Of a stretch of 61,043 nt of DNA, positions 1 to 61,043 are shown in pieces. The notes beneath the pieces are model-generated. The model searched no databases. It worked only from the letters and a program-made list of their open reading frames with translations, and was not told the DNA's origin. The translations under genes were made by a program, and so were the position numbers. Source of the stretch: a virus. Positions within the stretch are counted from its first letter, which is position 1; each line of letters opens with the position of its first letter. Where the stretch lies: positions 1 to 61,043 of IMG/VR virus record IMGVR_UViG_3300030117_002966; one strand, written 5' to 3'.

Positions 1-2
1 TA

Positions 3-197
3 TTAATACGAAGAGAGGAATACCGTAATAAGAAAACCTATGCAATTACACCCAACCAAGCGAAATATTTATATAGTAAGGCATATGATAAGAAATCAGT
101 TAAGTGGCAGTGGTTCGAAGAACACGCTTATATCGTCGAGAGACTTAAAGCACCGTTACGTTGGAACCTACAAAAACTATACGAAGAAGCACTATGA
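3..197 (+). CDS. Partial hypothetical protein (C-terminal end)
   Basis: An open frame enters from the left edge and stops at TGA 195-197, giving 64 residues of a basic, aromatic-rich C-terminus that ends KLYEEAL. The start lies outside the window. Its stop overlaps the ATG of the next gene (ATGA-type coupling), as in the rest of this operon, which supports it being real. I recognise no family. Confidence 0.6.
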   Translation, partial: LIRREEYRNKKTYAITPNQAKYLYSKAYDKKSVKWQWFEEHAYIVERLKAPLRWNLQKLYEEAL

Positions 198-334
198 TAA
201 AAAAGAGAATTAAATACGAAAGACACGCAGGTAATATGATACCTCCATCAAGTGAGAAAGGTCAACCTTTTGTTGACTTCAATAAAGTAATGAATAGAAA
301 ACCAATAAAGAAAGTAAGGATAAAAAAGAAATGA
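194..334 (+). CDS. Hypothetical basic micro-protein, 46 aa
   Basis: ATG 194 overlaps the upstream stop, and the TGA at 332-334 overlaps the next ATG at 331. The product is Lys/Arg-rich at both ends (MIKKRIKYERH and a KKVRIKKK tail), with a short PPSSEKGQPFVDF segment between. No family is recognised. The coupling to both neighbours is the main support. Confidence 0.6.
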   Translation: MIKKRIKYERHAGNMIPPSSEKGQPFVDFNKVMNRKPIKKVRIKKK

Positions 335-504
335 TATTGATAGAAGATTTAATATTTGAATTAGAACATATCAACGAAGACCTAAACAGCACAGCTCTCA
401 GTATAGCTATTGACTTCTTAAAATATACTAGACGTAATATAGCTGGTAGAGGAACACTGTTTGGTTTCTTAGCTGGAGATGAATATAAGGATATTAAACT
501 ATGA
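331..504 (+). CDS. Hypothetical micro-protein, 57 aa
   Basis: It starts at ATG 331 inside the upstream stop and ends at TGA 502-504, inside the ATG of the phytoene-synthase-like gene. The N-terminal 30 residues are predicted helical (IEDLIFELEHINEDLNS). They are followed by a short hydrophobic GTLFGFLAG stretch. Translational coupling suggests co-expression with the next gene. No family is recognised. Confidence 0.6.
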   Translation: MILIEDLIFELEHINEDLNSTALSIAIDFLKYTRRNIAGRGTLFGFLAGDEYKDIKL

Positions 505-1106
505 AAGAGATAATGGAAGAATATAGCACCACGTTCTTTGAATGTATGAGTGCGTGGCCAGATGATATCAAAGAAGATATATACAAACTATATGCATACC
601 TTAGAGTATGTGATGAGATGGTAGAGGGTGAGAGAACCTTACATGACTTCAAACAATGGAGGGAAGTCATTGAACAATTCTACGAAGTGAGTGATAAGTA
701 TCAGTTCGAAGGTGAATGGCTCTCAGACTTTCACATAAGTATGTATCAAGACATGATAAAGAAAGAACATACCATAGTGTCTATGCTAGAATACTGTAAA
801 GGTTCAGCTGAGTCAGTTGGTATGATGATGTCAAAGATATTAGGCTGTCACCCACGTTGTGAGATACACGCTAGAGCATTGGGTAGAGCATTTCAAGTTA
901 TTAATTTTATAAGAGATTATGATGAAGATGTAGCTAATGGTTATCACTACATAACTAATAACTTTAGTGCATACTTAGAAATATTTTATCAAGACTTAGA
1001 CAACGGCATGGATGGGATAGATTATATACCAAAAGAGTTACAACCACCTATCCTTATGGCTGTAGAAAAATACATGGCTGTAGCTAAAAAAGTAAGTGAA
1101 GCCTAA
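501..1106 (+). CDS. Squalene/phytoene synthase-like protein (trans-isoprenyl head-to-head synthase family)
   Basis: The 201-aa product carries the signatures of squalene/phytoene synthases. The N-terminal YSTTFFECMSAWPDDIKED followed by LYAYLRVCDEMVEG matches the family's S-x-S-F... ALYAFCR-x-x-D-D block and includes an acidic D38-x3-E42 motif. SAESVGMMMSKILG (about 102-115) matches the VAG-x-VG block. ALGRAFQVINFIRDYDED (about 126-143) holds the second acidic motif, N135-x3-D139-x3-D143. Family members condense two prenyl diphosphates (GGPP to phytoene, FPP to squalene). At 201 aa it is shorter than the usual 270-350 and lacks much of the C-terminal helical part, so activity is uncertain. 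It sits in the early operon between micro-proteins. In a Marine Group II host it could feed the carotenoid/retinal pathway for proteorhodopsin; that role is inference. Confidence 0.75.
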   Translation: MKEIMEEYSTTFFECMSAWPDDIKEDIYKLYAYLRVCDEMVEGERTLHDFKQWREVIEQFYEVSDKYQFEGEWLSDFHISMYQDMIKKEHTIVSMLEYCKGSAESVGMMMSKILGCHPRCEIHARALGRAFQVINFIRDYDEDVANGYHYITNNFSAYLEIFYQDLDNGMDGIDYIPKELQPPILMAVEKYMAVAKKVSEA

Positions 1107-1359
1107 TTATTATAATGTGATGTGGCATAATTGTAATAGATGTCGCACTCACTATACAAGTGAACACCCACACCTCAAAGCATATTTATGCGATGAGTGT
1201 TGGAAAGCAATACCTCACTTCAAAACAAAACCAAAAAAGGAAAAGAAAATGAAACACAAAGGAACTATACCAGCAGAAGCATGGATACTATTTTACATGA
1301 CAGCAGGAACACTACTATTAGTATGGGCATTATTTAATATAATGTTAAATGAACTATGA
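1096..1359 (+). CDS. Zinc-ribbon protein with C-terminal membrane segment
   Basis: The N-terminal CNRC and CDEC pairs (about residues 13-16 and 32-35) form a probable zinc ribbon. A lysine-rich linker and a C-terminal hydrophobic helix (AEAWILFYMTAGTLLLVWAL) follow, suggesting a membrane-anchored domain facing the cytoplasm. The start is either GTG 1096, overlapping the upstream stop, or ATG 1120, which begins right at MWHNCNRC. Coupling in this operon favours GTG, and start-codon preference favours 1120. Its function is unknown. Confidence 0.6.
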   Translation: MKPNYYNVMWHNCNRCRTHYTSEHPHLKAYLCDECWKAIPHFKTKPKKEKKMKHKGTIPAEAWILFYMTAGTLLLVWALFNIMLNEL

Positions 1360-1451
1360 ACGAATGCAATAGATGTTTTAAGAGAGCATTCTTCGTAGGT
1401 ATAGATGGAAGAAAAAGATGTGTGCACTGCACACCATACAAGGATGAATAA
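1356..1451 (+). CDS. Zinc-ribbon micro-protein, 31 aa
   Basis: This is a complete small frame from ATG 1356, overlapping the previous stop, to TAA 1449-1451. It contains CNRC and CVHC separated by about 19 residues, the spacing of a treble-clef or ribbon knuckle. Tight coupling on both sides (ATGA before, TAATG after) supports expression. It is probably a single metal-binding knuckle that contacts nucleic acid or protein; this is inferred from the motif only. Confidence 0.55.
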   Translation: MNECNRCFKRAFFVGIDGRKRCVHCTPYKDE

Positions 1452-1585
1452 TGGATAAAAACCCTCTAGATGAGTGGGATATATTTTGGGTGCACAAACC
1501 CTTATACCTACCATCTCAGTATACAATTACTATTCTCATTTTACAGGTCTCAGTTTATGGAGCGAAAGCTTTATATACTCTGTAG
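1451..1585 (+). CDS. Hypothetical small membrane protein, 44 aa
   Basis: The ATG at 1451 is formed with the preceding TAA, and the stop is TAG 1583-1585. The C-terminal half is hydrophobic (YTITILILQVSVYG) and could be one transmembrane helix. The 3' end of the frame contains the TATA box of the next transcription unit. No family is recognised. Confidence 0.45.
   Translation: MDKNPLDEWDIFWVHKPLYLPSQYTITILILQVSVYGAKALYTL
1566..1577 (+). promoter_or_regulatory. Archaeal BRE/TATA promoter
   Basis: AAGCTTTATATAC matches the box used throughout this genome. Start is expected near 1593, leaving about 20 nt of leader that includes GGTGAT (1603-1608), an archaeal Shine-Dalgarno site ahead of ATG 1613. 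Confidence 0.7.
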
Positions 1586-1612
1586 TTATGGGAGATACAC
1601 AAGGTGATTAAA

Positions 1613-1918
1613 ATGAAAAGAACAGAACAAATCAACAGTCTTATGGATGCTGTAAAGCACTACCAAAAGACAGGTAAGCACAAACAGGTTCGTATTCAAT
1701 ACAACCCTGAAAACAGAACACAATTTAACTTTGCTTCATGGAAGCACAGTTCAGATAGTGACTCTGTAAGGAATATCCTACCCGAAGATATTAGAATGTC
1801 TTCAGAAGGTAACTTCTATGTAGTAGGAAAAGACAACAGATATAATCTAAAACAATATACCTCTCAGCACAAACAACATGTGAGAGCATATAGATTAGAT
1901 AGATTGGTGATAAAATGA
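1613..1918 (+). CDS. Hypothetical protein, 101 aa, basic
   Basis: I chose ATG 1613 because GGTGAT lies just upstream; GTG 1604 is an in-frame alternative. The product is basic and His/Asn/Gln-rich. It begins with a helical segment (EQINSLMDAVKHYQKTGK), and a beta-rich region with RIQYNPENRTQFNFASW follows. It may bind nucleic acid, but no family is recognised. It is the first gene behind an internal promoter and is coupled to the AbrB-like gene by an ATGA overlap. Confidence 0.65.
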   Translation: MKRTEQINSLMDAVKHYQKTGKHKQVRIQYNPENRTQFNFASWKHSSDSDSVRNILPEDIRMSSEGNFYVVGKDNRYNLKQYTSQHKQHVRAYRLDRLVIK

Positions 1919-2082
1919 AACAAGTAAGTAGTATAAAAAGAATAAGTGAATATAAATCGATATACATTCCAGATGTAATTTTGGAAGACATGAGCATGGA
2001 CTCCGGTGACAATGTAGTTTGGTTCCAGAATGATGAAGGACACTACCTTATCAAAAAAGTTCAAGTAGATATATTAGATTAG
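1915..2082 (+). CDS. AbrB/SpoVT-like swapped-hairpin DNA-binding protein
   Basis: The 55-aa product has the length and pattern of a single AbrB/MazE-type swapped-hairpin domain. SIYIPDVILEDMSMDSGDN corresponds to the family's ITIPKEIREKLGLKEGD block. WFQNDEGHYLIKK is the second hairpin. Such proteins dimerise and bind palindromic operators. It overlaps the upstream stop. In a virus with palindromic operators in its right arm, it is a reasonable candidate regulator, but nothing here links it to that site. No toxin partner is seen next to it. Confidence 0.65.
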   Translation: MKQVSSIKRISEYKSIYIPDVILEDMSMDSGDNVVWFQNDEGHYLIKKVQVDILD

Positions 2083-2091
2083 GTATTAACA

Positions 2092-2439
2092 ATGAATGAA
2101 TTATTGAAAGGCTTTCTCGAATTGGCAGACAAGAACGAAGAGTCGCTCTCAGTTGAGTCTCTCTTATCAGAAGATGAGAGGTTTGATTGGGAAACATTAG
2201 TGAAAGCATATGACTCTATCGACATAATGAATGTTGGTAAAGACTTAAAGAAACTATCAAAGACATATCAACTATCCAGATGGCAAGAGTTGTCTATCTT
2301 AGCTTATGTTAAAATATTAGAGATGATGATTAAGAGAGCTAAAGAAGCAGGTGCTATGGATATGATGTCAGATACCATACCAAAACCACCAACAAATGAC
2401 CCATCGGATACTGAGTATTCAGGAAGTATGTTCGGATGA
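2092..2439 (+). CDS. Hypothetical acidic helical protein, 115 aa
   Basis: The product is predicted largely alpha-helical, with an acidic N-terminal half (ELADKNEESLSVESLLSEDE) and a disordered Pro/Asp/Ser C-tail (KPPTNDPSDTEYSGSMFG). The middle segment, LSRWQELSILAYVKILEMM, is a clear amphipathic helix. No family is recognised. A short gap (2083-2091) separates it from the AbrB-like gene, and its stop overlaps the next ATG. Confidence 0.65.
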   Translation: MNELLKGFLELADKNEESLSVESLLSEDERFDWETLVKAYDSIDIMNVGKDLKKLSKTYQLSRWQELSILAYVKILEMMIKRAKEAGAMDMMSDTIPKPPTNDPSDTEYSGSMFG

Positions 2440-2555
2440 ATAACTTCACAGCCTGTAACACATGCAAATGTAGGTTAGCACTCGAATACGTTAGATATAA
2501 AGATACAGCAGGTAACCCCTACTGTCACATTTGTTATCAGAGGTTATTAGTATGA
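2436..2555 (+). CDS. Zinc-ribbon micro-protein, 39 aa
   Basis: The frame runs from ATG 2436 to TGA 2553-2555 and overlaps both neighbours. It encodes CNTCKC near the N-terminus and CHIC near the C-terminus, about 21 residues apart, a likely single zinc ribbon. It is one of at least six similar micro-proteins in this window. The partner is unknown. Confidence 0.55.
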   Translation: MNNFTACNTCKCRLALEYVRYKDTAGNPYCHICYQRLLV

Positions 2556-2668
2556 ATGAAAGAGTATTAGCTATGGCTCGTGAGTTATGTTTAACGAGTG
2601 AATACTTATTTGATATAGCTGTGGAAATGGCTGAAGAAGAATTAAATGAGGGGCTATACGATGAGTGA
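2552..2668 (+). CDS. Hypothetical acidic micro-protein, 38 aa
   Basis: ATG 2552 lies inside the upstream stop, and the stop is TGA 2666-2668. The product is predicted to be two helices (RVLAMARELCLTSEYLFDIA, then VEMAEEELNEG). It overlaps the start of the next gene by 8 bases. The coupling supports it; the function is unknown. Confidence 0.5.
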   Translation: MNERVLAMARELCLTSEYLFDIAVEMAEEELNEGLYDE

Positions 2669-2984
2669 AAGATGGAACGCCTTTGACCGAATATGGGCTA
2701 AGGGTAAAACTAATAAAATGGTTCAACGTCTAATGGATAAGTGTAAACTAAGAGGACTAGAACCAACTGAGGAAAACTGTCGTGACTATTGGATGGGTTA
2801 TGTTAGATACTATGTTGATGGTTGGACAGGACAGGGTTATCATGTGAACCCACGTAAGAACAAAATACTCATGAAACAACTAAAAAGGAATCAAAAGAAT
2901 GACAATAGAAGAAGACAGAAAGGCGGAAGCAAACCACCACACAAGATGGGCGGAAGACATTCGCAAAAGAAACGAAAGGTATAG
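2661..2984 (+). CDS. Hypothetical basic protein, 107 aa
   Basis: I start it at ATG 2661; an in-frame ATG at 2646 would only add MRGYT. The body is helical with many aromatic residues (DYWMGYVRYYVDGWTGQGYH). The last 40 residues are extremely basic and low in complexity. That tail overlaps the next gene by 86 bases in another frame, unusually long for this operon, so either this C-terminus or the neighbour's start could be misjudged. Confidence 0.6.
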   Translation: MSERWNAFDRIWAKGKTNKMVQRLMDKCKLRGLEPTEENCRDYWMGYVRYYVDGWTGQGYHVNPRKNKILMKQLKRNQKNDNRRRQKGGSKPPHKMGGRHSQKKRKV

Positions 2985-3165
2985 CGAAGAAAGTAATTGG
3001 TTTCCATTTGTTCAAAACGTGGAGGATATCCTATCCAGAATAGATAAGATGTCTGAACGATTTGATGATTTGGAAAACAAAATCGGAGAGACACAAGGAA
3101 TGATAAAGAACCTAAGAAAGATATTAATCAAGCTGGAGGTAATCGATGACCGATTCATCTTCTGA
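2899..3165 (+). CDS. Hypothetical coiled-coil protein, 88 aa
   Basis: The C-terminal half has a clear heptad pattern (VEDILSRIDKMSERFDDLEN, then KNLRKILIKLEVI) predicted to form a coiled coil. The N-terminal 30 residues overlap the basic tail of the previous gene in another frame. A later start within the frame cannot be excluded because there is no strong ribosome site. It overlaps the next gene by 20 bases. Confidence 0.6.
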   Translation: MTIEEDRKAEANHHTRWAEDIRKRNERYSEESNWFPFVQNVEDILSRIDKMSERFDDLENKIGETQGMIKNLRKILIKLEVIDDRFIF

Positions 3166-3418
3166 AGTAGATATGGTTATATCAGAGAAAGCGATGCATG
3201 ATATCATGGCATCCAAACAAGATACAAGTAAAGGACAAGTGATGACACACCTTATGCGTATCGGCACATTTCAAGTAGAGATAGCACCCGAAGAAGATAT
3301 AGATGTAAGGGCTTTCTTTAATGAAACACTAGACAAATTGATTACAGCATATGGCGATAAGCTATTAGAAATCGATGTCAAAGGGATACCTATGCAATCC
3401 TCTAATATGCATGGATAA
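3146..3418 (+). CDS. Hypothetical protein, 90 aa
   Basis: The start is ATG 3146 with GGAGGTAATCG directly upstream. The product is acidic with a regular alpha/beta pattern: helix SEKAMHDIMASKQ, strand GTFQVEIAP, helix RAFFNETLDKLITAYGDKL, strand EIDVKGI. No family is recognised. It overlaps the coiled-coil gene slightly and is followed by an 18-base gap with a good ribosome site for the next gene. Confidence 0.65.
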   Translation: MTDSSSEVDMVISEKAMHDIMASKQDTSKGQVMTHLMRIGTFQVEIAPEEDIDVRAFFNETLDKLITAYGDKLLEIDVKGIPMQSSNMHG

Positions 3419-3436
3419 TAAAAAGGAGAAATAATA

Positions 3437-3646
3437 ATGGCAGGAAAAAGTGGATTAGAACTAAGAGCCGGATTGTTCCGGAACACAGACAAGAATGGAA
3501 ACGTCTACTACTCAGGTAAGTCTGAGGGTGGAGATGAATTCGTTATGTTCAGAAACACCTATTGGAAAGAAGGTTCCAACAAACCATACTTCAGATTAAT
3601 GAAGCGTGTTGCTGATGGCCCTTCCTCAAGTAGTGTGGAGGACTAA
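3437..3646 (+). CDS. Hypothetical small beta-rich protein, 69 aa
   Basis: AAAAGGAGAAATAATA precedes ATG 3437, one of the strongest Shine-Dalgarno sites on this strand, suggesting high expression. The sequence LRAGLFRNTDKNGNVYYSG followed by FVMFRNTYWKEGSNKPYFRL resembles the compact beta layout of DUF736-like phage and plasmid proteins. That is a weak pattern match only. A Ser-rich acidic tail ends it. The Hsp20 gene follows after 2 bases. Confidence 0.6.
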   Translation: MAGKSGLELRAGLFRNTDKNGNVYYSGKSEGGDEFVMFRNTYWKEGSNKPYFRLMKRVADGPSSSSVED

Positions 3647-3648
3647 GA

Positions 3649-4020
3649 ATGTATGGAAGAGATGCAGACCGTATGTTAGATATGTGGATGGACTTACTAT
3701 CTCAGATAGAACAAGTCCCCTCAGGTCGTCATGCACTTTCTACACTAAGTAGAAAAGATGTCTCAGTTAATGAAGAGAACGGAACTATATCAATCACAGC
3801 AGAATTAGCTGGGTTAGATAAAGACCAAGTCGATGTAGAAGTAAGTAGTAGAACTGTAACTATCGTAGCCAACTCAGAAAGAAAGAACTTCAAATGGGAA
3901 GAGACTTTCAAATATGAGTTAGACCCAGAGTCAACAAAAGCTACTATGATAAATGGTATACTCGATTTAGTAATAGAAAAGAAAGAGAAAACATCAGCAA
4001 AGAAAGTAGAGATTGAATGA
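3649..4020 (+). CDS. Small heat-shock protein (Hsp20/alpha-crystallin)
   Basis: The 123-aa product has an N-terminal helical arm (residues 1-30) and an alpha-crystallin domain. KDVSVNEENGTISITAELAG followed by LDKDQVDVEVSSRTVTIVA is the classic beta2-beta5 pattern. INGILDLVIEKKE matches the conserved NGVL-x-I-x-x-PK block. Hsp20 proteins are ATP-independent holdases that form oligomers. Viral copies are known in cyanophages, where they are linked to virion assembly. The lysine-rich C-tail lacks an obvious I-x-I motif. Its stop overlaps the next ATG. Confidence 0.85.
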   Translation: MYGRDADRMLDMWMDLLSQIEQVPSGRHALSTLSRKDVSVNEENGTISITAELAGLDKDQVDVEVSSRTVTIVANSERKNFKWEETFKYELDPESTKATMINGILDLVIEKKEKTSAKKVEIE

Positions 4021-4685
4021 GTGTAGACGATTGGATTCAATCGCCCCGTAGTCAGAGAATATGGTTAGAAGATTCAATGACGGCTAGAGGACAGTTTGCT
4101 TTTATAGCACCTATACACAGAGTTAAACATTGGAATCCTACTACTAAACGTAGAAATAAATGTTGGGCTAAGGAAGGTGAATGTGTCTTTTGTAAAAATG
4201 GCACACCCAAGATTAATGAGTTCACCTATGGTTTATATGTATCAGAAAAGAAAGAGATAAAATATCTTACACTGACGGTGGCTTCCCACACTATTGCTCA
4301 ACGTTTATTCTCTACACTAATTGAGAGTGGAACCAACCCTACAGATTTAGTTTTTAAATTTCAAAAAGGTAAGGTAACTACATCATTTGGTAGAAGTGCT
4401 AATGGTTACATAATAGAACCAACTGAGGAAGAGGTTTTCGTTGCTGAGAAGTTTAGACCAAGTCTAACTAACAGTGATGAACAGTCTTACACATGGTTAG
4501 TTCCAGAAGAAATAGTAGAGTTCCTTAAGGATAAAGATGGCGACCCTATCACTATGATAGATTTATATCTAATACTTAAAGACCAATTCCCTGCTATCTC
4601 AGATAAAGACTTAAAGAAATATGCAGTCAAACTATGTGAACACAATGTTCTTAACTTAGTAAACGCGAGGCAGAAATGGATTTAA
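4017..4685 (+). CDS. Candidate single-stranded DNA-binding protein with zinc motif
   Basis: The 222-aa product contains a compact metal motif (CWAKEGECVFC, about residues 49-59). A beta-rich domain (FTYGLYVSEKKEIKYLTLTV) and an acidic C-terminal region with helical LYLILKDQFPAISDKDLKKY follow. The combination of an embedded zinc cluster, a beta-barrel-like pattern and a position directly before the replicative ATPase recalls T4 gp32-like and RPA-like SSBs. No SSB signature is decisive, so this is a hypothesis. No other SSB candidate was found in the window. Confidence 0.4.
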   Translation: MSVDDWIQSPRSQRIWLEDSMTARGQFAFIAPIHRVKHWNPTTKRRNKCWAKEGECVFCKNGTPKINEFTYGLYVSEKKEIKYLTLTVASHTIAQRLFSTLIESGTNPTDLVFKFQKGKVTTSFGRSANGYIIEPTEEEVFVAEKFRPSLTNSDEQSYTWLVPEEIVEFLKDKDGDPITMIDLYLILKDQFPAISDKDLKKYAVKLCEHNVLNLVNARQKWI

Positions 4686-4768
4686 TAGAATACATAACAA
4701 TAATAATGATAGTAGATGGCCCTATATTAGGTGCCTTCTATATGCTTTATAGGAAAATAACGAAATGA
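4676..4768 (+). CDS. Small membrane protein, 30 aa
   Basis: The frame runs from ATG 4676 to TGA 4766-4768 and overlaps genes on both sides. Most of the product is one hydrophobic helix (YITIIMIVDGPILGAFYMLY), followed by a basic RKITK tail, the usual inside-positive topology. The function is unknown. Confidence 0.5.
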   Translation: MDLIEYITIIMIVDGPILGAFYMLYRKITK

Positions 4769-6243
4769 AAAAATACGAAATACACGACTTACTAAGATAT
4801 TTTCACAATGCAAAGAAAAGAGATGGCACACTCTTTCCTATATTGGGAGAGGACTCGTTAGCTCTGACAGCAAGTTTATCTTATTTATTAGAAGACACTA
4901 ACTTTTGTGTCAAAGCATATAGTGGGACAGGTAAAACAGTATTGATGGAAGCTATATTTAATTTACTTCCAGAAGACTATGTTCATACAATAGAACATTT
5001 ATCTGAGACTGCCGTGTGGTATGAGATGGATAAAATAAACAAAGCTCGTTTTGTAGCTATACCTGAAGCGCAGAAGATACCTGAGGGTGTAATGGAAATT
5101 ATCAAGACATGGGCAGATGGAAGAACAGCACAACGTAAACGCACAGATGTGACTGCTGGTAGAGGTGGTGGCGTTATGAGTCATTGGCTTTACCCCAAAG
5201 AAGTATTTATGTGTGTGGCTGTAGAGAATGAGAAAGGTAGTGCTATGTTTGATGCTGAGTTGGAACGAAGATGTATGATTATGCATACTAACCCTACAGT
5301 AGAACAAACTGAAAGAGTCATAAAACATAAACTATTACACTCAGCAGTTGAGACAGCAACAATATCAACTATGGATGATGCTGAAATGGAAGGACTCAAG
5401 CAACACATCATGACTGCAATAACAGCAAGAGATGAGGATGATGCCACGATTATAAAAAATCCCTGTGCACCATTCTTATTTGATGCTATACCATCAGCAT
5501 TCCCTGTGTCTCGTTCGAAAGTCCAGTATATACTGAGACTAATCAACGCTATAGCAAGATTTTATCCAGATGAGATAGTCAGAATGGAGAGAGATGGTAA
5601 GGTCTATGGCCTTGTTACACCCAAACATAATTGGTTAGCTCTACGAATCTATCTTAACTCTTTTGTAGAGGAATGCTTACACATGCCAAGTCATGGAACA
5701 GACATACTCAAACTATTTCCTGAGACAAGAATGGATAAGTTTGGGTTTGCAGATAGTGACACAGTAAAGATGTCTGAGGGTGAATTAAAGAAAGCAGCCA
5801 AAGCTGCTGGGCTTCCCTTCACTAAACTGAGACCTGTTATATCAGGACTAATGATGACAGGTTTCTTAGAGAGCGAAGATGATGGCAAACGACAGCTTTA
5901 TTATAAAAGTCCTTTGTTGACCTCACCTGCATCAAAGATAAATTGGAGTGATTTAATTGGAGAAACGAAAAAGTTTATACGAGAAGAGTGGCCTGAAGTG
6001 GCTGACGAATACATTGGGCGCTGTTGTAGCAGTGTCAAGATTGTTGACCCGTTTAGCGGGGACAACATTGAGTTGGGTGAGAGAGCAAAGACAGCGTTAG
6101 AGGTTAGTAGCGCTGATTACCCAAAGGTTTTTAAGACAGCTAATGATGTTTGGGAAACCTATGAAGAATTTCTGTTACATGCAGAAGGAGACTATAATGA
6201 AAAAGAATACGAAGCCGTCAAACTCTTTTACGAGAAAGGTTAA
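4765..6243 (+). CDS. AAA+ ATPase with C-terminal winged helix; probable replicative helicase/loader
   Basis: A Walker A motif SGTGKT (residues 53-58) is followed by RFVAIPEAQ (95-103), a Walker B variant with PEA instead of the usual DE. VFMCVAVENE fits a sensor-1 strand with Asn. ELERRCM fits an arginine-finger region. A later segment, SEGELKKAAKAAGLPFTKLR then VISGLMMTGFLE, reads as a winged helix. The order AAA+ then wHTH resembles MCM-like and Orc1/Cdc6-like proteins. With the primase, PolB and a candidate SSB in the same operon, a helicase or loader role is likely. The exact family is unresolved. Confidence 0.7.
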   Translation: MKKYEIHDLLRYFHNAKKRDGTLFPILGEDSLALTASLSYLLEDTNFCVKAYSGTGKTVLMEAIFNLLPEDYVHTIEHLSETAVWYEMDKINKARFVAIPEAQKIPEGVMEIIKTWADGRTAQRKRTDVTAGRGGGVMSHWLYPKEVFMCVAVENEKGSAMFDAELERRCMIMHTNPTVEQTERVIKHKLLHSAVETATISTMDDAEMEGLKQHIMTAITARDEDDATIIKNPCAPFLFDAIPSAFPVSRSKVQYILRLINAIARFYPDEIVRMERDGKVYGLVTPKHNWLALRIYLNSFVEECLHMPSHGTDILKLFPETRMDKFGFADSDTVKMSEGELKKAAKAAGLPFTKLRPVISGLMMTGFLESEDDGKRQLYYKSPLLTSPASKINWSDLIGETKKFIREEWPEVADEYIGRCCSSVKIVDPFSGDNIELGERAKTALEVSSADYPKVFKTANDVWETYEEFLLHAEGDYNEKEYEAVKLFYEKG

Positions 6244-6517
6244 ACTTCCTACAAAGGATGAACAGTTTGCTGTTGTCATGGAGATGTCTGGAGGTTCCAG
6301 ACTAATAGCCATGTGTGAAGATGGCAAGACACGAATGGTTCGTATAGGTGGTAGATTCAAAAGAAGAATGTGGGTCCGAGAGAAGGACCTCATATTAATC
6401 AAACCGTGGCCAATCCAAGCTGAGTCTAAAGCAGACTTAGTCCACAGGTATCTACCAAATGAGAGAAATTGGATACTAAAGAAAGATATAATACCAGAGG
6501 AGATAAACATATGGTAA
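6197..6517 (+). CDS. eif1A: Translation initiation factor aIF1A (eIF-1A-like)
   Basis: ATG 6197 is preceded by AAGGAG, and the product is 106 aa, a normal aIF1A length. The OB-fold core is clear: VKLPTKDEQFAVVMEMSGGS, then MCEDGKTRMVRIGGRFKRRM, WVREKDLILIKPWPIQ, and the C-terminal helical motif with NERNWILKKDII. aIF1A binds the 30S A site and helps start-codon selection with aIF1 and aIF2. It overlaps the end of the ATPase gene by 47 bases and the MazG gene by 7. A virus-encoded copy could steer host ribosomes toward viral, largely leaderless mRNAs; that function is inference, the family is not. Confidence 0.92.
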   Translation: MKKNTKPSNSFTRKVKLPTKDEQFAVVMEMSGGSRLIAMCEDGKTRMVRIGGRFKRRMWVREKDLILIKPWPIQAESKADLVHRYLPNERNWILKKDIIPEEINIW

Positions 6518-6837
6518 AAGGAATAGAAGAAACATACACGGACTTTACCCGTAGAACAGCCAAATACCCTAAGAGAAGGGAAAAAGAATACCTAATGCTC
6601 GGCTTGATGAATGAAGCTGGAGAAGTAGGTGGTGCATTTAAAAAAGAAATCAGAGACCGAGTAGACAACACCGAACTTATAATAGATGAGATGGGTGATG
6701 TTCTATGGTATCTCACACGATTGTGTGATGTATATGATATAAAAATATCTGAGTTGATGGTAAACAACATAGATAAGTTATTCAACAGAATGACACCAGA
6801 ACAACAACAGGTATACAGAGATGAGTGTGGATATTAA
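6511..6837 (+). CDS. MazG-like nucleotide pyrophosphohydrolase
   Basis: The start is ATG 6511, with GAGGAGAT at 6497-6504. The 108-aa product has the all-alpha NTP-PPase motif: LGLMNEAGEVGGAFKKEIRD supplies E-x2-E, and IIDEMGDVLWYLTRLCDVY supplies E-x2-D. Family enzymes hydrolyse (d)NTPs to monophosphates and PPi and bind Mg2+. In phages they are thought to clear unwanted or modified nucleotides or alarmones. It lies between aIF1A and PolB, consistent with nucleotide-pool control during replication. Confidence 0.85.
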   Translation: MVKGIEETYTDFTRRTAKYPKRREKEYLMLGLMNEAGEVGGAFKKEIRDRVDNTELIIDEMGDVLWYLTRLCDVYDIKISELMVNNIDKLFNRMTPEQQQVYRDECGY

Positions 6838-7102
6838 AAAACTAACAGTCTCAACTGATGAGGAACGCAAACAGTGGATGGAACTATTGAACAAAGCCAG
6901 TGATTATCATTATGATATGTCAGGTCAGTTCTCACCAGAAATACTAGGAGACACTGAGATGGAAGAAGTAGCTGAGATACACCGTGCATGGGGTAGAGCC
7001 ATTCACGATGCAGTAGCTCTTATCAATATGTGGGAAGTAAAATCAGAAGATGAGATACTTACACCCGATGGTACTGTCAACGTAACACCGGAGAATGAAT
7101 GA
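6821..7102 (+). CDS. Hypothetical acidic protein, 93 aa
   Basis: The product is acidic and helical, with ERKQWMELLNKASDYHYDMS and VAEIHRAWGRAIHDAVALIN as probable long helices and a disordered TPDGTVNVTPENE tail. It overlaps the MazG gene by 17 bases and the PolB start by 4. The position suggests an accessory to replication, but I recognise no family. Confidence 0.65.
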   Translation: MSVDIKKLTVSTDEERKQWMELLNKASDYHYDMSGQFSPEILGDTEMEEVAEIHRAWGRAIHDAVALINMWEVKSEDEILTPDGTVNVTPENE

Positions 7103-9330
7103 AAGTTCCTCTGATTGCAAGTATTAACAAACGCACAATAAACTTAGAGACTAAACAATTGATGGTCAAGATGTATAGGAACGGTGAGGCTGAGGCTGTA
7201 AAGTCTCCGTACACACCATACTTCTATACTGAGGACGAACATGGGGAGACAAAAAAGTTGATAGCTTCGGATAAGACAGTTCAACTGAAAAAACACCTCT
7301 ATATACCCGGTAAGGACCACGTCCCACGCCACGCACTCTTTGATGGTGGAAGAGAAACATTACTCGAAAGGCTTTGTATAGAACACCCTAAGTTCTTTGC
7401 AGACTACCCTAACGACAAAGATGTAAAATGCCTTGTGTTCGATATAGAAACACACTCCCCCGATGGTACCTTTCCTTTTGGAGAGAAGTATCCTATCGTT
7501 GCCATTGGCATTGTAACTTCCACTGGAGAGCGCAAAGTGTTCCTATGGGACAATGAAAATCAAGATGATAAGCAACTACTATGGGACTTCGCTAATTATA
7601 TACAGGACTATGACCCTGATATTATTACGGGGTGGAATCTTGTGGGGTATGATATTCCACAAATTCTCCACAGAGTCCGTTATAATCATATAAACGAAAC
7701 CCAATATAAAAAACATCTCAACCGAGATGGGTCTTCTTGGGGGTTTGAACCACCAAGAGATAACAGAGAACTTAAGATGAACGCTGGTGGTCGCGTTATA
7801 TTAGACCTGCTACGGTGGGCTAGACTCGATTATTCCCTTTCGGGTCTACCACGTGGACTCAAACAGGTATCTCAGGCATTTGGTCTGAATCCTATTGAGC
7901 TCGACTTTGCACACAAAACACTCATGGATTACCCCCTTAATGAAATAGAGGACTATGTGTTGTCAGATGTCGATTGTACATTATTTATGTATAACCACTA
8001 CTTTCCACAAATACAATACGTAGCAGAGGTTCTATGCGTACCACTGGCAACCTATGTTAACGCCCCCAGTAGCTATATTACGAAAATATTGCAGGGGAGG
8101 AGCTTATTCGAGCAGGGCATAGTAGCGCTTGATAGAAACAAAGAGCGTCATCCTGATATCTTTAGATTCGATAAAGGTAACTATCAAGCTGCGCACATTG
8201 AACTATACAGGCAGGGTTATGAAGCTGAGAACTACAAAGTAGATTTCAGTTCTTATTATCCCTCCATAGCGATGGCTCTCAACTTAGGACCTGATACCAC
8301 TAAGATTATAGGGTATGATGACTACACACCTGATATAGAATTTAAGGATGGTATACTGTATGTGCCTGACAATAAAGTAAGTAAACGTTTGATGGTTAAA
8401 ATAGACACAGACAAGAAGAGTTGTTTATATACCATGTGTAAAGAGTTCAAAGAAATGCGAAAACCTTATAAGCTTGGTAAGACTAAGGAAGATAAGAGCA
8501 AGTCTGATGCTCTTAAAATAATGGTGAATACTTTCTATGGTGCAAACGCTAATCCTTATATTTCTTACGGCGATATGGGCGTCGGTCTTACTATTACAGC
8601 AGTTGCCCGTTGGCTCTTATTATCGGCTGTCGACATCATCCGTGCTCGGTATGGAAAAGATTCTGTGGTTTATGTACATACAGATGGGATTAATACTAAT
8701 GTGGATGTGGACGTCGATTGGCTAACTAAACGCCTACAAATGTTGATGAAACACCATCTACCTTTCGTTGAATCTGAAAATATTACAATGGATAAAGATA
8801 TATTCAAAGAAGGAGTTTGGATACAGGTTGGTAATTATATATTGCGTAACTTGGATGGTAGTGTTACAAAGCATGGAAGCACATTTAAATCAAAGAGCCG
8901 CTCTATATTCTATAATAAGGTGTTAGATAGGTTATCAGATGCCCGATTAAATAACACCGTGACAAATTCTTTTGTCGATAAATTATACGAGCTGGACGAA
9001 TATGTTTTAGAAGATTTTATTATGCGTAGGTCTACTAATAGAGGTTACGATGACTATAAATCAGAAACCGACTTAACAGTTCAGTTGATGAATCTTGGTA
9101 AACAAATAGGGATGGAACCGGCAGAAGGAACTACTTACTTCTATGCTAAGACCAAAGAAGGCTACAAATTAAAAGAACAAATAAAATCTATAGAAGAAAT
9201 AGATATTACCTACTACTGGGATACAATATCTAACCTACTAATTAAGTTTGGATTGAAACAACAAGTCAAAAAGAAACCACCTCTAACAATGTTAGATAAG
9301 AAACAACAATCATTAGCTGAGTGGATATGA
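7099..9330 (+). CDS. polB: Family B DNA polymerase with 3'-5' exonuclease
   Basis: The 743-aa product carries the exonuclease motifs VFDIETHSPDG (ExoI, D115/E117), ITGWNLVGYDIP (ExoII) and YVLSDVDCTLF (ExoIII). The polymerase motifs are VDFSSYYPSIAMAL (motif A, D382) and KIMVNTFYGANANPY (motif B). Motif C reads YVHTDGI (525-531) where the family has Y-x-DTDS: the first Asp is His527, Ser is Gly530, and the second Asp (D529) is kept. The length is normal for an archaeal or phage PolB, and no intein interrupts it. It is coupled by overlap to the genes before and after and should be the replicative polymerase. Confidence 0.95.
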   Translation: MKVPLIASINKRTINLETKQLMVKMYRNGEAEAVKSPYTPYFYTEDEHGETKKLIASDKTVQLKKHLYIPGKDHVPRHALFDGGRETLLERLCIEHPKFFADYPNDKDVKCLVFDIETHSPDGTFPFGEKYPIVAIGIVTSTGERKVFLWDNENQDDKQLLWDFANYIQDYDPDIITGWNLVGYDIPQILHRVRYNHINETQYKKHLNRDGSSWGFEPPRDNRELKMNAGGRVILDLLRWARLDYSLSGLPRGLKQVSQAFGLNPIELDFAHKTLMDYPLNEIEDYVLSDVDCTLFMYNHYFPQIQYVAEVLCVPLATYVNAPSSYITKILQGRSLFEQGIVALDRNKERHPDIFRFDKGNYQAAHIELYRQGYEAENYKVDFSSYYPSIAMALNLGPDTTKIIGYDDYTPDIEFKDGILYVPDNKVSKRLMVKIDTDKKSCLYTMCKEFKEMRKPYKLGKTKEDKSKSDALKIMVNTFYGANANPYISYGDMGVGLTITAVARWLLLSAVDIIRARYGKDSVVYVHTDGINTNVDVDVDWLTKRLQMLMKHHLPFVESENITMDKDIFKEGVWIQVGNYILRNLDGSVTKHGSTFKSKSRSIFYNKVLDRLSDARLNNTVTNSFVDKLYELDEYVLEDFIMRRSTNRGYDDYKSETDLTVQLMNLGKQIGMEPAEGTTYFYAKTKEGYKLKEQIKSIEEIDITYYWDTISNLLIKFGLKQQVKKKPPLTMLDKKQQSLAEWI

Positions 9331-10202
9331 ACGAATGTCAGTGTTGTGGTACTAAATACACTCCAACTAAAGGTAGAGAATGGAAAAAGTTTTGTAGTCC
9401 CAAATGTTCGAATTGGTGGGAGACTTGGGTTACTAGAGACACTCGCGTAACATTTTCTGGAGCACGTTGCTTAGGTTATGACACTGGTGTTAACAAAGAA
9501 ACGCGTCGTGGTACCTGTGATTGGTGTGAAGAAGAATTTGAATATGAAACAAGTTTTAACAAAAATAAACAAACTCACAAAAAAGAACCTGCAATGTGTT
9601 CTAAACAATGTATGGAGTCATCTAGAGATTGGACTCGAATAAGAGAAGGTGAAATATCCTATTGGTATCAACTAAATGAATCATATGAAAAAAGAAGAAG
9701 GTCTGCGTGGCCTATGGATTTCAACCAAAATTGTTGGACCGCAACTAAAAAGAATAAAGACCGTGGTATCGAAGGAGATATAGATGCTGACTATTTATGG
9801 AGTATAAGAAGGACACATTGCCCTGCATTAGGTTATAAGTTTAAAGTAGGTGAAAAGGCTAATAGAAAAACTGGACCAAAGAACTGGGTAGATGGACCTG
9901 CCTTAGATAAATTTATACCTGAACTGGGTTATGTTAAAGGTAATGTATACTACATTAGTAATAGAGCAAATAGAATTAAAGCTGACGCTGATTGGTATGA
10001 AGTAATGCAGGTAGCAATATGGATGTTAGGGATAACTTTATATACTAAGGTTAGATATATTAATATACGGACAGCACGTTTGCTGCTCCGGCCCTCAGGG
10101 GAAGTGATAAAATGGATGAAAAAGAAAGTAAACCGTTGTCTGCATTTTTGTCAGACGCAGAAGTCAAAGTTGTTTGGCGTGAAGAAGAGAGAACGAAGGT
10201 AG
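9327..10202 (+). CDS. Zinc-finger/HNH endonuclease VII-like protein
   Basis: ATG 9327 overlaps the PolB stop. The N-terminal half has repeated metal motifs: CQCC...CSPKC, then CDWC...CSKQC. The central CWTATKKNKDRGIEGDIDAD block and later LDKFIPELGYVKGNVYYISN plus RANRIKADADW match the pattern of phage HNH/endonuclease VII-like proteins (usual wording: SLDRIDP..GY..GNV..V...NRIK). It could resolve branched DNA or be a homing-type nuclease beside polB. The last ~45 residues are basic and overlap the next gene by 91 bases, so the true C-terminus is less certain. Confidence 0.6.
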   Translation: MNECQCCGTKYTPTKGREWKKFCSPKCSNWWETWVTRDTRVTFSGARCLGYDTGVNKETRRGTCDWCEEEFEYETSFNKNKQTHKKEPAMCSKQCMESSRDWTRIREGEISYWYQLNESYEKRRRSAWPMDFNQNCWTATKKNKDRGIEGDIDADYLWSIRRTHCPALGYKFKVGEKANRKTGPKNWVDGPALDKFIPELGYVKGNVYYISNRANRIKADADWYEVMQVAIWMLGITLYTKVRYINIRTARLLLRPSGEVIKWMKKKVNRCLHFCQTQKSKLFGVKKRERR

Positions 10203-10306
10203 GAAGAGGAATGATAACGAATGATGATGAAAATTTTGTATACCTTACAGGAGAGAAGGGTACCGTTATTGTTAACAAAAGAGATATTATAGCTATAAAA
10301 CAATAG
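10112..10306 (+). CDS. Small beta-barrel-like protein, 64 aa (Sm/OB-like?)
   Basis: GTGAT lies 8 bases before ATG 10112. GRGMITNDDENFVYLTG followed by EKGTVIVNKRDIIAIKQ has the alternating strand pattern and GxV..xxI..I ending typical of Sm-like or other small SH3/OB barrels. No catalytic motif is seen. It overlaps the upstream nuclease-like frame by 91 bases. A GC-rich hairpin (CGGACAGCACGTTTGCTGCT region, about 10069-10091) precedes it and may decouple it from upstream translation. Confidence 0.55.
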   Translation: MDEKESKPLSAFLSDAEVKVVWREEERTKVGRGMITNDDENFVYLTGEKGTVIVNKRDIIAIKQ

Positions 10307-10315
10307 AGGTAATTA

Positions 10316-11815
10316 ATGTACAAAAACGATAATAAGAACGATATGGATACTGTGGGGAAGGTCCACAGAGAGTTAGAATTTAAGAACAACCCAACCACAA
10401 AAGGTAAACTAAGGATTATGCCTATATCAGATAGTCCGTGGGCACCTACAGGTTTTGGAACTAACACAAAAAATATATCATGTATATTTAGTAACTTAGG
10501 ACATCACATAGGATATGGAGGATGTCAAAATGCTATGCATACTAAGTGGACTACTCCTTGGCCTTTAGGTCAGACTGAGAAAGAAGCTGAGATGGAACTT
10601 CTACCTATTATGTTTATGGGTCAAGAAAGATTTGGTGAAAGAAGTTTTCCTCATTGGGTAGGTAATTTCTCACCTGATTTAGTGTTTGGTCATTTAGATT
10701 TTCAAATGTTTAAACATGTGTCAGATGCAAAGTCACCTCAAGGTGTACAGATGTCATTTAGAAAACCTGATGGTACATTATATAATAGAAAAGAAAGAAT
10801 GGATATGATGAACAAAGCATTCAAAGAGATGTCAAAAGGAGCTAAGTGGAAGTTTGCATGTATCATACCTTATGACGGACAACCAACTGTACCAGAGTGG
10901 CAATATCAAATAGACAGTTTAGACTATGGTATATCTATGGCACGCTATGGTCAGATAGGATTGAAAAAAGATTTTGGTTGTGACACAACATATATACCTC
11001 ATGGTGTAGATACTAATTTATTTAAACCTATAATGAAACCTAAGTATGGTAAAGAAGAAAAACCAGACGCATTTATAGTAGGGTGTGTAGCTAGAAATCA
11101 ACACCGAAAGAACCTACCACGTCTAATAAAAGGATTTGCTCAGTTTGTAAAACAAAACAATCTCAGCCCAGACCAAGCTAAGTTAATATTACATATGGAT
11201 TGGAATGATACTATGGGTTGGAAATTCCCAGACTTTGCTAAACATTATGGAATAGAGGATTATTTAATGCCACCACTTATGGGTGTATTAGACCATGGTG
11301 AAGCAATAACAGAAGAAGGTATGGCTCATCTTTACAATTGTATGGATGTATTTGTACTACCAACTGGTGGTGAAGGGTTTGGTATACCTACATTAGAAGC
11401 TATGGCTTGCGGTGTGCCTGTTTGTGCTACTAATTATACTACCTCTTATGAACTCATAAAGTGTGATGATGCTTCTAAGGAAGACATACCTATGTACCCA
11501 TTGGGTGGTCATCACAATGACCCATCACCGAATGGTAGAGATGAATTATTAGAAGAGGATATTTGTGAGAGAGGTATATTACTACCATATAAAGATATGT
11601 GGTGGGACACCCCTAACAGAGCAGCACCACAAAGAGCTATATGTAGTGAGAATGCTATAGCACAAGCATTAGAATATTATTATAAAAACCCTGCTAAAAA
11701 ACTTGCAGCTGGTAAAGCCGGAAGGGCTCATGCACTCAAGTATTATAGTTGGGAGGTTATAGGACAAAAGTGGACAGATTGGATAAATAAAGTATCCAAG
11801 GATATAAAGAAATGA
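10316..11815 (+). CDS. GT4-family glycosyltransferase (GT-B fold)
   Basis: The 499-aa product opens with RIMPISDSPWAPTGFGTNTK, the typical N-domain start of GT4 enzymes. The C-domain has FIVGCVARNQHRKNLPRLIK (donor-binding loop), LILHMDWND, and GEGFGIPTLEAMACGVPVCA, the E-x7-E nucleotide-sugar motif. It transfers a sugar from an NDP-sugar to an unknown acceptor. GAGGTAAT precedes ATG 10316. The first 30 residues (YKNDNKNDMD...) look disordered. It is the only sugar gene on the early strand; the others form a separate operon at 50-54 kb. Confidence 0.85.
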   Translation: MYKNDNKNDMDTVGKVHRELEFKNNPTTKGKLRIMPISDSPWAPTGFGTNTKNISCIFSNLGHHIGYGGCQNAMHTKWTTPWPLGQTEKEAEMELLPIMFMGQERFGERSFPHWVGNFSPDLVFGHLDFQMFKHVSDAKSPQGVQMSFRKPDGTLYNRKERMDMMNKAFKEMSKGAKWKFACIIPYDGQPTVPEWQYQIDSLDYGISMARYGQIGLKKDFGCDTTYIPHGVDTNLFKPIMKPKYGKEEKPDAFIVGCVARNQHRKNLPRLIKGFAQFVKQNNLSPDQAKLILHMDWNDTMGWKFPDFAKHYGIEDYLMPPLMGVLDHGEAITEEGMAHLYNCMDVFVLPTGGEGFGIPTLEAMACGVPVCATNYTTSYELIKCDDASKEDIPMYPLGGHHNDPSPNGRDELLEEDICERGILLPYKDMWWDTPNRAAPQRAICSENAIAQALEYYYKNPAKKLAAGKAGRAHALKYYSWEVIGQKWTDWINKVSKDIKK

Positions 11816-12177
11816 ATTTAGTATTTGGAATGGATGGGGTCATTTGTACTCCATGTAAAGACTATCATGAGATAGAACGCGCAAAACCATTAACGAATGT
11901 CAAAGAATTTATGACATGGTTAATAAAAAATGAACATCATATAACCATATGGTGTAAGAGACCCAACTCATTAGATTGGGTAATGGCAACAAAAGAATGG
12001 TTAGCTGATGAAGGTATACCTTACAGTCGTCTATTGTTTGATAGACCTTATAACCCAGTGATGGTGAGTGAAGCACCACCTAATGCCAAGTATTATAAAC
12101 ACGATACCGATTTAGATATCGTAGCAGATATGTTTGAGGAATGGAAAAATGAAGAAATTAGTAGACAACAGAAATAG
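11812..12177 (+). CDS. HAD-like protein lacking the nucleophile Asp
   Basis: The 121-aa product is a short capless HAD-like domain starting NLVFGMDGVICTP. In HAD phosphatases this is hhhhDxDG; here the nucleophilic first Asp is Gly6 while the second (Asp8) is kept. The middle (ITIWCKRP) fits motif II with its Thr missing. KYYKHDTDLDIVADMF fits motif III/IV. The loss of the nucleophile suggests a non-catalytic or binding role. It is coupled to the glycosyltransferase (4-base overlap). Confidence 0.6.
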   Translation: MNLVFGMDGVICTPCKDYHEIERAKPLTNVKEFMTWLIKNEHHITIWCKRPNSLDWVMATKEWLADEGIPYSRLLFDRPYNPVMVSEAPPNAKYYKHDTDLDIVADMFEEWKNEEISRQQK

Positions 12178-12466
12178 AACAGCTGAGTTTCTAGGAAGCG
12201 TAGGGCCTATAGTAAAGGTCACTTGGCATGATGCCGCTAGTACTTTCAAAGAGTATAGAATCAATGCTGAGAACCCATCAGAACATCTCACTACGTGTGA
12301 GACAGTGGGTGAAATGGTAGCAAAAGATGATAAGGCTATGGTTTTAGTTATGCATGGTTCACAGTGTGATGGTGCAGACATCATGGCTATCCCTACAGAT
12401 TGGGCACAGGAAATAGAAATATTAAAAGAATGTACTTCAGAGAGTTTGGAATCCCCGCAAGAATAG
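12149..12466 (+). CDS. Hypothetical protein, 105 aa
   Basis: I start it at ATG 12149; the upstream TTG would add five residues. It overlaps the HAD-like gene by 29 bases. The N-terminal half is beta-rich (FLGSVGPIVKVTWHDAAS), the middle VAKDDKAMVLVMHGSQCDGA is also strand-like, and the end is acidic. No family is recognised. It overlaps the primase start. Confidence 0.6.
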   Translation: MKKLVDNRNRTAEFLGSVGPIVKVTWHDAASTFKEYRINAENPSEHLTTCETVGEMVAKDDKAMVLVMHGSQCDGADIMAIPTDWAQEIEILKECTSESLESPQE

Positions 12467-13497
12467 CCCGTTGTTACAACGTTGAACAGCTAGAGGAAAA
12501 GGTAGCTGAGTTTAATGGTCAGAAGAACTGCTACACCAGTGTGTTTGTTTTTGATGACACTACTGATAAAGCAGAAGGAAAAACTAATTATGACTCTGCT
12601 GTTATAAATACTATCTGGTTTGACTTTGACGACGAAAAGAATGTGAAAAAATGTTTAATGGACGTAAGAAGATTTATAAGGCAGTATTGCAAACCGAACG
12701 GAATTATCCCAAGGATATATCTTACAGGGGGGAAGGGCTTTCAAATGAATATAGACCTATACTCCCACGTGGACTTGTCGGATACTATCAAAAGAGACAT
12801 GCTAAGAAATTACTTAACCTTCTTAAAAAAGAAGTACAATCTTAAAACACTAGACCAAGCCTGTATAAACAATAGTGTAGCTTGTCTCCGAAGAATACCA
12901 AACACTAAATACATATCTAAAATAACTAAAGAACCTACAGGGGTGTGGTGTGTTCAACTTACTGTTGAAGAAGTTATGAAGATGTCTATTGAAGAAATAT
13001 ATGGTATGGCAGCTGAGCCACGAGAAGAAGAAATAGAAAGCAACAAGAGTAAGAAAGCATACAGACATTTTGTTGAGTATATGTGTGATGAAATGGACAT
13101 ACAGCATAATGTATCTTTAGGCGTAGCTTACCTTTTAGATAAAATTAACAATACTATAAGCCCTATTAAGCATAGCTCTATACAGCATGATTATATTATG
13201 CCCCCTAGAAAATGCATTATAGAGCTCATAGAGCATAATATAGAGCGTGGACATAGCAGCCACGAGGAAAATAAAATAATTGGTATGGAGTTAATCAACG
13301 CTGGTTACTCCAACCCTGACATTCATTTTGTATTCGAGAGTATCTATAACGAGCCCGGCCGAGACTGGGGTTGGTATACTGAGAACCCTAACAAAGCTGG
13401 ACACATCATAGAAAACATGAGAGACAAAGCTTTAAATAGATATTCGAAGGATAAATTAATACAAATGGAAATCTGCAAGGACAATTGTTCTTGTTGA
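12430..13497 (+). CDS. Archaeo-eukaryotic primase: PriS-like catalytic domain fused to PriL-CTD-like domain
   Basis: From ATG 12430 the product is 355 aa. The catalytic PriS/AEP part has INTIWFDFDDE (D65, D67) as the metal-binding motif, LTGGKGFQM (98-106) for the S/T-G-G-x-G-x-H motif with Gln replacing His, and VACLRRIPNT for the later Arg motif. The C-terminal part, from about residue 255 (MPPRKCIIELIE, then HSSHEENKIIGMELINAGYS), matches the PriL C-terminal domain. One Cys there plus CKDNCSC at the extreme C-terminus give four cysteines, as for the PriL 4Fe-4S cluster. It should make primers for PolB. Confidence 0.8.
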   Translation: MYFREFGIPARIARCYNVEQLEEKVAEFNGQKNCYTSVFVFDDTTDKAEGKTNYDSAVINTIWFDFDDEKNVKKCLMDVRRFIRQYCKPNGIIPRIYLTGGKGFQMNIDLYSHVDLSDTIKRDMLRNYLTFLKKKYNLKTLDQACINNSVACLRRIPNTKYISKITKEPTGVWCVQLTVEEVMKMSIEEIYGMAAEPREEEIESNKSKKAYRHFVEYMCDEMDIQHNVSLGVAYLLDKINNTISPIKHSSIQHDYIMPPRKCIIELIEHNIERGHSSHEENKIIGMELINAGYSNPDIHFVFESIYNEPGRDWGWYTENPNKAGHIIENMRDKALNRYSKDKLIQMEICKDNCSC

Positions 13498-13513
13498 TAG
13501 TGAGGTCTTAACT

Positions 13514-13882
13514 ATGGCAACATTAAAAAGATTAGAGAAACGTATGAACGAAGTAGAAGCTTGGATGAAAGCTTTCGAGAAAGGAACTGGGCCTGCTCAG
13601 ACCATGGAAAACATGAACTGGCTACTCAGTCAAGCACGCAGTGTTGGAGATACTTTACAACAAGTAAATAAAGTAAATGCAGAAATGCAACAGCATCTTC
13701 AATCGAATGCATCGATAGTTGAAGCATTCATGGACAAACATGACATGGTTCGCGATTGGCAATCATTCTTAGCAGAATTACAAGAGGAACAAGAAAATGC
13801 CGTTCAAGAGCAAGAAACAGAGAGCTTGGATGTACAAGAACAAGCCGGCGATGGCGAAGAGATGGGAGAAGGAGACGCCTAA
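13514..13882 (+). CDS. Coiled-coil protein with acidic tail, 122 aa
   Basis: The N-terminal KRLEKRMNEVEAWMKAFEKG and later MNWLLSQARSVGDTLQQVNK are long amphipathic helices. The C-terminal 40 residues are very Glu/Gln-rich (EEQENAVQEQETESL) and probably disordered. An acidic tail after a coiled coil recalls scaffold or SSB-partner proteins. No family is recognised. It follows the primase after 16 bases; a separate frame starting inside it (13851) encodes a basic micro-protein. Confidence 0.65.
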   Translation: MATLKRLEKRMNEVEAWMKAFEKGTGPAQTMENMNWLLSQARSVGDTLQQVNKVNAEMQQHLQSNASIVEAFMDKHDMVRDWQSFLAELQEEQENAVQEQETESLDVQEQAGDGEEMGEGDA

Positions 13883-13955
13883 AGGCGCCAAACTTCCAAC
13901 CAAAGTCAAACGCAAGGTAAAAAGAAAAACTACGGGACGCCGTAAGAAAAAGTGA
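13851..13955 (+). CDS. Highly basic micro-protein, 34 aa
   Basis: ATG 13851 to TGA 13953-13955 is read in a different frame from the acidic tail it overlaps. The product is almost half Lys/Arg (VKRKVKRKTTGRRKKK end). Basic peptides of this type also occur in the 46-47 kb cluster. It may bind DNA or RNA. The overlap with a low-complexity acidic frame makes it less certain. Confidence 0.4.
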   Translation: MAKRWEKETPKGAKLPTKVKRKVKRKTTGRRKKK

Positions 13956-13959
13956 TATC

Positions 13960-14112
13960 ATGGCAAAAAAAGCTAGCAATAAAGAAGACGTTGACGTCAA
14001 AGAAGAGGTAGTCGTTGAGACACCTAAAACAGAATATGAATTGGTACCGGACGCACAAGGAAGAATGTGGAAGGTAGACAAGGATGGAAATAAAATAGAG
14101 AGGGCCGAATAA
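13960..14112 (+). CDS. Hypothetical micro-protein, 50 aa
   Basis: ATG 13960 to TAA 14110-14112. A charged N-terminus (KKASNKEDVDVKEEVVVE) precedes YELVPDAQGRMWKVDKDGNK, which reads as a small beta hairpin. The stop's last base is the first of the next ATG. No family is recognised. Confidence 0.5.
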   Translation: MAKKASNKEDVDVKEEVVVETPKTEYELVPDAQGRMWKVDKDGNKIERAE

Positions 14113-14165
14113 TGTGTTGTTGTAAAGACTGCTCATGCACAAGCGATTGTTGTAAGGAGGAGTAA
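14112..14165 (+). CDS. Cysteine-rich metallothionein-like micropeptide, 17 aa
   Basis: ATG 14112 to TAA 14163-14165 encodes MCCCKDCSCTSDCCKEE, with 7 Cys in 17 residues. The CCC, C-x-C and CC arrangement is that of metallothioneins. It overlaps the upstream stop by one base. The coding sequence ends in AAGGAGGAG, which doubles as a strong ribosome site for the next gene, so the frame could exist partly because of that. A metal-buffering role is inference. Confidence 0.4.
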   Translation: MCCCKDCSCTSDCCKEE

Positions 14166-14576
14166 ATGAAAGTTAAAGAACTTAAAGCAGCCCTAAAAGA
14201 ATTAGGTCTTCCAATAAAAGGTAAGAAGGCTGAGTTAGAAGCAAGATTAGCAGAAGCTCAGTTACCTGAGGAAGAAGAAGCTATTGAAGATGAAGTTGTC
14301 GAGGAAGTAGCTCAAGAAGAACTCGAAGAGGAAGTTGAAGAAGTAGAAGAAGAAGTTGAAGAAGAAGAGGAGGTTGTTACTCTAGAAATAGAAGAAGAAC
14401 CTATGGACAAAGTTAAACCAGTTCACAATCCTTTAACTAACATCTTGAGATTCAACCCTCGCACCGGTGACCGTGAACCTATGCAAGTTAAAAAACTTGA
14501 CATACAAGAACACATCAACGGTGATTATGGTATGGGCGATATTATATTACCCCAGACCGACGAAGAAGAAGAATAG
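14166..14576 (+). CDS. SAP-domain DNA-binding protein with acidic region
   Basis: AAGGAGG (14154-14160) precedes ATG 14166. Residues 1-32 (KVKELKAALKELGLPIKGKK, then ELEARLAEA) form a clear SAP helix-extension-helix motif, which binds DNA. A long Glu/Val run follows (about 36-80), then a folded-looking C-terminus with NPLTNILRFNPRTGDREPM. The acidic linker resembles those of archaeal and phage DNA-binding accessory proteins. It may organise viral DNA or link replication proteins. Confidence 0.75.
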   Translation: MKVKELKAALKELGLPIKGKKAELEARLAEAQLPEEEEAIEDEVVEEVAQEELEEEVEEVEEEVEEEEEVVTLEIEEEPMDKVKPVHNPLTNILRFNPRTGDREPMQVKKLDIQEHINGDYGMGDIILPQTDEEEE

Positions 14577-14666
14577 ATGGGTATTCTTTCTTCACTAAGT
14601 CGCTGCAAGTGTAATCCTGATAAAGATTGCACTTGTGGTAGACGAGTCTTAACAGACTATAAATAG
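14577..14666 (+). CDS. Cys-rich micro-protein, 29 aa
   Basis: ATG 14577 directly follows the SAP gene stop, and TAG is at 14664-14666. The core CKCNPDKDCTCG has two C-x-C pairs, again a likely metal-binding knot, next to basic residues. The T-rich stretch just after it (14667-14672) may end the transcript before the RNR promoter. Confidence 0.45.
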   Translation: MGILSSLSRCKCNPDKDCTCGRRVLTDYK

Positions 14667-14687
14667 TTTTTTGAAATTTAGAAAAAG

Positions 14688-14697
14688 GCTTTTATAG
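14688..14697 (+). promoter_or_regulatory. Promoter of the ribonucleotide reductase unit
   Basis: AAGGCTTTTATAG is a BRE/TATA match in the only sizeable gap (14667-14739) of this strand. The start is expected near 14718. The short leader contains GGAGTGGT just before ATG 14740. The TAGTTTTTTG at 14664-14673 could terminate upstream transcripts. Confidence 0.6.
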
Positions 14698-14739
14698 TAG
14701 CCCAAACTATAGTAATGGACCGCAATTTGGAGTGGTAAA

Positions 14740-16605
14740 ATGTTTAAAAACGAAGTAGCAGAATTTATATATAAGAGAACGTATTCACGTTGGTTAGAGA
14801 ACGAAGGCCGTAGAGAAGACTGGCCCGAAACAATAGAAAGATTTATTGGTTTTATAATTTCAGAAAGACCAGACATCCCCGATAAAACAATTAATAAGAT
14901 TAGAAACTACATGACACAGTTTGCAGTTATGCCCTCCATGCGATTTTTATGGGCTGCTGGCCCTGCTGCTAAGTTTGATAATACCTGTATATACAATTGT
15001 GCATTCGGTAAAATTAATACAGTAGAAGCTTTTGCAGAGTGTCTGTACATTTTAATGTGTGGAACTGGTTTTGGTTTTTCTGTAGAGAAAGAAGAAGTAG
15101 ACAAACTACCTGTTGTCCCAGAGATTAAAAGTGGACAAGCATTACCTAAAGTAGTTATTGATGATTCTAAAGCAGGATGGGCTGATTCAGTAAAGACACT
15201 TATGGGAAGTCTTTATGATGGACAGAACATCTATTTCGATTACTCAGAGATTAGACTTGAAGGTGCTCGACTCAATACTATGGGAGGTAGAGCATCGGGT
15301 CCACAACCTCTAGTAAAGTTACATGATTTCATTCGTGAGACCATGCATAACGCTCAAGGTCGAAAGCTCACTACACTCGAAGCTCACGACATATGTAATC
15401 AAATTGCAGAAATAGTGGTAGTGGGTGGAGTTAGACGCAGCTCACAAATCTCATTGAGTGACCTTGATGACAAAGAAATGCGTCACGCTAAGGAGTGGCC
15501 TTTCCCTATAAAACGTGCTATGGCAAACAATAGTGCAATATTTAGGGAGAAGCCTTCCGCAGCACAATTTTTAAACGAATGGGCATCATTAGCTCTATCA
15601 GGCACTGGAGAAAGAGGTATATTTAATCTTAGTGCTGCACAGAGCAAAGCTCCATCGAGACGTTACGCTCCTCTTATTCAGGGAACCAATCCCTGTGGAG
15701 AAATAATGTTGCGAGATATGGAATTTTGTAACCTTTCGGAAGTAGTAGTACGAGCTGAGGACGACTTAGACTCTTTGTTAGACAAAGTTGAGACAGCAAC
15801 ATGGCTTGGTGTAATACAAGCAACCTTTACGGACTTTCCTTATCTAAGAAAAGAGTGGAAAAAGAACTGTGACGTAGAAAGGCTTCTAGGTGTTAGTTTG
15901 ACTGGGCAGATGGATAACCCTTCAATATTAACATCGGAGGCATTAGCGGCGCTTAAAAGCCGTGTTTTGCGCATATCTCGTAAAGCAGCTAAGATAATGG
16001 GTATAAATGTACCTGTTGCAACCACATGTGTTAAGCCATCAGGAACTGTTTCACAACTTGTTGACTCTGCGTCTGGTGTCCACCCAAGATACTCACAATA
16101 CTACATACGTCGTTATAGAATCTCATCTCGTGACCCATTGTTCCAATTAGCTAAAGATTCAGGAATTAAATGTCATCCTGAGGTAGGACAGGATAAAGAA
16201 ACTGCATCCACATGGGTGTTAGAATTTCCTGTCAAATCTCCAGACGGTTGTATGACACGTAAGGATGTCTCAGCCCTTGACCAACTAAGTCATTATAAAA
16301 ACTTACAGCACAATTGGTGTGAACACAATGCAAGTATGACTGTGTATGTCAGAGATGATGAATGGTTCGAAGTAGGTAACTGGGTGTATAAAAATTGGGA
16401 TATTATTAATGGAGTATCCTTTTTACCTTATGATGGAGGTAAGTATGAATTGGCTCCATATGAGGAAATTGACCACAGAACTTACGAAAGGCTTATAAAG
16501 ACCCTCCCCCTAATTAACTATACGCAATTGTCTCAATATGAGCAGACTGATAATACTCAGGGAAAAGCTGAGTATGCTTGTGTTGGAGATAAGTGTGAAA
16601 TCTAA
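14740..16605 (+). CDS. Adenosylcobalamin-dependent (class II) ribonucleoside-triphosphate reductase
   Basis: The 621-aa product is a monomeric RTPR-type class II enzyme. TNPCGEI holds the thiyl-radical Cys319; FCNLSEV holds Cys330, and NTCIYNCAF holds Cys83, the reducible pair. The 11-residue gap between 319 and 330 equals that of the Lactobacillus enzyme (408/419). GTGFGFSVE and KPSGTVSQLVDSASGVHPR are family blocks. The C-terminal CVGDKC is the dithiol tail. It reduces rNTPs to dNTPs without a second subunit and needs B12, so a B12-containing host is implied. No intein is present. It has its own promoter. Confidence 0.93.
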   Translation: MFKNEVAEFIYKRTYSRWLENEGRREDWPETIERFIGFIISERPDIPDKTINKIRNYMTQFAVMPSMRFLWAAGPAAKFDNTCIYNCAFGKINTVEAFAECLYILMCGTGFGFSVEKEEVDKLPVVPEIKSGQALPKVVIDDSKAGWADSVKTLMGSLYDGQNIYFDYSEIRLEGARLNTMGGRASGPQPLVKLHDFIRETMHNAQGRKLTTLEAHDICNQIAEIVVVGGVRRSSQISLSDLDDKEMRHAKEWPFPIKRAMANNSAIFREKPSAAQFLNEWASLALSGTGERGIFNLSAAQSKAPSRRYAPLIQGTNPCGEIMLRDMEFCNLSEVVVRAEDDLDSLLDKVETATWLGVIQATFTDFPYLRKEWKKNCDVERLLGVSLTGQMDNPSILTSEALAALKSRVLRISRKAAKIMGINVPVATTCVKPSGTVSQLVDSASGVHPRYSQYYIRRYRISSRDPLFQLAKDSGIKCHPEVGQDKETASTWVLEFPVKSPDGCMTRKDVSALDQLSHYKNLQHNWCEHNASMTVYVRDDEWFEVGNWVYKNWDIINGVSFLPYDGGKYELAPYEEIDHRTYERLIKTLPLINYTQLSQYEQTDNTQGKAEYACVGDKCEI

Positions 16606-16607
16606 CC

Positions 16608-16877
16608 ATGGAATTCGAAACAGATATTACAGGATACGGTCGCAAAATGGGACTAACAGCAGGTCTTGATTCAAACGGAATGATAGACGATGTTGTTCGC
16701 ATGGGCGGCGGTGAGTTTAATGGTATGCAACCAGCAGGAACTGTTCCAGCAAGAACAATAAACCCAGCTAATGGTGAATCTAGCGGTGGTAATGGTATGG
16801 CAGGAGATTTTGCTCCAACTAATGGAAGAGATGATGGTGTAATTGGTAATCCTCGTGGAGGAACCAACGTAGTTTAA
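16608..16877 (+). CDS. Hypothetical Gly/Asn-rich protein, 89 aa
   Basis: The product has a short N-terminal region (FETDITGYGRKMGLTAGLDS) and a Gly/Asn/Pro-rich remainder that looks disordered or elongated (NPANGESSGGNGMAGDF). It starts 2 bases after the RNR stop. The composition recalls virion proteins, and the next gene also looks structural. No family is recognised. Confidence 0.6.
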   Translation: MEFETDITGYGRKMGLTAGLDSNGMIDDVVRMGGGEFNGMQPAGTVPARTINPANGESSGGNGMAGDFAPTNGRDDGVIGNPRGGTNVV

Positions 16878-16888
16878 GGAGATAAAAT

Positions 16889-17293
16889 ATGGCAATAACA
16901 GCAGACACAGTATACTCAGGCTCTCAAATGACTCAATATAATCCATTACCAATGGGTTTTTACTTTAGCGGTCCGGTAGCTTGTACAAACGCAGCAGAAA
17001 CAATCATGGATGACGCCATGAGCAGCACAGCCGATGTGAAAGTAAATGTAAGAGCACATCCAAGTGTTAGAACAGTAAAAGCTTTTGACTTTATAATAAG
17101 TGTAGATGGTACAGCCGTCGGTGTTATTACAAGTGACACTGCATACACTAGCAGTAATTCAGAAGGATTAGATTTTATTATACCAAAAGGTACAAATTTA
17201 AAAGTAACTGGAGACAACCAAACAGATGGTACTTCAGTTAACTGTCAAACCTACGTTACAATAACAGAATTAATGGGTTCAACTTCAGCTTAG
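16889..17293 (+). CDS. Probable virion-associated beta-rich protein, 134 aa
   Basis: TTAAGGAGATAAAATATGG is a strong ribosome site. The product is Ser/Thr/Asn-rich and beta-rich (VKVNVRAHPSVRTVKAFDFI, then TNLKVTGDNQTDGTSVNCQT), like small head-decoration or fibre proteins. It is the last + strand gene before the strand switch; its TAG overlaps the stop of the convergent tail gene (TTAG, 17290-17293), leaving no room for a terminator between them. Confidence 0.6.
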   Translation: MAITADTVYSGSQMTQYNPLPMGFYFSGPVACTNAAETIMDDAMSSTADVKVNVRAHPSVRTVKAFDFIISVDGTAVGVITSDTAYTSSNSEGLDFIIPKGTNLKVTGDNQTDGTSVNCQTYVTITELMGSTSA

Positions 17294-18339
17294 TTGTCTT
17301 GTTGATTTATATATTCAGCTAGAGTAGGAGGTTTCCTATTTATGTTTAATCCTACATTAAAACTTGAAGGTGTAAAAGTTATTCTCTTTCCACGAACTCT
17401 ATAGTTACCAGAAAACTTAGGGTCTTCAGTCTCAATACGTATAACATCATTTTCAGCTAAAGACACTCCCTCAAAAGTTTCCATACCATATTCATATTGG
17501 GTTTCTAAGTTAGCTCTAAATAATTTTTGTGCAAAATCTTTACAAGCAGCAGGGGATTCTAACGCAGGATTACTAACTTCTAAGTAGTTTCTATCGTAAG
17601 CTTCTATAGCAGTATCGTGTGTAAAAGTACCTGTTACTCCATTTTTACCATTAACTATAACTATTGTAGGAACCTTTCTATTTATTATTTTTAAATCAGT
17701 TATATTAGTATACTCTGAGAACACATGCTTTATCTGGTCAGTATCTAATAAACTCTCTAACTCTATAACCAACTGAGAAACACTACCATTATCAACTACT
17801 TTAATAATATTAGGTCTTGGTATTGAACCATCGTTATCTATAGCTCTACTCATCAACTGCTTGATTATATCTAAAACGCCCAACGTACCCCTTATGGGGG
17901 GCCTAGAAGAGCTTATAGTAGGCGTAGTATCGCCTATGGCATCTGTATTAATCTTATTGTCTAATAGAGCCATAGAAACTGCTTTACGTATAGCATTACC
18001 CGCAGTTAATCCATCAATGTTTTCTTTATCTGTTAAAGATATTTTAGCTTTTTCAGGGTTACCACCTTTTACCATGTAGCCTAATATATCTTGGCTAAAT
18101 ATTTCTACATCATCAAAGTTTGCTTTTATTCTTTTGATATACCCTCTAAACAATGGTTTGTCAAAATCAGTAAAATGTAAAGTAACTTCTTTGTTCCATA
18201 AATCTTTATATCCTGCATAACTCTTAGGTAATTTAAATTGTAAAGTAGCAGCAGTTAAACCACCAGTGCTTTGATAAGTGCCATCAATATAATCGACAGA
18301 CACACCTTCTATTCTAACCTCAGGAGTAATCTCGCTCAT
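17290..18339 (-). CDS. Tail hub/baseplate-like protein
   Basis: The 349-aa product has a phage tail hub pattern: an N-terminal beta domain (SVDYIDGTYQSTGGLTAATL), then KEVTLHFTDFDKPLFRGYIK, which resembles gpD/gp27-type hub proteins. The C-terminal ENDVIRIETEDPKFSGNYRV followed by GKRITFTPSSFNVGL fits the return strand region. It should sit at the tail tip. It is the last gene of the late - strand unit and overlaps the preceding large tail protein by 20 bases. Confidence 0.6.
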   Translation of the reverse strand: MSEITPEVRIEGVSVDYIDGTYQSTGGLTAATLQFKLPKSYAGYKDLWNKEVTLHFTDFDKPLFRGYIKRIKANFDDVEIFSQDILGYMVKGGNPEKAKISLTDKENIDGLTAGNAIRKAVSMALLDNKINTDAIGDTTPTISSSRPPIRGTLGVLDIIKQLMSRAIDNDGSIPRPNIIKVVDNGSVSQLVIELESLLDTDQIKHVFSEYTNITDLKIINRKVPTIVIVNGKNGVTGTFTHDTAIEAYDRNYLEVSNPALESPAACKDFAQKLFRANLETQYEYGMETFEGVSLAENDVIRIETEDPKFSGNYRVRGKRITFTPSSFNVGLNINRKPPTLAEYINQQDN

Positions 18340-21300
18340 ACTTTAAGCCTCCAAGAGGGAAACGGTCTGTAAACAACACACCATCATTTTTTATCATAGC
18401 TACATCTTTTACAATCAAAGTAAAGGTATATGACATTACTGCTCTAGGTCCACCTAATCCACGGGTTTCGTTGACATTACTTATTATACCCCAGAATCTT
18501 ACGAATGTACCATCTTTTTGTGGTTCATCCCAATATACAGGAACTGCCTCAGCTTGTATGTTTCTTATTTTATGTAAATGCCCATACAGTGTTGATGCAC
18601 CCTCAGTAGCAACAGTGCCAGTGTCTTCATCTCCTAAAGCTTTACTACTAAAACCTACTTCTGTTATTTTTAAACCAGTCTTTACTATATGTACTTTACC
18701 TTTTCTCGTTATAGCTTTGAAATATTGACCGCTTCGGCCTACACTAATATCACTAGTAATAGCTAAAGAATTTAAATTATAAGCAGAATCATCAATATTT
18801 TCAATAATAGCCGAATCACCTTGATTACCATCAAAAACATTCCACAACTCAGGGCATGCATTATCATCAGTGCCCGCTAAAGTAGTACCACTAAGTGTTA
18901 CTTTTAATAAATATTTAGAATTAGTTCCAAATGAAGTACTAGTGAAGTTAGTTAAATTATATAAATTTTGGAAATAAGAAGGTGATGTAGCGTTATAAGT
19001 ATCCATACCAGCTGTCACAAGTAAAGCACTATTTAAAGTAGTATTACCGGGAACATCTTGATACACTTTATTAGCTCCATTAACTACATCATATACGTTT
19101 ATTCTTCTGACAGTACCAGTTACAGTGCCGTTAGGTAAAACTAAATTAGAGTTTGTAGTTGCTGAACCGGGTGAGGTAGCTGTACCTACTTGGAGATAAA
19201 GTGTACCATGACTTCCTACACCCGCATTATAACCATTACTTGCACCACTTGCAATCCAAAAAGCAGAACCTGAACCAGTCCCTGTTTTTGTAATAAATAT
19301 ATATTTATAGGCACCTACATCTGAGGCATCTCCTATAGTTTCTACCGCTGTTTTATCTGAAGCTGCGGATAAAGCTACTGAAACAAACCCATCACCATAT
19401 CCAGTCACACCACCAGCAGTAACGCTAGCTGAACCAGTGACAGTAACATCATCAAAACCAGCAGCAGTACAACTAGTGAGGTTGTTAGCTGTAGTATTGT
19501 AAACTCCACCACATAAATTTGTAGCAGATATCGCAGCCCAATCATTAGGCATATCAAAACTAATATAACCAGATTTAGCAAAAGAACTACTTTTATCCAC
19601 ATAAGTAGTAGAGTCTGCTATCTCTCTTGATACTCTCGTTGTATCTTTAAACTTTAAAGGTTTCCAATATGCATTTTGTTTTTTAGTACCAGATTCATCT
19701 ACACGCAGATACTCTACACCAGCTATTTTAAATCCAGTGACATCTGGGTCAAAACTTTCTGCGTCATATCCTAAGTTTCTTACATAATTAGTTGCATTAA
19801 AAAATACTTTGTTAGTTTTACTATCAAATGTTAAAAGTAGATACTCTTTTTCTCCATGATTTGTGTCTACCGGTTGGTCAGCAAGGTCTTTAACAGCTAC
19901 AGAGTTGATACTAGCTAACTTAAAAACAGTTCCACTACCGTTGTTTTTCATATTACTAGATTGGTCACTGAATGGAGTGTCTGTAGCATTTGCTACACTA
20001 GTCCAATTAGGACACGGTTTACAGTACAATACTTCAGGTTGATTGTTTGTAATGAGACTACCTGAATTTGAAGCAGCCATAACTGACGTACGTACATTAT
20101 AATATTGTGTAAAGAATCTTCCATAATCATCCAAAGCAACTGAATTACTTCTTATTTGGTTGTCAGCATCACTCTGTTTATACCACACATATCCAGAACC
20201 TGCACCAAATACTTCTTGGTCAGTTTGTATTGTGTTGACACCGTAAGGATTTACTAAATAAGAGTAGTGTGAAGTCTTAACACTCTCAGTTTGTTGAGTA
20301 CCTGTACCAAGAATATTAGTACTGAGAGCCCATTGATTTACAGGACTCATCCACATTTTTCCATTGTCGTATCTATAGTTAGACAAAGCTACATTAGAAC
20401 CAGCTGCCCTACTTTGTCCCATTTCAAAAATAGCAAAACGATTATTATCATCTACACTTTTAACAGGACTACCTGCTGTAACATATGTTATTGGATAGTA
20501 TTTACCATCAGCTGCTTTAGTTACTAAAAATATTTTTAACCTGTTAAATACTTCATTTGTAGTGTAGTCAGTGCCAGCGTTTGTCATACTAGTTCCTACA
20601 CCTTTACAACTATCAAAAGATACCTTTAGTATTTTATTATATACGCTATTTTCACCGGGATGTTCAGTATGCCAAAAATCATACACTCCATATTGATTTG
20701 CTGCTTGTGTTAAATCTACTGAAAAATTTTTTACTGTTTCTTGAGATATGTCTGCACCTAAAGCTATTTGTGGTTCGGTACCAGTTGCTGCATTATACTT
20801 ATTGCGTGCTACTACACCCTCTACTGACATTGTAATTTTTTGTACTGTTCCTGTCAACTCAGCTCGTGTCAAAGTAGGAGCTATAGCTAAATAAACTTTT
20901 TTACCACCTTCAATCTCTAAAATAGAATTATCTATTCCTGAATCAATACTCATATTTTCTACTCGCATGATAGCTGTAGGTGTAGCATCATCTACTCTTA
21001 ACCCAGAGACAGTTGTTAATTGTGAATAAGGTGCTACTGCTGTATTAGAAGCATCTTTAGAATAATATCTAGATACAATACCAGCAGAGTTAATTGTTTG
21101 TACTACAGGGTTGAAAGTGTTTCCTGTTTTATTATAGGTGTGCGGAACTACAATTGAGCTCACAGGCTCAGTAGTAGTTACCCATTGGTAATTAGCTTCA
21201 TCTGTTTTGTTACTTGTACCATCATCCCAGTCTACATATACTGCACGGACATCAGGTTGTTTAAAACTTAATTTAGCGTAAACTTCAGTGTTAACTGTAG

Positions 21301-21352
21301 TAGTAGTTATTGCTGAGGTAGCGCCTGTGTTTGAATACCATCCGAGTGCCAT
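18320..21352 (-). CDS. Large tail protein with PKD-like domain
   Basis: The 1010-aa product starts with a PKD-like beta sandwich (RAVYVDWDDGTSNKTDEANY ... VVPHTYNKTGNTFNP, about residues 35-100). It continues with Ser/Thr/Asn-rich beta domains. It ends in a distinct phage-tail segment (VRFWGIISNVNETRGLGG, then RAVMSYTFTLIVKDV) similar to tail initiator or LysM-adjacent proteins that join the tape-measure end to the hub. PKD domains mediate surface or glycan contacts. Position and size suit a tail-tip or spike protein. Confidence 0.6.
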   Translation of the reverse strand: MALGWYSNTGATSAITTTTVNTEVYAKLSFKQPDVRAVYVDWDDGTSNKTDEANYQWVTTTEPVSSIVVPHTYNKTGNTFNPVVQTINSAGIVSRYYSKDASNTAVAPYSQLTTVSGLRVDDATPTAIMRVENMSIDSGIDNSILEIEGGKKVYLAIAPTLTRAELTGTVQKITMSVEGVVARNKYNAATGTEPQIALGADISQETVKNFSVDLTQAANQYGVYDFWHTEHPGENSVYNKILKVSFDSCKGVGTSMTNAGTDYTTNEVFNRLKIFLVTKAADGKYYPITYVTAGSPVKSVDDNNRFAIFEMGQSRAAGSNVALSNYRYDNGKMWMSPVNQWALSTNILGTGTQQTESVKTSHYSYLVNPYGVNTIQTDQEVFGAGSGYVWYKQSDADNQIRSNSVALDDYGRFFTQYYNVRTSVMAASNSGSLITNNQPEVLYCKPCPNWTSVANATDTPFSDQSSNMKNNGSGTVFKLASINSVAVKDLADQPVDTNHGEKEYLLLTFDSKTNKVFFNATNYVRNLGYDAESFDPDVTGFKIAGVEYLRVDESGTKKQNAYWKPLKFKDTTRVSREIADSTTYVDKSSSFAKSGYISFDMPNDWAAISATNLCGGVYNTTANNLTSCTAAGFDDVTVTGSASVTAGGVTGYGDGFVSVALSAASDKTAVETIGDASDVGAYKYIFITKTGTGSGSAFWIASGASNGYNAGVGSHGTLYLQVGTATSPGSATTNSNLVLPNGTVTGTVRRINVYDVVNGANKVYQDVPGNTTLNSALLVTAGMDTYNATSPSYFQNLYNLTNFTSTSFGTNSKYLLKVTLSGTTLAGTDDNACPELWNVFDGNQGDSAIIENIDDSAYNLNSLAITSDISVGRSGQYFKAITRKGKVHIVKTGLKITEVGFSSKALGDEDTGTVATEGASTLYGHLHKIRNIQAEAVPVYWDEPQKDGTFVRFWGIISNVNETRGLGGPRAVMSYTFTLIVKDVAMIKNDGVLFTDRFPLGGLKYERDYS

Positions 21353-21355
21353 GGT

Positions 21356-24300
21356 TTATACCGTTGTGGCCCTCCATGAAACAGCGTTAGACATACCCAT
21401 ACCGTGCTTTGAACTACCTCTAAAGTTGTGATAGTCTGCTACAAATAATCTTGCTGTGTGTGATATGTTTGCAGTCCCCTCAATATCTAGTAAATTAACA
21501 GAATTATAAACATATCTACTAGGTTGTTCTATGACTTTCATTTCTTTATTATAAATAATAAATTCTTCGACGTAACCTTCCATTGGTAAATGAGAAGCAG
21601 AATACTTACCACCTATAAAAAAGTCATTACCAGTGTTTGAAACATAAGTAGAACCAGTACTGCTACCAGCAAGTGCACCATCAACATATAATTTACATTT
21701 GATATCATTAGCGGAACCACTATTCATTGTAACAATTATAGAAGTAGGTACTTCACCATCACATGTCACTACCTGACTTCCTGTTATGGCTATATCGGCA
21801 CCCAATTCTACATTAATTTTATTACTAGTGTCTTTATACAATCTAAAGTTACCAGCAGCAGATGCACCAGCACTAGCTAATTGTGCAGCCACATAACGTT
21901 TATTACCCTTATCATCGGTATCAAACGTAGCATGAGCAACAAAAGTAAATTCTGTTAATCCTTCTAAAGCAGTATTTGTACCATTTGGAACAGTTAAGGA
22001 ACCATTGGTAGTTTTATCTAATTTAGCTGCCCAACCACCTTGCCCATAAATTACAGGTCTGACGGTGCTACCTATGGTGATATTACCAGATGTACCTAAA
22101 ACTGGATTATGAACTTTATAACCAGTAGGAGCAACACCGGGGTTAGGAAAGCCTTCATTCAGCGGAGCCCACATAGTTGCGTGAGTATATTTATCGTTAA
22201 CATTATCGTTTGATGTAATTAACATCCTATACCACGTGTCATCAGCATTAGTTTCATTCCATGTAAATATTAAACTGTTTAAATTTTGTGAATCTAAATT
22301 GTAAAGATTTGTTTCATCTAGAGAAACAGGACCGTTTACTTCTAAATTACTTATCACAGGAGGTAAATCTTGGAATTGCCAAAATAAAGTTGGTTGAGCA
22401 GTTTCACTTGTGCTGTCTGGACTTGTAAAGGTATAACTTGAAGATTGAGGGCTAGTTTCGGTAGGATATAATATTATAGGTATATCTGCACCGGGTTCGA
22501 TAGAAGCTGCTTTTGAAACGTCTCTTAATGGTAAATGCATATATTGACCTTGTACTACTTGGCCTTGTACTACATACCCTCCTCCCGCATTTTCATCAGT
22601 TTCTACACCATATCCAAAGTCTTGATTTGTAATAATAGAAGAAGATTCGTCTCCGGGGTAGATATTCCAAGCTCTTGAATAAAGACCGGCTGCACCTCCT
22701 GTGGTTGCAACACTACTCTTCATAGAAAATAACCATTCATTTACTGTAGTTCCTGAGCATGTAGCCACTGTAGGATTTACGGTGTCATCAGAAACTATCA
22801 TACAAGCACTACTATAAGTTCTGCGTATTGTAGATGCAGGGGTATCAAATGTCATAGTCATCCAAAATTTTTCAGGGCAGAACAATAATCTAGGTAGATT
22901 TTCTTCAGTTACTAATGCAGTAAAATCATCATCCGCATAAAACAAATCTTCTTTGAAAGAGATTACATTATTAACAATAGGTGATTCTTGGGCTAACTGT
23001 AACCCTGTTTTCTTAAAAGAAGTAGCATTAGTTGCCCCTGCTAAATATATAATATAAGTTTCATCAGGGTCGCTCCAGTTTATCATAGATGAATCATGAA
23101 CTTTAATTTGGTTAGAGTTTAATTCTGAAAACTTACCTAGTTTGGTACCATGAGTAAATATATCAAACTGAGGTATTCCTATAATACGTGTGCTAGCTGC
23201 TATATTTTCACGCTTAACCCAGTCACCATACCTATTAGTAGAACCACCAGCAGCACCATCTAGTCGTAAATTTAAGAATCCTTTTTGTCTAAATCCATCG
23301 GTAGGTACATTATTAATACTACCTGTAATTACATTGATAGCATTGGAATTACCTACACTAGTACCGACATTAACAGGGAACTGAGAACCAGATAAATGAT
23401 GCCCTGTAGTTGTACCACTCGTAAAAACAGCAGGAGCTCCCATTTGGCCTCCTAAAGGAATAGCTACACTATCAGTAACACCATCAGCGACAGTCATAAA
23501 TGCACCACCAGATATAGATGTACTTCCATAAGCTAAAGATAATTTATCAATTTTTCTAGGTATAAGTGGATTAGTTTTTACTGCATCATAATCTTGAGTA
23601 TTAAAGTCATTAAATAATATATTTCCAGATGCCTCACTAGTATATATCGCACCGGCGTCAGTTAAAGGTAAATACGCACGCTCATTCAACCCTATACAAA
23701 CGTTTTGTCCTACGTCATAAGTAGACATATCTGCTTTGTTGACACTAGGTTGTAATGTTCCATGTGTTGTGAATGTTACATCAATTATACCTGTACTACC
23801 AGCATAATTAGCAGCATTACCACCTACATCAAACATGGTAAAATTATATTTGTCCTCAATACTAGCAAAGGTATTGCTAAGACTAGTACCAGCAACTTCA
23901 ATTACATCACCTTTATTAGACCAACCACTTCCTCCAGCTAATCCAGTAGTCTTATTAGCCATGTTTTCAAGAGCACCTAAGTCAAAAGCACCAGAAGTAG
24001 ACACTAATGTTCCAGTATTACTTGCGTTTGTTACTTGAACCTGTCCTGTTAAAGTTACAGGAGCAGAACCAACCCATCTTTTATTGAAAAATTTAGGAGA
24101 TTGTGAACTAGAAGTTGCACCAGAAATAGCAACATGCATTGGAGATTTATGCGTTTTAGGAGCAAATGCCATAAGTGCATTTCCATTAGCAGCACTGAAT
24201 GAGTTTATACCCGGACCATAATTATGTAAGCTAATACTATCTATAAATAGCTCTACTTCTTGACTACTACCACTTGTATTACCTTGTGATACATTATCAC

Positions 24301-26623
24301 CAGTAAAGAAAGGTACACTACCATCAGTATTACCACTATACCATGGATAATTTTGTACCCATACAGTCATATGTTTAGGATATAGATGTGGATTGTCTGC
24401 AAAATTCCAAGGATTCTGTAATCCGGTAGGATAAGATGCAGGAGTACTACCACCTACTACCCCTTGCGGGAACCATATATCAAGGAAAGGTTTATATCTG
24501 TCACTACTGTCAATGGTTACACCATCTTCGGTTTGCTCCAAATCAAAAATAATTCTCATAGGTATACCCCGGTCACTAATAGAAGCTTCTGTAGGGTTAG
24601 CAGAACTACTTGCAGCATATGGTACTTTAGAAGACACATATGCACTGTTATCTTGTTGTATATCAGTGAATATACGCATATCAAACCATGAATCCGCAGG
24701 TAGTTTTACAAAACGTAAAGGACCATCTACATCTTCCATACTAATTTGGGCAGGACCGGTACCCGAAACAACGGGACTATTACCCCATATTAATCTATTT
24801 AAATTTTTATAATTACCACTTGATTTACCTACCAACTTTGCTATTCCACCAGATGCTAATGTATTACCTACAGTAAATCCATTACTAGACGTAACTTGAC
24901 TTTGTACATCAGTAACAGGTATCGGAAAAGCATATATATCAGGTACTGAAGTACCTTGGGCTTGCGAAGCTGAACCACCACCAGCTGTAGCATAATCACC
25001 TAAATTTACTAAACTGTGGTCAAACCTAGTGAAAACTACACCACCAACTATATTTTCTGTGTCTTCCCCGTTGTGGAATCTTTCAAGACCATAAGTAATA
25101 AAATCATCTACAGTATGATGGTCTGCTTTAGGTTTATAATTAGAAAAAGTAACACAAATACTTCTTAAAAAGGAATTTTCGAAATGACTTAAATCATTAT
25201 TAGCTAATACACCATTACCAAGAGCGGGAATATTTTCGTGACAAAATGAAATAGCTCCTGAAATATCAGTGGAAGTACCACCTGTATTACCTTGCCCATT
25301 GATAGCAACGTTTGGCCCTAATTTACTTATATTCATAGCCATTCTTATTTCAGGTATAACAGATTGCATATTACCCACATTATTAACATTTATAGTATTA
25401 TCATATGTGTCCATACCACAATCGAATGGTGGTGTTGGCATAGGTAAATTAAAAATAGAAGCATAAGTACATGTAGGATTTAGATTATCAGTGCCTCCTA
25501 CAGTGAATTGTATTTGATTATTATCGGGTGCATGGTCCCACAGATGATAGAATCGTATAGATTGTCCACCATCTAATGATTTTTCTGGACTCAAATCTAC
25601 CAAAGAAGTTATTAAAGGTGCTTCTGCTGACGCACCATAAGGATTTTGGTTATCTAAATTGTTAGCAACTGTTGAAAATATAGTGTTACTTTGATTTCCT
25701 TGCGTATTATTATCCATATCAGCAGTAGATGTGTTCATAACTGCATAGTCTACATAGTTTTTATTAAATAGTTCTTGTTTATTGAAGTCATAATATAGTG
25801 GTTTGTATTTCATTAAACCATCAGAATCGTCCCAAAAGGTTAAAGCTCCTCCAAAAGTTTCTAATGCATTACGCCATGCTAGTGAGTTAGTAGATTCGTA
25901 AATAATATTATTATCCAATCTCATAGTTTGACCATCTTCACTACTTATCAAGGCATAATAAGATTCAGTACCAAAATCAGCATCTTGATTTACAGCTAAT
26001 TTTACTTTTCTTAAATATCTAGTCACACGAGCAAAATCATCTTCATTTGTATACATATCGTGGTCTTCTAATAGTTGTTTTAAATTACTTTCTGAAATAC
26101 GAGGGTAAGCTAAACGAGTTACAGCGTTACCTGCTGAAAGTGTCCTAGTTCCCACGTCAGAAATACCTTCAAAATTCTCAAAAAGATATGGATTACTACC
26201 CACAGGAAGACTATTTACCATAGTTAGACGGTCTCCTACTACTGGACTTCCATAAGAATCACCATGTACTCCACTAATATTAGCAAGGAAATACGCTCCG
26301 GAAGCTAAACCAGCACTTTCTATATCTGGGTCTATTCTATATCCTCCAAGTTTGGGAAAATCACGATTATTTTTTATCTCAACACTAGTATTTTTCAAAG
26401 AAAGAAAACCACCAATCAATTCACCATCACCATAATTAGGTTGGTCAGCTACAGTACCTTGTAAAATATAAGATTGACTCATTACTCCACCCTGTAATGT
26501 AAATAAAGTAGGAGCAGTAGGGTTAGCTTTAGCTGTTAAATCTCTAAACTCCATATGTAAAGGTATACCTTTAGTAATTGGTTGACGTTTATAATATGTG
26601 TTACGCTTAACTTTTGTGGTCAT
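21356..26623 (-). CDS. Giant tail-tip/receptor-binding protein with LamG-like domain
   Basis: With 1755 residues this is the largest protein in the window. It is beta-rich and dominated by Ser, Thr, Asn and Gly. Around residues 1545-1700, FTFVAHATFDTDDKGNKRYV, then KCKLYVDGALAGSSTG and MEGYVEEFIIYNKEM, form a concanavalin A/LamG-like carbohydrate-binding fold. It lies between the tape measure and the PKD-containing tail protein, so it is probably the central fibre or receptor-binding protein. A glycan receptor is inferred. Confidence 0.6.
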   Translation of the reverse strand: MTTKVKRNTYYKRQPITKGIPLHMEFRDLTAKANPTAPTLFTLQGGVMSQSYILQGTVADQPNYGDGELIGGFLSLKNTSVEIKNNRDFPKLGGYRIDPDIESAGLASGAYFLANISGVHGDSYGSPVVGDRLTMVNSLPVGSNPYLFENFEGISDVGTRTLSAGNAVTRLAYPRISESNLKQLLEDHDMYTNEDDFARVTRYLRKVKLAVNQDADFGTESYYALISSEDGQTMRLDNNIIYESTNSLAWRNALETFGGALTFWDDSDGLMKYKPLYYDFNKQELFNKNYVDYAVMNTSTADMDNNTQGNQSNTIFSTVANNLDNQNPYGASAEAPLITSLVDLSPEKSLDGGQSIRFYHLWDHAPDNNQIQFTVGGTDNLNPTCTYASIFNLPMPTPPFDCGMDTYDNTINVNNVGNMQSVIPEIRMAMNISKLGPNVAINGQGNTGGTSTDISGAISFCHENIPALGNGVLANNDLSHFENSFLRSICVTFSNYKPKADHHTVDDFITYGLERFHNGEDTENIVGGVVFTRFDHSLVNLGDYATAGGGSASQAQGTSVPDIYAFPIPVTDVQSQVTSSNGFTVGNTLASGGIAKLVGKSSGNYKNLNRLIWGNSPVVSGTGPAQISMEDVDGPLRFVKLPADSWFDMRIFTDIQQDNSAYVSSKVPYAASSSANPTEASISDRGIPMRIIFDLEQTEDGVTIDSSDRYKPFLDIWFPQGVVGGSTPASYPTGLQNPWNFADNPHLYPKHMTVWVQNYPWYSGNTDGSVPFFTGDNVSQGNTSGSSQEVELFIDSISLHNYGPGINSFSAANGNALMAFAPKTHKSPMHVAISGATSSSQSPKFFNKRWVGSAPVTLTGQVQVTNASNTGTLVSTSGAFDLGALENMANKTTGLAGGSGWSNKGDVIEVAGTSLSNTFASIEDKYNFTMFDVGGNAANYAGSTGIIDVTFTTHGTLQPSVNKADMSTYDVGQNVCIGLNERAYLPLTDAGAIYTSEASGNILFNDFNTQDYDAVKTNPLIPRKIDKLSLAYGSTSISGGAFMTVADGVTDSVAIPLGGQMGAPAVFTSGTTTGHHLSGSQFPVNVGTSVGNSNAINVITGSINNVPTDGFRQKGFLNLRLDGAAGGSTNRYGDWVKRENIAASTRIIGIPQFDIFTHGTKLGKFSELNSNQIKVHDSSMINWSDPDETYIIYLAGATNATSFKKTGLQLAQESPIVNNVISFKEDLFYADDDFTALVTEENLPRLLFCPEKFWMTMTFDTPASTIRRTYSSACMIVSDDTVNPTVATCSGTTVNEWLFSMKSSVATTGGAAGLYSRAWNIYPGDESSSIITNQDFGYGVETDENAGGGYVVQGQVVQGQYMHLPLRDVSKAASIEPGADIPIILYPTETSPQSSSYTFTSPDSTSETAQPTLFWQFQDLPPVISNLEVNGPVSLDETNLYNLDSQNLNSLIFTWNETNADDTWYRMLITSNDNVNDKYTHATMWAPLNEGFPNPGVAPTGYKVHNPVLGTSGNITIGSTVRPVIYGQGGWAAKLDKTTNGSLTVPNGTNTALEGLTEFTFVAHATFDTDDKGNKRYVAAQLASAGASAAGNFRLYKDTSNKINVELGADIAITGSQVVTCDGEVPTSIIVTMNSGSANDIKCKLYVDGALAGSSTGSTYVSNTGNDFFIGGKYSASHLPMEGYVEEFIIYNKEMKVIEQPSRYVYNSVNLLDIEGTANISHTARLFVADYHNFRGSSKHGMGMSNAVSWRATTV

Positions 26624-29064
26624 TAAATAATACCTCCGAAAGAATCAATACCTATACTAACGTTTTTCATAACAGTTCTATCCTTTCCTATTGTATCTTG
26701 GGTTTGCATAGTATTTAAGATTTGTCCTGAAGTATCAGGTATAAACAACTCTGGGCCTTGTTCTCCTACGATATATGGAGTTCCTTTCATAGGTAATCCT
26801 CCATCTGCCATACCTTGAACATATCCTCCAGATTGTCTATTTTGCATATATTTATTTAACATCATACCACCAAGTATTACAGCACCAAGAGCTCCTCCGC
26901 CCATAGCGAACTGAGCCGCAGTAGCACTACGTGCTATACCTGCCATCAATAATTGTGTAACTGGTAATACACTGTTTAATACTTTGAAGTATATAATAAA
27001 TTTAAGGAACTCTGGGTCTAGTGCATGTAATACTTCTAAGAAAATTTTCATAGGTAATACTAATAATTCTAACATTTCAACGCTGACTAGACCAGCATCA
27101 GAAAATTCTTGTACAATATCTATTAATTTTACTAACAAATCTTGTAAAACTAATATACCGTTAACAGCCAAATCTTGTATTTGTTGACCAAACGCCGTTA
27201 ATGCGTATCCATTTTCAGTTTCAATAACAATTAAGTCTCTTAATGCAGCCACAGTTTCAACTACGGCCTTATGAAAAGCATTCATAAATTCAGTACCTTC
27301 AAATGTAGCATCTCTCATAAAGAAAATAGCCTGAACATTATTTTTAAGTATTTGTATTTGTGCAGATATAGACTCGTTCTGTATGCGAACCATTTCATCT
27401 AACTGTCCGCCAGCATTTTCAGTATCTTTTACAGCTTGTGTGAATTCGTCAGAAGCCTGAACCAAGTGAATAAATGCCGTAGCACCTCTAACGTTTAAAT
27501 CTTCAATTAATGTAGTTAATAATTCGGTATTCGACGCTGTCTCAGGACCAACAACAGCAGCGAACTGAGAAGCTATCTCAGTCAATTGCATCATTTCACC
27601 TTCAGCGTTTAGAATCTCAACACCCATTTTACGGAAACCTACCTCAGCATCCATAGCACTTTCAGCAAATTCAGCCAATGCTTGTCTAAGACCCCTACCA
27701 GCTATACCAGCCTCTAAAGCTCTATTAGTCAATATCTGTAGAGCCCCTAGTAATTGGTCTATAGATTGCCCTGTAGAGGTAAAGAAAGGTAGAGCAAACT
27801 TAACTGCGCTTGATAAATCTTGATACTCAATCAAAGATTTCTGAATAGCAAAAGCGAATTTATCAGTAACTTCAGCTGCTTGGCTCATTTCCATACCGAA
27901 ACCGAACAATGTTTGAGCTGTAAGTTTAGAAATAGTATTATGGTCTCCTTGCACAGCCATAGATAATTTTAATGTTTCTGGTAAAATAGACAATGCTTCG
28001 TTTGCGCTAACACCAGCCGATGCAAGTTGGTACAATCCAGTAGCACCATTCTGCATTTCCATACCAAATTTTTGTCCAAATTGAGTTATTGTCTCACCGA
28101 CGTTAAAAAGTTCGTTGTTAGTTAAGTTAAACACAGAGTTTGCATTGAGTAATTCACGCTCAAACTCAATTAATTCTTGTGTGCTTTGGTTGAGCTTGTA
28201 GTAGAACGCCGTTGCGAGGGCTACAGAGTTACGTAAAGCTGCGTTAAATCCTTGTCTAATGTGATTGGCTGCCTGAGCGACTTTGGCCCCAAAACGAGCT
28301 GCTGCTGCGGTCATCTCATCAAACTTTTTTCTTGTCTTCTCAGCTTGTGCTATACCTGTTTTTAAATTACGAGTATTTTTTACTTCTTGACCTAGTCTTT
28401 TTTCAGCACCTTCTAAGAGGTCAGTGTTCTTTTTGATTTTCTCATCCATCAACTTTAACTCATCTTTTGATGCTTTACCTGTTGCTTGGAGTTGTTCTAG
28501 CTCTTTTCTAAGACGTATGTCCTTTTCGCTTAAACGTTTGAATTCATCTTTTGATGCTTGTTCTTGTTCTTTTTGTAATCGTAAAACCTCTTTACGTCCT
28601 GAGGCATCCATCTTTGCTAAATTTTGGACCATCCTCGTCATTTTCTGTAAAGGTGTTATTCCTTTTTCAATACCTGCAAATAAATCTTTACCAAGTTGTG
28701 TTTTAGCAGTAGCCTGTTGAAGTCCTCCAAAACCTTTTTTGACTTTACCTTCACTATCTGCAAAAGAACCAGCGACATCTCTACCAGATTTTTGTAAGTT
28801 TTTTAACCCTCTAGCAACTTCAGCGTTCATTAGGGCATTACTTTGTTTAAGATTATTTTGAAATAGGCCAGCTGTTTTTTGTTGTTCCGATAAAGCAAGT
28901 CCTCTACTTTTAGCTGAGGCTTGTTGTCTCATCAAAGCAATCTTTTGAAAGACACCTGCTGCACCTTGAGATAAAGCACCACCTGCTTGTTGCATAGCCT
29001 GCGGGCTAGGAACGGCTAAACCGATGGCGACTCTTGCTGCAAATACTTGTCCTGCGAAACCCAT
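26623..29064 (-). CDS. Tail tape measure protein
   Basis: The 813-aa product has a coiled-coil, Lys/Glu/Gln-rich N-terminal third, then the conserved tape-measure core. Examples are FGFGMEMSQAAEVTDKFAFA and LGALQILTNRALEAGIAGRG, followed by LRQALAEF. Hydrophobic helices follow (VLPVTQLLMAGIARS, GGALGAVILGGMMLN), then the typical end YIVGEQGPELFIP. It sets tail length; at about 0.15 nm per residue a tail near 120 nm is expected (estimate). No sheath gene was found, so the tail is probably non-contractile. Confidence 0.9.
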   Translation of the reverse strand: MGFAGQVFAARVAIGLAVPSPQAMQQAGGALSQGAAGVFQKIALMRQQASAKSRGLALSEQQKTAGLFQNNLKQSNALMNAEVARGLKNLQKSGRDVAGSFADSEGKVKKGFGGLQQATAKTQLGKDLFAGIEKGITPLQKMTRMVQNLAKMDASGRKEVLRLQKEQEQASKDEFKRLSEKDIRLRKELEQLQATGKASKDELKLMDEKIKKNTDLLEGAEKRLGQEVKNTRNLKTGIAQAEKTRKKFDEMTAAAARFGAKVAQAANHIRQGFNAALRNSVALATAFYYKLNQSTQELIEFERELLNANSVFNLTNNELFNVGETITQFGQKFGMEMQNGATGLYQLASAGVSANEALSILPETLKLSMAVQGDHNTISKLTAQTLFGFGMEMSQAAEVTDKFAFAIQKSLIEYQDLSSAVKFALPFFTSTGQSIDQLLGALQILTNRALEAGIAGRGLRQALAEFAESAMDAEVGFRKMGVEILNAEGEMMQLTEIASQFAAVVGPETASNTELLTTLIEDLNVRGATAFIHLVQASDEFTQAVKDTENAGGQLDEMVRIQNESISAQIQILKNNVQAIFFMRDATFEGTEFMNAFHKAVVETVAALRDLIVIETENGYALTAFGQQIQDLAVNGILVLQDLLVKLIDIVQEFSDAGLVSVEMLELLVLPMKIFLEVLHALDPEFLKFIIYFKVLNSVLPVTQLLMAGIARSATAAQFAMGGGALGAVILGGMMLNKYMQNRQSGGYVQGMADGGLPMKGTPYIVGEQGPELFIPDTSGQILNTMQTQDTIGKDRTVMKNVSIGIDSFGGII

Positions 29065-29066
29065 TA

Positions 29067-29363
29067 TTACATTAGTCCTTTAAATGTTGGTCTTTTCTGT
29101 TTCTCTCCTAGCATATCCTGATATTTTCTACGTGTTTCTAAATACTTAGCGTATTGAGGGCGTATTTCAGGTCTATCCTTTGCCATTTCACTAATATCTT
29201 TATCTGAATATCCATCCATTGAGTGAAATTGTTCATATTCTTGATTGGCTGTCAATAAACTAATTAACTCATGACGTGGCGTATTTTTAATTTCTCTCCA
29301 TTGCATCCCTAAATCCTTCATTAGAGGTATATATAGGAGTACCGCATCAGGCGATTCCAGCAT
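29067..29363 (-). CDS. Tail assembly chaperone-like protein (second)
   Basis: The 98-aa product is helical and charged, with AVLLYIPLMKDLGMQWREIK and a basic C-terminus. It sits between the tail tube/first chaperone pair and the tape measure, the position of the G/GT chaperones. Its start overlaps the previous gene by one base. Whether it is made by frameshift (as lambda gpGT) or independently cannot be told; I see no clear slippery heptamer at the junction. Confidence 0.55.
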   Translation of the reverse strand: MLESPDAVLLYIPLMKDLGMQWREIKNTPRHELISLLTANQEYEQFHSMDGYSDKDISEMAKDRPEIRPQYAKYLETRRKYQDMLGEKQKRPTFKGLM

Positions 29364-29725
29364 CAGTTCTGAAAATTTGCTTGTGCTAACTCCTCAGCCC
29401 CTAATATATTGTTAGATATACTATATCTTAACGTGGTAGGGATAAGTGCCCATTGTTCCTCTGAGATGACAGGTCCATCGGGGTTCTTTTCATTTGCTTT
29501 GTGTATCATTTTCATAACTCTTTGTGAACCGAGTTCTTGATACATTCCCATTTTTTCTTCTTCTGGTGTGTTGTCTGCCATTGATGGTAGTTTTGGTTCT
29601 TCTTTTTCTGTTAACTCACAGTATTGGAACTCCACTACTCCACCTCTAAAAACAACCTCACCTATTTGCACTTCATCAGTGAGTGCTACTAAGTCATCCA
29701 TTGACCATATTTTCTTTTCTTCCAT
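29363..29725 (-). CDS. Tail assembly chaperone-like protein (first)
   Basis: The 120-aa product has a small beta N-terminal part (DEVQIGEVVFRGGVVEFQYC) and a helical C-terminal part ending in a short NILGAEELAQANFQN. Size and place (directly after the tail tubes, before the tape measure) match tail chaperone G. AGGAG precedes its ATG, just below a GC hairpin at 29742-29758. Confidence 0.55.
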   Translation of the reverse strand: MEEKKIWSMDDLVALTDEVQIGEVVFRGGVVEFQYCELTEKEEPKLPSMADNTPEEEKMGMYQELGSQRVMKMIHKANEKNPDGPVISEEQWALIPTTLRYSISNNILGAEELAQANFQN

Positions 29726-29741
29726 TTTTAGTTCTCCTGAA

Positions 29742-29758
29742 GGGGGTACAAACCCCCC
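29742..29758 (-). terminator. GC hairpin between tail tube and chaperone genes
   Basis: On the - strand GGGGG-TTTGTA-CCCCC forms a 5-6 bp stem after the tail tube stop and before the chaperone ribosome site. No T-run follows on the coding strand, so it may be a partial terminator or an mRNA-stabilising stem that lowers expression of the downstream genes relative to the abundant tube protein. Confidence 0.45.
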
Positions 29759-29777
29759 TCAAATTAAATTATCCTAT

Positions 29778-30371
29778 CTACAGGTTAGTACCGATAGCAG
29801 TATCGTCTGCATCAGTTGCGAATGTTGGTGTGATATAAGACATAAATTCTAGTGTCTCATCCATTGTTCCATCCGTATTAACAGTAACACTGTGTGATTG
29901 AATACAACATCCCGGAATGGTTATAGTTTCATCATTACCTGTGGATGCATCTATTTGTATATATAGTCTGTATCCGTGGTACTTATCTGGTTGTTCTAAT
30001 CCATCCCATACGGCGTTGGTGCCGTTTTGTGTACCATATCGTGCTTCGTTGAAAAGAACATCGAATTGTTCATTTTCTTTTTTGCGTGTTATAGTAACTG
30101 TAGTTTCTTTTTTGATTTCTGCTTTTGTTTGTGAACGCATACCAAAGTAAGCTATGTCTTCATCCATAGCCCCAATACTTACATCGACAGCAGTTATTTG
30201 ACTAAGTTCTGTAAATGATTGGTTTGGTCCAGCTTTAATTACTAAGTCTCCACTTGGTGAAGTTCCTACATCAACTTGTGATGCTGCGTGTCCTGCTGGA
30301 GTTACTCCTATACCTCTGTCACTCTCTGTGGTTATTCCAAATGTTACATCTTTACCTAAGAAAAAAACCAT
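29778..30371 (-). CDS. Major tail tube protein paralogue B
   Basis: The 197-aa product begins MVFFLGKDVTFGITTES and shares blocks with its upstream neighbour: FLG(K/R)DV near the start, a VTITRKK-x-N-x-x-FDVLFN block in the middle, and a HTVT-D-G-TxEETIEF-like end. This is typical of beta-sandwich tail tube proteins. It lacks the extra central segment of the 249-aa paralogue. The two may form a mixed tube, or one may be a tube-tip variant. Confidence 0.7.
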   Translation of the reverse strand: MVFFLGKDVTFGITTESDRGIGVTPAGHAASQVDVGTSPSGDLVIKAGPNQSFTELSQITAVDVSIGAMDEDIAYFGMRSQTKAEIKKETTVTITRKKENEQFDVLFNEARYGTQNGTNAVWDGLEQPDKYHGYRLYIQIDASTGNDETITIPGCCIQSHSVTVNTDGTMDETLEFMSYITPTFATDADDTAIGTNL

Positions 30372-30375
30372 ATTA

Positions 30376-31125
30376 TCAGAGCTCCGAAAGTGGTGTCATT
30401 GTTTTATCTATCCATCCGGCTGATGGTTGCGCTGCTGTTGGTGTAAATGGCATTGGTGCTACTGAAGAAGTGAATTCTATTGTTTCCTCTGTAACTCCGT
30501 CTGCATTTAAAGTCACTGTGTGACCTGTTATAGCTGCGTTTCTAACTGTAAATACTTCCTCAGTTGATACTGAATCGTATTGTTTTAATCTTAAGTGTAA
30601 TCTGTATCCATAGCAACAGTTGGCTCCCCCGGCAACATCGTCAGTGTCTCCCATCCATGATGAACCGTCTGCAATTTTTACAGCGGTTGAGCTCGTGTAT
30701 TGTACACCAAATCTTGCTCCCATTCTTTTGTTGTTTGGGGCTCCTACTATAAAGTCTCCTGAATTTGAGGGACCATTAAATAGTACATCGAAAAAGTTAT
30801 TCGATTTTTTGCGCGTAATGGTGACTACGGTTTCTTTTCTTAGTTCTACCTTCTGCATTATTTGAGGTTTACCTAGAAAAGGTCCAACATCTTCATCACT
30901 AACAGATATTGACAGGTCAATTCCTGTCACGTCGTTTATTTGTCCCTTGGCTGCTGTTGCATCCGCTAATGGGGGAATACAGGCACCGCTAGCTGCTGAA
31001 GCTGCTGCTTGAAAAGCAACCTCATCACCGCTTACGATAAGCGCCATATCAGTAGTCGAACTTTTGTTGGTGGTCGACTCCGTAGTTACAAATACGTTTA
31101 CATCTCTTCCTAGGAAATATGTCAT
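30376..31125 (-). CDS. Major tail tube protein paralogue A
   Basis: The 249-aa product starts MTYFLGRDVNVFVTTES and carries the same VTITRKKSNNFFDVLFN block as paralogue B, with Ala/Ser-rich inserts. It has its own TATA box (31202-31213) and a long leader with AAAGGAGAAAAAAATAAT before ATG 31125, which points to very high expression as expected of a tube subunit. It is four bases upstream of paralogue B. Confidence 0.7.
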   Translation of the reverse strand: MTYFLGRDVNVFVTTESTTNKSSTTDMALIVSGDEVAFQAAASAASGACIPPLADATAAKGQINDVTGIDLSISVSDEDVGPFLGKPQIMQKVELRKETVVTITRKKSNNFFDVLFNGPSNSGDFIVGAPNNKRMGARFGVQYTSSTAVKIADGSSWMGDTDDVAGGANCCYGYRLHLRLKQYDSVSTEEVFTVRNAAITGHTVTLNADGVTEETIEFTSSVAPMPFTPTAAQPSAGWIDKTMTPLSEL

Positions 31126-31201
31126 ATTATTTTTTTCTCCTTTTTTTGTCTAGACTTTCAGTACATACATTTCACTCGTTGTATTTTAATTACTTCAACT
31201 T

Positions 31202-31213
31202 ACTATTTAAAGC
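31202..31213 (-). promoter_or_regulatory. Promoter of the tail tube genes
   Basis: On the - strand AAAGCTTTAAATAG is a BRE/TATA match. With a start near 31182 the leader is about 57 nt and carries a strong Shine-Dalgarno site, unlike the leaderless promoters elsewhere. It lies just after the stop of the 560-aa gene. A T-rich stretch is also present nearby at 31130-31147. Confidence 0.65.
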
Positions 31214-31218
31214 TTTCT

Positions 31219-32901
31219 CTATAAAGTAGCTTGTTTACCATCAAACGCATAAACACCTGCTCTTCTTGATGTTAAGAAGGGTGATATAGATAAATTTTGA
31301 CCTATCAATTCATCGTTCCAATCATACTGACCTCGGTTCCATACACCATATCCCTTGAATGCAGGGTCATTGTCACCATATATAAATTTCTCTGACATAC
31401 CTCGTCCTAAACCTCGTGACGATTCTTTCCATTTATCAGACAATTGTGCACTTTCTTTCATCAATTTACTAAAAAACATAGCAAAGTCACTAGTGAAACC
31501 GGGATTAGAATAAAATTCTTTAATTTGTCTCAGTAGGTCTTCAGCTATCTCAGCTGGTAACAAACCTGTTACACCATCTCCTCGTTTAGAATTTACTCCT
31601 ACTGCTATATCTATCCCACCTAAAGCAGTTTGAGTTAAGTCAGATGATTGAATGTCACCAATAGATGCTATTCTTGCATCTGTGGATACAGATAAATCAG
31701 CAGAAAGTTGATGAATAGCAGCTGCACTGCGCATAAATGATTCATTTTCAATACTGTCATTAAGTAATGCATTTCGTATTATCATGTCTCTCATGTTTCC
31801 AGAATCACTTCCTTCTCCACCTACAAACCTAACTGCAATATCTGTAACATTAATTTGTGGCCATCCGTCTTTTGTGTCTCCAGTAATTCTAACCATTCCC
31901 ATCATACCTTGTTCTAGAGCACCAAGTGTGACTTGATAGTTATAAGCTAAAGAATCTGCGGTTTGAGAACTGTCTACGTGGCTTAATCGTTGGACACGGT
32001 CAAGTAACTCACGTGTAAATTTTGAATGAATAGAGTCTCCTTTTATGGCCTCTCTGACGTTAAGATGTCTACTGAAATTTTTATCTAACTTTTTACCTGC
32101 TTTTAATATTGTTTTATTGATTTTACTAACTGAAGTTTTAACTTGTTTTTCAAAGGCTTTATCTAAACCACCTGCTTTTTGTACATCCCTTTTACCAAAT
32201 TGTGAAAATAATTTTACACCCTGAGTTCGAGCTTTAGCTACTGTCATTTCTACACCTACACTGTTTCTAGTCATACTTTTACCAAAAGTATCAGTCATGG
32301 CCTTTTCTAATCCTCCACCACCTGCTTCTGAAAAGGAAATATCAAAAGTTTCTCTACTCATCCCTTGTCTTTGTTTTTGAAAGACTGCATCGTTTTGTAA
32401 TTCACTATTCTCACCTGAAAAAGTATTAGGGTCTAACCTATATTCTAATTCTTGAGCTAACATTAAAGCCTCAATTTCGTTAACATCTGTTTGTCTAAAA
32501 CCAGCAGCAGTACGAGATTGAATACCACCAGCTAATTTACCATCTAATATTTTAGAAAATAGAAAACCTAATTCTTGAGCTGCTATTGGCGCGCTTCCTA
32601 ATGAACTAGCTTGCTCTTTAGCAGCAGTCCAATTGTTAGGAGTACCCTTACGAGGGGTTTTTTGATACGCTCCGGTATTCCCTTCATTAATTCTTTTTTG
32701 CCACGGTTGTGGTGGTATACTTCCTCCTTCAGACTGCGGTGCCATATTGAAATAACCAAGACCGGGTTGTGGTCCTGTTGGTGGCATCAACCCTAGTTTA
32801 TATTTTTGGGTCAATGGAAGATATGGTTGTAAACCTATAGTTATAGAACGAAAAACATTTTGGGTTGGAAACTGTCTCCCTGCCAAAGAAAAATTAGACA
32901 T
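31219..32901 (-). CDS. Probable virion structural protein, 560 aa
   Basis: I recognise no family. The N-terminus is Pro/Gln/Gly-rich (KLGLMPPTGPQPGLGYFNMA). The middle is helical and basic (FEKQVKTSVSKINKTILKAG), then comes a Ser/Asp/Ala-rich mixed region and an aromatic C-terminus (YDWNDELIGQNLSIS). It lies between the tail-completion and tail-tube genes, so a neck or minor head protein is likely. It has no enzymatic motif that I can see. Confidence 0.55.
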   Translation of the reverse strand: MSNFSLAGRQFPTQNVFRSITIGLQPYLPLTQKYKLGLMPPTGPQPGLGYFNMAPQSEGGSIPPQPWQKRINEGNTGAYQKTPRKGTPNNWTAAKEQASSLGSAPIAAQELGFLFSKILDGKLAGGIQSRTAAGFRQTDVNEIEALMLAQELEYRLDPNTFSGENSELQNDAVFQKQRQGMSRETFDISFSEAGGGGLEKAMTDTFGKSMTRNSVGVEMTVAKARTQGVKLFSQFGKRDVQKAGGLDKAFEKQVKTSVSKINKTILKAGKKLDKNFSRHLNVREAIKGDSIHSKFTRELLDRVQRLSHVDSSQTADSLAYNYQVTLGALEQGMMGMVRITGDTKDGWPQINVTDIAVRFVGGEGSDSGNMRDMIIRNALLNDSIENESFMRSAAAIHQLSADLSVSTDARIASIGDIQSSDLTQTALGGIDIAVGVNSKRGDGVTGLLPAEIAEDLLRQIKEFYSNPGFTSDFAMFFSKLMKESAQLSDKWKESSRGLGRGMSEKFIYGDNDPAFKGYGVWNRGQYDWNDELIGQNLSISPFLTSRRAGVYAFDGKQATL

Positions 32902-32904
32902 CTA

Positions 32905-33423
32905 TCACCTATTGTTTTTAAACACAATAACCATGGTTGCCATGGCTGCCCATATTTCTAAATCAGGATTATATCCGATATCTGTGAAACCAGTAAAATG
33001 GCGCTCTACAACTTCTGTCGTAGTGCTGTTATAATTAACGTCCATAAGTACATTAGCGCTATTAAGCATGAGATAATTAAGCAATCTTCTTTCTTTATAG
33101 GGCTCCCCTTCTACCGTAATAGTGCTAGCTCTATCTACCAATACATGTATTTTAAAGCCTACTCCATAGAGCTCCCCTTTTGCTGCTGTATTAGAGCCAC
33201 CAAAAGTAAGGTCTTGCCCCATAAATTGAGTCTCTATTCCGTTAGCTGCCATTTCTGTAATTATGCTGGGATACTTAGTTTGGTCTGTGGTTGGAAATTG
33301 CCCAAATACTGTAACGTCGTTATCGGTCCAAGCTGTGCTAGTTCCTGTTGCTGTGTTATAAGTACCGCTTCGTAAATTATCGATTAGTTTACGTTCGACT
33401 ATATTTAAATGGTCTACTGCCAT
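32905..33423 (-). CDS. Tail terminator/completion-like protein
   Basis: The 172-aa product has a helix at the start (NIVERKLIDNLRSGTY) and a run of strands (YGVGFKIHVLVDRASTITVE, then AAMATMVIVFKNN). This is the alpha/beta layout of gpU/gp10-like tail terminators. It overlaps its neighbour by one base and stands two genes after the head-tail adaptor, as expected. The similarity is by pattern and gene order only. Confidence 0.5.
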   Translation of the reverse strand: MAVDHLNIVERKLIDNLRSGTYNTATGTSTAWTDNDVTVFGQFPTTDQTKYPSIITEMAANGIETQFMGQDLTFGGSNTAAKGELYGVGFKIHVLVDRASTITVEGEPYKERRLLNYLMLNSANVLMDVNYNSTTTEVVERHFTGFTDIGYNPDLEIWAAMATMVIVFKNNR

Positions 33424-34376
33424 TATTCGTAAGCCCTCCTTCTTGCATCATCGCGTCCTGATGTGCGAACACAATTGAATATTATGTATCCATCTGTTAA
33501 ATCTTTTAGAGAATGTACATGCCATGATACTGATTTGTAATATTCTACTTCTTTTATTTGAATAGTGTTAGTAGTGGCTGTAAATCCTGTGTAATTTATT
33601 TGAAACGCTTTTACATTTTTTTCATAATCATAAGTTCCAGCTATAGTAGTTGCATAGCGTGTTCCATCTCTGTATATACTTGTAGCTGTGCTTCCTGAAA
33701 TGTAAGGTAAATCTATAGTTAACCATTCACCACTAGGAATCGTTAAAGAAGATGGGGTATAAGTTAACGTTTGGTCAGATACGTTTAGTGACGTTCCTGA
33801 TGTAAGTGTAGCTGTAAAGTTTGTTTTGATTCTAAATCTAATTCTATCTGCTTCAAGTGCATTTTTATTAGTAGCTGTATATTTTAGATATCCATTACCT
33901 GTTAATGTATTTGTGATTGATTCATCGTCACTTGCAATTGAACCAGAATCTGTACTCCAATTTCCTGTTCCAGATGTAGGGATACTTAGAACAGTGCGAT
34001 AATTAGTAATTAATCTATCCCAACCTTCTATCTCATTAAAATTAGTGTTATTATCTTGGTTAAAGTTGTCAAAGTTTTTTATAGTTTCCATGTTAGGTGT
34101 ATATATTCTAGCTGCACCAATGATATTATTACCTTGTCTTTCTTGCTGATAATCTGCTGTAACTGTAGGTCTTATAATTGCTGGTAAATCTGGTAATAAA
34201 ATTTCGTCAGAACCTATAGTTCCGGAAGGTACTCCATAATCATCTGTTTTATAAATAGCAGGTCTATGATATGTAACGTGTTGAGCTTGCTCAGTTCGAT
34301 ATCTCAGTGCGCGAAACACTCGATTCATATTCAAAGCGCCCGGACGAACACCCTGAGAACCAATTAAACCGGGCAT
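33423..34376 (-). CDS. Head-tail joining protein with inserted beta-sandwich domain
   Basis: The 317-aa product has N-terminal (ALRYRTEQAQHVTYHRPAIY) and C-terminal (TDGYIIFNCVRTSGRDDARR) parts that look like one small stopper-type fold. They are split by a roughly 150-residue Thr/Ser/Asn-rich segment (NWSTDSGSIASDDESITNTL ... NYTGFTATTNTIQIKEVEYY) resembling carbohydrate-binding beta sandwiches. If correct, the neck displays an extra glycan-binding domain. Confidence 0.5.
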   Translation of the reverse strand: MPGLIGSQGVRPGALNMNRVFRALRYRTEQAQHVTYHRPAIYKTDDYGVPSGTIGSDEILLPDLPAIIRPTVTADYQQERQGNNIIGAARIYTPNMETIKNFDNFNQDNNTNFNEIEGWDRLITNYRTVLSIPTSGTGNWSTDSGSIASDDESITNTLTGNGYLKYTATNKNALEADRIRFRIKTNFTATLTSGTSLNVSDQTLTYTPSSLTIPSGEWLTIDLPYISGSTATSIYRDGTRYATTIAGTYDYEKNVKAFQINYTGFTATTNTIQIKEVEYYKSVSWHVHSLKDLTDGYIIFNCVRTSGRDDARRRAYE

Positions 34377-34852
34377 TAATACCCTCCATCGCCTCTAGTA
34401 CCTTTAGGAACTGGATACATTTGTTTTGTCGCATCGACACCAGTAACGTTTTTATTCCAGTTAACATTGCCGAGCCATGGGTCAGCGTTGTAGGTAGTTG
34501 TCTTAATACTGAGACTTTGTTTCATTACCAATTCTTGTTCTGCTAATTCTTTAAAATGAATGAATTGGTCACCTTCATAATAAACTGCTAAATCTCCCAC
34601 TTGAATGCGCTCTATGCCCATTCCATTTTGTGCGATAGATGATAAGTAACAAGAATAATACATAACTGCGTTGTCATATGCAGCGTCTGCACCGACCGTA
34701 TAAGCTGTTCCAATTTGAGATTTAAACCAATCACTAGCTACACTAATTAGAAGGTCAAGAGTTTCATTATCTAATTCAACTTGCTCTATGCCTGCCATTA
34801 AACGTACACGCGTTCTTAAATCATCTAAATTTGATATAGCTGTTATTGCCAT
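34376..34852 (-). CDS. Head-tail connector/adaptor (gp6-like)
   Basis: The 158-aa product is helical with LDDLRTRVRLMAGIEQVELD and ETLDLLISVASDWFKSQIG, then AAYDNAVMYYSCYLSSI. This is the pattern of HK97 gp6/gp15-like adaptors that ring the portal. It lies one base before the joining protein. Its presence supports a classic connector stack. Confidence 0.6.
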   Translation of the reverse strand: MAITAISNLDDLRTRVRLMAGIEQVELDNETLDLLISVASDWFKSQIGTAYTVGADAAYDNAVMYYSCYLSSIAQNGMGIERIQVGDLAVYYEGDQFIHFKELAEQELVMKQSLSIKTTTYNADPWLGNVNWNKNVTGVDATKQMYPVPKGTRGDGGY

Positions 34853-34853
34853 C

Positions 34854-35063
34854 TTACATCATCCCCATTGCACCTGCACCACCAGCTGCTGTAACTATTA
34901 CAGCCAACCAACGTTGTAAAGATGCTTTTATATCATTTTCCCACATTTCGTGGTGTGATAGGTGGTTGGTAAAAAGAGTTTCGAACTTATCCATACGATT
35001 GTATATTGTTTTGATACGCTCGTCCATGCGGATTAGTAACTCCTCGCGTTCCCAATCATCCAT
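34854..35063 (-). CDS. Coiled-coil membrane protein, 69 aa (XhlA-like)
   Basis: I start it at ATG 35063. GTG 35075 is also in frame, but the TATA box position (35084-35095) places the transcript start near the ATG, and GGTGAT lies just upstream. The N-terminal half is a coiled coil (RMDERIKTIYNRMDKFETLF). The C-terminus is one hydrophobic helix (WLAVIVTAAGGAGAMGMM). That layout resembles haemolysin XhlA-like phage lysis proteins; a role in lysis or membrane association is inference. Confidence 0.5.
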   Translation of the reverse strand: MDDWEREELLIRMDERIKTIYNRMDKFETLFTNHLSHHEMWENDIKASLQRWLAVIVTAAGGAGAMGMM

Positions 35064-35083
35064 ATGTAATATCACCTCTAATC

Positions 35084-35095
35084 ATATTTAAAGCT
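35084..35095 (-). promoter_or_regulatory. Late-region internal promoter
   Basis: On the - strand GAAAGCTTTAAATATG is a BRE/TATA match about 25 bases before ATG 35063. It overlaps the stop codon of the preceding 64-aa gene and should drive the connector and neck genes. Confidence 0.6.
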
Positions 35096-35282
35096 TTCCT
35101 CCACATTCAGAACAACCCGGACATTTTTTAGGTTTATCTAGTTCGACGTTGTTGTTCCCTTTATATATTTTATGTTCTGGTATATGACTCCAATCACCAC
35201 TGACTGGTATAATCATCATATTTTCTGGCAAGTCTTTCCAAAAATCTTTTGGGACATTAGTTACATTTATTTGTTTGCTCAT
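35088..35282 (-). CDS. Hypothetical zinc-knuckle micro-protein, 64 aa
   Basis: The product has an aromatic, hydrophobic body (VPKDFWKDLPENMMIIPVSG) and a C-terminal CPGCSECGG cluster, a probable metal site. It overlaps the collagen-like fibre gene's stop by 4 bases. No family is recognised. Confidence 0.55.
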   Translation of the reverse strand: MSKQINVTNVPKDFWKDLPENMMIIPVSGDWSHIPEHKIYKGNNNVELDKPKKCPGCSECGGKL

Positions 35283-38095
35283 GGGTTACTCGTTAGTATT
35301 CCTTTTGTGAATACCAGTTGTCTCGTATTTGCTATTACATCTACTATGAATGGTCGTCCATCTGGACACTGTACTCCAAATCCGGGGTCACAAATTAAAA
35401 GAGCTATACTTTCTACATAATCTACTGTAGCTGCTATACCGGCTGTACCTGCTACTGGATTTATATTATTAGATGCTCCTTCAAAGGTTACTCCATCTTT
35501 GTCTATCTTTAATAAATCTTCATGGTCTGCATCAGTATTTGCACCATAACCAATAATTAAATCACCATTATTTTCGGTATCTGCATCCATGTTGATAAAT
35601 ATATCACGGAAAGCTTCTATTACAAGTGGTTTAGCATCGTTATCAGATGCCTGTCTCCAAAGTGTAGCTCCTGCACCGTAACCAAAATTATCAGAATGGT
35701 CGTGAATTATAAATGAATCACTACCGTTACCGAATTTAAGTTTAGTATCGTCTAATATTTTAAGACTAGTTCCATCCCATGTGAATTTATTAATTCCTCC
35801 AAATGATGAACTATTATTGTATTGTATTTCTTGGTTAGAACCACCGGGTGAACCACCACCACCGCCGCTACCAGAAGGTCCTTGTACTCCTTGTGTACCA
35901 GTTCCAGTATTTCCTTGTCCTCCTTGTGTACCGGTTCCAGTAGTTCCTTGTTTACCTTGTAAACCTTGTTTACCTTGTAATCCTTGTCCACCTTGCGCTC
36001 CTCCTGCACCACCTGCACCTGTAGCACCTTGTGGTCCTGTACCACCTGTATTACCTGTAGTACCTTGTTTACCTTGTAATCCTTGTCCACCTTGCGCTCC
36101 TCCTGCACCACCTGCACCTGTAGCACCTTGTGGTCCTGTACCGCCTGTATTACCTGTAGTACCTGTAGTTCCTTGTTTACCTTGTAATCCTTGTTTACCT
36201 TGTAAACCTTGACCACCTTGTGTTCCTGTTGAACCACCTGCACCTGTAGCACCTTGTGGTCCTGTACCGCCTGTATTACCTGTAGTTCCTTGTTTACCTT
36301 GTAATCCTTGACCACCTTGAACACCAGTATTACCTGTAGTACCCGTAGCACCTTGTGGTCCTGTACCGCCTGTATTACCTGTAGTTCCTGTAGTTCCTTG
36401 TTTACCTTGTAATCCTTGTTTACCTTGTAATCCTTGTCCACCTTGTGTTCCTGTTGCACCACCTGCACCTGTAGCACCTTGTGGTCCTGTATTACCTGTA
36501 GTTCCTGTAGTTCCTTGTTTACCTTGTAATCCTTGCCCACCTTGAACACCAGTATTACCTATGGTTCCTTGTCCACCTTGTACTCCGGTATTACCTGTAG
36601 TTCCTGTAGTTCCTTGTTTACCTTGTAATCCCTGCCCACCTTGAACACCAGTATTACCTGTAGTACCTGTAGCACCTTGTGGTCCTGTATTACCTGTAGT
36701 TCCTGTAGTTCCTTGTTTACCTTGTAATCCCTGCCCACCTTGAACACCAGTATTACCTATGGTTCCTTGTCCACCTTGTACTCCGGTATTACCTGTAGTT
36801 CCTGTAGTTCCTTGACCACCTTGTATACCCTGTTTACCTTGTAATCCTTGTCCACCTTGTGTTCCTGTTGCACCACCTGCACCTGTAGCACCTTGTGGTC
36901 CTGTATTACCTGTAGTTCCTGTATTTCCTTGTCCACCTTGAATACCTTGACCACCTTGAACACCAGTATTACCTGTAGTTCCTTGTCCACCTTGTACTCC
37001 AGTATTACCTGTAGTTCCTGTAGTTCCTTGCCCACCTTGTACTCCTTGTATTCCTTGACCCCCTTGAATACCTTGACCACCTTGTGTTCCTGTTGAACCA
37101 CCTGCACCTGTAGCACCTTGTGGTCCTGTATTACCTTGTACACCTTGTCCTCCTTGAGCACCTGCTTGCACAAAAGTAACTACACAATCATCACCATTAC
37201 TAAAAGTACCATTATTATCAACAAACTGTACTTGTACTTCCTCATAAGCTGTAGTTCCTGCACCACCGCCAACATTTGCTCCTGTAATATTAAAAGTAAT
37301 AAAAACTGTAGAATCATCAGTTTTAAATATTCTTAAATGTCCTCTTACCGCGCCAGTTCCATCATCGAGTGAATCTACCCAATCACTAACGTCAGTAGTA
37401 TTAATGTCAAAATTAGATAAACCTACTTTACTAACAGAACCATAAGCAGGTAAACCTCCTCCACCGGGCACTGGAATATTAAATCCAAAATTAGTTTGTC
37501 CCGGTGAACCAGCAGTAATATCAAAACTACTGTAATTATATTCTATACTATTTCCACCAAATAATCCGTGATTACCTTGTACACCTTGTCCTCCTTGTAC
37601 ACCTTGTCCTCCTTGAATACCTTGTTTTCCTTGAAGTCCTTGACCACCTTGTATACCCTGTTTACCTTGTAATCCTTGTATTCCTTGACCCCCTTGAATA
37701 CCTTGTCTACCTTGTAAACCTTGACCACCTTGTACTCCGGTATTACCTGTAGTTCCTTGCCCACCTTGTACTCCTTGTATTCCTTGACCCCCTTGAATAC
37801 CTTGTCTACCTTGTAAACCTTGACCACCTTGTGTTCCTGTGTTACCGGTAGTTCCTTGTCTACCTTGTAATCCCTGTCCTCCTTGGATACCTTGTTTACC
37901 TTGTAATCCTTGTCCACCTTGTGTTCCTGTTGAACCACCCGCACCTGTAGTCCCTTGTCCACCTTGTAATCCTTGTATTCCTTGACCCCCTTGTACACCT
38001 TGTCCTCCTTGAGCACCTGCGGCACCTGATTCGGTATTACGTCGGTTGACGGCGTTGTGAGCTAAACTCTTCAGAACTTTATTATATCTGGCCAT
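35279..38095 (-). CDS. Collagen-like fibre protein, 938 aa
   Basis: Long Gly-X-Y tracts (units such as [27 protein letters not shown]) cover about residues 25-180 and 315-725. A globular beta insert (about 180-315, with [20 protein letters not shown]) separates them. A C-terminal globular domain (about 735-938) contains [20 protein letters not shown] and [17 protein letters not shown]-like sequence. Such proteins form trimeric fibres on marine tailed viruses. Gln is unusually common at the X/Y positions and proline almost absent. It is probably a side or tail fibre that binds the host. Confidence 0.8.
35870..38030 (-). repeat. Gly-X-Y coding repeat tracts
   Basis: The fibre gene's collagen-like regions are made of near-identical 9- to 45-base units (plus strand view: CCTTGTAATCCTTG, CCTGTAGTACC, CCACCTTG) in direct repetition, interrupted at about 37160-37560 by the globular insert. 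They are prone to expansion and contraction. On the reverse strand they create long Pro/Cys-rich shadow frames that should not be read as genes. Confidence 0.85.
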
Positions 38096-38102
38096 ATTAT
38101 CT

Positions 38103-38133
38103 TAAAAAAAAGGACAGCAGGGCTCAGCCCTGC
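38103..38133 (-). terminator. Hairpin plus T-run terminator
   Basis: On the - strand GCAGGGC-TGA-GCCCTGC (38117-38133) is followed by TGTCC and eight T (38103-38110). This is a textbook intrinsic terminator shape, placed after the beta-roll fibre gene and before the collagen-like fibre gene. Confidence 0.75.
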
Positions 38134-38177
38134 CATCTTAGTTTGGTTTAAATTATAGTTTTAATTCTTTAATTTAT

Positions 38178-39230
38178 TTAACCAACAACCTCAGTCATTT
38201 CCATACGACAAACCCAATTGATGTTTTTACCTGCTGCACCCGTACAGAGAACTTGAATTCCTCCGTCAGTAGTATCAGCTGTGGCATTAATGTCCCAATT
38301 GCTATCATCTTCGTGTATGACTGTCTTTGTTACTGAACCTAATAATGCAGTAGTTCCTGCACTAGCGTTTCTGTCTAAAGCTCCTACAAGTGTATAAGCT
38401 GCACAATCATCGTCAGTACCTGTATTTCTTGCAATTATAGAAACCTTAAAAACACCTGCACTGTCGTTTGGTATGTTGAAACCTGAAACATTACTAGAAT
38501 GACCAGCTACTGCTTCAACAGGTGTTGCGCTAGTAGTTTGACATTTTAAAATGATTTCACTAGTTTGAGCATCACCAACAGCAGAAAATTGTCTTCCAGC
38601 TAATGTTCTTTGTCCGTAAAACCTTGTATCTGCTCCACGACCACTTGTAAACGAATAATCACTTTGCTCGGCAGCTGCACTACCTATACTGTGACCTACA
38701 CCAACAGCACCAAGACCAACTATACCATCGTCTACGGTAATCGCTTCACCAACTACCAAGTTTATGTTAGAATTAGTTCCAAGTTTATTTTCGAAACCAA
38801 CTACACAATTGTAGCTTCCTGAAACTAACTGTGATTCTCCAACAACTAATGAAGCGTCTCCGTTAGAAGTTACAGTATTATCGTATCCTGCAATTAATGC
38901 ATAACTAGCACCGCTGTGAGTGTTGTTTCTACCAAAACAAGCAGCATAATCTGAGTCAGCAGTATTACCTGAACCTATTACTATATTTCCTGTTGGTGAG
39001 TTTGTTGCATTCAAAGTGTTATTTTTACCTGCGACTATATTTCCTAAAGAACCTCCTAATGAGGCTCCTGAAGCTATCGAATTTCCAGAACCAACAACTA
39101 AAGATGCATTACCTGCATTTGTGTTACTGGTTCCTATTGCTACTCCTCCATAAAATAAACCAGCAGAGGTTGCTGATGGAGTAAGCGTGTTTGCGCCAAA
39201 GGACGCATATTTTCCAAATTTATATCCCAT
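38178..39230 (-). CDS. Beta-roll (YadA head-like) tail fibre protein, 350 aa
   Basis: Repeated 14-16 residue units (SLVVGSGNSIASGASLGGS, IVAGKNNTLNA, ACFGRNNTHSGASYALIAGY, DASLVVGESQLVSGS) match the left-handed beta-roll of trimeric adhesin heads and of marine phage fibres. The C-terminal third is non-repetitive (FTSGRGADTRFYGQRTLAG) and ends in a beta domain. With the collagen-like protein it probably forms the host-recognition fibres. ATAGGAGATAAAAT precedes its ATG. Confidence 0.75.
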   Translation of the reverse strand: MGYKFGKYASFGANTLTPSATSAGLFYGGVAIGTSNTNAGNASLVVGSGNSIASGASLGGSLGNIVAGKNNTLNATNSPTGNIVIGSGNTADSDYAACFGRNNTHSGASYALIAGYDNTVTSNGDASLVVGESQLVSGSYNCVVGFENKLGTNSNINLVVGEAITVDDGIVGLGAVGVGHSIGSAAAEQSDYSFTSGRGADTRFYGQRTLAGRQFSAVGDAQTSEIILKCQTTSATPVEAVAGHSSNVSGFNIPNDSAGVFKVSIIARNTGTDDDCAAYTLVGALDRNASAGTTALLGSVTKTVIHEDDSNWDINATADTTDGGIQVLCTGAAGKNINWVCRMEMTEVVG

Positions 39231-39337
39231 ATTTTATCTCCTGTTAATTAAATATTACAGCCGCCGTAGAAGACCTTTCCCAAGGCTTGCAACCATAATT
39301 GTTATATTAATCATAAAGTGGAAGGCATTTCATCGCC

Positions 39338-39352
39338 AGCCTTCCAAAGGCT
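39338..39352 (-). terminator. Hairpin after the major capsid gene
   Basis: AGCCTT-TGG-AAGGCT on the - strand forms a 6-bp stem 13 bases past the capsid stop. It is weak in T. The surrounding gap 39231-39364 holds no gene; an AT-rich ACTTTATGATTAAT (about 39307-39320) may be a promoter for the fibre gene. Confidence 0.5.
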
Positions 39353-39364
39353 AATTAACTAAGC

Positions 39365-40471
39365 TTAACCAGAAGCTCCGTTAATAAATACTGTACCAAC
39401 TTCTGGTCTTACGACCTTGAGTCCGTATCTCATAGACATGTATGAGCCGACAATTCCGAATCCGGGATTGGCTTCTTCTACAGTCAATGGTCTTCTTTCT
39501 ACATAAACCATAGGTTTAGATGAAAGGTCAAAGATACCGAACCTTGTGGAAGGTACATATGCGTTTACAACGACAGTAAGACCGTACAATGAACCAACGA
39601 CACCAGTTGAAGCAGTCTGAGCGACTGGGCTTCCGGGCATCATAGCTGCTTGTGTTGGGTTAGCTGCACCACCTGCTTCTCCCATAGCTGCTGTGAAAGC
39701 AGTTACGAAGTCGCCTAAGTCTAATAAAGACTTGTAAGCGGCTGGGGAGATGAACAAGTGAGTTGCATTGTATCCACGGGTAGCTACTCTATCAATACCT
39801 TGGGTAACATCAGAGAGAGCGATGTCTCCTGCTGAGTCTCCTGCGGCACGGATATAAGAGTTTCGAATCAATCTTGTAGATGATTCGTTACCATATGAAT
39901 CCAAACGTGAAGTTGCTGCATCGATGTCACCAGCCACCATTCCAGTTCCATAGAAACCAGACTGAGGGTTAGTTGAGAAAGTTGTAATAGCACTTTCTGC
40001 GGTTGTTTCATCGATTGCGATGGTTCCGAATGTTGCGTTAGCTGCGTTTGCACCGAAAATAACTTGGACCGCGTGGTCAGTCATGTGTCGGTCGACAGCT
40101 CTGCGGGCTTCATTCAAAGCCATTTCGACTTCATTAAATCTTGAGTCTTCTATCATTCTGCGGGTAACACCTACTGCAATACCCCATTCTTTCACAGAGA
40201 CACGCTCGGAGCGTAGCTTTGTGTGTTGGTATTCAGGAGTTGTTCCTTCGTTAATTTGTTCTAGCTTCATGCTAGGTTTTGCTAAAGTAATATCAATATT
40301 ACCTCCAGTATCAGTTGTCATTGGTTCTGCGAAGAAAGACATGACAGGCAATTCTGCGACTTTGTAGTCCATTATTGCTTGTTTGTAGTCTATTAATACT
40401 CTTTCGCCGACTCCGCCGTTAACTGAGCCTGTGTTCATCGTGGTCAAAAGACCGGGAGTTGCGTCTACCAT
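39365..40471 (-). CDS. HK97-fold major capsid protein
   Basis: The 368-aa product has the layout of HK97 capsid proteins: an N-arm (TTMNTGSVNGGVGERVLIDY), an E-loop/P-domain region with DITLAKPSMKLEQINEGTTP and VKEWGIAVGVTRRMIEDSRF, the spine helix EVEMALNEARRAVDRHMTDH, and a late A-domain strand set (YGLTVVVNAYVPSTRFGIFD). It is next to a decoration-like protein and a prohead protease, the standard order. It makes the icosahedral shell. Confidence 0.85.
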   Translation of the reverse strand: MVDATPGLLTTMNTGSVNGGVGERVLIDYKQAIMDYKVAELPVMSFFAEPMTTDTGGNIDITLAKPSMKLEQINEGTTPEYQHTKLRSERVSVKEWGIAVGVTRRMIEDSRFNEVEMALNEARRAVDRHMTDHAVQVIFGANAANATFGTIAIDETTAESAITTFSTNPQSGFYGTGMVAGDIDAATSRLDSYGNESSTRLIRNSYIRAAGDSAGDIALSDVTQGIDRVATRGYNATHLFISPAAYKSLLDLGDFVTAFTAAMGEAGGAANPTQAAMMPGSPVAQTASTGVVGSLYGLTVVVNAYVPSTRFGIFDLSSKPMVYVERRPLTVEEANPGFGIVGSYMSMRYGLKVVRPEVGTVFINGASG

Positions 40472-40481
40472 TTATATCTCC

Positions 40482-40862
40482 TTATTTGACTAAGACCTTG
40501 AAGTATGATGCTGCACCAGAGTGAGCCTCTAGAGCAATTGCGACAATTTTACCAGCGGTTGTACCTGCTACTAAAATTCCGTCTGCTGCATCTACTTCAC
40601 AAGAAGCACCGCTTGCGATGGTTCCTGTTCCTAGCGCGTTCAAGACTACGCCTTTTCCTGTGATAACACTGGCTATACTGCCGGATGCTGCATCTGTTAA
40701 TGCGAATCCAATGGTTTTTGTGGAACCAGTATCTGTTGCTGGGTCTACTTCTCCATCAGTTTGCATATCCAAGATGTGTCCACCGGATATTGTGGCTCCA
40801 GCTGTGAAAGGAATAATCCTTGCTGGTGCACCACCGTCGTTTACTAAAACTTCTGTTGCCAT
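40482..40862 (-). CDS. DUF2190-like capsid decoration/head protein
   Basis: The 126-aa product is Ala/Gly/Thr-rich and beta-strand patterned: IPFTAGATISGGHILDMQTD, KTIGFALTDAASGSIASVI, VITGKGVVLNALGTGTIASG. This matches the small DUF2190-like proteins found between protease and capsid genes. It ends 10 bases before the capsid start. Its likely role is as a trimer stabilising the shell. Confidence 0.65.
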   Translation of the reverse strand: MATEVLVNDGGAPARIIPFTAGATISGGHILDMQTDGEVDPATDTGSTKTIGFALTDAASGSIASVITGKGVVLNALGTGTIASGASCEVDAADGILVAGTTAGKIVAIALEAHSGAASYFKVLVK

Positions 40863-40864
40863 TT

Positions 40865-42127
40865 TTAGTCACCTCTATAGTGTTCTCGGTTGATTACTAA
40901 TCTACCGTTTTCGTATTTCATACCGAATTCTCTCTTGGTTTCTGGTACTTCACCCTCGTCGGCTGATTTACCTTTTCCAAAAGAACGTTCGACATCGTTG
41001 CTTGGCTCTGGCATTGCTGCTAGAGCTTCGCTGAACCCAGTCAATCTGGATTCATCCCATGCAGAGAGTTCCTCTACACGAGCATCCTTGTTAGCTTCTT
41101 CGACTGTACCGAATAAAACTTCCTTGGATATGATTGCTTCTACTGCTTCAACTTTTCTTGCTGCTGCTTCTTTCTCTAATCTTTCTTCTTCTGCTTTCTT
41201 GAAAGTTTCTAGTTCTTTCATGGCTGCTTTGAATTCAGCTTCGATTTCTTTCTTAGATGCTTCTGCTGCTTCTAGTTGTGTACGTAGAGAAGCGAACTCG
41301 CGTTCGACAATGTTCTCTGCTTCGGATTTTACAGTTGTTTCTTTTATCTCTTCTGACATAGTTTCTACCTCTGTTTTCCCGTCTTCACATGCACATGCTT
41401 CTTCTTCACCACCACAACCACAGTCGTGGTCGTCTTTAGATACTTGTGCTTCACATTTCTCTCCTTCTTCTATTGTACATTCTTTACAGACGGGGTCCAT
41501 TTTTTCATTGTCAATGAAACTTACCTCTGTGGGACGAATGTTAGTGGCGTATGTGTCACCCATCACATCAATATCATTGGAAAACCAATCTATACTAACG
41601 TGAGTCATGTCCCCGTCCTTGACTTTGTCCATCACTTCTTGACCACGGCCATGTTTATTAGATACTGTTGCCAACATCTTAACTGCGGTCTTTCCATTAT
41701 CCATCTTGATTAACTCAGGTTTCGTTGCCATGCCGATTAAATCCTCAGCTGTTCTCTGATGGTCAATATAAATTGGGAGTTCTGAGAACTTTTCTAGGTT
41801 GTCCTTCAACATTCCTCCCTCAATATAAACTTTATGTTCTTTTCCTTCGACCTCATATTCATGTGGCCCGGATGTAATAGCGATTACTGGGAATTGCACG
41901 CTGTCGACTCCCTCATCGCTGGTAAATGTCATATCGTCACTTTCTGCGATAGAAAGAGCAAATGACCTTTGAACTGGCTGTGTGTCTGTGCCTTGCGCAA
42001 ATTCCCGCTCAACGCCATTTTCTTCAGCCCACATGCTACACATGCCAGCTGCTATTTCTTCGGAGTTTTCAAAACCCCTCTTCTTCAGGTTTAATTTAGT
42101 TTGTATCATACATTTTTCAAATGTCAT
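40865..42127 (-). CDS. Prohead protease-scaffold fusion with Cys-rich insert
   Basis: The 420-aa product begins with a short helical part, then a prohead protease domain (about 60-210). ELPIYIDHQRTAEDLIGMAT supplies the catalytic His, and GDMTHVSIDWFSND supplies the Ser block. The C-terminal half is a long coiled-coil scaffold (LRTQLEAAEASKKEIEAEFK, then KAAMKELETFKKAEEERLEK). Between them lies an unusual Cys-rich stretch (CKECTIEEGEKCEAQ ... DCGCGGEEEACACEDG) with about eight cysteines. The protease matures the capsid, and the scaffold shapes the prohead. Confidence 0.8.
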   Translation of the reverse strand: MTFEKCMIQTKLNLKKRGFENSEEIAAGMCSMWAEENGVEREFAQGTDTQPVQRSFALSIAESDDMTFTSDEGVDSVQFPVIAITSGPHEYEVEGKEHKVYIEGGMLKDNLEKFSELPIYIDHQRTAEDLIGMATKPELIKMDNGKTAVKMLATVSNKHGRGQEVMDKVKDGDMTHVSIDWFSNDIDVMGDTYATNIRPTEVSFIDNEKMDPVCKECTIEEGEKCEAQVSKDDHDCGCGGEEEACACEDGKTEVETMSEEIKETTVKSEAENIVEREFASLRTQLEAAEASKKEIEAEFKAAMKELETFKKAEEERLEKEAAARKVEAVEAIISKEVLFGTVEEANKDARVEELSAWDESRLTGFSEALAAMPEPSNDVERSFGKGKSADEGEVPETKREFGMKYENGRLVINREHYRGD

Positions 42128-43428
42128 GCTCTATCTCCTGTTGCGTTTGCGGAGGGTTTATTGCCCCTATTCTGTGCTCTAGCGGATTCTTCTCTTTTAT
42201 CTTGGTCTCTTCCACCAGAGATGTTTGCATTTCTATCACTTTGTTCTTGTGCTATTGGAGAAGCCTTGATATCTTCTGAAGTTTCCATATCTAATTCTGC
42301 TACTCCTTCAGGGTCAAGACCACGCTCTTCTCTAACTTCACCGGGTGATAACACTCCTTCAGACAGATAAATCATATCAGTCTTAGCTTTTGTGAATGCA
42401 TCATTTACATTAATTTGCCTAAACTTAAACTTTGCCTCTCCACTTTCTAATTGTGGCATGAGTTGGGCGTTAAGTGCTCCCTCTACCATAGTTTGTAAAT
42501 ATCTAACGTATGGTTCAAATATTGGACGAGCTGTTTCAGGCTCAGTCCACATTGTTTTAGGAACTTTCAAAGCTATATGTATTTTATCTAATAAATCATC
42601 GGTGTATTTACCGTATTCGAAAGCTCTTTGTGTTCCTTGTAATTCTTTTATGGATATGTCGTTTCCATGGATAATGTCCTCTCCGGGTGCTAATGTATTG
42701 AATGCATCAACTATTTCGTTTATTTTGTCCGGACCGTAAGGCATATCTGGTAAACCTGCACTCACATCAAATCTACTAGATGCATATTTATTTAAAGCTG
42801 CACCTATATCTCTTTCTGCGTAGTCTTTTAATTCTACCAAATAAATAATAGGGTGTATATCAGATAATCCATAGGCTAAATCATCGAATGAGTTATTATT
42901 CAATGCTATTATTTCGTTTTCTTCAAATCTAATATTTTCTTTGTCATCTCCTACTTTTTGGTAATAGTATTCTATTTGTCCGTGCTCATTTCTTTTGACG
43001 TACATATTCTGGCTAGAGCGTAAAATTAAATTGTCTCCAGTCCATTCTAAATACCCACTACCAAATATCCTTGCATTTCTTAACCACCCATATAAAATGT
43101 TTTCAATATTAATATCTCTAAACATTTCTTCTAATTCTTCACGAAGGTTGTCATCATCTGTTACAATATCAAAATTATCTTTAACAGCATACAAACATGG
43201 TAAATCTATTAAGGTTCTAATTATAGGGTCAGATAAATATATATTCATATAGGTTCTATTTTTACCTATGTGAGGTTCGAAATCTTTATCTGCTCCTCCT
43301 GCAAAACCTCTATTGATTTTAAGACGTTGTATAACTCCTTCACCGTAACTACGGGGGTCGTCTTTTTTGTAGGTTGGATTACTTCCGATGGAAGCAAACC
43401 TACGTCTAACATTATCTATAAACGACAT
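42124..43428 (-). CDS. Portal protein
   Basis: The 434-aa product has portal features: SDPIIRTLIDLPCLYAV followed by NIENILYGWLRNARIFGSGY and LEWTGDN. The wing/stem part YAERDIGAALNKYASSRFDV leads to KIHIALKVPKTMWTEPETAR and SEGVLSPGEVREERGLDPEG, which is typical of SPP1/HK97-type portals. A TATA box (43454-43463) lies just upstream, so the transcript is leaderless or nearly so. It overlaps the protease gene by 4 bases. Confidence 0.85.
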   Translation of the reverse strand: MSFIDNVRRRFASIGSNPTYKKDDPRSYGEGVIQRLKINRGFAGGADKDFEPHIGKNRTYMNIYLSDPIIRTLIDLPCLYAVKDNFDIVTDDDNLREELEEMFRDINIENILYGWLRNARIFGSGYLEWTGDNLILRSSQNMYVKRNEHGQIEYYYQKVGDDKENIRFEENEIIALNNNSFDDLAYGLSDIHPIIYLVELKDYAERDIGAALNKYASSRFDVSAGLPDMPYGPDKINEIVDAFNTLAPGEDIIHGNDISIKELQGTQRAFEYGKYTDDLLDKIHIALKVPKTMWTEPETARPIFEPYVRYLQTMVEGALNAQLMPQLESGEAKFKFRQINVNDAFTKAKTDMIYLSEGVLSPGEVREERGLDPEGVAELDMETSEDIKASPIAQEQSDRNANISGGRDQDKREESARAQNRGNKPSANATGDRA

Positions 43429-43453
43429 GGCTTTAAATAATTAAGCATAATGG

Positions 43454-43463
43454 GTATATAAAG
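43454..43463 (-). promoter_or_regulatory. Promoter of the head operon (portal)
   Basis: On the - strand AAACTTTATATACCC lies about 30 bases before the portal ATG 43428, inside the 41-base gap after the terminase stop. A second AT-rich TTATTTAAAG is nearer the ATG. Confidence 0.65.
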
Positions 43464-43469
43464 TTTTTG

Positions 43470-45137
43470 TCACAATCCTCGTAAAGTGTGCTTGTTTAAC
43501 TGGTGTTTACGGTTAACTTTAGCAAAAAGTGGTGAAGAAGTGTATTTTGTGCCTTGGTTTCTACGTCTGTTTATTGGGCGGGAAACTATACTTTGTCCAA
43601 AATTACCAGACATAGGTAACATACTTAATGTAGCGTGTATACCCATAGCTGAACTATCACAATAATCATCGTGTTTACCTGTAGGAGCTGCTATCTTCTC
43701 TGTTTTTTGCGCAGCATCCATTGTATACTCAAGGTCTATGTGTTCTTTTATCCACTTGTTTACTAATTTAGCTACATCTGGTGTTAAATTCTTAGGATTT
43801 GGTACTCTTACTCTTCCTTGTTGGACGTATGAGACAAAATCTCTGTACATTTGGGTCTTAGTACCTTTTGGACCACCTGTAAAAACAAACGGTACAAAAT
43901 GAACATTACCATCTAGACACGCCAACCGTAAATCTTGTTCAACCGCACCACCGATACCAGTACAATCAACGATAAGGCGGTCAGCCCCAAGCTGATTGGT
44001 AACATCCATAATACGTTGACGTTGGTATGGTATATCGTGTCCGCCAGTTCTGGCATTAATTTCTTCAAGGTAGATAAGCCTTGCAATATTTTCGCTATCA
44101 GACTTTTCAAGGGACCATGCACTAATAACAGTAGAATTAACAGATTTGCCAATGTCAACCCCAACATTAATATTGCCTCCTCCTTGGAGTCCATCTCCAT
44201 CCAATTGAGTAAGTTCGTAATCATCGCAACATCCTTTTATTTTTTCTGGATTAAATACATTCGATACAGACTCTACAAACTCACATTCGTATTCTGTCCT
44301 CCAGTAGACTGAATCTTCCCCCCACTCCATCATCTTATCAAGCATTTCTTCATCAGTATAAGGAGGTGAATAAGCATCTCCTTTTTTCACTGCATCACGC
44401 CACGTATAATGTAATCTTGTAAAGGTATCTGCATACCCATCATCATACAAATATCGCCACATATGATTGTCTTTTGACTTTGGTGTACCTAAATTTATGA
44501 ACGGGGCCTTATTTGAAACTATCGCTGGTTCTACGTTATCTATGAACAATTTGTCATCAATTAGGGGACTTTCGTCTACAACTAAGAAAGTTGGGTGCTG
44601 TCCTCTAATAGCTTGTCCTTGGTTACTAGGCGCCAACGGAGCCCTTCTCATTATAGTACCCCCCTTAAGTGTTATGTTGGGCTTATTATGAAACCTATAA
44701 TTAGCCACTAGACCATTGAGAAACGTATTATCAGCAAAGTGTCTATATACATAATTAAATATAAGTGCTGCTTGGTCCTCAGTTGGTGCTAAAATAAATA
44801 TTAAATCTCTAAATCTATTAAAAAACATGTAAATAGTAACTGCTACAGATAAAGCAAATGATTTACCACTACCTCGTGGAGCTAGAATAGCTAATTTCTT
44901 TTGTTTGTCATCATCTCTGTCAGTTAAACATTCTAAAACTATGTCTTCTTGTAAAGGTCTTAAAAGTAAAGGACGTTGTTGACCATCAATAAGGTAGGCT
45001 GAACAAAATGCACGTATCAATTTACGCATCTTTTCTTTATCTCGTCTACACTTCTTAAATATATTTTCTAAGTGTTTTGAATCTAACCCGCCTTTACCGG
45101 TCAGAATCTGTTTTAGATGGCTTTGGTTCTTTATCAT
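43470..45137 (-). CDS. terL: Terminase large subunit
   Basis: The 555-aa product has the ATPase motifs LAILAPRGSGKSFALSVAV (Walker A) and TFLVVDESPLIDDKLF (Walker B). The nuclease domain has NVGVDIGKSVNSTVISAWS, RLIVDCTGIGGAVEQDL and a late HDDYCDSSAMGI acidic block, the usual three Asp/Glu clusters of RNase H-like terminase nucleases. It packages DNA into the prohead by ATP hydrolysis. It overlaps the preceding gene by 44 bases. Confidence 0.93.
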   Translation of the reverse strand: MIKNQSHLKQILTGKGGLDSKHLENIFKKCRRDKEKMRKLIRAFCSAYLIDGQQRPLLLRPLQEDIVLECLTDRDDDKQKKLAILAPRGSGKSFALSVAVTIYMFFNRFRDLIFILAPTEDQAALIFNYVYRHFADNTFLNGLVANYRFHNKPNITLKGGTIMRRAPLAPSNQGQAIRGQHPTFLVVDESPLIDDKLFIDNVEPAIVSNKAPFINLGTPKSKDNHMWRYLYDDGYADTFTRLHYTWRDAVKKGDAYSPPYTDEEMLDKMMEWGEDSVYWRTEYECEFVESVSNVFNPEKIKGCCDDYELTQLDGDGLQGGGNINVGVDIGKSVNSTVISAWSLEKSDSENIARLIYLEEINARTGGHDIPYQRQRIMDVTNQLGADRLIVDCTGIGGAVEQDLRLACLDGNVHFVPFVFTGGPKGTKTQMYRDFVSYVQQGRVRVPNPKNLTPDVAKLVNKWIKEHIDLEYTMDAAQKTEKIAAPTGKHDDYCDSSAMGIHATLSMLPMSGNFGQSIVSRPINRRRNQGTKYTSSPLFAKVNRKHQLNKHTLRGL

Positions 45138-45432
45138 TTGTTAATTCCTCTAAAAATGTCCCAAAGTTCTCTGAACTTTTTTCTACGTCTGTAGGGACTT
45201 CTATATTCAATGCTCTGAATTCAGTATGTATATCTCTTACTATCGAGTTTCTTTGTCGCAATAACTCTGTTCTAGAGTTAACATCCCGAATACATATAAG
45301 AATTTCTTCCCAAAGCAAGTCTTCAAGCGCAAGATTGCGCGCCAAAAGGCGGACAAGTTCTTTATGACGTTCATATTCTCCTTCTCCAACCCTCTGACGT
45401 AATCTTTGCTCGTATTTCTCTACGTCCTTCAA
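45094..45432 (-). CDS. Candidate terminase small subunit
   Basis: The 112-aa product is helical and charged, with ERHKELVRLLARNLALEDLL and NSRTELLRQRNSIVRDIHTE, and a disordered acidic/Lys tail. Size, all-helical nature and overlap with the large terminase gene suggest TerS. There is no clear HTH signature, so the assignment rests on context. Confidence 0.45.
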   Translation of the reverse strand: MKDVEKYEQRLRQRVGEGEYERHKELVRLLARNLALEDLLWEEILICIRDVNSRTELLRQRNSIVRDIHTEFRALNIEVPTDVEKSSENFGTFLEELTNDKEPKPSKTDSDR

Positions 45433-45857
45433 AGTGCTTTGCCTTCATCAAGGGCTGCTTTGACTTTAGACTTGACTAGTGCGGCAAGTTCGTCGTCTTT
45501 TTCATCCCATGCTGTTATCAATACATTTCGAACTAATGAGTCTTTTACGTGCTTCTGCGCTTGTTCATCTAGCTTTTCAAAAGCTTTCATCTGGGCTTTG
45601 CTTAGATTTCCATCTAACATCTTCATCAATTCAGCTTCGTTGTTTTTTAAGTACTTGAATACTAATTCTTTAACTGCGGGTACTTGATAAGCTACTGCGC
45701 TAGCTAAAATTAATACCATAGTAGTTAATCCTGCTAAAATTGGTTCGTCCATTATTTGGTCTAACATTCCAGATTCTTCTACAGTCTCAAGAAGAGCTGT
45801 GATATTTCCATCGTCAGCTGTTTCATTGGCTGCTGTTTCATTGTTTGTATTATTCAT
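45429..45857 (-). CDS. Membrane protein with amphipathic C-domain (holin-like?)
   Basis: I give the ATG at 45857 (MNNTNNETAANET...). An in-frame ATG at 45941 would add 28 residues and lies exactly where a leaderless transcript from the TATA box at 45961-45972 would begin, so the longer form is a real alternative. One transmembrane helix (PILAGLTTMVLILASAVAYQ) is followed by a charged helical domain (KALDEGKAL end). Asn-rich N-terminal sequons suggest the N-terminus could be outside. It may be a holin or virion membrane protein. Confidence 0.5.
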   Translation of the reverse strand: MNNTNNETAANETADDGNITALLETVEESGMLDQIMDEPILAGLTTMVLILASAVAYQVPAVKELVFKYLKNNEAELMKMLDGNLSKAQMKAFEKLDEQAQKHVKDSLVRNVLITAWDEKDDELAALVKSKVKAALDEGKAL

Positions 45858-45941
45858 ATGTTGATATCTCCATATTGGGGGACCCACGGTGGCACTTGCG
45901 TAAGTAACCAGTGAGGCAATGGCCCTGTGGCGGGTGCCCAT
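45858..45941 (-). other. Possible N-terminal extension or structured leader
   Basis: On the - strand ATGGGCACCCGCCACAGGGC starts at the expected transcription start and is followed by GTGCCACCGTGGGTCCCC. The GC-rich arms (GGGCACCC / GGGTCCCC-like) can pair. The segment can be read either as 28 extra codons of the membrane protein or as a folded 5' leader controlling its start. Confidence 0.4.
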
Positions 45942-45960
45942 ACATATTTAGAATGTCTAC

Positions 45961-45972
45961 CTATATAAAGCT
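45961..45972 (-). promoter_or_regulatory. Promoter upstream of the terminase operon
   Basis: GTAAGCTTTATATAGG on the - strand is a strong BRE/TATA match. Its spacing predicts a start near 45941. It overlaps the stop of the 95-aa basic gene. Confidence 0.7.
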
Positions 45973-46259
45973 TACCATTTAACTTTATTAGCCCAGTAAG
46001 CAGCAGACATCTTTCCCTTTTTAATATTCTTAGCGTGGCGCGCTTTGAAACTCTTTCTTCGGGCTTTAGATTTTGGGTCCATCTTCTTACCTGCTGTAGT
46101 TACACCTTGTTGACCAAATCTAATCAATTTAGTCTTACCACCCTCTTTAGCCACAACTACATGTGACTTCTTAGGGTGATTAGGTGTTCTTTTAGGTTTG
46201 TTATAGGCTGATACACCAGCTCTTGTTAGTTTAGGGTCCTTTTTCTTTTTAGGAGCCAT
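45972..46259 (-). CDS. Small basic conserved marine-virus protein, 95 aa
   Basis: The product is very basic and includes NHPKKSHVVVAKEGGKTKLI, RFGQQGV and a SFKARHAKNIKKGKMSAAYW end. I recall this pattern from many marine phages and giant viruses, where its function is unknown. The RFGQQG and KGKMSAAYWANKVKW blocks are its most conserved parts. It heads a set of basic proteins just upstream of terminase, suggesting a DNA-condensing or packaging role (inference). Confidence 0.7.
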   Translation of the reverse strand: MAPKKKKDPKLTRAGVSAYNKPKRTPNHPKKSHVVVAKEGGKTKLIRFGQQGVTTAGKKMDPKSKARRKSFKARHAKNIKKGKMSAAYWANKVKW

Positions 46260-46432
46260 TATTTACCTCTCTGTTTTCTTGCTGTAACTTTTGCTTTCTT
46301 TGAGAGTTCGCCATAATGAAATATTCTTTTAGATGATTTAGTGTGTGTCTTACCAGAATGTATATGACCATTTGGCATTTTATGCACTTGACCTTTGAAT
46401 ACTTTACCATCTTTAGTGTAGTGTTTTCTCAT
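46259..46432 (-). CDS. Small basic protein, 57 aa
   Basis: The frame runs from ATG 46432 to TAA 46259-46261 and overlaps the next ATG (TAATG). The sequence YTKDGKVFKGQVHKMPNGHI followed by HSGKTHTKSSKRIFHYGEL is rich in Lys and His with short strands. It is similar in style to neighbours in this basic cluster. No family is recognised. Confidence 0.6.
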   Translation of the reverse strand: MRKHYTKDGKVFKGQVHKMPNGHIHSGKTHTKSSKRIFHYGELSKKAKVTARKQRGK

Positions 46433-46479
46433 TAGTACTTCCTCTTCATCTTTTTTGCTTTCTTCTTTTTATATGCCAT
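46432..46479 (-). CDS. Basic micropeptide, 15 aa
   Basis: The frame runs from ATG 46479 to TAA 46432-46434 and encodes MAYKKKKAKKMKRKY. It is coupled by TAATG to both neighbours, with GAAG upstream. It may be a translation-coupling remnant or a true lysine-rich peptide. Confidence 0.35.
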   Translation of the reverse strand: MAYKKKKAKKMKRKY

Positions 46480-46724
46480 TATTTAGACCTCCTTACTGCC
46501 TTTTTAATTTTCTTAGAATACTTTGCTCTACTTCCCACTCCACCTGCTTTACGTTTCTTACGATTCGTTGCTGCTTTCTGTCCTTTGGTTAGTTTGTCTC
46601 TTACATTCTTAGGTAAGTATCGACCTCTTTTAGATTTTGGCTTTTTTTCATCACCTTTGGTAACATAGCCCCATTTTTGTTTACCCCATTTCTTTAGGGA
46701 CTTCTGAGACTTTTTAAGGGCCAT
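46479..46724 (-). CDS. Small basic conserved phage protein, 81 aa
   Basis: KSLKKWGKQKWGYVTKG near the start and GRYLPKNVRDKLTKGQKAAT followed by NRKKRKAGG match a small lysine-rich family that I recall from marine phages and algal viruses. The family's function is unknown. The strong positive charge suggests nucleic-acid binding. It sits in the same array as the DUF5872-like gene. Confidence 0.6.
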   Translation of the reverse strand: MALKKSQKSLKKWGKQKWGYVTKGDEKKPKSKRGRYLPKNVRDKLTKGQKAATNRKKRKAGGVGSRAKYSKKIKKAVRRSK

Positions 46725-46960
46725 TAACGGTATCCTCCACCAGCGGCTTTGTATTGCTTAGCCAACATCTGTGCTTTACGAGCCGACCATTGGCCCGGAG
46801 CACCACCTTTACTACCTGCTTTGATTTTATTAAATAATCTTTTTCTCATAGTAGGTTTGGTGTAATTACCAGCTTCGTTAACTCTTGATTTAGCTTTCTT
46901 CTTTTTAGCTGGAGCTTTGCGTCTTGTTGTTTTTCTTGTTGTCTTTTTTCTTGGTGCCAT
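46724..46960 (-). CDS. DUF5872-like small basic protein, 78 aa
   Basis: A Lys/Arg-rich N-terminal stretch (KKTTRKTTRRKAPAKKKKAK) resembles histone or protamine tails. The C-terminal block GNYTKPTMRKRLFNKIKAGS followed by KGGAPGQWSARKAQMLA matches the DUF5872 pattern. Function is unknown in the family. In viruses the combination suggests a virion DNA-condensing protein, as inference. Confidence 0.65.
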   Translation of the reverse strand: MAPRKKTTRKTTRRKAPAKKKKAKSRVNEAGNYTKPTMRKRLFNKIKAGSKGGAPGQWSARKAQMLAKQYKAAGGGYR

Positions 46961-47094
46961 TATTTCCTCTTTTTCTTTACAATGGTTTTTGTTTTACCAC
47001 TTTTTGTTCTTGCGTATTTATGTGTTGCAGTTTCACGTATCAACGTACCTGAATAACGTTTACCTTTCCACATCCAAGATACTGTCTTAGCCAT
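46960..47094 (-). CDS. Small basic protein, 44 aa
   Basis: The frame runs from ATG 47094 to a TAA that overlaps the next ATG. The product starts MAKTVSWMWKGKRYSGTLIR and ends in KTIVKKKRK. The SWMWKGKRYSGTLI part resembles a small beta hairpin. It belongs to the basic array. No family is recognised. Confidence 0.55.
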   Translation of the reverse strand: MAKTVSWMWKGKRYSGTLIRETATHKYARTKSGKTKTIVKKKRK

Positions 47095-47096
47095 GT

Positions 47097-47348
47097 TTAC
47101 TTGTATTTGTTTTTCGTATGTTGTTTGCTACCAATATGGTGCCCATGACTTTTTCTGTCTGCAATTTCTACTTCTGTTACATCTCTAATTTGTTCTAGAG
47201 CTTTCTTCTTAGAAATAGCTTTCTTTTCCAAAGCATGTGTTTTTCCACCAGCATGACTGAAAACTTTTTCACCTGAACCACTTTTACGCATGGTTAGTGT
47301 TTTATCTATGTTTTCTTTCTTATTGGTTTTATAAGGAGTAGAAACCAT
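47097..47348 (-). CDS. Small basic protein, 83 aa
   Basis: The product is Lys/His-rich with a helix EKKAISKKKALEQIRDVTEV in the middle and a HGHHIGSKQHTKNKYK end. The histidine-rich tail could bind metal. It shares the operon's TAATG-like coupling. No family is recognised. Confidence 0.55.
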   Translation of the reverse strand: MVSTPYKTNKKENIDKTLTMRKSGSGEKVFSHAGGKTHALEKKAISKKKALEQIRDVTEVEIADRKSHGHHIGSKQHTKNKYK

Positions 47349-47644
47349 TATTCTTCTCCTTTCTTTATGCTAGCACTATTATTAGGTAAGTCTTTGACTT
47401 TCTCTAAATAGTCCAATGTATGAAGTGGATTAAACCCTGTGACTGGTTCACCACTACCACTATTATAATTGTATTCTAATGGTATGTTACTCTGTGGTAA
47501 ATCTTTATAGGACGTGATAGGCTTTTTATAGTTCATCTCGTCTATTTCTGCTCTGTCAGGTTTGTCGAACTTCAACATCATATCTGGATTATTTTTGTGA
47601 AAGTGTTCACCTTTTAATTCGTTATATATTTTTTCTGTTGGCAT
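47348..47644 (-). CDS. Hypothetical protein, 98 aa
   Basis: It lies between the basic genes and the coiled-coil gene. It is rich in Asn, Pro and Lys, with aromatic-poor sequence such as NIPLEYNYNSGSGEPVTGFN, and is probably partly disordered. No motif is recognised. Confidence 0.5.
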   Translation of the reverse strand: MPTEKIYNELKGEHFHKNNPDMMLKFDKPDRAEIDEMNYKKPITSYKDLPQSNIPLEYNYNSGSGEPVTGFNPLHTLDYLEKVKDLPNNSASIKKGEE

Positions 47645-47646
47645 AT

Positions 47647-47751
47647 TTATTCCTCCTTACAGCATTTGCTGATTTGGTTTTGAAGACCCTCAACAGTCTT
47701 CTTGAGTTTCTCTAACTCTTCTTTCATATCTCTTACTTCGTAGTCATTCAT
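47647..47751 (-). CDS. Coiled-coil micro-protein, 34 aa
   Basis: ATG 47751 to TAA 47647-47649. The sequence VRDMKEELEKLKKTVEGLQN is a near-perfect heptad coiled coil. A CC pair near the end could form disulphide links or bind metal. The 3' end AAGGAGGAATAA also serves as the ribosome site of the following gene. Confidence 0.5.
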   Translation of the reverse strand: MNDYEVRDMKEELEKLKKTVEGLQNQISKCCKEE

Positions 47752-48275
47752 TTTTTACTCTCCATCTTCTGTTCATGTTCTTGGTCATTAGCTTCAATCA
47801 TCTGAGCTTGTTTCTGTGCAGCATCATTATAATCAATAACAGCTTGTGCTTTTGTCTTATAGAATGCTGTTTTCTCTGCTTGTTCTTGTTTCCATACATC
47901 TAAAGCATCTTTAATAATCAGAAGGGCTGGCCCACCTAATATAGCTATCAAAGTTGTATATGCTTCAATATTTTCAAGAACTTCTGAGTTATTAAGTCCG
48001 GTATGTATAACGAACCCTGCAAAACCAACCCAAAGTAAAACCAATGGTACCGCAATCATAAACATAAAGATGTCGTTAAATGTGACTCCTTCTCTAGCTT
48101 CGTTCTTACTACTCATTTTTGGTTTCTCCTGTGTTTCTTTCACTTCTACTATCGTGGTTTTTCTTTGTGGAAACATGCGGCGCGCAATATTCACAAGTAC
48201 CATGAAAGCAATTACAATAGCCATAGAGGCCATTACTACTGCTAATACTTCTAGTATTTCTATCCATTTAATCAC
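47748..48275 (-). CDS. Two-helix membrane protein with coiled-coil tail
   Basis: The start is GTG 48275, right after a GAGGAGGA purine run. Transmembrane helices are VLAVVMASMAIVIAFMVLVN (about 9-28) and IFMFMIAVPLVLLWVGFAGF (about 70-90). A third hydrophobic segment is likely around 106-122 (YTTLIAILGGPALLII). A charged coiled-coil tail (AEKTAFYKTKAQAVIDYNDA) ends it. Topology and place suggest a holin-like or virion membrane protein. Confidence 0.55.
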   Translation of the reverse strand: MIKWIEILEVLAVVMASMAIVIAFMVLVNIARRMFPQRKTTIVEVKETQEKPKMSSKNEAREGVTFNDIFMFMIAVPLVLLWVGFAGFVIHTGLNNSEVLENIEAYTTLIAILGGPALLIIKDALDVWKQEQAEKTAFYKTKAQAVIDYNDAAQKQAQMIEANDQEHEQKMESKK

Positions 48276-48394
48276 TCCTCCTCACCTACAAAATCTTCAT
48301 ATGTGCTATTCTTTATCATTGCTTTCACATCATCTAATTCTGATATTATTTTCGCTAACATGTTCGTTAATACCAACATCTGGTTGGCTTTCAT
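48272..48394 (-). CDS. Helical micro-protein, 40 aa
   Basis: ATG 48394 to TGA 48272-48274. It encodes MLVLTNMLAKIISELDDVKA, then an acidic tail (EDFVGEEE). It overlaps both neighbours by a few bases, matching the coupling style, and its acidic end doubles as purine-rich ribosome site for the next gene. Confidence 0.5.
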   Translation of the reverse strand: MKANQMLVLTNMLAKIISELDDVKAMIKNSTYEDFVGEEE

Positions 48395-49341
48395 TCCTCC
48401 TCCAATACAATATTATTTATTAAAAAATAATCTACAAATTCGTAAGTACCGTTTCTATTCCAGTCTGCATACAGGTTCACATACATCATATACCACCCAG
48501 TGTATGGTTCAGTAAACCACTCTGGACCGGATGTAAGTTTATAGTCATTACCTTCCCAACCTGTAACATTAAAAAAGTAATCGTTCCACATATATCCGTT
48601 CCACACAGTTTCGTTATCAACTACTTTGATATGTCCTACGTCATAGCCTACCATCACGGGTAGTGCCTCTTGGTCACAATCTGTATCTATATCTATTGTA
48701 ATATTTAGAGAATTGGTTTCTCTAGAATAGTTTCCATATTGTAAACCATTATAAAAATAAGTTTGGTTAGCTGTACAATCGTACTCTTCGTACTCGCAAC
48801 TACCGTCATCTTCCTCAGCTCGCTCATTATAATTCTCAGCGTTTATATCCATACAACCATAAACTGTTTCATTAGTTTGTGTTTCGTTTCCTGTACCATT
48901 ATTTACTGGTCCACCAAGAAACTGACACCTACCATTATCATGAGTAGCTTGTGAGTTGTAATTATCTGCATCGGGGTTAGTACATCCATACACAACAGGA
49001 GGAGGGAATACACAACTACCGTTATCGAAATCCGCATCGTGTTTGTAATTAACGGCCGTTGGGTCGGTACATCCACCCCTTGGCTTACCGTCATCATCTC
49101 CTCCGAAAATGTCTTCAAACGCACTTAAATCTCCTCCACCTCCAAAAAAGGCTAAAATTAAAACTGTGAGAATAGAACCAAGTTTTTTACCTAGTTGTGT
49201 CTCACCAAGTTTATCTCCTGCTTTTCCGATAGTCTCAAATAGACCTTCTTCATCCTCATCAGGTTTTCTACCTCCAAGTCCTAATGCTTCACGTTCTTCA
49301 TCAGAGATTACGGAGATAGCACCATAATCATCGCGCGCCAT
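48391..49341 (-). CDS. Membrane-anchored surface/virion protein with three GC-x-DP-x-A-x-NY repeats
   Basis: The cytoplasmic N-terminus is acidic, followed by a short hydrophobic segment (LGSILTVLILAFFGGGG, about 54-70). Three repeats follow: GCTDPTAVNYKHDADFDNGS, GCTNPDADNYNSQATHDNGR and GCMDINAENYNERAEEDDGS, each with paired cysteines and a DDGSC-like end. These repeats are common in marine surface proteins, notably of Bacteroidetes and Marine Group II. The C-terminal domain (YDVGHIKVVDNETVWNGYMW) is beta-rich with N-x-S/T sequons. It may be exposed on the cell or the virion. Confidence 0.7.
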   Translation of the reverse strand: MARDDYGAISVISDEEREALGLGGRKPDEDEEGLFETIGKAGDKLGETQLGKKLGSILTVLILAFFGGGGDLSAFEDIFGGDDDGKPRGGCTDPTAVNYKHDADFDNGSCVFPPPVVYGCTNPDADNYNSQATHDNGRCQFLGGPVNNGTGNETQTNETVYGCMDINAENYNERAEEDDGSCEYEEYDCTANQTYFYNGLQYGNYSRETNSLNITIDIDTDCDQEALPVMVGYDVGHIKVVDNETVWNGYMWNDYFFNVTGWEGNDYKLTSGPEWFTEPYTGWYMMYVNLYADWNRNGTYEFVDYFLINNIVLEEE

Positions 49342-49361
49342 GTATTATTTTACATGACGCT

Positions 49362-49371
49362 ACTATTTAAA
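49362..49371 (-). promoter_or_regulatory. Late promoter of the virion region
   Basis: On the - strand AATCTTTAAATAGTAG lies about 27 bases before ATG 49341, giving a leaderless transcript. It separates the virion operon from the sugar operon that ends at 49380. Confidence 0.65.
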
Positions 49372-49379
49372 GATTACTC

Positions 49380-50354
49380 TTAATCAAAGTCTGGAAACTG
49401 TGATTGACTCTCAACATCTAAGTGTTTCTTCAAAGATGAATCAATATCTGAGTAATTTTCCTTTTTACGTTTTTTATAGGTTGGTTGCCATTTAGGTACT
49501 TCAGCGTCACAAGGCCCACCATTACTTTTATGAAATGAACACCACTTACATAGATTCTGAGGCTTTTGCTCGTATCTATCTTCGTACTCTTCGCGTTCCT
49601 TTATACAGTCATGTACCATCTTAATTAAGTCTTTAGCTTCATCAAGCACTTGTTGATTAACTTTAACAAAGAAGGTATCATCAAAGCGAAGGTAATTAAC
49701 GCCTACGAATGTCGGCATCTCGCCCATCTCTAATGTGTATAAGAAAGCGTAGATAATCAACTGACGATAATATTCCTCTGGTAGATATGCTCCGTAGCGC
49801 TTACTAGTTTTATAATCAAGTAAAGTAGTCCCACCATCGAAATCATTACAAACTACATCAATAACGCCTACTATTGCATACTCTTTAGACTTAACCCATT
49901 TTTCTGCATACTTAGGTGCTACAGCATTCCATGCTTGTTGTTTGTTTTTAAATATCTTCCAATCAACCATTTCAGTCAATTTCTTATTAACTGAGTCTAC
50001 AAAGTTTTGTAATAAAGCCTCAGTCTCTTTATACATCGCATCCATCTCAGCATCAGTGTGTACTTCCCATAACCATTTATGTTTAGCTATTTTTTCTTCC
50101 CAACCAGTTTCGAATTGGTCTTGCACCCATAGTTTAGGAACTCCTTTCTCCCACTGTGGTAAAGTACGGAATTGTTTTTTAAATAAGTCTTCTAACACTT
50201 GGTGTACTAGTGTACCTCTGAAAAGGTGTATAGTTTTTTTCTGTGGTAGTTTAGCTATATAATTATAGTAAAACTCTCGCGGGCATTTTAAGTAAGTATT
50301 AATCTTACTGGGGCTCAGTCTCATATGACTTGCTGTCCATGTTTTTTCACTCAT
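49380..50354 (-). CDS. Cas4/RecB-like PD-(D/E)XK nuclease
   Basis: The 324-aa product has LSPSKINTYLKCPREFYYNY at the start, RGTLVHQVLEDLF (motif His51), a DFDGGTTLLDYKTSKR block carrying the D...D-x-K catalytic residues, and YYRQLIIYAFLY (Q-x-x-x-Y motif). Cys24 plus C-terminal CKWC and a further C nine residues on make a four-Cys Fe-S site as in Cas4 and AddB. These are 5'-3' or end-processing nucleases used in replication or recombination. It is the last gene of this operon. No CRISPR array or Cas1 accompanies it. Confidence 0.88.
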   Translation of the reverse strand: MSEKTWTASHMRLSPSKINTYLKCPREFYYNYIAKLPQKKTIHLFRGTLVHQVLEDLFKKQFRTLPQWEKGVPKLWVQDQFETGWEEKIAKHKWLWEVHTDAEMDAMYKETEALLQNFVDSVNKKLTEMVDWKIFKNKQQAWNAVAPKYAEKWVKSKEYAIVGVIDVVCNDFDGGTTLLDYKTSKRYGAYLPEEYYRQLIIYAFLYTLEMGEMPTFVGVNYLRFDDTFFVKVNQQVLDEAKDLIKMVHDCIKEREEYEDRYEQKPQNLCKWCSFHKSNGGPCDAEVPKWQPTYKKRKKENYSDIDSSLKKHLDVESQSQFPDFD

Positions 50355-50775
50355 TGTATGTCTCCATATTATCTGTACAAATACCTGCTATGTTTTGAGG
50401 CACTGAAGTTTTCGGCATTACTGCAATAGAATTTTGTCCTAATTTTTCTCCGGGATTAGTCCAGATGTATTTCTTAGAAGTTAAGGCAGCAACATCTTTA
50501 TCATGCATAAATGTATGCATATTCAAATCTAATAGCATTTCAAACGCTGGTATATCTTTGGCATGACACCATAAAAAATCTTTAAATCGTAATAACCAAT
50601 TAGGTAATACTTCTTGTTCAGGTTTATCGTGTCCTAGATAAAAACTACCATTATGTAGATTAACATCTATTTCCACATCATATCCTAGTTGGATTGCTTC
50701 TTCTATGTAATCTATAGTGTTCTCGCGTTCTGGCTCAGGTCCAGTTATGTTTCCTCTGTGGGCTATTAGTTTCAT
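50347..50775 (-). CDS. Glycerophosphodiester phosphodiesterase-like protein
   Basis: The 142-aa product begins KLIAHRGNITGPEPERENTI, the HRG-x...PEN-T signature of GDPD, followed by QLGYDVEIDVNLHNGSFYLG (E-x-D metal motif) and GHDKPE. It is about half of a normal GDPD (240 aa or more), like short versions seen in phage and polysaccharide clusters. Its substrate is unknown. It overlaps the nuclease gene by 8 bases and the nucleotidyltransferase by 4. Confidence 0.8.
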   Translation of the reverse strand: MKLIAHRGNITGPEPERENTIDYIEEAIQLGYDVEIDVNLHNGSFYLGHDKPEQEVLPNWLLRFKDFLWCHAKDIPAFEMLLDLNMHTFMHDKDVAALTSKKYIWTNPGEKLGQNSIAVMPKTSVPQNIAGICTDNMETYNE

Positions 50776-51824
50776 TTTATAAACCTCTCTAACTCGTTTG
50801 AATTTCTTACAATATTAATTGCATCACAAGTTGGGTATGGGTTTGATGTTCCATAATCATTTATAATAGTTCTGTTTGCGTGATATAAATCAAATATCAC
50901 ATCGTGGTATTTAACACCTTCTCTTTTTAGTTGTTCTATTGTTACATCTTTAACTGAGGAGGGTCTTGCTGTAGTAAGTATTACATACACTTTACCTGTG
51001 TTATACAGTTTGTTTAGTAGTTCTATGTTTTCTTTTATACCTTCTGTTTCACCCCAGAAAGGTGGGGTATACTTTCCAGAACTCTTTACTAACGTTCCAT
51101 CTATATCTACAAATAAAGTTTTATATTCTCTTACATACTTAAACCAATCTTCTTTAGTTCCCCAGTCAATATAATTATTAGTTTTAATGGGTTTGAATTT
51201 AATTCCATTACTAATCATATCTTTTATTATATCTGAAAGATATAAGTTGTCTGTTTGTAATTTTTCATATACATCACAGAACTCATCGGCTGATTCGAAA
51301 GAATAACTACCACAACCAAATGTAGAAGATATAACATGCTTTTCTACTAAGCTAGATATATATCCATCTTCACCAATAGTAATATAACTTTTATTAGAAG
51401 GATTTATAGCTGTAGTGTCATTTAAATCATAGTAACACATAAAGTTTCCATCTTCTATGTCATATGTAAAATAATTGTCTACTTCTTTTATAATAACTTG
51501 GCCTTTGATGTTAGCGTGTTTAATAGTTTTATAAACTGTATGAGGTTGGTTTAATGTTCTTGAAGCTAAAGATACTATAGTAGTTTTATCTTCTATACCT
51601 ATCTCTCTAACACATTTCTTGATAGCAGCTTTACATTTATATTTTTCTATATGTTCTTCTAAGAAAGCTAGGTATACATTATCTACTTTACTAAAGTCCA
51701 TGTCTTTTAGAGCTTCTACAATCATCCAATTTCCCAAAGGATGTGTCAACATCCATTTGGGTTTTAAACCCTCGAATCTAGTGGATAAACCAGCAGCGGT
51801 AACAATCAAGTTTCTACTCATCAT
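50772..51824 (-). CDS. Sugar nucleotidyltransferase-HAD phosphatase fusion
   Basis: The N-terminal half (about 1-230) starts NLIVTAAGLSTRFEGLKPKW, the NTP-transferase G-x-G-T-R-x5-PK-like block, and continues with a sugar-binding region (DGYISSLVEKH). The C-terminal half (about 240-350) is a complete HAD phosphatase: LFVDIDGTLVKSSG (D-x-D-G-T), VILTTARPSS (motif II), and the NDYGTSNP region. It may make an activated sugar and remove a phosphate from the precursor. The start is ATG 51824 or 51821, both after GGGGGAAG. Confidence 0.85.
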   Translation of the reverse strand: MMSRNLIVTAAGLSTRFEGLKPKWMLTHPLGNWMIVEALKDMDFSKVDNVYLAFLEEHIEKYKCKAAIKKCVREIGIEDKTTIVSLASRTLNQPHTVYKTIKHANIKGQVIIKEVDNYFTYDIEDGNFMCYYDLNDTTAINPSNKSYITIGEDGYISSLVEKHVISSTFGCGSYSFESADEFCDVYEKLQTDNLYLSDIIKDMISNGIKFKPIKTNNYIDWGTKEDWFKYVREYKTLFVDIDGTLVKSSGKYTPPFWGETEGIKENIELLNKLYNTGKVYVILTTARPSSVKDVTIEQLKREGVKYHDVIFDLYHANRTIINDYGTSNPYPTCDAINIVRNSNELERFIK

Positions 51825-53187
51825 CTTCCCCCCATGTTTCACCAAATTCAGATTGTTGGTTGTCATAAGGATAGGTCCACCAATTATACTTAGGCCATTC
51901 TAGTTCTATACCTTCTCTTGGAAAAGAACTAAATATTTTAGGAGTTAGTTCATTGCTTGTCTGCATAACTTTATCATAAAAAACTGAACCATCATACAAA
52001 TGCTCATGCGCTTCTAATAAATATTTTCTTATTTCTTCATCAAATTTAGCAGCGTAATGTGCTCCTATGTAAGTTTCAGTTCTAATGTAATATTCATAAT
52101 ATTTCCAATAGTCTTCACGAGGCATATCTACTATTTCGTCTATTGCGCGTGGTTCTAAAGGTATATTAAATAAATCTATTAAATCTTCACGATGACCCCA
52201 GAATATATGGTCTCTAGGGTGAAAAGCAAACAAAGGAAAATTTCCTGCTGTAAATATTTTATTATGAGGTCTACTAGTATTATTGACATATGTTATATCT
52301 ATATCATTATGTTGTTCGTAAAACTCTTTCATCTTTTTCATACTATCCCATTGGTAACGTTGGTCGTTACGCATCTTAACTACATATTTAGTACTAGTGG
52401 CTTTGATTCCTGCTAGTGAAGAAACTATTTGTAAATTCCTATTCCCAGTCCCGTGACTATCTGGATATTTACTTTTTATAACTATAATTTTTTCATTTTG
52501 TATAACTGGTACTTTGTCATCTTCCCAACATGATAATATAACTCTATTTACAAAATCTAACTCAACATATATATTTGCAGTATCAAGAGCATAGTCAGAA
52601 TATTTTCCTTGTAAAACTATATCTACTTTATCTTCTGAATATATGTTACTTAGACTATTATCTACTCTTGCTCTAATATCACTGTGTAAATCTGACAACA
52701 AAGATAACTGAGTATATTTGTCTCGTGATTCATCAGAGTGACCAACATACCATGCACCTGCTGCTTCTTGTAAAAGTAAACTTTCTTTACCTCTATACGA
52801 TACATCTGTTATCAAAGGAGTTAAATTAAAATTAGATATATTCAACCCTACCCTAGCCCATGCGTATACTTCATGGTACTCATTTATAGATTCAAAGTAT
52901 ATTGACATTAAGTTATATGCTTCTGGTCTTTCTGGTAATAAACCTATGGCATTTTGGTATGCAATCTTTACATGTGCATCTCTTTCACCTTGTGTTATAT
53001 AACATATACCCATTCGAAGTAATGCTTCATATGCAAGATTGTCATTGTCTGTTATTTCCGCACAGCGTAGATATAATCCTATAGCAGAAGCTGTTTGTCC
53101 TAACAATTCATATTCTTGAGCTAAATCAAAATTCTTCATAGGGTTTTCTGTATCATAAATATAATCATTTAATTTTTCTTCTAACAT
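51814..53187 (-). CDS. TPR-WavE-like glycosyltransferase
   Basis: The N-terminal ~170 residues form TPR-like helical pairs (FDLAQEYELLGQTASAIGLY, AYQNAIGLLPERPEAYNLM). The C-terminal part resembles WavE glycosyltransferases: VDIVLQGKYSDYALD, RVILSCWEDD, SHGTGNRNLQIVSSLAGIKA, TKYVVKMRNDQRYQ (DxD-like) and NKIFTAGNFPLFAFHPRD. WavE proteins act in lipopolysaccharide core synthesis. Overlaps on both sides tie it to the neighbouring sugar genes. It probably glycosylates viral or host surface components. Confidence 0.8.
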   Translation of the reverse strand: MLEEKLNDYIYDTENPMKNFDLAQEYELLGQTASAIGLYLRCAEITDNDNLAYEALLRMGICYITQGERDAHVKIAYQNAIGLLPERPEAYNLMSIYFESINEYHEVYAWARVGLNISNFNLTPLITDVSYRGKESLLLQEAAGAWYVGHSDESRDKYTQLSLLSDLHSDIRARVDNSLSNIYSEDKVDIVLQGKYSDYALDTANIYVELDFVNRVILSCWEDDKVPVIQNEKIIVIKSKYPDSHGTGNRNLQIVSSLAGIKATSTKYVVKMRNDQRYQWDSMKKMKEFYEQHNDIDITYVNNTSRPHNKIFTAGNFPLFAFHPRDHIFWGHREDLIDLFNIPLEPRAIDEIVDMPREDYWKYYEYYIRTETYIGAHYAAKFDEEIRKYLLEAHEHLYDGSVFYDKVMQTSNELTPKIFSSFPREGIELEWPKYNWWTYPYDNQQSEFGETWGEDDE

Positions 53188-54194
53188 TATTCACCTCTTA
53201 TTATCTTTTCTACAAGATGATATGGAAGACGTAATAAGAAAGCAGAGTTATCTTGGTAGCCAAATGTTATCAAAATATCTTCACCATCCTTTGCCATACC
53301 ACAGCAAAACTCTATCTTACCATTCATAAATTTCCAATGAGGTGACGAACTTACTACGTTCCAATCCTTATCCCATACAATAAACTGATGTAGGTATTCA
53401 GCGTCTCTGTCTTCCTTTTCGTTGTACCAGAACACACAGTCATGAGTCACAGCCATTCTGTAATCGCCTATAGTAATAACTTGTGAACTACCACGGGGTT
53501 CTGCTCCTTGTATTAGACTTTCTCCATGGTATATTGTCTTTGTCGACTTAGCCCATGTTAGTTTAGTATCTAGTTCTTTGTTATACTTTTTAACTGGTGT
53601 GGGGTCTACCTTAACTACTTCTGTAGGACTTGTCCACTTAACAAAATGATAAGGCATATCTAATATAGGCATCCAATTTTTTTCACAATATGAACCTTTG
53701 ACTGTAGCAGGTATTCTAAGCCTACTTACTTCACGTACTGTATTACCTTCAATTTTAATCTCAGACATCTCCATACGACTTTGACCATCAGACTTAACAT
53801 CTCTACGACACCCACAATAATATAATTTACCATCCCATCTAACTATGCGTGCATCTTCTAATCCAACAAAATCCCAAATAGGGTCTAAGTCAAACTCGCT
53901 AGTATCTACTTTGTGATAGTTATTATTTTTAGATAGAAAGTTTGTAGTTCTAAGCTTGGCGTCATAATCTGGTCTTACATAATTCAAAGGTCCCCATGGT
54001 GTTTGAAATTTCATATCACCCTCACAATGATGTAGGGTATAAGATACATTTCTTACATTCATCAATATTTCTTCATTGTCTATGTAAATCGACGGGTTGC
54101 ATAAACCTAAGCCTCCTGTTTCTTTATTGTCTACAATCAAAGGAGTAAGCTTACCACCGCTATTAAGCGCGCGTTCTACTAATGTTTGTTTCAT
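53187..54194 (-). CDS. GH130-like five-bladed propeller (sugar-active) protein
   Basis: The 335-aa product has repeated blade-like strands and the motifs GLEDARIVRWDGKLYYCGCR (compare the GFEDPR... block of GH130) and KIEFCCGMAKDGEDILITFG near the end. ESLIQGAEPRGSSQVITIGD is a middle blade. GH130 enzymes are mannoside phosphorylases or hydrolases; phage-cluster relatives probably act on surface glycans. It lies between the Nmad1-like and WavE-like genes. Confidence 0.65.
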   Translation of the reverse strand: MKQTLVERALNSGGKLTPLIVDNKETGGLGLCNPSIYIDNEEILMNVRNVSYTLHHCEGDMKFQTPWGPLNYVRPDYDAKLRTTNFLSKNNNYHKVDTSEFDLDPIWDFVGLEDARIVRWDGKLYYCGCRRDVKSDGQSRMEMSEIKIEGNTVREVSRLRIPATVKGSYCEKNWMPILDMPYHFVKWTSPTEVVKVDPTPVKKYNKELDTKLTWAKSTKTIYHGESLIQGAEPRGSSQVITIGDYRMAVTHDCVFWYNEKEDRDAEYLHQFIVWDKDWNVVSSSPHWKFMNGKIEFCCGMAKDGEDILITFGYQDNSAFLLRLPYHLVEKIIRGE

Positions 54195-54207
54195 TTAATA
54201 AGCCCCA

Positions 54208-54615
54208 CTAATCACTGCTTTTTCCGAACACCGTAACAGATGCATCCTTTGGTAGCTCTAAGCTCCATGGAGGCACATACCCTGTATCGCAATTACAATT
54301 ATGCATCCCGTGTTCACAATTACACATGGTCCATACAGTCTCTCTGCTGCCGTCTTGCTCCCGCGCAATTTTGAGTAGAATTAAATATCCTATGAGGTCA
54401 TCAAGTGTGTCCTCTGTGTTGTCATCAAGCCCTACATTCTTTATTCTGCTGAGCTTGTCGTCGATTCGTGCACAGATAGCCTGTGCATTGTCGAGCTTAC
54501 TAAAAATGTTGTCAGGTTCTAATGCGCTATCACCATACGCTTTGTTCTTGGCTAATAGCAAATCCCTGATATCATTACATATCCATTTGATGGAGTTTTG
54601 CGTTTTCTTTGTCAT
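54208..54615 (-). CDS. DUF1599/Nmad1-like nucleotide-modification associated protein
   Basis: ATG 54615 is chosen because the TATA box at 54640-54649 predicts a start at about 54620; the GTG further upstream would be before that. The core AKNKAYGDSALEPDNIFSK followed by ICARIDDKLSRIKNV and DTLDDLIGYLILLKIA matches DUF1599 (nucleotide modification associated domain 1). A Cys/His cluster (CNCEHGMHNCNCD) follows near the C-terminus. In phages this domain is associated with modified-base synthesis. It heads the operon that runs to 49380. Confidence 0.8.
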   Translation of the reverse strand: MTKKTQNSIKWICNDIRDLLLAKNKAYGDSALEPDNIFSKLDNAQAICARIDDKLSRIKNVGLDDNTEDTLDDLIGYLILLKIAREQDGSRETVWTMCNCEHGMHNCNCDTGYVPPWSLELPKDASVTVFGKSSD

Positions 54616-54639
54616 ACATATTATTTTAACCTTTGACAC

Positions 54640-54649
54640 TATATAAAGG
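54640..54649 (-). promoter_or_regulatory. Promoter of the sugar/nucleotide operon
   Basis: On the - strand AAACCTTTATATAGTG lies about 27 bases before ATG 54615; the transcript should be nearly leaderless and cover six coupled genes to 49380. Confidence 0.7.
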
Positions 54650-54654
54650 TTTCC

Positions 54655-54938
54655 TAAGCCCTACTCAGCACGCCTCAACTGAGAGCCCCCTATATCTATA
54701 TTATGCTATGCTATATAGAGCTTATTATATAGGGTTAGTAGTGACCCATGATAAATAGCATATTCAAAAAATCACTCGATTTGTTTACCCCCCTACGCGC
54801 AAAATTCTAGACGTGGCGCCCTTCTGTTTAGACGGGGGGTATATATGAGAGAGAGAAACATAAAAGAGAGATAGCGCGCCCGCTTTTTTTTGGCGCCCGC
54901 TTGGCGCCGCGCCCCCAAAAAATGCGTTCGGAATCAGG
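54655..54938. other. Divergent intergenic region with palindromes and GGCGCC motifs
   Basis: No gene is visible. It holds CTACTCAGC and CTCAACTGAG (related to the iteron motif at 59.4-59.75 kb), an AT-rich palindromic run around 54692-54740 (TATATCTATATTATG, CTATATAGAG, TTATATAGG), a purine run GAGAGAGAGAAACATAAAAG (about 54848-54869), and a G/C block with several GGCGCC hexamers (about 54835-54905). A strand switch plus repeats makes this a possible replication-related or promoter region. Nothing proves it. Confidence 0.5.
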
Positions 54939-54940
54939 CC

Positions 54941-54950
54941 CCTTTATATA
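54941..54950 (+). promoter_or_regulatory. Promoter upstream of the GIY-YIG-like gene
   Basis: CCCCTTTATATACCCCC is a clear TATA box; a start 26 bases on falls at the first G of the hairpin at 54970. Confidence 0.75.
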
Positions 54951-54969
54951 CCCCCTTTTAGAAAAAACA

Positions 54970-54988
54970 GGCTCTCGACGATAGAGCC
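54970..54988 (+). promoter_or_regulatory. 5'-terminal hairpin with CGACGAT loop (copy 1)
   Basis: GGCTCT-CGACGAT-AGAGCC is a perfect 6-bp stem at the predicted 5' end of the transcript, followed by CCACCG. A second copy at 56065-56085 has another stem sequence but the same CGACGAT loop and a similar CACC tail. It probably acts in the RNA (stability, translation or RNA-protein contact). Confidence 0.6.
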
Positions 54989-55017
54989 CACCGTAAACGG
55001 TATAAGAAGCGGTTACT

Positions 55018-55356
55018 ATGTATAGTCAGAGGTTAAGAAATATGAACGAAAAATATTACATCTATAAACTAGCCAGACAGGTAGAAAAAACAAGCTACCA
55101 TCACTATGACGTCCGAATGGGCGACGGAATAAACAGCGGAGCCGTTTACTATGGTCTAACTCAAGACCCTCAATCAAGGCTTTCAAAACACCGACCTAAA
55201 AAAGGTCATGATATCAGCTTGATAGTAGTAGCTGAATTTGACAACCCATGGGAAGCTTTAGAACATGAAGCAACTTTGGTAGCTGAGCATTTCCGCACCT
55301 ACGGAAAAGAGCCAGAATGTCAAGGCATGGCCAACACCGGCCACAGGGGGGCATAA
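55018..55356 (+). CDS. GIY-YIG-like nuclease domain protein
   Basis: The 112-aa product has KYYIYKLARQ (GIY equivalent) and GAVYYGLTQDPQSRLSKH (YIG equivalent, with downstream Arg/His), followed by SLIVVAEFDNPWEALEHEAT, where the Glu would be the metal ligand. This is a compact single-domain GIY-YIG layout. The N-terminal GIY is altered to YIY. ATG 55042 (MNEKYYIY) is an alternative start with AGAGG upstream. Freestanding GIY-YIG proteins in viruses are homing or DNA-repair nucleases. Confidence 0.6.
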   Translation: MYSQRLRNMNEKYYIYKLARQVEKTSYHHYDVRMGDGINSGAVYYGLTQDPQSRLSKHRPKKGHDISLIVVAEFDNPWEALEHEATLVAEHFRTYGKEPECQGMANTGHRGA

Positions 55357-55358
55357 GC

Positions 55359-55369
55359 GAAACCTTTAT
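55359..55369 (+). promoter_or_regulatory. Weak TATA promoter with CAGAGGAAA leader
   Basis: AAACCTTTATTAATAGG is TATA-like; the transcript should start near 55388, giving GTAATACAGAGGAAATTAAT before ATG 55407. The TAATACAGAGGAAA string recurs near 56540. Confidence 0.55.
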
Positions 55370-55406
55370 TAATAGGGTTGCTATGTGTAATACAGAGGAA
55401 ATTAAT

Positions 55407-55565
55407 ATGAATACAAACGAATTAATCAGAATAGGATTTGAAGAATCCGAGTCAGCTAACGACCTATTACAGGATATGTGCGAGTGCTGTAACGATGCAG
55501 TCCAAGCCCACAGGGCTAGAGGTTACAAGGTATGCCTTGACTGCTTCTATGAAATGGGGGTGTAA
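55407..55565 (+). CDS. Zinc-ribbon protein, 52 aa
   Basis: The start is ATG 55407 with GAGGAA 11 bases upstream. The N-terminal half is a helix (TNELIRIGFEESESANDLLQ). CECC and CLDC form one zinc site with about 15 residues between, ending in FYEMGV. It is one of the mini-genes of the right arm. A DNA- or RNA-contacting role is plausible, function unknown. Confidence 0.6.
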   Translation: MNTNELIRIGFEESESANDLLQDMCECCNDAVQAHRARGYKVCLDCFYEMGV

Positions 55566-55567
55566 AT

Positions 55568-55795
55568 ATGTTTTTAATAAAAAAGTATGCTGAAGCCCGA
55601 AGAGATGCACCGGCACTAAGTAATGAATCAATCCGAGCAGAAGCAAATTTGGGCCTTCAATTAGAAAGCCTAATTTCAGCTTGGTCATCATTAGCAAAAG
55701 ATTCAAGGAATAAAACCGATTGGAATAATTTTGCAAAGTATGTTTTAAATGAAATCGAAACAATAGACAAAACAATAAAGGAGGTAAAGGAATGA
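55568..55795 (+). CDS. Helical protein, 75 aa
   Basis: The product is predicted all-helical: KKYAEARRDAPALSNESIRA, LGLQLESLISAWSSLAKD, and a C-terminal KYVLNEIETIDKTIKEVKE. It follows the zinc-ribbon gene by two bases and overlaps the next gene's ATG by 4. No family is recognised. Confidence 0.6.
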   Translation: MFLIKKYAEARRDAPALSNESIRAEANLGLQLESLISAWSSLAKDSRNKTDWNNFAKYVLNEIETIDKTIKEVKE

Positions 55796-55932
55796 AATTA
55801 CAAATCGAATTGGATAAATACGACATCGGTCAGATGCAAAAAAATCGATACGGTCATAACGATGTTTTGACTAAAGATTATATGCTTGACATCTTACACG
55901 ACATCGTAGACCAAATCCACGACCAGCTATAA
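55792..55932 (+). CDS. Hypothetical micro-protein, 46 aa
   Basis: ATG 55792 is preceded by AAGGAGGTAAAGGA, a very strong ribosome site. The product has IELDKYDIGQMQKNRYGHND and a helical DYMLDILHDIVDQIHDQL end. TAA is at 55930-55932. No family is recognised; it closes the GIY-YIG operon before the terminator. Confidence 0.6.
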   Translation: MKLQIELDKYDIGQMQKNRYGHNDVLTKDYMLDILHDIVDQIHDQL

Positions 55933-55956
55933 GTATATATAGCCCATTCGCCAGCC

Positions 55957-55988
55957 GAGGGGGTATATAAACCCCCTCAAAAATTTTT
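55957..55988 (+). terminator. Intrinsic-like terminator with T-run
   Basis: GAGGGGG-(8 nt)-CCCCCTC (55957-55963 with 55972-55978) is followed by AAAAATTTTT. It closes the GIY-YIG operon. Its T-run merges with the palindromic operator at 55985. Confidence 0.75.
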
Positions 55989-56004
55989 CCACGCGTGTGA
56001 AAAA
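55985..56004. promoter_or_regulatory. Palindromic operator, copy 1
   Basis: TTTTCCAC-GCGT-GTGAAAAA. The arms match in 7 of 8 positions around a 4-base spacer. It is the only copy placed about 35 bases upstream of its TATA box (56040) rather than directly against it. A second inverted-looking AAATTTTCACC follows. Confidence 0.65.
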
Positions 56005-56039
56005 AATTTTCACCAAAAAACGCGAGCGGGATTTTTCCC

Positions 56040-56047
56040 TTTATATA
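56040..56047 (+). promoter_or_regulatory. TATA promoter after copy 1 of the operator
   Basis: CCCTTTATATACCCC, the same context as the promoter at 54941. A start about 26 bases on falls at the CGACGAT hairpin (56065). Confidence 0.75.
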
Positions 56048-56064
56048 CCCCTATTTAGGATTTT

Positions 56065-56085
56065 AGGGTTCACGACGATAGCCCT
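56065..56085 (+). promoter_or_regulatory. 5'-terminal hairpin with CGACGAT loop (copy 2)
   Basis: AGGGTT pairs with AGCCCT (one U-G pair) around CACGACGAT, followed by CACCC. Compared with copy 1 the stem bases differ (GGCTCT/AGAGCC versus AGGGTT/AGCCCT) while pairing and loop core are kept. A second hairpin with a CTCGC / GCGAG stem at 56108-56129 surrounds TTGGTATATT just before the next gene. Confidence 0.6.
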
Positions 56086-56138
56086 CACCCAAAGTAATAT
56101 ATGTATACTCGCGTTGGTATATTAGCGAGGAAACAAAC

Positions 56139-56258
56139 ATGAAACAAATACAAAAATGTGAAGACTGTGGCTTGGAAGATATCGAATTATTCGGTGGACT
56201 ATGTGAAGATTGTGACACACAAATGTTTATGACATTCTGGACCGGTGATGAAGAATGA
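56139..56258 (+). CDS. Zinc-ribbon micro-protein, 39 aa
   Basis: ATG 56139 follows GAGGAAACAAAC. CEDC and CEDC pairs 17 residues apart form one zinc ribbon (KCEDCGLEDIE and LCEDCDTQM), and a WTGDEE tail ends it. It is coupled by ATGA overlap to the next gene. Confidence 0.6.
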   Translation: MKQIQKCEDCGLEDIELFGGLCEDCDTQMFMTFWTGDEE

Positions 56259-56509
56259 GACATTCACTGAAAAAAACTAGCGATTATCAATACAGCTGTA
56301 AAGTATTGACTCACGTAATCAGATTAAAAGATGGTCACGTCATGCCTGATTGGATTGACTGCAAACCATCACAAGCTGATGATGTCAGCCGAAGATTAAG
56401 AAACCGTGAGTTTGATACTGACAACTACGCAGTCAGAATAAGAAGAAGTCCGAAAAGCCTACACGCACGAGATGTTGAGCTTTGGACCGATGAAAAGGAG
56501 TTCTGGTAG
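56255..56509 (+). CDS. Hypothetical basic protein, 84 aa
   Basis: The product is basic with a beta/alpha pattern: YSCKVLTHVIRLKDGHVMPD, DDVSRRLRNREFDTDNYAVR and IRRSPKSLHARDVELWTDE. No family is recognised. It is co-transcribed with the zinc-ribbon gene through an ATGA overlap and is followed at once by a new promoter (56511). Confidence 0.6.
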   Translation: MRHSLKKTSDYQYSCKVLTHVIRLKDGHVMPDWIDCKPSQADDVSRRLRNREFDTDNYAVRIRRSPKSLHARDVELWTDEKEFW

Positions 56510-56510
56510 A

Positions 56511-56522
56511 AAAGCTTATATA
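56511..56522 (+). promoter_or_regulatory. TATA promoter with TTGGTA element
   Basis: AAAGCTTATATAGGGACTGC, then CTATTGGTAATACAGAGG 29 bases on. Same architecture as at 57917. The leader carries CAGAGGAAA before ATG 56555. Confidence 0.75.
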
Positions 56523-56554
56523 GGGACTGCCTATTGGTAATACAGAGGAAAAAC

Positions 56555-56662
56555 ATGAAACCAACACTAAAACAAATAATGAGACAGACCATGCTTCTAA
56601 GAAAGTTCCGCAAGGAATGGGAAGCAGAAATAATGAAAAAAGGAATGGAGGAAAACGAATGA
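56555..56662 (+). CDS. Basic helical micro-protein, 35 aa
   Basis: MKPTLKQIMRQTMLLRKFRK then EWEAEIMKKGMEENE is a single long amphipathic helix, basic first and acidic last. It has its own promoter and CAGAGGAAA leader. No family is recognised. Confidence 0.5.
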   Translation: MKPTLKQIMRQTMLLRKFRKEWEAEIMKKGMEENE

Positions 56663-56727
56663 ATAAATATCAATCATCCTTACTAACTTGGTTAGTAGGA
56701 ATATCATACGCAACAAGAAAATTATAA
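56659..56727 (+). CDS. Possible membrane micropeptide, 22 aa
   Basis: ATG 56659 lies in the upstream stop, and TAA is at 56725-56727. The sequence SSLLTWLVGISYATRKL is a short hydrophobic helix with a basic end. Its 3' end overlaps the TATA box of the following RNA. It could be a coupling artefact. Confidence 0.3.
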   Translation: MNKYQSSLLTWLVGISYATRKL

Positions 56728-56729
56728 AC
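56719..56729 (+). promoter_or_regulatory. Probable promoter of structured RNA 1
   Basis: AAAATTATAAACATG is TATA-like; its centre (about 56725) lies 22-25 bases before the first G of the P1 stem at 56747, consistent with the spacing seen elsewhere. BRE is weaker than at other sites. Confidence 0.5.
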
Positions 56730-56746
56730 ATGTAAACACCTCTAAC

Positions 56747-57030
56747 GGGTGGGGAAGATGAAAATAGCAAAATAGTATTGCACCCCACCCAAAAGAGATT
56801 ATGTTCCATGAGTCCCCAACACTGTAAGATGTGGCCGTAGGAGTAGGTGCACCTTTTGGAAGAGGCAAGTGTATCAGTGAGTCTAATAAACTTTCGAGCA
56901 TGGGGACAAGAGGGGTTGCCTGACAAGTGATGGCGAAGGGCCAGTGACATAAGCCCGCCCGAACGTTAAACGTAGCGACGTGACCCCAGCCCAGTGAGTC
57001 GGCCACCTCTAGGTGGTGGGGCAGCTGGGC
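56747..57030 (+). ncRNA. Structured RNA candidate 1 (P1 stem plus 27-nt conserved core)
   Basis: No convincing reading frame covers this 284-nt GC-rich segment. It begins with GGGTGGGG (56747-56754) pairing perfectly with CCCCACCC (56783-56790) around a core (56756-56782) identical in candidate 2. Further helices are visible. GTCCCCA (56812-56818) pairs with TGGGGAC (56901-56907). CCACCT (57003-57008) forms a stem with AGGTGG (57011-57016). GCCCAG (56989-56994) pairs with CTGGGC (57025-57030). A T-run follows at 57033. The 9-mer CCTGACAAG (56919-56927) is also shared with candidate 2. Confidence 0.7.
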
Positions 57031-57032
57031 GC

Positions 57033-57052
57033 TTTTCCACACGGGTGGAAAA
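57033..57052. promoter_or_regulatory. Palindromic operator, copy 2 (perfect)
   Basis: TTTTCCAC-ACGG-GTGGAAAA has perfect 8-base arms. Its right arm runs straight into AACCTTTATATAGG, so it overlaps the BRE of the promoter at 57055. As RNA its T-rich left arm may also end RNA 1. Confidence 0.7.
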
Positions 57053-57054
57053 AC

Positions 57055-57064
57055 CTTTATATAG
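57055..57064 (+). promoter_or_regulatory. TATA promoter with TTGGTAT element
   Basis: ACCTTTATATAGGCAGACCC, then GTTGGTATATTATG with the ATG at 57084: a leaderless start. Confidence 0.8.
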
Positions 57065-57083
57065 GCAGACCCGTTGGTATATT

Positions 57084-57236
57084 ATGACTAGGAAACACTT
57101 TAGAAAAATAGCTAGTATTCTCCGCGAGAGAAGAGCAGACCCAATGCTAATAAGGGACTTCGCCACAATGTGCGCGCTTGAGAATGAATACTTCGATTAT
57201 GAAAGATTCTACACCGCGGCAGGATTAAAGGAGTAA
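57084..57236 (+). CDS. Leaderless basic micro-protein, 50 aa
   Basis: The start is ATG 57084, fixed by the TATA box and the TTGGTATATT element; an upstream in-frame ATG would lie before the promoter. MTRKHFRKIASILRERRADP, then a helix (LIRDFATMCALENEYFDYER). The N-terminal half is strongly basic. No family is recognised. Confidence 0.65.
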   Translation: MTRKHFRKIASILRERRADPMLIRDFATMCALENEYFDYERFYTAAGLKE

Positions 57237-57248
57237 AGCTTATATAGG
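57237..57248 (+). promoter_or_regulatory. TATA promoter with TTGGTAT element
   Basis: AAAGCTTATATAGGCACACT, then CATTGGTATACTATG; ATG 57267 is leaderless. It starts inside the stop region of the previous gene. Confidence 0.8.
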
Positions 57249-57266
57249 CACACTCATTGGTATACT

Positions 57267-57410
57267 ATGACAAAAATACAAGACATGAGAAACGACTTTC
57301 GTTTCCGCCGAGCACCACGCAGAACCATCACTAAAAACAAGATTGACTTAGGAGTCCATGAGCAACTCATGGCTATCCGTCTAGGTCTTGCTGAGGATGT
57401 GAGAAAGTGA
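57267..57410 (+). CDS. Leaderless basic micro-protein, 47 aa
   Basis: ATG 57267 to TGA 57408-57410. MTKIQDMRNDFRFRRAPRRT is Arg-rich; the rest is a helix (GVHEQLMAIRLGLAEDVRK). It starts with MT, like other genes of this promoter family. No family is recognised. Confidence 0.6.
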   Translation: MTKIQDMRNDFRFRRAPRRTITKNKIDLGVHEQLMAIRLGLAEDVRK

Positions 57411-57523
57411 GAAGCATCTTAGATATTTTAGATGACATGGTCATCTCTGGTATAGATGACGCAGGGGACTATATTGTCCTCTGTGGCTGTGAAGACGCAC
57501 CTTGTTGCGGGTGTAACAGATGA
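57407..57523 (+). CDS. Cys-rich micro-protein, 38 aa
   Basis: GTG 57407 overlaps the upstream stop. An acidic helix (RSILDILDDMVISGIDDAGD) precedes a dense Cys cluster (CGCEDAPCCGCNR, five Cys), probably metal-binding. Stop is TGA 57521-57523, overlapping the next ATG. Confidence 0.5.
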   Translation: MRSILDILDDMVISGIDDAGDYIVLCGCEDAPCCGCNR

Positions 57524-57594
57524 GTTACGACAAACCACTCAAACGCAGTTGGAAAAAAGAAACAAATAAGATTATCAAAAAGGCCAGCCAATAG
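57520..57594 (+). CDS. Basic micropeptide, 24 aa
   Basis: ATG 57520 to TAG 57592-57594 encodes MSYDKPLKRSWKKETNKIIK with a KASQ end. It is coupled to the Cys-rich gene. It may be real but is very short. Confidence 0.35.
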   Translation: MSYDKPLKRSWKKETNKIIKKASQ

Positions 57595-57614
57595 CTCGTT
57601 TGTTTTCAACCTCC

Positions 57615-57641
57615 GGGGGGTAGGGCCTCCCCCCACCTTTT
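57615..57641 (+). terminator. GC hairpin and T-run terminator
   Basis: GGGGGG (57615-57620) pairs with CCCCCC (57629-57634), followed by ACCTTTT. The T-run is the left arm of the next palindromic operator, as at 55985. Confidence 0.7.
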
Positions 57642-57657
57642 CCACGCGAGTGAAAAA
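57638..57657. promoter_or_regulatory. Palindromic operator, copy 3
   Basis: TTTTCCAC-GCGA-GTGAAAAA, 7 of 8 arm matches. It is followed after 3 bases by TTTATATAG, so it covers the BRE of the promoter at 57660. Confidence 0.7.
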
Positions 57658-57659
57658 AT

Positions 57660-57669
57660 CTTTATATAG
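57660..57669 (+). promoter_or_regulatory. TATA promoter with TTGGTAT element
   Basis: ATCTTTATATAGACCCCCAC, then GCTTGGTATTGTATG; ATG 57690 is leaderless. Confidence 0.8.
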
Positions 57670-57689
57670 ACCCCCACGCTTGGTATTGT

Positions 57690-57926
57690 ATGACTAAAAA
57701 CTTGTGCGGGAAAACCCGAAAGACAGATGACCCTTATGAGGTCTGGACTGGCCCACGTGGCTTTGAATGGAGAGTATTGAAGAAATACCAAGCTCCTGAG
57801 AATGAAGCAAAAAATCCTCACGCTAGATGGTTTTGTGCTGTCAAATCAGATTTCACCTATGGTTCTTTTGAATTAGGTGATGTCTATGTTAGTGAGATTA
57901 AATCAATGGGGACAAAGCTTATATAG
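57690..57926 (+). CDS. Leaderless hypothetical protein, 78 aa
   Basis: The product is beta-rich: DPYEVWTGPRGFEWRVLKKY, HARWFCAVKSDFTYGSFELG, GDVYVSEIKSMGTKLI. It may be a small barrel. The promoter of RNA 2 lies over its last codons, so its 3' end and that promoter share sequence (GGGGACAAAGCTTATATAGG). No family is recognised. Confidence 0.65.
   Translation: MTKNLCGKTRKTDDPYEVWTGPRGFEWRVLKKYQAPENEAKNPHARWFCAVKSDFTYGSFELGDVYVSEIKSMGTKLI
57915..57926 (+). promoter_or_regulatory. Promoter of structured RNA 2
   Basis: CAAAGCTTATATAGGCACAC, then CTATTGGTAATACAGAGCGG. The start should fall near 57946, i.e. at the first base of the P1 stem (57948). It nearly duplicates the promoter at 56511. Confidence 0.75.
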
Positions 57927-57947
57927 GCACACCCTATTGGTAATACA

Positions 57948-58375
57948 GAGCGGGGAGATGAAAATAGCAAAATAGTATTGCACCCGCTCACTTACAGTTA
58001 TCAGCTGTAACACGTGACCTGACAAGGAAACAAAATCGAACCATACGCCAGTAGACGAACACTACATAACAAACTTAAGCTGAACAGTGCTGACCAATCC
58101 CTTACCGGTCGATGGCCATCTTAGTAGATTTACGACGTGCAGCTAACATTATGTATCACCTTTGAATCACTTAGTCCCTGTTATAAGTCAAGTCGTCGAA
58201 GCTATGAGTATCACACCTGTTCTTGCTTGTGTTCACCTTTCGTGAAGGATATCCTTTTGACTGGTGACAGGTCACACCCTATGGGTTGCTACCTATGAAG
58301 ATTGTCGCGCCCTCGGCAACCGCTCCCTGAGGTGTTTCTTAAACACGCGGAGCCTCAGGTGAAGTTGCATTTTAT
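57948..58375 (+). ncRNA. Structured RNA candidate 2 (P1 stem plus the same core)
   Basis: This 428-nt gene-free segment begins with GAGCGGG (57948-57954) pairing with CCCGCTC (57983-57989) around a core (57956-57982) identical to candidate 1. The stem sides differ from candidate 1 but still pair perfectly. Next is a TTACAG / CTGTAA hairpin (57992-57997 with 58005-58010), then CCTGACAAG (58018-58026), also in candidate 1. The 3' end has GTGTTT-CTT-AAACAC nested in CCTGAGG / CCTCAGG (58326-58359), then a T-rich stretch. A strong dedicated promoter precedes it. Confidence 0.75.
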
Positions 58376-58395
58376 TTTTCCACGCGTGTGAAAAA
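58376..58395. promoter_or_regulatory. Palindromic operator, copy 4
   Basis: TTTTCCAC-GCGT-GTGAAAAA, followed directly by AGCTTTATATAGG, so its right arm abuts the BRE/TATA of the next promoter. Confidence 0.7.
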
Positions 58396-58397
58396 AG

Positions 58398-58408
58398 CTT
58401 TATATAGG
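58398..58408 (+). promoter_or_regulatory. TATA promoter with TTGGTAT element
   Basis: AAGCTTTATATAGGGTGGTG, then CTCTTGGTATTGTATG; ATG 58428 is leaderless. Confidence 0.8.
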
Positions 58409-58427
58409 GTGGTGCTCTTGGTATTGT

Positions 58428-58664
58428 ATGACTAATAACATCGTCACAAAAAGTAATCTTCCTTGGAAGAATGGTAGGCAAGAAGTCGACTACTTCGTAG
58501 AAGTCGGCACAACTCCATACGGTAAGTATGGTTTATACAAAGAGATGGTTCCTGTCGGCACAGGTAGCCGAGGAGCTCACCGAGCTGTAGCTGAGGAAAT
58601 CAAAATGTCCAATCCTGAGATATTTGAGAACCTCGAACTAAGGCAAGTAATCAGCAGGGGATAA
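58428..58664 (+). CDS. Leaderless hypothetical protein, 78 aa
   Basis: The product looks like a small beta-alpha protein: EVDYFVEVGTTPYGKYGLYK, MVPVGTGSRGAHRAVAEEIK, and a helical NPEIFENLELRQVI end. TYR/GLY-rich first half may form a hairpin that binds nucleic acid. No family is recognised. Its stop overlaps the next promoter (GGGGATAAGCTTAAGTAG). Confidence 0.65.
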   Translation: MTNNIVTKSNLPWKNGRQEVDYFVEVGTTPYGKYGLYKEMVPVGTGSRGAHRAVAEEIKMSNPEIFENLELRQVISRG

Positions 58665-58673
58665 GCTTAAGTA
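58663..58673 (+). promoter_or_regulatory. TATA-variant promoter with TTGGTAT element
   Basis: ATAAGCTTAAGTAGACCCTC, then TGTTGGTATACTATG; ATG 58695 is leaderless. The TATA box (CTTAAGTA) is poorer than in its siblings. Confidence 0.7.
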
Positions 58674-58694
58674 GACCCTCTCTGTTGGTATACT

Positions 58695-59030
58695 ATGACT
58701 AAAGCAAAAATGGATTATCTTTGGGCTCCTAAGTCCGAAGGTATTGTTAGCGGAATACTTGACCACATCGGTATCACAAAGGTTGGAACTTCAGCCAGAT
58801 ACCCAACCGGTGTTAAGTATGATTGTTTGATTGCAATCGCAGATGTTCTTTCTTCCCACGAAGAATTCGCATCTATGGTAGCTTCATCAACTCATGGCTT
58901 CCAAGCCAAACGTAAAGTAGAAGGAACTCGTGCTCCATCTGTTGATTCAGTTGTTTCAGCTCTTGCCTCTGGTAAGATGTCAGAAGCAGATTTGAAATCA
59001 GCTATGAAAAAAGCAGGACTACTTAAGTAA
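58695..59030 (+). CDS. Leaderless hypothetical protein, 111 aa
   Basis: The longest product of the mini-gene family. MTKAKMDYLWAPKSEGIVSG, then VKYDCLIAIADVLSSHEEFA, a Ser-rich middle and a helical end (MSEADLKSAMKKAGLLK) that resembles a helix-extension-helix. Codon use is more balanced and its DNA less AT-rich than its neighbours. No family is recognised. Confidence 0.7.
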   Translation: MTKAKMDYLWAPKSEGIVSGILDHIGITKVGTSARYPTGVKYDCLIAIADVLSSHEEFASMVASSTHGFQAKRKVEGTRAPSVDSVVSALASGKMSEADLKSAMKKAGLLK

Positions 59031-59045
59031 GACAAACTAAGAAGC

Positions 59046-59352
59046 TGGGCAACTCAGAAAACTGCCCACCTTATTCTTAAGGAAGTAGCTCTTCCTTATC
59101 GGGTATGGCCGAATAAGTCCGCCACGGACTAAGGCACAGGGCACGCAAACCAAGAACCGACTGGTGGAGGAATGCGTGACTGGTAACGCGTCTACACTGT
59201 AGTGGCATAACGCGTTTGGGGGTATACAGCAAGGCCCCCTACCCACCTTATTGTCATCAATAATTGACACGCCCCCTTGAGATGGTTAACGACGCGAAAG
59301 TATCGACATCAAATCCACCGCTGGCGCCAGTGTATAAATTGGAGGGGGCACC
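59046..59352 (+). ncRNA. Structured RNA candidate 3
   Basis: No gene is visible between 59031 and 59937. The first ~310 nt are GC-rich and full of inverted repeats: TGGGCA (59046-59051) with TGCCCA (59063-59068), an AGTCCG-CCA-CGGACT hairpin near 59117-59131, AACGCG / CGCGTT (about 59186-59217) enclosing CTAC-ACT-GTAG, and GCCCCC (59270-59275) with GGGGGC (about 59344-59349). It lacks the 27-nt core of candidates 1 and 2. A weak TATA-like ACTTAAGTAAG (59019-59029) could start it; read-through from 58695 is the alternative. Confidence 0.5.
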
Positions 59353-59356
59353 TCAT

Positions 59357-59376
59357 TTTTCCACGCGCGTGAAACT
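59357..59376. promoter_or_regulatory. Palindromic operator, copy 5 (diverged)
   Basis: TTTTCCAC-GCGC-GTGAAACT: left arm identical to the other copies, right arm 6 of 8. No TATA box follows directly; it borders the iteron-rich region instead. Confidence 0.6.
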
Positions 59377-59830
59377 TTTCATATCTTCTCAGCTCAGCTC
59401 TACTCAGCTCCCATTTCTTTTTGCTCTATAGAGCCGTAAGGCGCGGTGAGAAAACAGGTTCTCAGTTCAGAACCACAAACCAGCACTACAACGCACAGCG
59501 GGGGTGAGAAACTACCAGAGTTCTCAGTAGGGCTAAGCTCGACTGAGCACTTTCGGTAGGCCAGAATGAGAAAATGGTTAGTAGAGCTTATAATAATTAT
59601 AATATTCTCTCAGTTTAGCATGAAATGTGTTCGTGCTGAAACTGTAAATATAATCTCAGTAAGCCCTATATTAAAATGCTCTACATCGCAAAGCTCTACT
59701 GAGTAATTAAGCTCTACTTAGTATGGCTCTACTTAGTTAAGCTATACTAAGCTCTTTTACTTCAGCTATAATGTGCATAACTAAGCTATATCTTAATATA
59801 GTTAATATAGAGAATACGAACTATATAAGG
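59377..59830. repeat. Iteron-rich gene-free region, possible replication origin
   Basis: Repeated motifs built on AGCTCTACTNAGT occur throughout: CAGCTCAGCTCTACTCAGCT (from about 59390), CTAAGCTCGACTGAGC (about 59543), then four units in tandem at 59691-59754: AAGCTCTACTGAGT, AAGCTCTACTTAGT, GGCTCTACTTAGTT and AAGCTATACTAAGCTC, 14-18 bases apart. A GAGAACTG-like set of TTCTCAG repeats lies at 59385-59530. AT-rich DNA (59588-59610, 59789-59820) flanks them. This is the usual anatomy of an iteron origin. No Rep gene is adjacent. Confidence 0.55.
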
Positions 59831-59905
59831 TTTTGCATGAAAAAGCACCCCGTTTTTTATACTCAGTTCATTTTTCGTGCTGGGCTCTCAGTCCACAAGG
59901 GGAAA

Positions 59906-59915
59906 CCTTTATAAA
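59906..59915 (+). promoter_or_regulatory. TATA promoter of the right-edge operon
   Basis: GAAACCTTTATAAAGGGCG lies about 28 bases before ATG 59938, a leaderless start. Confidence 0.7.
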
Positions 59916-59937
59916 GGGCGTATACGATGTAGATTTG

Positions 59938-60195
59938 ATGACTATGACCGACATCGACACAATAGCCGAACAACTAAAAAGCATGACTGCCAATCAGTTA
60001 CAACAACTGTTAAGTGCAACCGCGAACCGAGACGGTTCCGCAATCAAAGCTCGTAAGATTAGAGCAACTGAGAAGTATTTCAGACACGCTCCGAAACCAC
60101 ATCAGTGTCTCACTTTTGAGAACTACCGTGACACTGTTGACTACATACATGAAATAGGTGTAGACCGATGGTTAACCGAGAGAGGTTCACTATGA
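59938..60195 (+). CDS. Helical hypothetical protein, 85 aa
   Basis: The frame is open from 59833, but the promoter at 59906-59915 fixes the start at ATG 59938 (MTMTDIDTIAEQLKSMTANQ). The rest is helical and basic: LLSATANRDGSAIKARKIRA, then TFENYRDTVDYIHEIGVDRW. A DNA-binding role is possible. It is coupled to the next gene by ATGA. Confidence 0.65.
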   Translation: MTMTDIDTIAEQLKSMTANQLQQLLSATANRDGSAIKARKIRATEKYFRHAPKPHQCLTFENYRDTVDYIHEIGVDRWLTERGSL

Positions 60196-60305
60196 ACTGC
60201 GTAGACTGTGGACAGTTCTCAACTTATGACACAGGTGGACATGAAGTGAATAAGTATTCATGCGAACACTGTTTAGTAGAAGATTATATTACAGGTGAAC
60301 TATGA
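60192..60305 (+). CDS. Zinc-ribbon micro-protein, 37 aa
   Basis: ATG 60192 overlaps the upstream stop, and TGA is 60303-60305. CVDC (residues 3-6) and CEHC form one zinc ribbon, with NKYSCEHCLVEDYI in the second knuckle. Same design as those at 1356, 2436 and 56139. Confidence 0.6.
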   Translation: MNCVDCGQFSTYDTGGHEVNKYSCEHCLVEDYITGEL

Positions 60306-60652
60306 ACATAGCAACCCTAAACAAGTTTAACAATTACATGACTCAGCATACCGACAAAGTTCCTTTGCTCAGTGTGCAGTCAATTGAAGATAAACGTTTC
60401 AACGTGCTGAGAGAGTTTTTATCTCAGTGCTTCGACGATGTAGAAGACAATGCTTGGTCAGTCAGTTCGAACTTAGGAAAGTTCGTTGACTCTCTTAGCA
60501 CAATGGAACAATCAGACAGAGATGCTTTGTCTCGCTTAGTATCTAAATACGAAGTGAAGGGCACAAGCAGTGGTGTCTCAGGTGAGGGGACATATGGTTA
60601 TGACCGCAGTAGGGTTGACCGTAGTCTCATCAGACGCAGGAGGGCCAACTGA
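60302..60652 (+). CDS. Hypothetical protein, 116 aa
   Basis: It is helical at the start (NIATLNKFNNYMTQHTDKVP, LREFLSQCFDDVEDNAWSVS) and ends in a Gly/Ser then Arg-rich tail (YDRSRVDRSLIRRRRAN). It is coupled to the zinc-ribbon gene. No family is recognised. It may serve the AAA+ ATPase that follows. Confidence 0.6.
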   Translation: MNIATLNKFNNYMTQHTDKVPLLSVQSIEDKRFNVLREFLSQCFDDVEDNAWSVSSNLGKFVDSLSTMEQSDRDALSRLVSKYEVKGTSSGVSGEGTYGYDRSRVDRSLIRRRRAN

Positions 60653-60686
60653 GATGTTAGAAAGATATACTGAGGATGACACCGGT

Positions 60687-60697
60687 AAGCTTATAAA
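60687..60697 (+). promoter_or_regulatory. Internal promoter before the AAA+ ATPase
   Basis: GGTAAGCTTATAAAGGC lies about 28 bases before ATG 60720 and matches the TATA family. Confidence 0.6.
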
Positions 60698-60719
60698 GGC
60701 TACCGACCATGAGGAACCA

Positions 60720-61043
60720 ATGGAACCGACCGACACACACAGAGGACTCGACGACTTAATGTCCGGTAGTCCCATGCCAGAAGAGGAACCTACCCCCGAA
60801 GAAGTGGTAGAGAAAGAGACAGTTATGTCCAAACTGAGAGGCTCAGTCAATGTGCCCGAAGAGTTTAAGTTCGCTGATGATTCGACTTTCTACACTATGT
60901 TGAGAAACATATTTCGTGGTAAGAACATTCTTATCACAGGCCCGTCAGGGTGTGGTAAGTCTAGTCTCGGTAAGATACTAGCCGAGATTACATCAAAAGA
61001 GTTTTACTCTTTCAACTTCGGTGACACTATGAATCCATCAGCT
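60720..61043 (+). CDS. AAA+ ATPase, N-terminal part (CobS/MoxR-like), cut by window end
   Basis: From ATG 60720 the frame runs off the right edge. An acidic N-terminus (MPEEEPTPEEVVEKE) leads to a P-loop, KNILITGPSGCGKSSLGKIL, followed by FYSFNFGDTMNPSA. The CobS/MoxR-like AAA class often has GPSGxGKS followed by a short strand and an N-terminal acidic lid. In-frame ATG 60654 (MLERYTEDD) is an alternative start if the transcript runs through from upstream. Substrate and partners lie outside the window. Confidence 0.7.
   Translation, partial: MEPTDTHRGLDDLMSGSPMPEEEPTPEEVVEKETVMSKLRGSVNVPEEFKFADDSTFYTMLRNIFRGKNILITGPSGCGKSSLGKILAEITSKEFYSFNFGDTMNPSA

What the first reader, a model, noticed from the sequence alone, without database searches (positions are those of the whole stretch)
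56747..58375. Pair of virus-encoded structured RNAs with a shared core and compensatory base changes in the closing stem
Two gene-free segments 1200 bases apart begin with an identical 27-nt core (56756-56782 and 57956-57982). In copy 1 it is enclosed by GGGTGGGG/CCCCACCC, in copy 2 by GAGCGGG/CCCGCTC. Position by position the stem shows G-C to C-G, U-A to G-C and G-C to A-U changes, all preserving pairing, while the core does not change. Covariation of this kind is direct evidence for selection on RNA structure. Each copy begins where a TATA box predicts transcription to start and ends near a T-run. They share CCTGACAAG about 130 and 30 nt after P1 respectively. I cannot match them to RNase P, SRP, 6S-like, C/D or H/ACA RNAs.
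Basis: partly seen in the sequence, partly recalled or inferred. Interest (0 to 1): 0.93.

Follow-up and report, generated by a model that had tools for sequence, protein, structure and literature searches.

The report
Portable RNA hairpin shared by viruses
Marine viruses that probably infect archaea carry a tiny RNA hairpin whose 28-letter centre hardly ever changes while its supporting stem keeps changing in matched pairs; unrelated viruses carry the same centre, attached to different non-coding RNAs, so it is probably a working part that grips something in their shared host.

Summary
An identical 27-nt core sits at 56756-56782 and 57956-57982, each inside a different perfect stem. I found the core in 32 other IMG/VR virus records (36 copies in 33 records, counting the window; some records are near-duplicates). 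Its 28 nt are almost invariant. The enclosing stem P1 covaries strongly (39 double-change cells against 11.7 in shuffles; no shuffle reaches the score). An inner helix, GYAA/UURC, shows a C-G to U-A compensation.

The two copies are not two members of one 280-430-nt RNA family. A roughly 44-nt domain ('H1') has been attached to two unrelated non-coding RNAs. At the copy-2 site a close relative has the same stem without the core, others have a different invariant hairpin ('H2'), and others have no hairpin. A larger form (H1') adds one arm. H1 often abuts manA RNA and can lie in arrays with tRNA-Glu.

Two virus lineages with unrelated terminases share the core exactly. It is absent from the host-type genomes searched and matches no Rfam family.

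Best reading: an exchangeable RNA domain of stable viral RNAs that binds a shared host factor, possibly as a decoy. The ligand is unknown.

The parts
56747..56790 (+). H1 copy 1: P1 56747-56754/56783-56790; invariant core 56755-56782; inner helix P3 56767-56770/56778-56781 with 7-nt loop AAUAGUA
   Evidence: exact core; covariation on 18 distinct homologues; R1 score 73.6 bits (but it is in the training set)
57948..57989 (+). H1 copy 2: P1 57948-57954/57983-57989; core 57955-57982; P3 57967-57970/57978-57981
   Evidence: the same stem without the core in L011
56796..57031 (+). non-coding RNA A (UUCCAUGAGUCCCC...AGCUGGGCG), downstream of copy 1; boundaries approximate
   Evidence: conserved in related records with or without H1; no Rfam match
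57918..57926 (+). TATA box CTTATATAG of the copy-2 transcript, 28-30 nt before the H1 stem
57990..58379 (+). non-coding RNA B downstream of copy 2, ending near the T-run 58370-58379
   Evidence: related stretches in G007, G033, G029, G023, L008 and L011; the L011 stretch, which includes the upstream flank, is 94.9% identical
56515..56523 (+). nearest TATA box upstream of copy 1, ahead of two small ORFs
56659..56727 (+). 22-aa ORF MNKYQSSLLTWLVGISYATRKL, conserved a short way upstream of H1/H1' in many relatives
59078..59249 (+). manA RNA (RF01745); in six relatives manA abuts H1 or H1' directly
   Evidence: 69.2 bits, E 1.5e-15; adjacency

Best explanation
H1 is a small, self-folding RNA domain that tailed viruses of marine (probably archaeal) hosts attach to various stable non-coding transcripts. 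Shown: the stem P1 and inner helix P3 are kept by selection on pairing; the 28-nt core between them is nearly invariant; the domain is portable (same stem with or without the core, swapped for H2, extended as H1', shared between virus lineages with unrelated terminases); and it often sits beside manA RNA and sometimes tRNA-Glu. Inferred: the invariant core is a binding surface for one conserved partner. Because unrelated virus lineages carry the same core, the partner is more likely a host macromolecule, most simply a protein, than a virus-lineage protein. The viral transcript presents the domain in trans, most plausibly as a decoy or antagonist (for example RNA-antitoxin-like or counter-defence), and modules are gained, lost and exchanged as in arms-race loci. 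My probabilities: RNA domain under structural selection 0.95; trans-acting part of stable RNA 0.7; host-protein binding 0.5; decoy or counter-defence role 0.3.
For: P1 and P3 covariation on 18 distinct rows: 39 double-change cells vs 11.7 shuffled, score 0.511 vs 0.159, 0/500 shuffles reach it, and slid pairings collapse. P3 pair C-G becomes U-A in minimal H1 (L340, L356) and in extended H1' (L263, L265, L349); no mixed combination occurred in any copy with a P1. Only four core variants were found, while the terminase protein of H1 carriers diverges to 66% identity. The core is exact in lineage-II records G004, G006 and G013 and one base off in G018; these have no TerL, PolB or capsid match to the window and their own TerL. 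In 129 kb of lineage II the best DNA matches to the window are an acidic low-complexity coding repeat and the H1 region, and the only shared protein is about 50 aa. Four alternative states at the copy-2 site. manA abuts H1 in six relatives. Tandem H1+H1' in L249 and L258. Cyanophage S-CREM1 has an analogous array, manA between two tRNAs and next to a solitary abiF RNA motif; abiF-motif RNA neutralises AbiF toxin by direct binding (PMC12373285).
Against: No partner protein, transcript or phenotype is known. No chromosomal RNA resembling H1 was found (0 of 84,980 species genomes for one pattern; one chance hit in 293 Poseidoniales genomes), so a mimic of a common host RNA is not supported. No toxin or defence gene was recognised beside it, though the neighbours were searched only in Pfam and PHROGs. 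The host is unidentified. A binding RNA could equally be a cis-acting element of the adjacent small ORF or of the ncRNA.
Confidence: 0.5

Rival explanations
1. H1 is a ligand-sensing (riboswitch-like) or cis-regulatory aptamer controlling the adjacent transcript, for example the ncRNA behind it or the small peptide gene before it.
For: An invariant core on a variable stem is the usual look of an aptamer; H1' is a three-way-junction version of the same core; neighbouring manA was filed as a riboswitch candidate (PMC2864571).
Against: No consistent downstream ORF or expression platform: H1 lies at the 5' end of a ncRNA, in the 3' region of a peptide gene, next to manA, and in lineage II near the 3' end of an array. 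It is absent from cellular genomes, where metabolite riboswitches usually occur.
Confidence: 0.2
2. H1 is a processing element: a small self-cleaving ribozyme or a nuclease recognition hairpin that frees stable RNAs from a polycistron.
For: It lies at boundaries between RNA modules and beside manA, with a recurrent ACCUUA-like tail after the stem.
Against: No match to any Rfam ribozyme at E<=10. At copy 2 it sits at the transcription start, where processing has nothing to remove. Cores are optional at otherwise identical boundaries.
Confidence: 0.12
3. H1 is a DNA-level element: a recombination or hairpin insertion site, or a tiny mobile element, that spreads as DNA.
For: Exact core grafted into an existing stem-loop (window vs L011); identical core in unrelated viruses; GIY-YIG-like endonuclease gene nearby at 55018-55356.
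Against: Stems are not carried with the core, and they compensate base by base at the orthologous site (GC, GU, AU). No target-site duplication was seen. The core tolerates a paired C-G to U-A change, as RNA would. Copies seen lie in non-coding stretches next to other structured RNAs.
Confidence: 0.1
4. H1 is an antisense guide pairing with a host or viral RNA, or an RNA mimic of a CRISPR repeat.
For: Long invariant single-stranded stretches; phage RNA mimics exist as a class (pseudo-ToxI, PMC3475682).
Against: Complementarity and similarity to 463 kb around Poseidoniales 16S genes and to the window are no better than shuffled cores. The near-full core pattern, either strand, is absent from 84,980 genomes, so no CRISPR repeat there matches.
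Confidence: 0.06
5. The core is conserved because it encodes a five-codon peptide, AUG AAA AUA GCA AAA UAG.
For: The ORF is present in all copies, and the G/A variant is a UAG to UAA stop change.
Against: The sense-codon changes seen are second-position replacements (AAA to AUA, GCA to GUA), and no third-position change occurs within the four sense codons; the GCA to GUA change is always matched in P3. No ribosome-binding spacing is conserved.
Confidence: 0.02

Closest known systems
manA RNA motif (RF01745)
   Same: Marine virus structured RNA; directly adjacent to H1 in six relatives and present in the window 1.1 kb downstream
   Different: manA is about 190 nt with a different fold and sequence; H1 does not match it
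abiF RNA motif (RF03085) and type III toxin-antitoxin RNAs (ToxI, TenpI, CptI)
   Same: Short (34-50 nt) structured RNA units, sometimes in tandem; a solitary abiF motif lies in a phage RNA array beside manA and tRNAs (PMC9964418)
   Different: No sequence or model match, no toxin recognised nearby, and no H1 copy found in host genomes
PhiTE pseudo-ToxI (phage RNA antitoxin mimic, PMC3475682)
   Same: Precedent for a virus RNA domain neutralising a host factor
   Different: pseudo-ToxI copies a host RNA; no host original of H1 was found
GOLLD, ROOL and OLE large ornate RNAs
   Same: Large structured non-coding RNAs of bacteria and phages with no coding role (PMC12286853 abstract; phage occurrence from own knowledge)
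   Different: Those are hundreds of nt and homo-oligomeric; H1 is a 44-nt portable domain
Small aptamer or ribozyme motifs in general
   Same: Invariant core enclosed by variable stems
   Different: No known class matches in Rfam; comparison with the hammerhead core order fails (sequence inspection only)

Membership tests
manA RNA (RF01745) | covariance model score above gathering cut-off | tested here: met
   window 59078-59249 scores 69.2 against 55.2; H1 itself does not match
any Rfam 15 family, for H1 | covariance model match | tested here: not met
   no match overlapping H1, RNA A or RNA B even at E<=10 in 56600-59400; none in relatives
type III / AbiF RNA antitoxin | RNA model match or tandem repeats next to a toxin gene | tested here: not met
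   no abiF match; neighbouring proteins have no toxin family in Pfam or PHROGs; PADLOC not searched
type III / AbiF RNA antitoxin | binds and neutralises a ribonuclease toxin | not testable with these tools
   needs biochemistry
riboswitch | consistent position in 5' UTR of related genes with an expression platform | tested here: not met
   contexts are mixed
riboswitch | ligand-dependent structural change | not testable with these tools
   needs probing
self-cleaving ribozyme | match to a known class | tested here: not met
   no Rfam ribozyme hit
self-cleaving ribozyme | cleavage activity | not testable with these tools
   needs in vitro assay
CRISPR-repeat mimic (small RNA anti-CRISPR) | same sequence as a host CRISPR repeat | tested here: not met
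   near-full core pattern absent from 84,980 species genomes; the true host may not be among them
C/D or H/ACA guide RNA | C/D boxes or H/ACA hairpin with ACA | tested here: not met
   no CUGA D box in the core; no Rfam match; sequence inspection

The most novel reading that the evidence does not exclude
Unrelated tailed viruses of marine archaea share a common stock of interchangeable RNA domains (H1, H2, manA and others) that they attach to stable non-coding RNAs and tRNA arrays, forming an RNA-based counter-defence or host-takeover locus with a new class of RNA decoy that targets one conserved archaeal factor.
Probability: 0.25. Interest if true: 0.88.

Novelty: new variant of a known kind. 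Interest (0 to 1): 0.66.

Why it matters
Structured RNAs of archaeal viruses are hardly described. This one has a 28-nt core unchanged between viruses with unrelated terminases, paired-base evidence for its fold, and natural experiments (same stem with and without the core) that show it is a removable part. It gives a concrete bait for finding the host factor it binds. It also suggests that manA, filed as cis-regulatory, is a stable-RNA neighbour of tRNAs and other RNA modules in both archaeal-type and cyanobacterial viruses.

Tried and rejected
Antisense to rRNA or viral RNA: longest matches equal shuffled controls.

Host copy: 0 of 84,980 genomes by pattern; 293 Poseidoniales genomes gave one 31-bit hit that lies inside a protein-coding gene with mismatches in P1 and P3, rejected as chance.

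manA in 194 Poseidoniales genomes: none, but no positive control rang, so uninformative.

Isolated phages: no DNA match to either segment.

Mini-ORF coding: rejected from codon positions.

Many extra hits of loose DNA patterns are coding-sequence chance matches without P1 and were discarded.

MFE folding of the whole 290- and 431-nt segments is weak evidence (z -1.87 and -0.90); the covariation carries the case. Thermodynamic folding does not always choose P3 (copy 2 and L356).

Host assignment by viral tRNA-Glu: best 78% to Poseidoniales tRNAs, inconclusive.

Full report
WHAT IS THERE. The window is a 61,043-bp virus record with terminase, portal, HK97-type capsid, family B DNA polymerase and ribonucleotide reductase genes; its terminase is nearest, at 22%, to Halogranum tailed virus 1. 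The 27-nt core at 56756-56782 and 57956-57982 is exact, and none is expected by chance. Five nearby genes have ATG at +28/+29 from the first base of a TATA box, which is archaeal-type leaderless architecture. The same spacing puts the copy-2 transcription start 1-2 nt before its stem. Copy 1 has no promoter of its own; the nearest TATA is at 56515, before two small ORFs.

HOMOLOGUES. Successive pattern scans of IMG/VR and model R1 give 32 other records with the core inside a pairing stem (33 with the window, 36 copies; some records are near-duplicates). Loose-pattern hits lacking a stem are coding-sequence chance hits. The core is AAGAUGA(A/U)AAUAG(C/U)AAAAUA(G/A)UAUU(G/A)C plus one base, with only four variants over the 24 nt from AUG and rare changes in the flanking AAG.

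STRUCTURE. On 18 distinct minimal copies, P1 plus P3 gives 92.6% standard pairs, 8 of 12 pairs with double changes, and 39 double-change cells against 11.7 in shuffles; no shuffle reaches the covariation score, and sliding the partners destroys the signal. P3 (GYAA/UURC) carries a C-G to U-A compensation in L340 and L356 (minimal) and in L263, L265 and L349 (extended), and a mixed state was never seen in a copy with a P1. The orthologous copy-1 site shows the path G-C (window), G-U (L002, L011), A-U (L008) at one P1 pair. Eleven records (two of them near-identical) carry an extended form H1', with a further covarying hairpin between P1 and the core. L249 and L258 carry H1 and H1' in tandem.

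PORTABILITY. Relatives of the copy-2 RNA show four states at its 5' end. The window has GAGCGGG-core-CCCGCTC; L011 (94.9% identical around it) has the same stem closed by a short loop with no core; L007, L008 and L213 have GAGAGAG/CTCTCTC around a different invariant loop (H2); G033 and G029 have no hairpin. RNA A, downstream of copy 1, likewise occurs with H1, H1', H1+H2 or nothing. So the in-window 'compensatory changes' mostly reflect one core carried on two different stems. H2 is a second motif of the same design: stem-UUCA-GGN-GCCGAAU-N'CC-G-stem, 12 distinct rows, 9 pairs with double changes against 5.4 shuffled, 0/500.

REACH. H1 carriers with a detectable terminase are 66-100% identical to the window's. 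A second lineage (G004, G006, G013, G018) has no terminase, polymerase or capsid match to the window, and L004 in it has a different terminase and portal. Three of these four carry the exact core and G018 differs by one base. In 129 kb of lineage II the best DNA matches to the window are an acidic low-complexity coding repeat (window 14284-14371) and the H1 region; the one shared protein is a 50-aa ORF (60% over 45 aa). An identical core in viruses with unrelated core genes points to a common external partner. No copy was found in 84,980 species genomes with one near-full pattern, and only one chance hit in 293 Poseidoniales genomes.

SETTING. In L015, L016, L107, L256, L263 and L340, H1 or H1' begins within about 8 nt of the end of a manA match (overlapping by 3 nt in L016). 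Three of these manA matches (L016, L263, L340) and the L256 one score below Rfam's gathering cut-off, at E 3.5e-10 to 4.5e-9. L107 continues to another structured-looking RNA and tRNA-Glu; L106 and L265 also have tRNA-Glu after the hairpin; L258 has tRNA-Glu on the same record. Cyanophage S-CREM1 has wcaG, two tRNAs, manA, tRNA-Asn, a solitary abiF RNA motif and tRNA-Gly in one row (PMC9964418). The abiF-motif RNA of C. difficile neutralises its toxin by direct binding (PMC12373285), and a phage ToxI mimic is known (PMC3475682). This is precedent for RNA domains in viral arrays acting on host proteins; it is analogy, not proof.

JUDGEMENT. That H1 is an RNA domain under selection for structure is as well shown as sequence data allow. 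That it is a part attached to stable viral RNAs follows from its contexts. That it binds a host factor is inferred from the invariant core and the two lineages. A decoy or counter-defence role is my leading but unproven mechanism. Aptamer-switch, processing, DNA-element and antisense readings are weighed in the rivals list.

Noticed in passing
L007:3029-3064 and 12 other loci: H2, a second portable hairpin with an invariant UUCA-GGN-GCCGAAU-N'CC-G core and covarying stem; its inner hairpin resembles a tRNA T-arm (GG-GCCGAAU-CC against UUCGAAU). Not found in the window itself.
   Followed up: partly
window 55985-56004, 57033-57052, 57638-57657, 58376-58395, 59357-59376: Palindrome TTTTCCACNNNNGTGNAAAA (5 sites, 0.22 matches expected); 57033, 57638 and 58376 lie just upstream of TATA boxes. 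Probably an operator. The T-run after copy 1 is its left arm.
   Followed up: partly
L004, L005, L006, L013, L023, L026, L107, L256, L265; window 59240-59252: A recurrent ACCTTA(C/T)ATT-like tail follows the 3' side of many hairpins and manA; records differ by whole modules inserted between two such tails, suggesting a processing or exchange boundary.
   Followed up: no
window 59078-59249; L358 (S-CREM1): manA lies away from 5' UTR positions here and abuts tRNAs within 0-1 nt in S-CREM1, which argues against a purely cis-regulatory role.
   Followed up: partly
L107:3330-3550, L010:4350-4590, L016, L106: Another conserved structured-looking RNA, (U/G)GACAA..AUGGCGAAG...GGUUGGAAGCCCGUGGUUAGC..., without an Rfam match, near H1 and (L106, L107) before tRNA-Glu.
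   Followed up: no
window 55018-55356: Short GIY-YIG-like ORF near the RNA cluster (E 1.8e-4, just below cut-off); S-CREM1 also has a GIY-YIG gene beside its RNA array.
   Followed up: no
window 57084-57236: 50-aa protein, the only protein found shared between the two H1-bearing virus lineages (60% over 45 aa); no PHROG match.
   Followed up: partly
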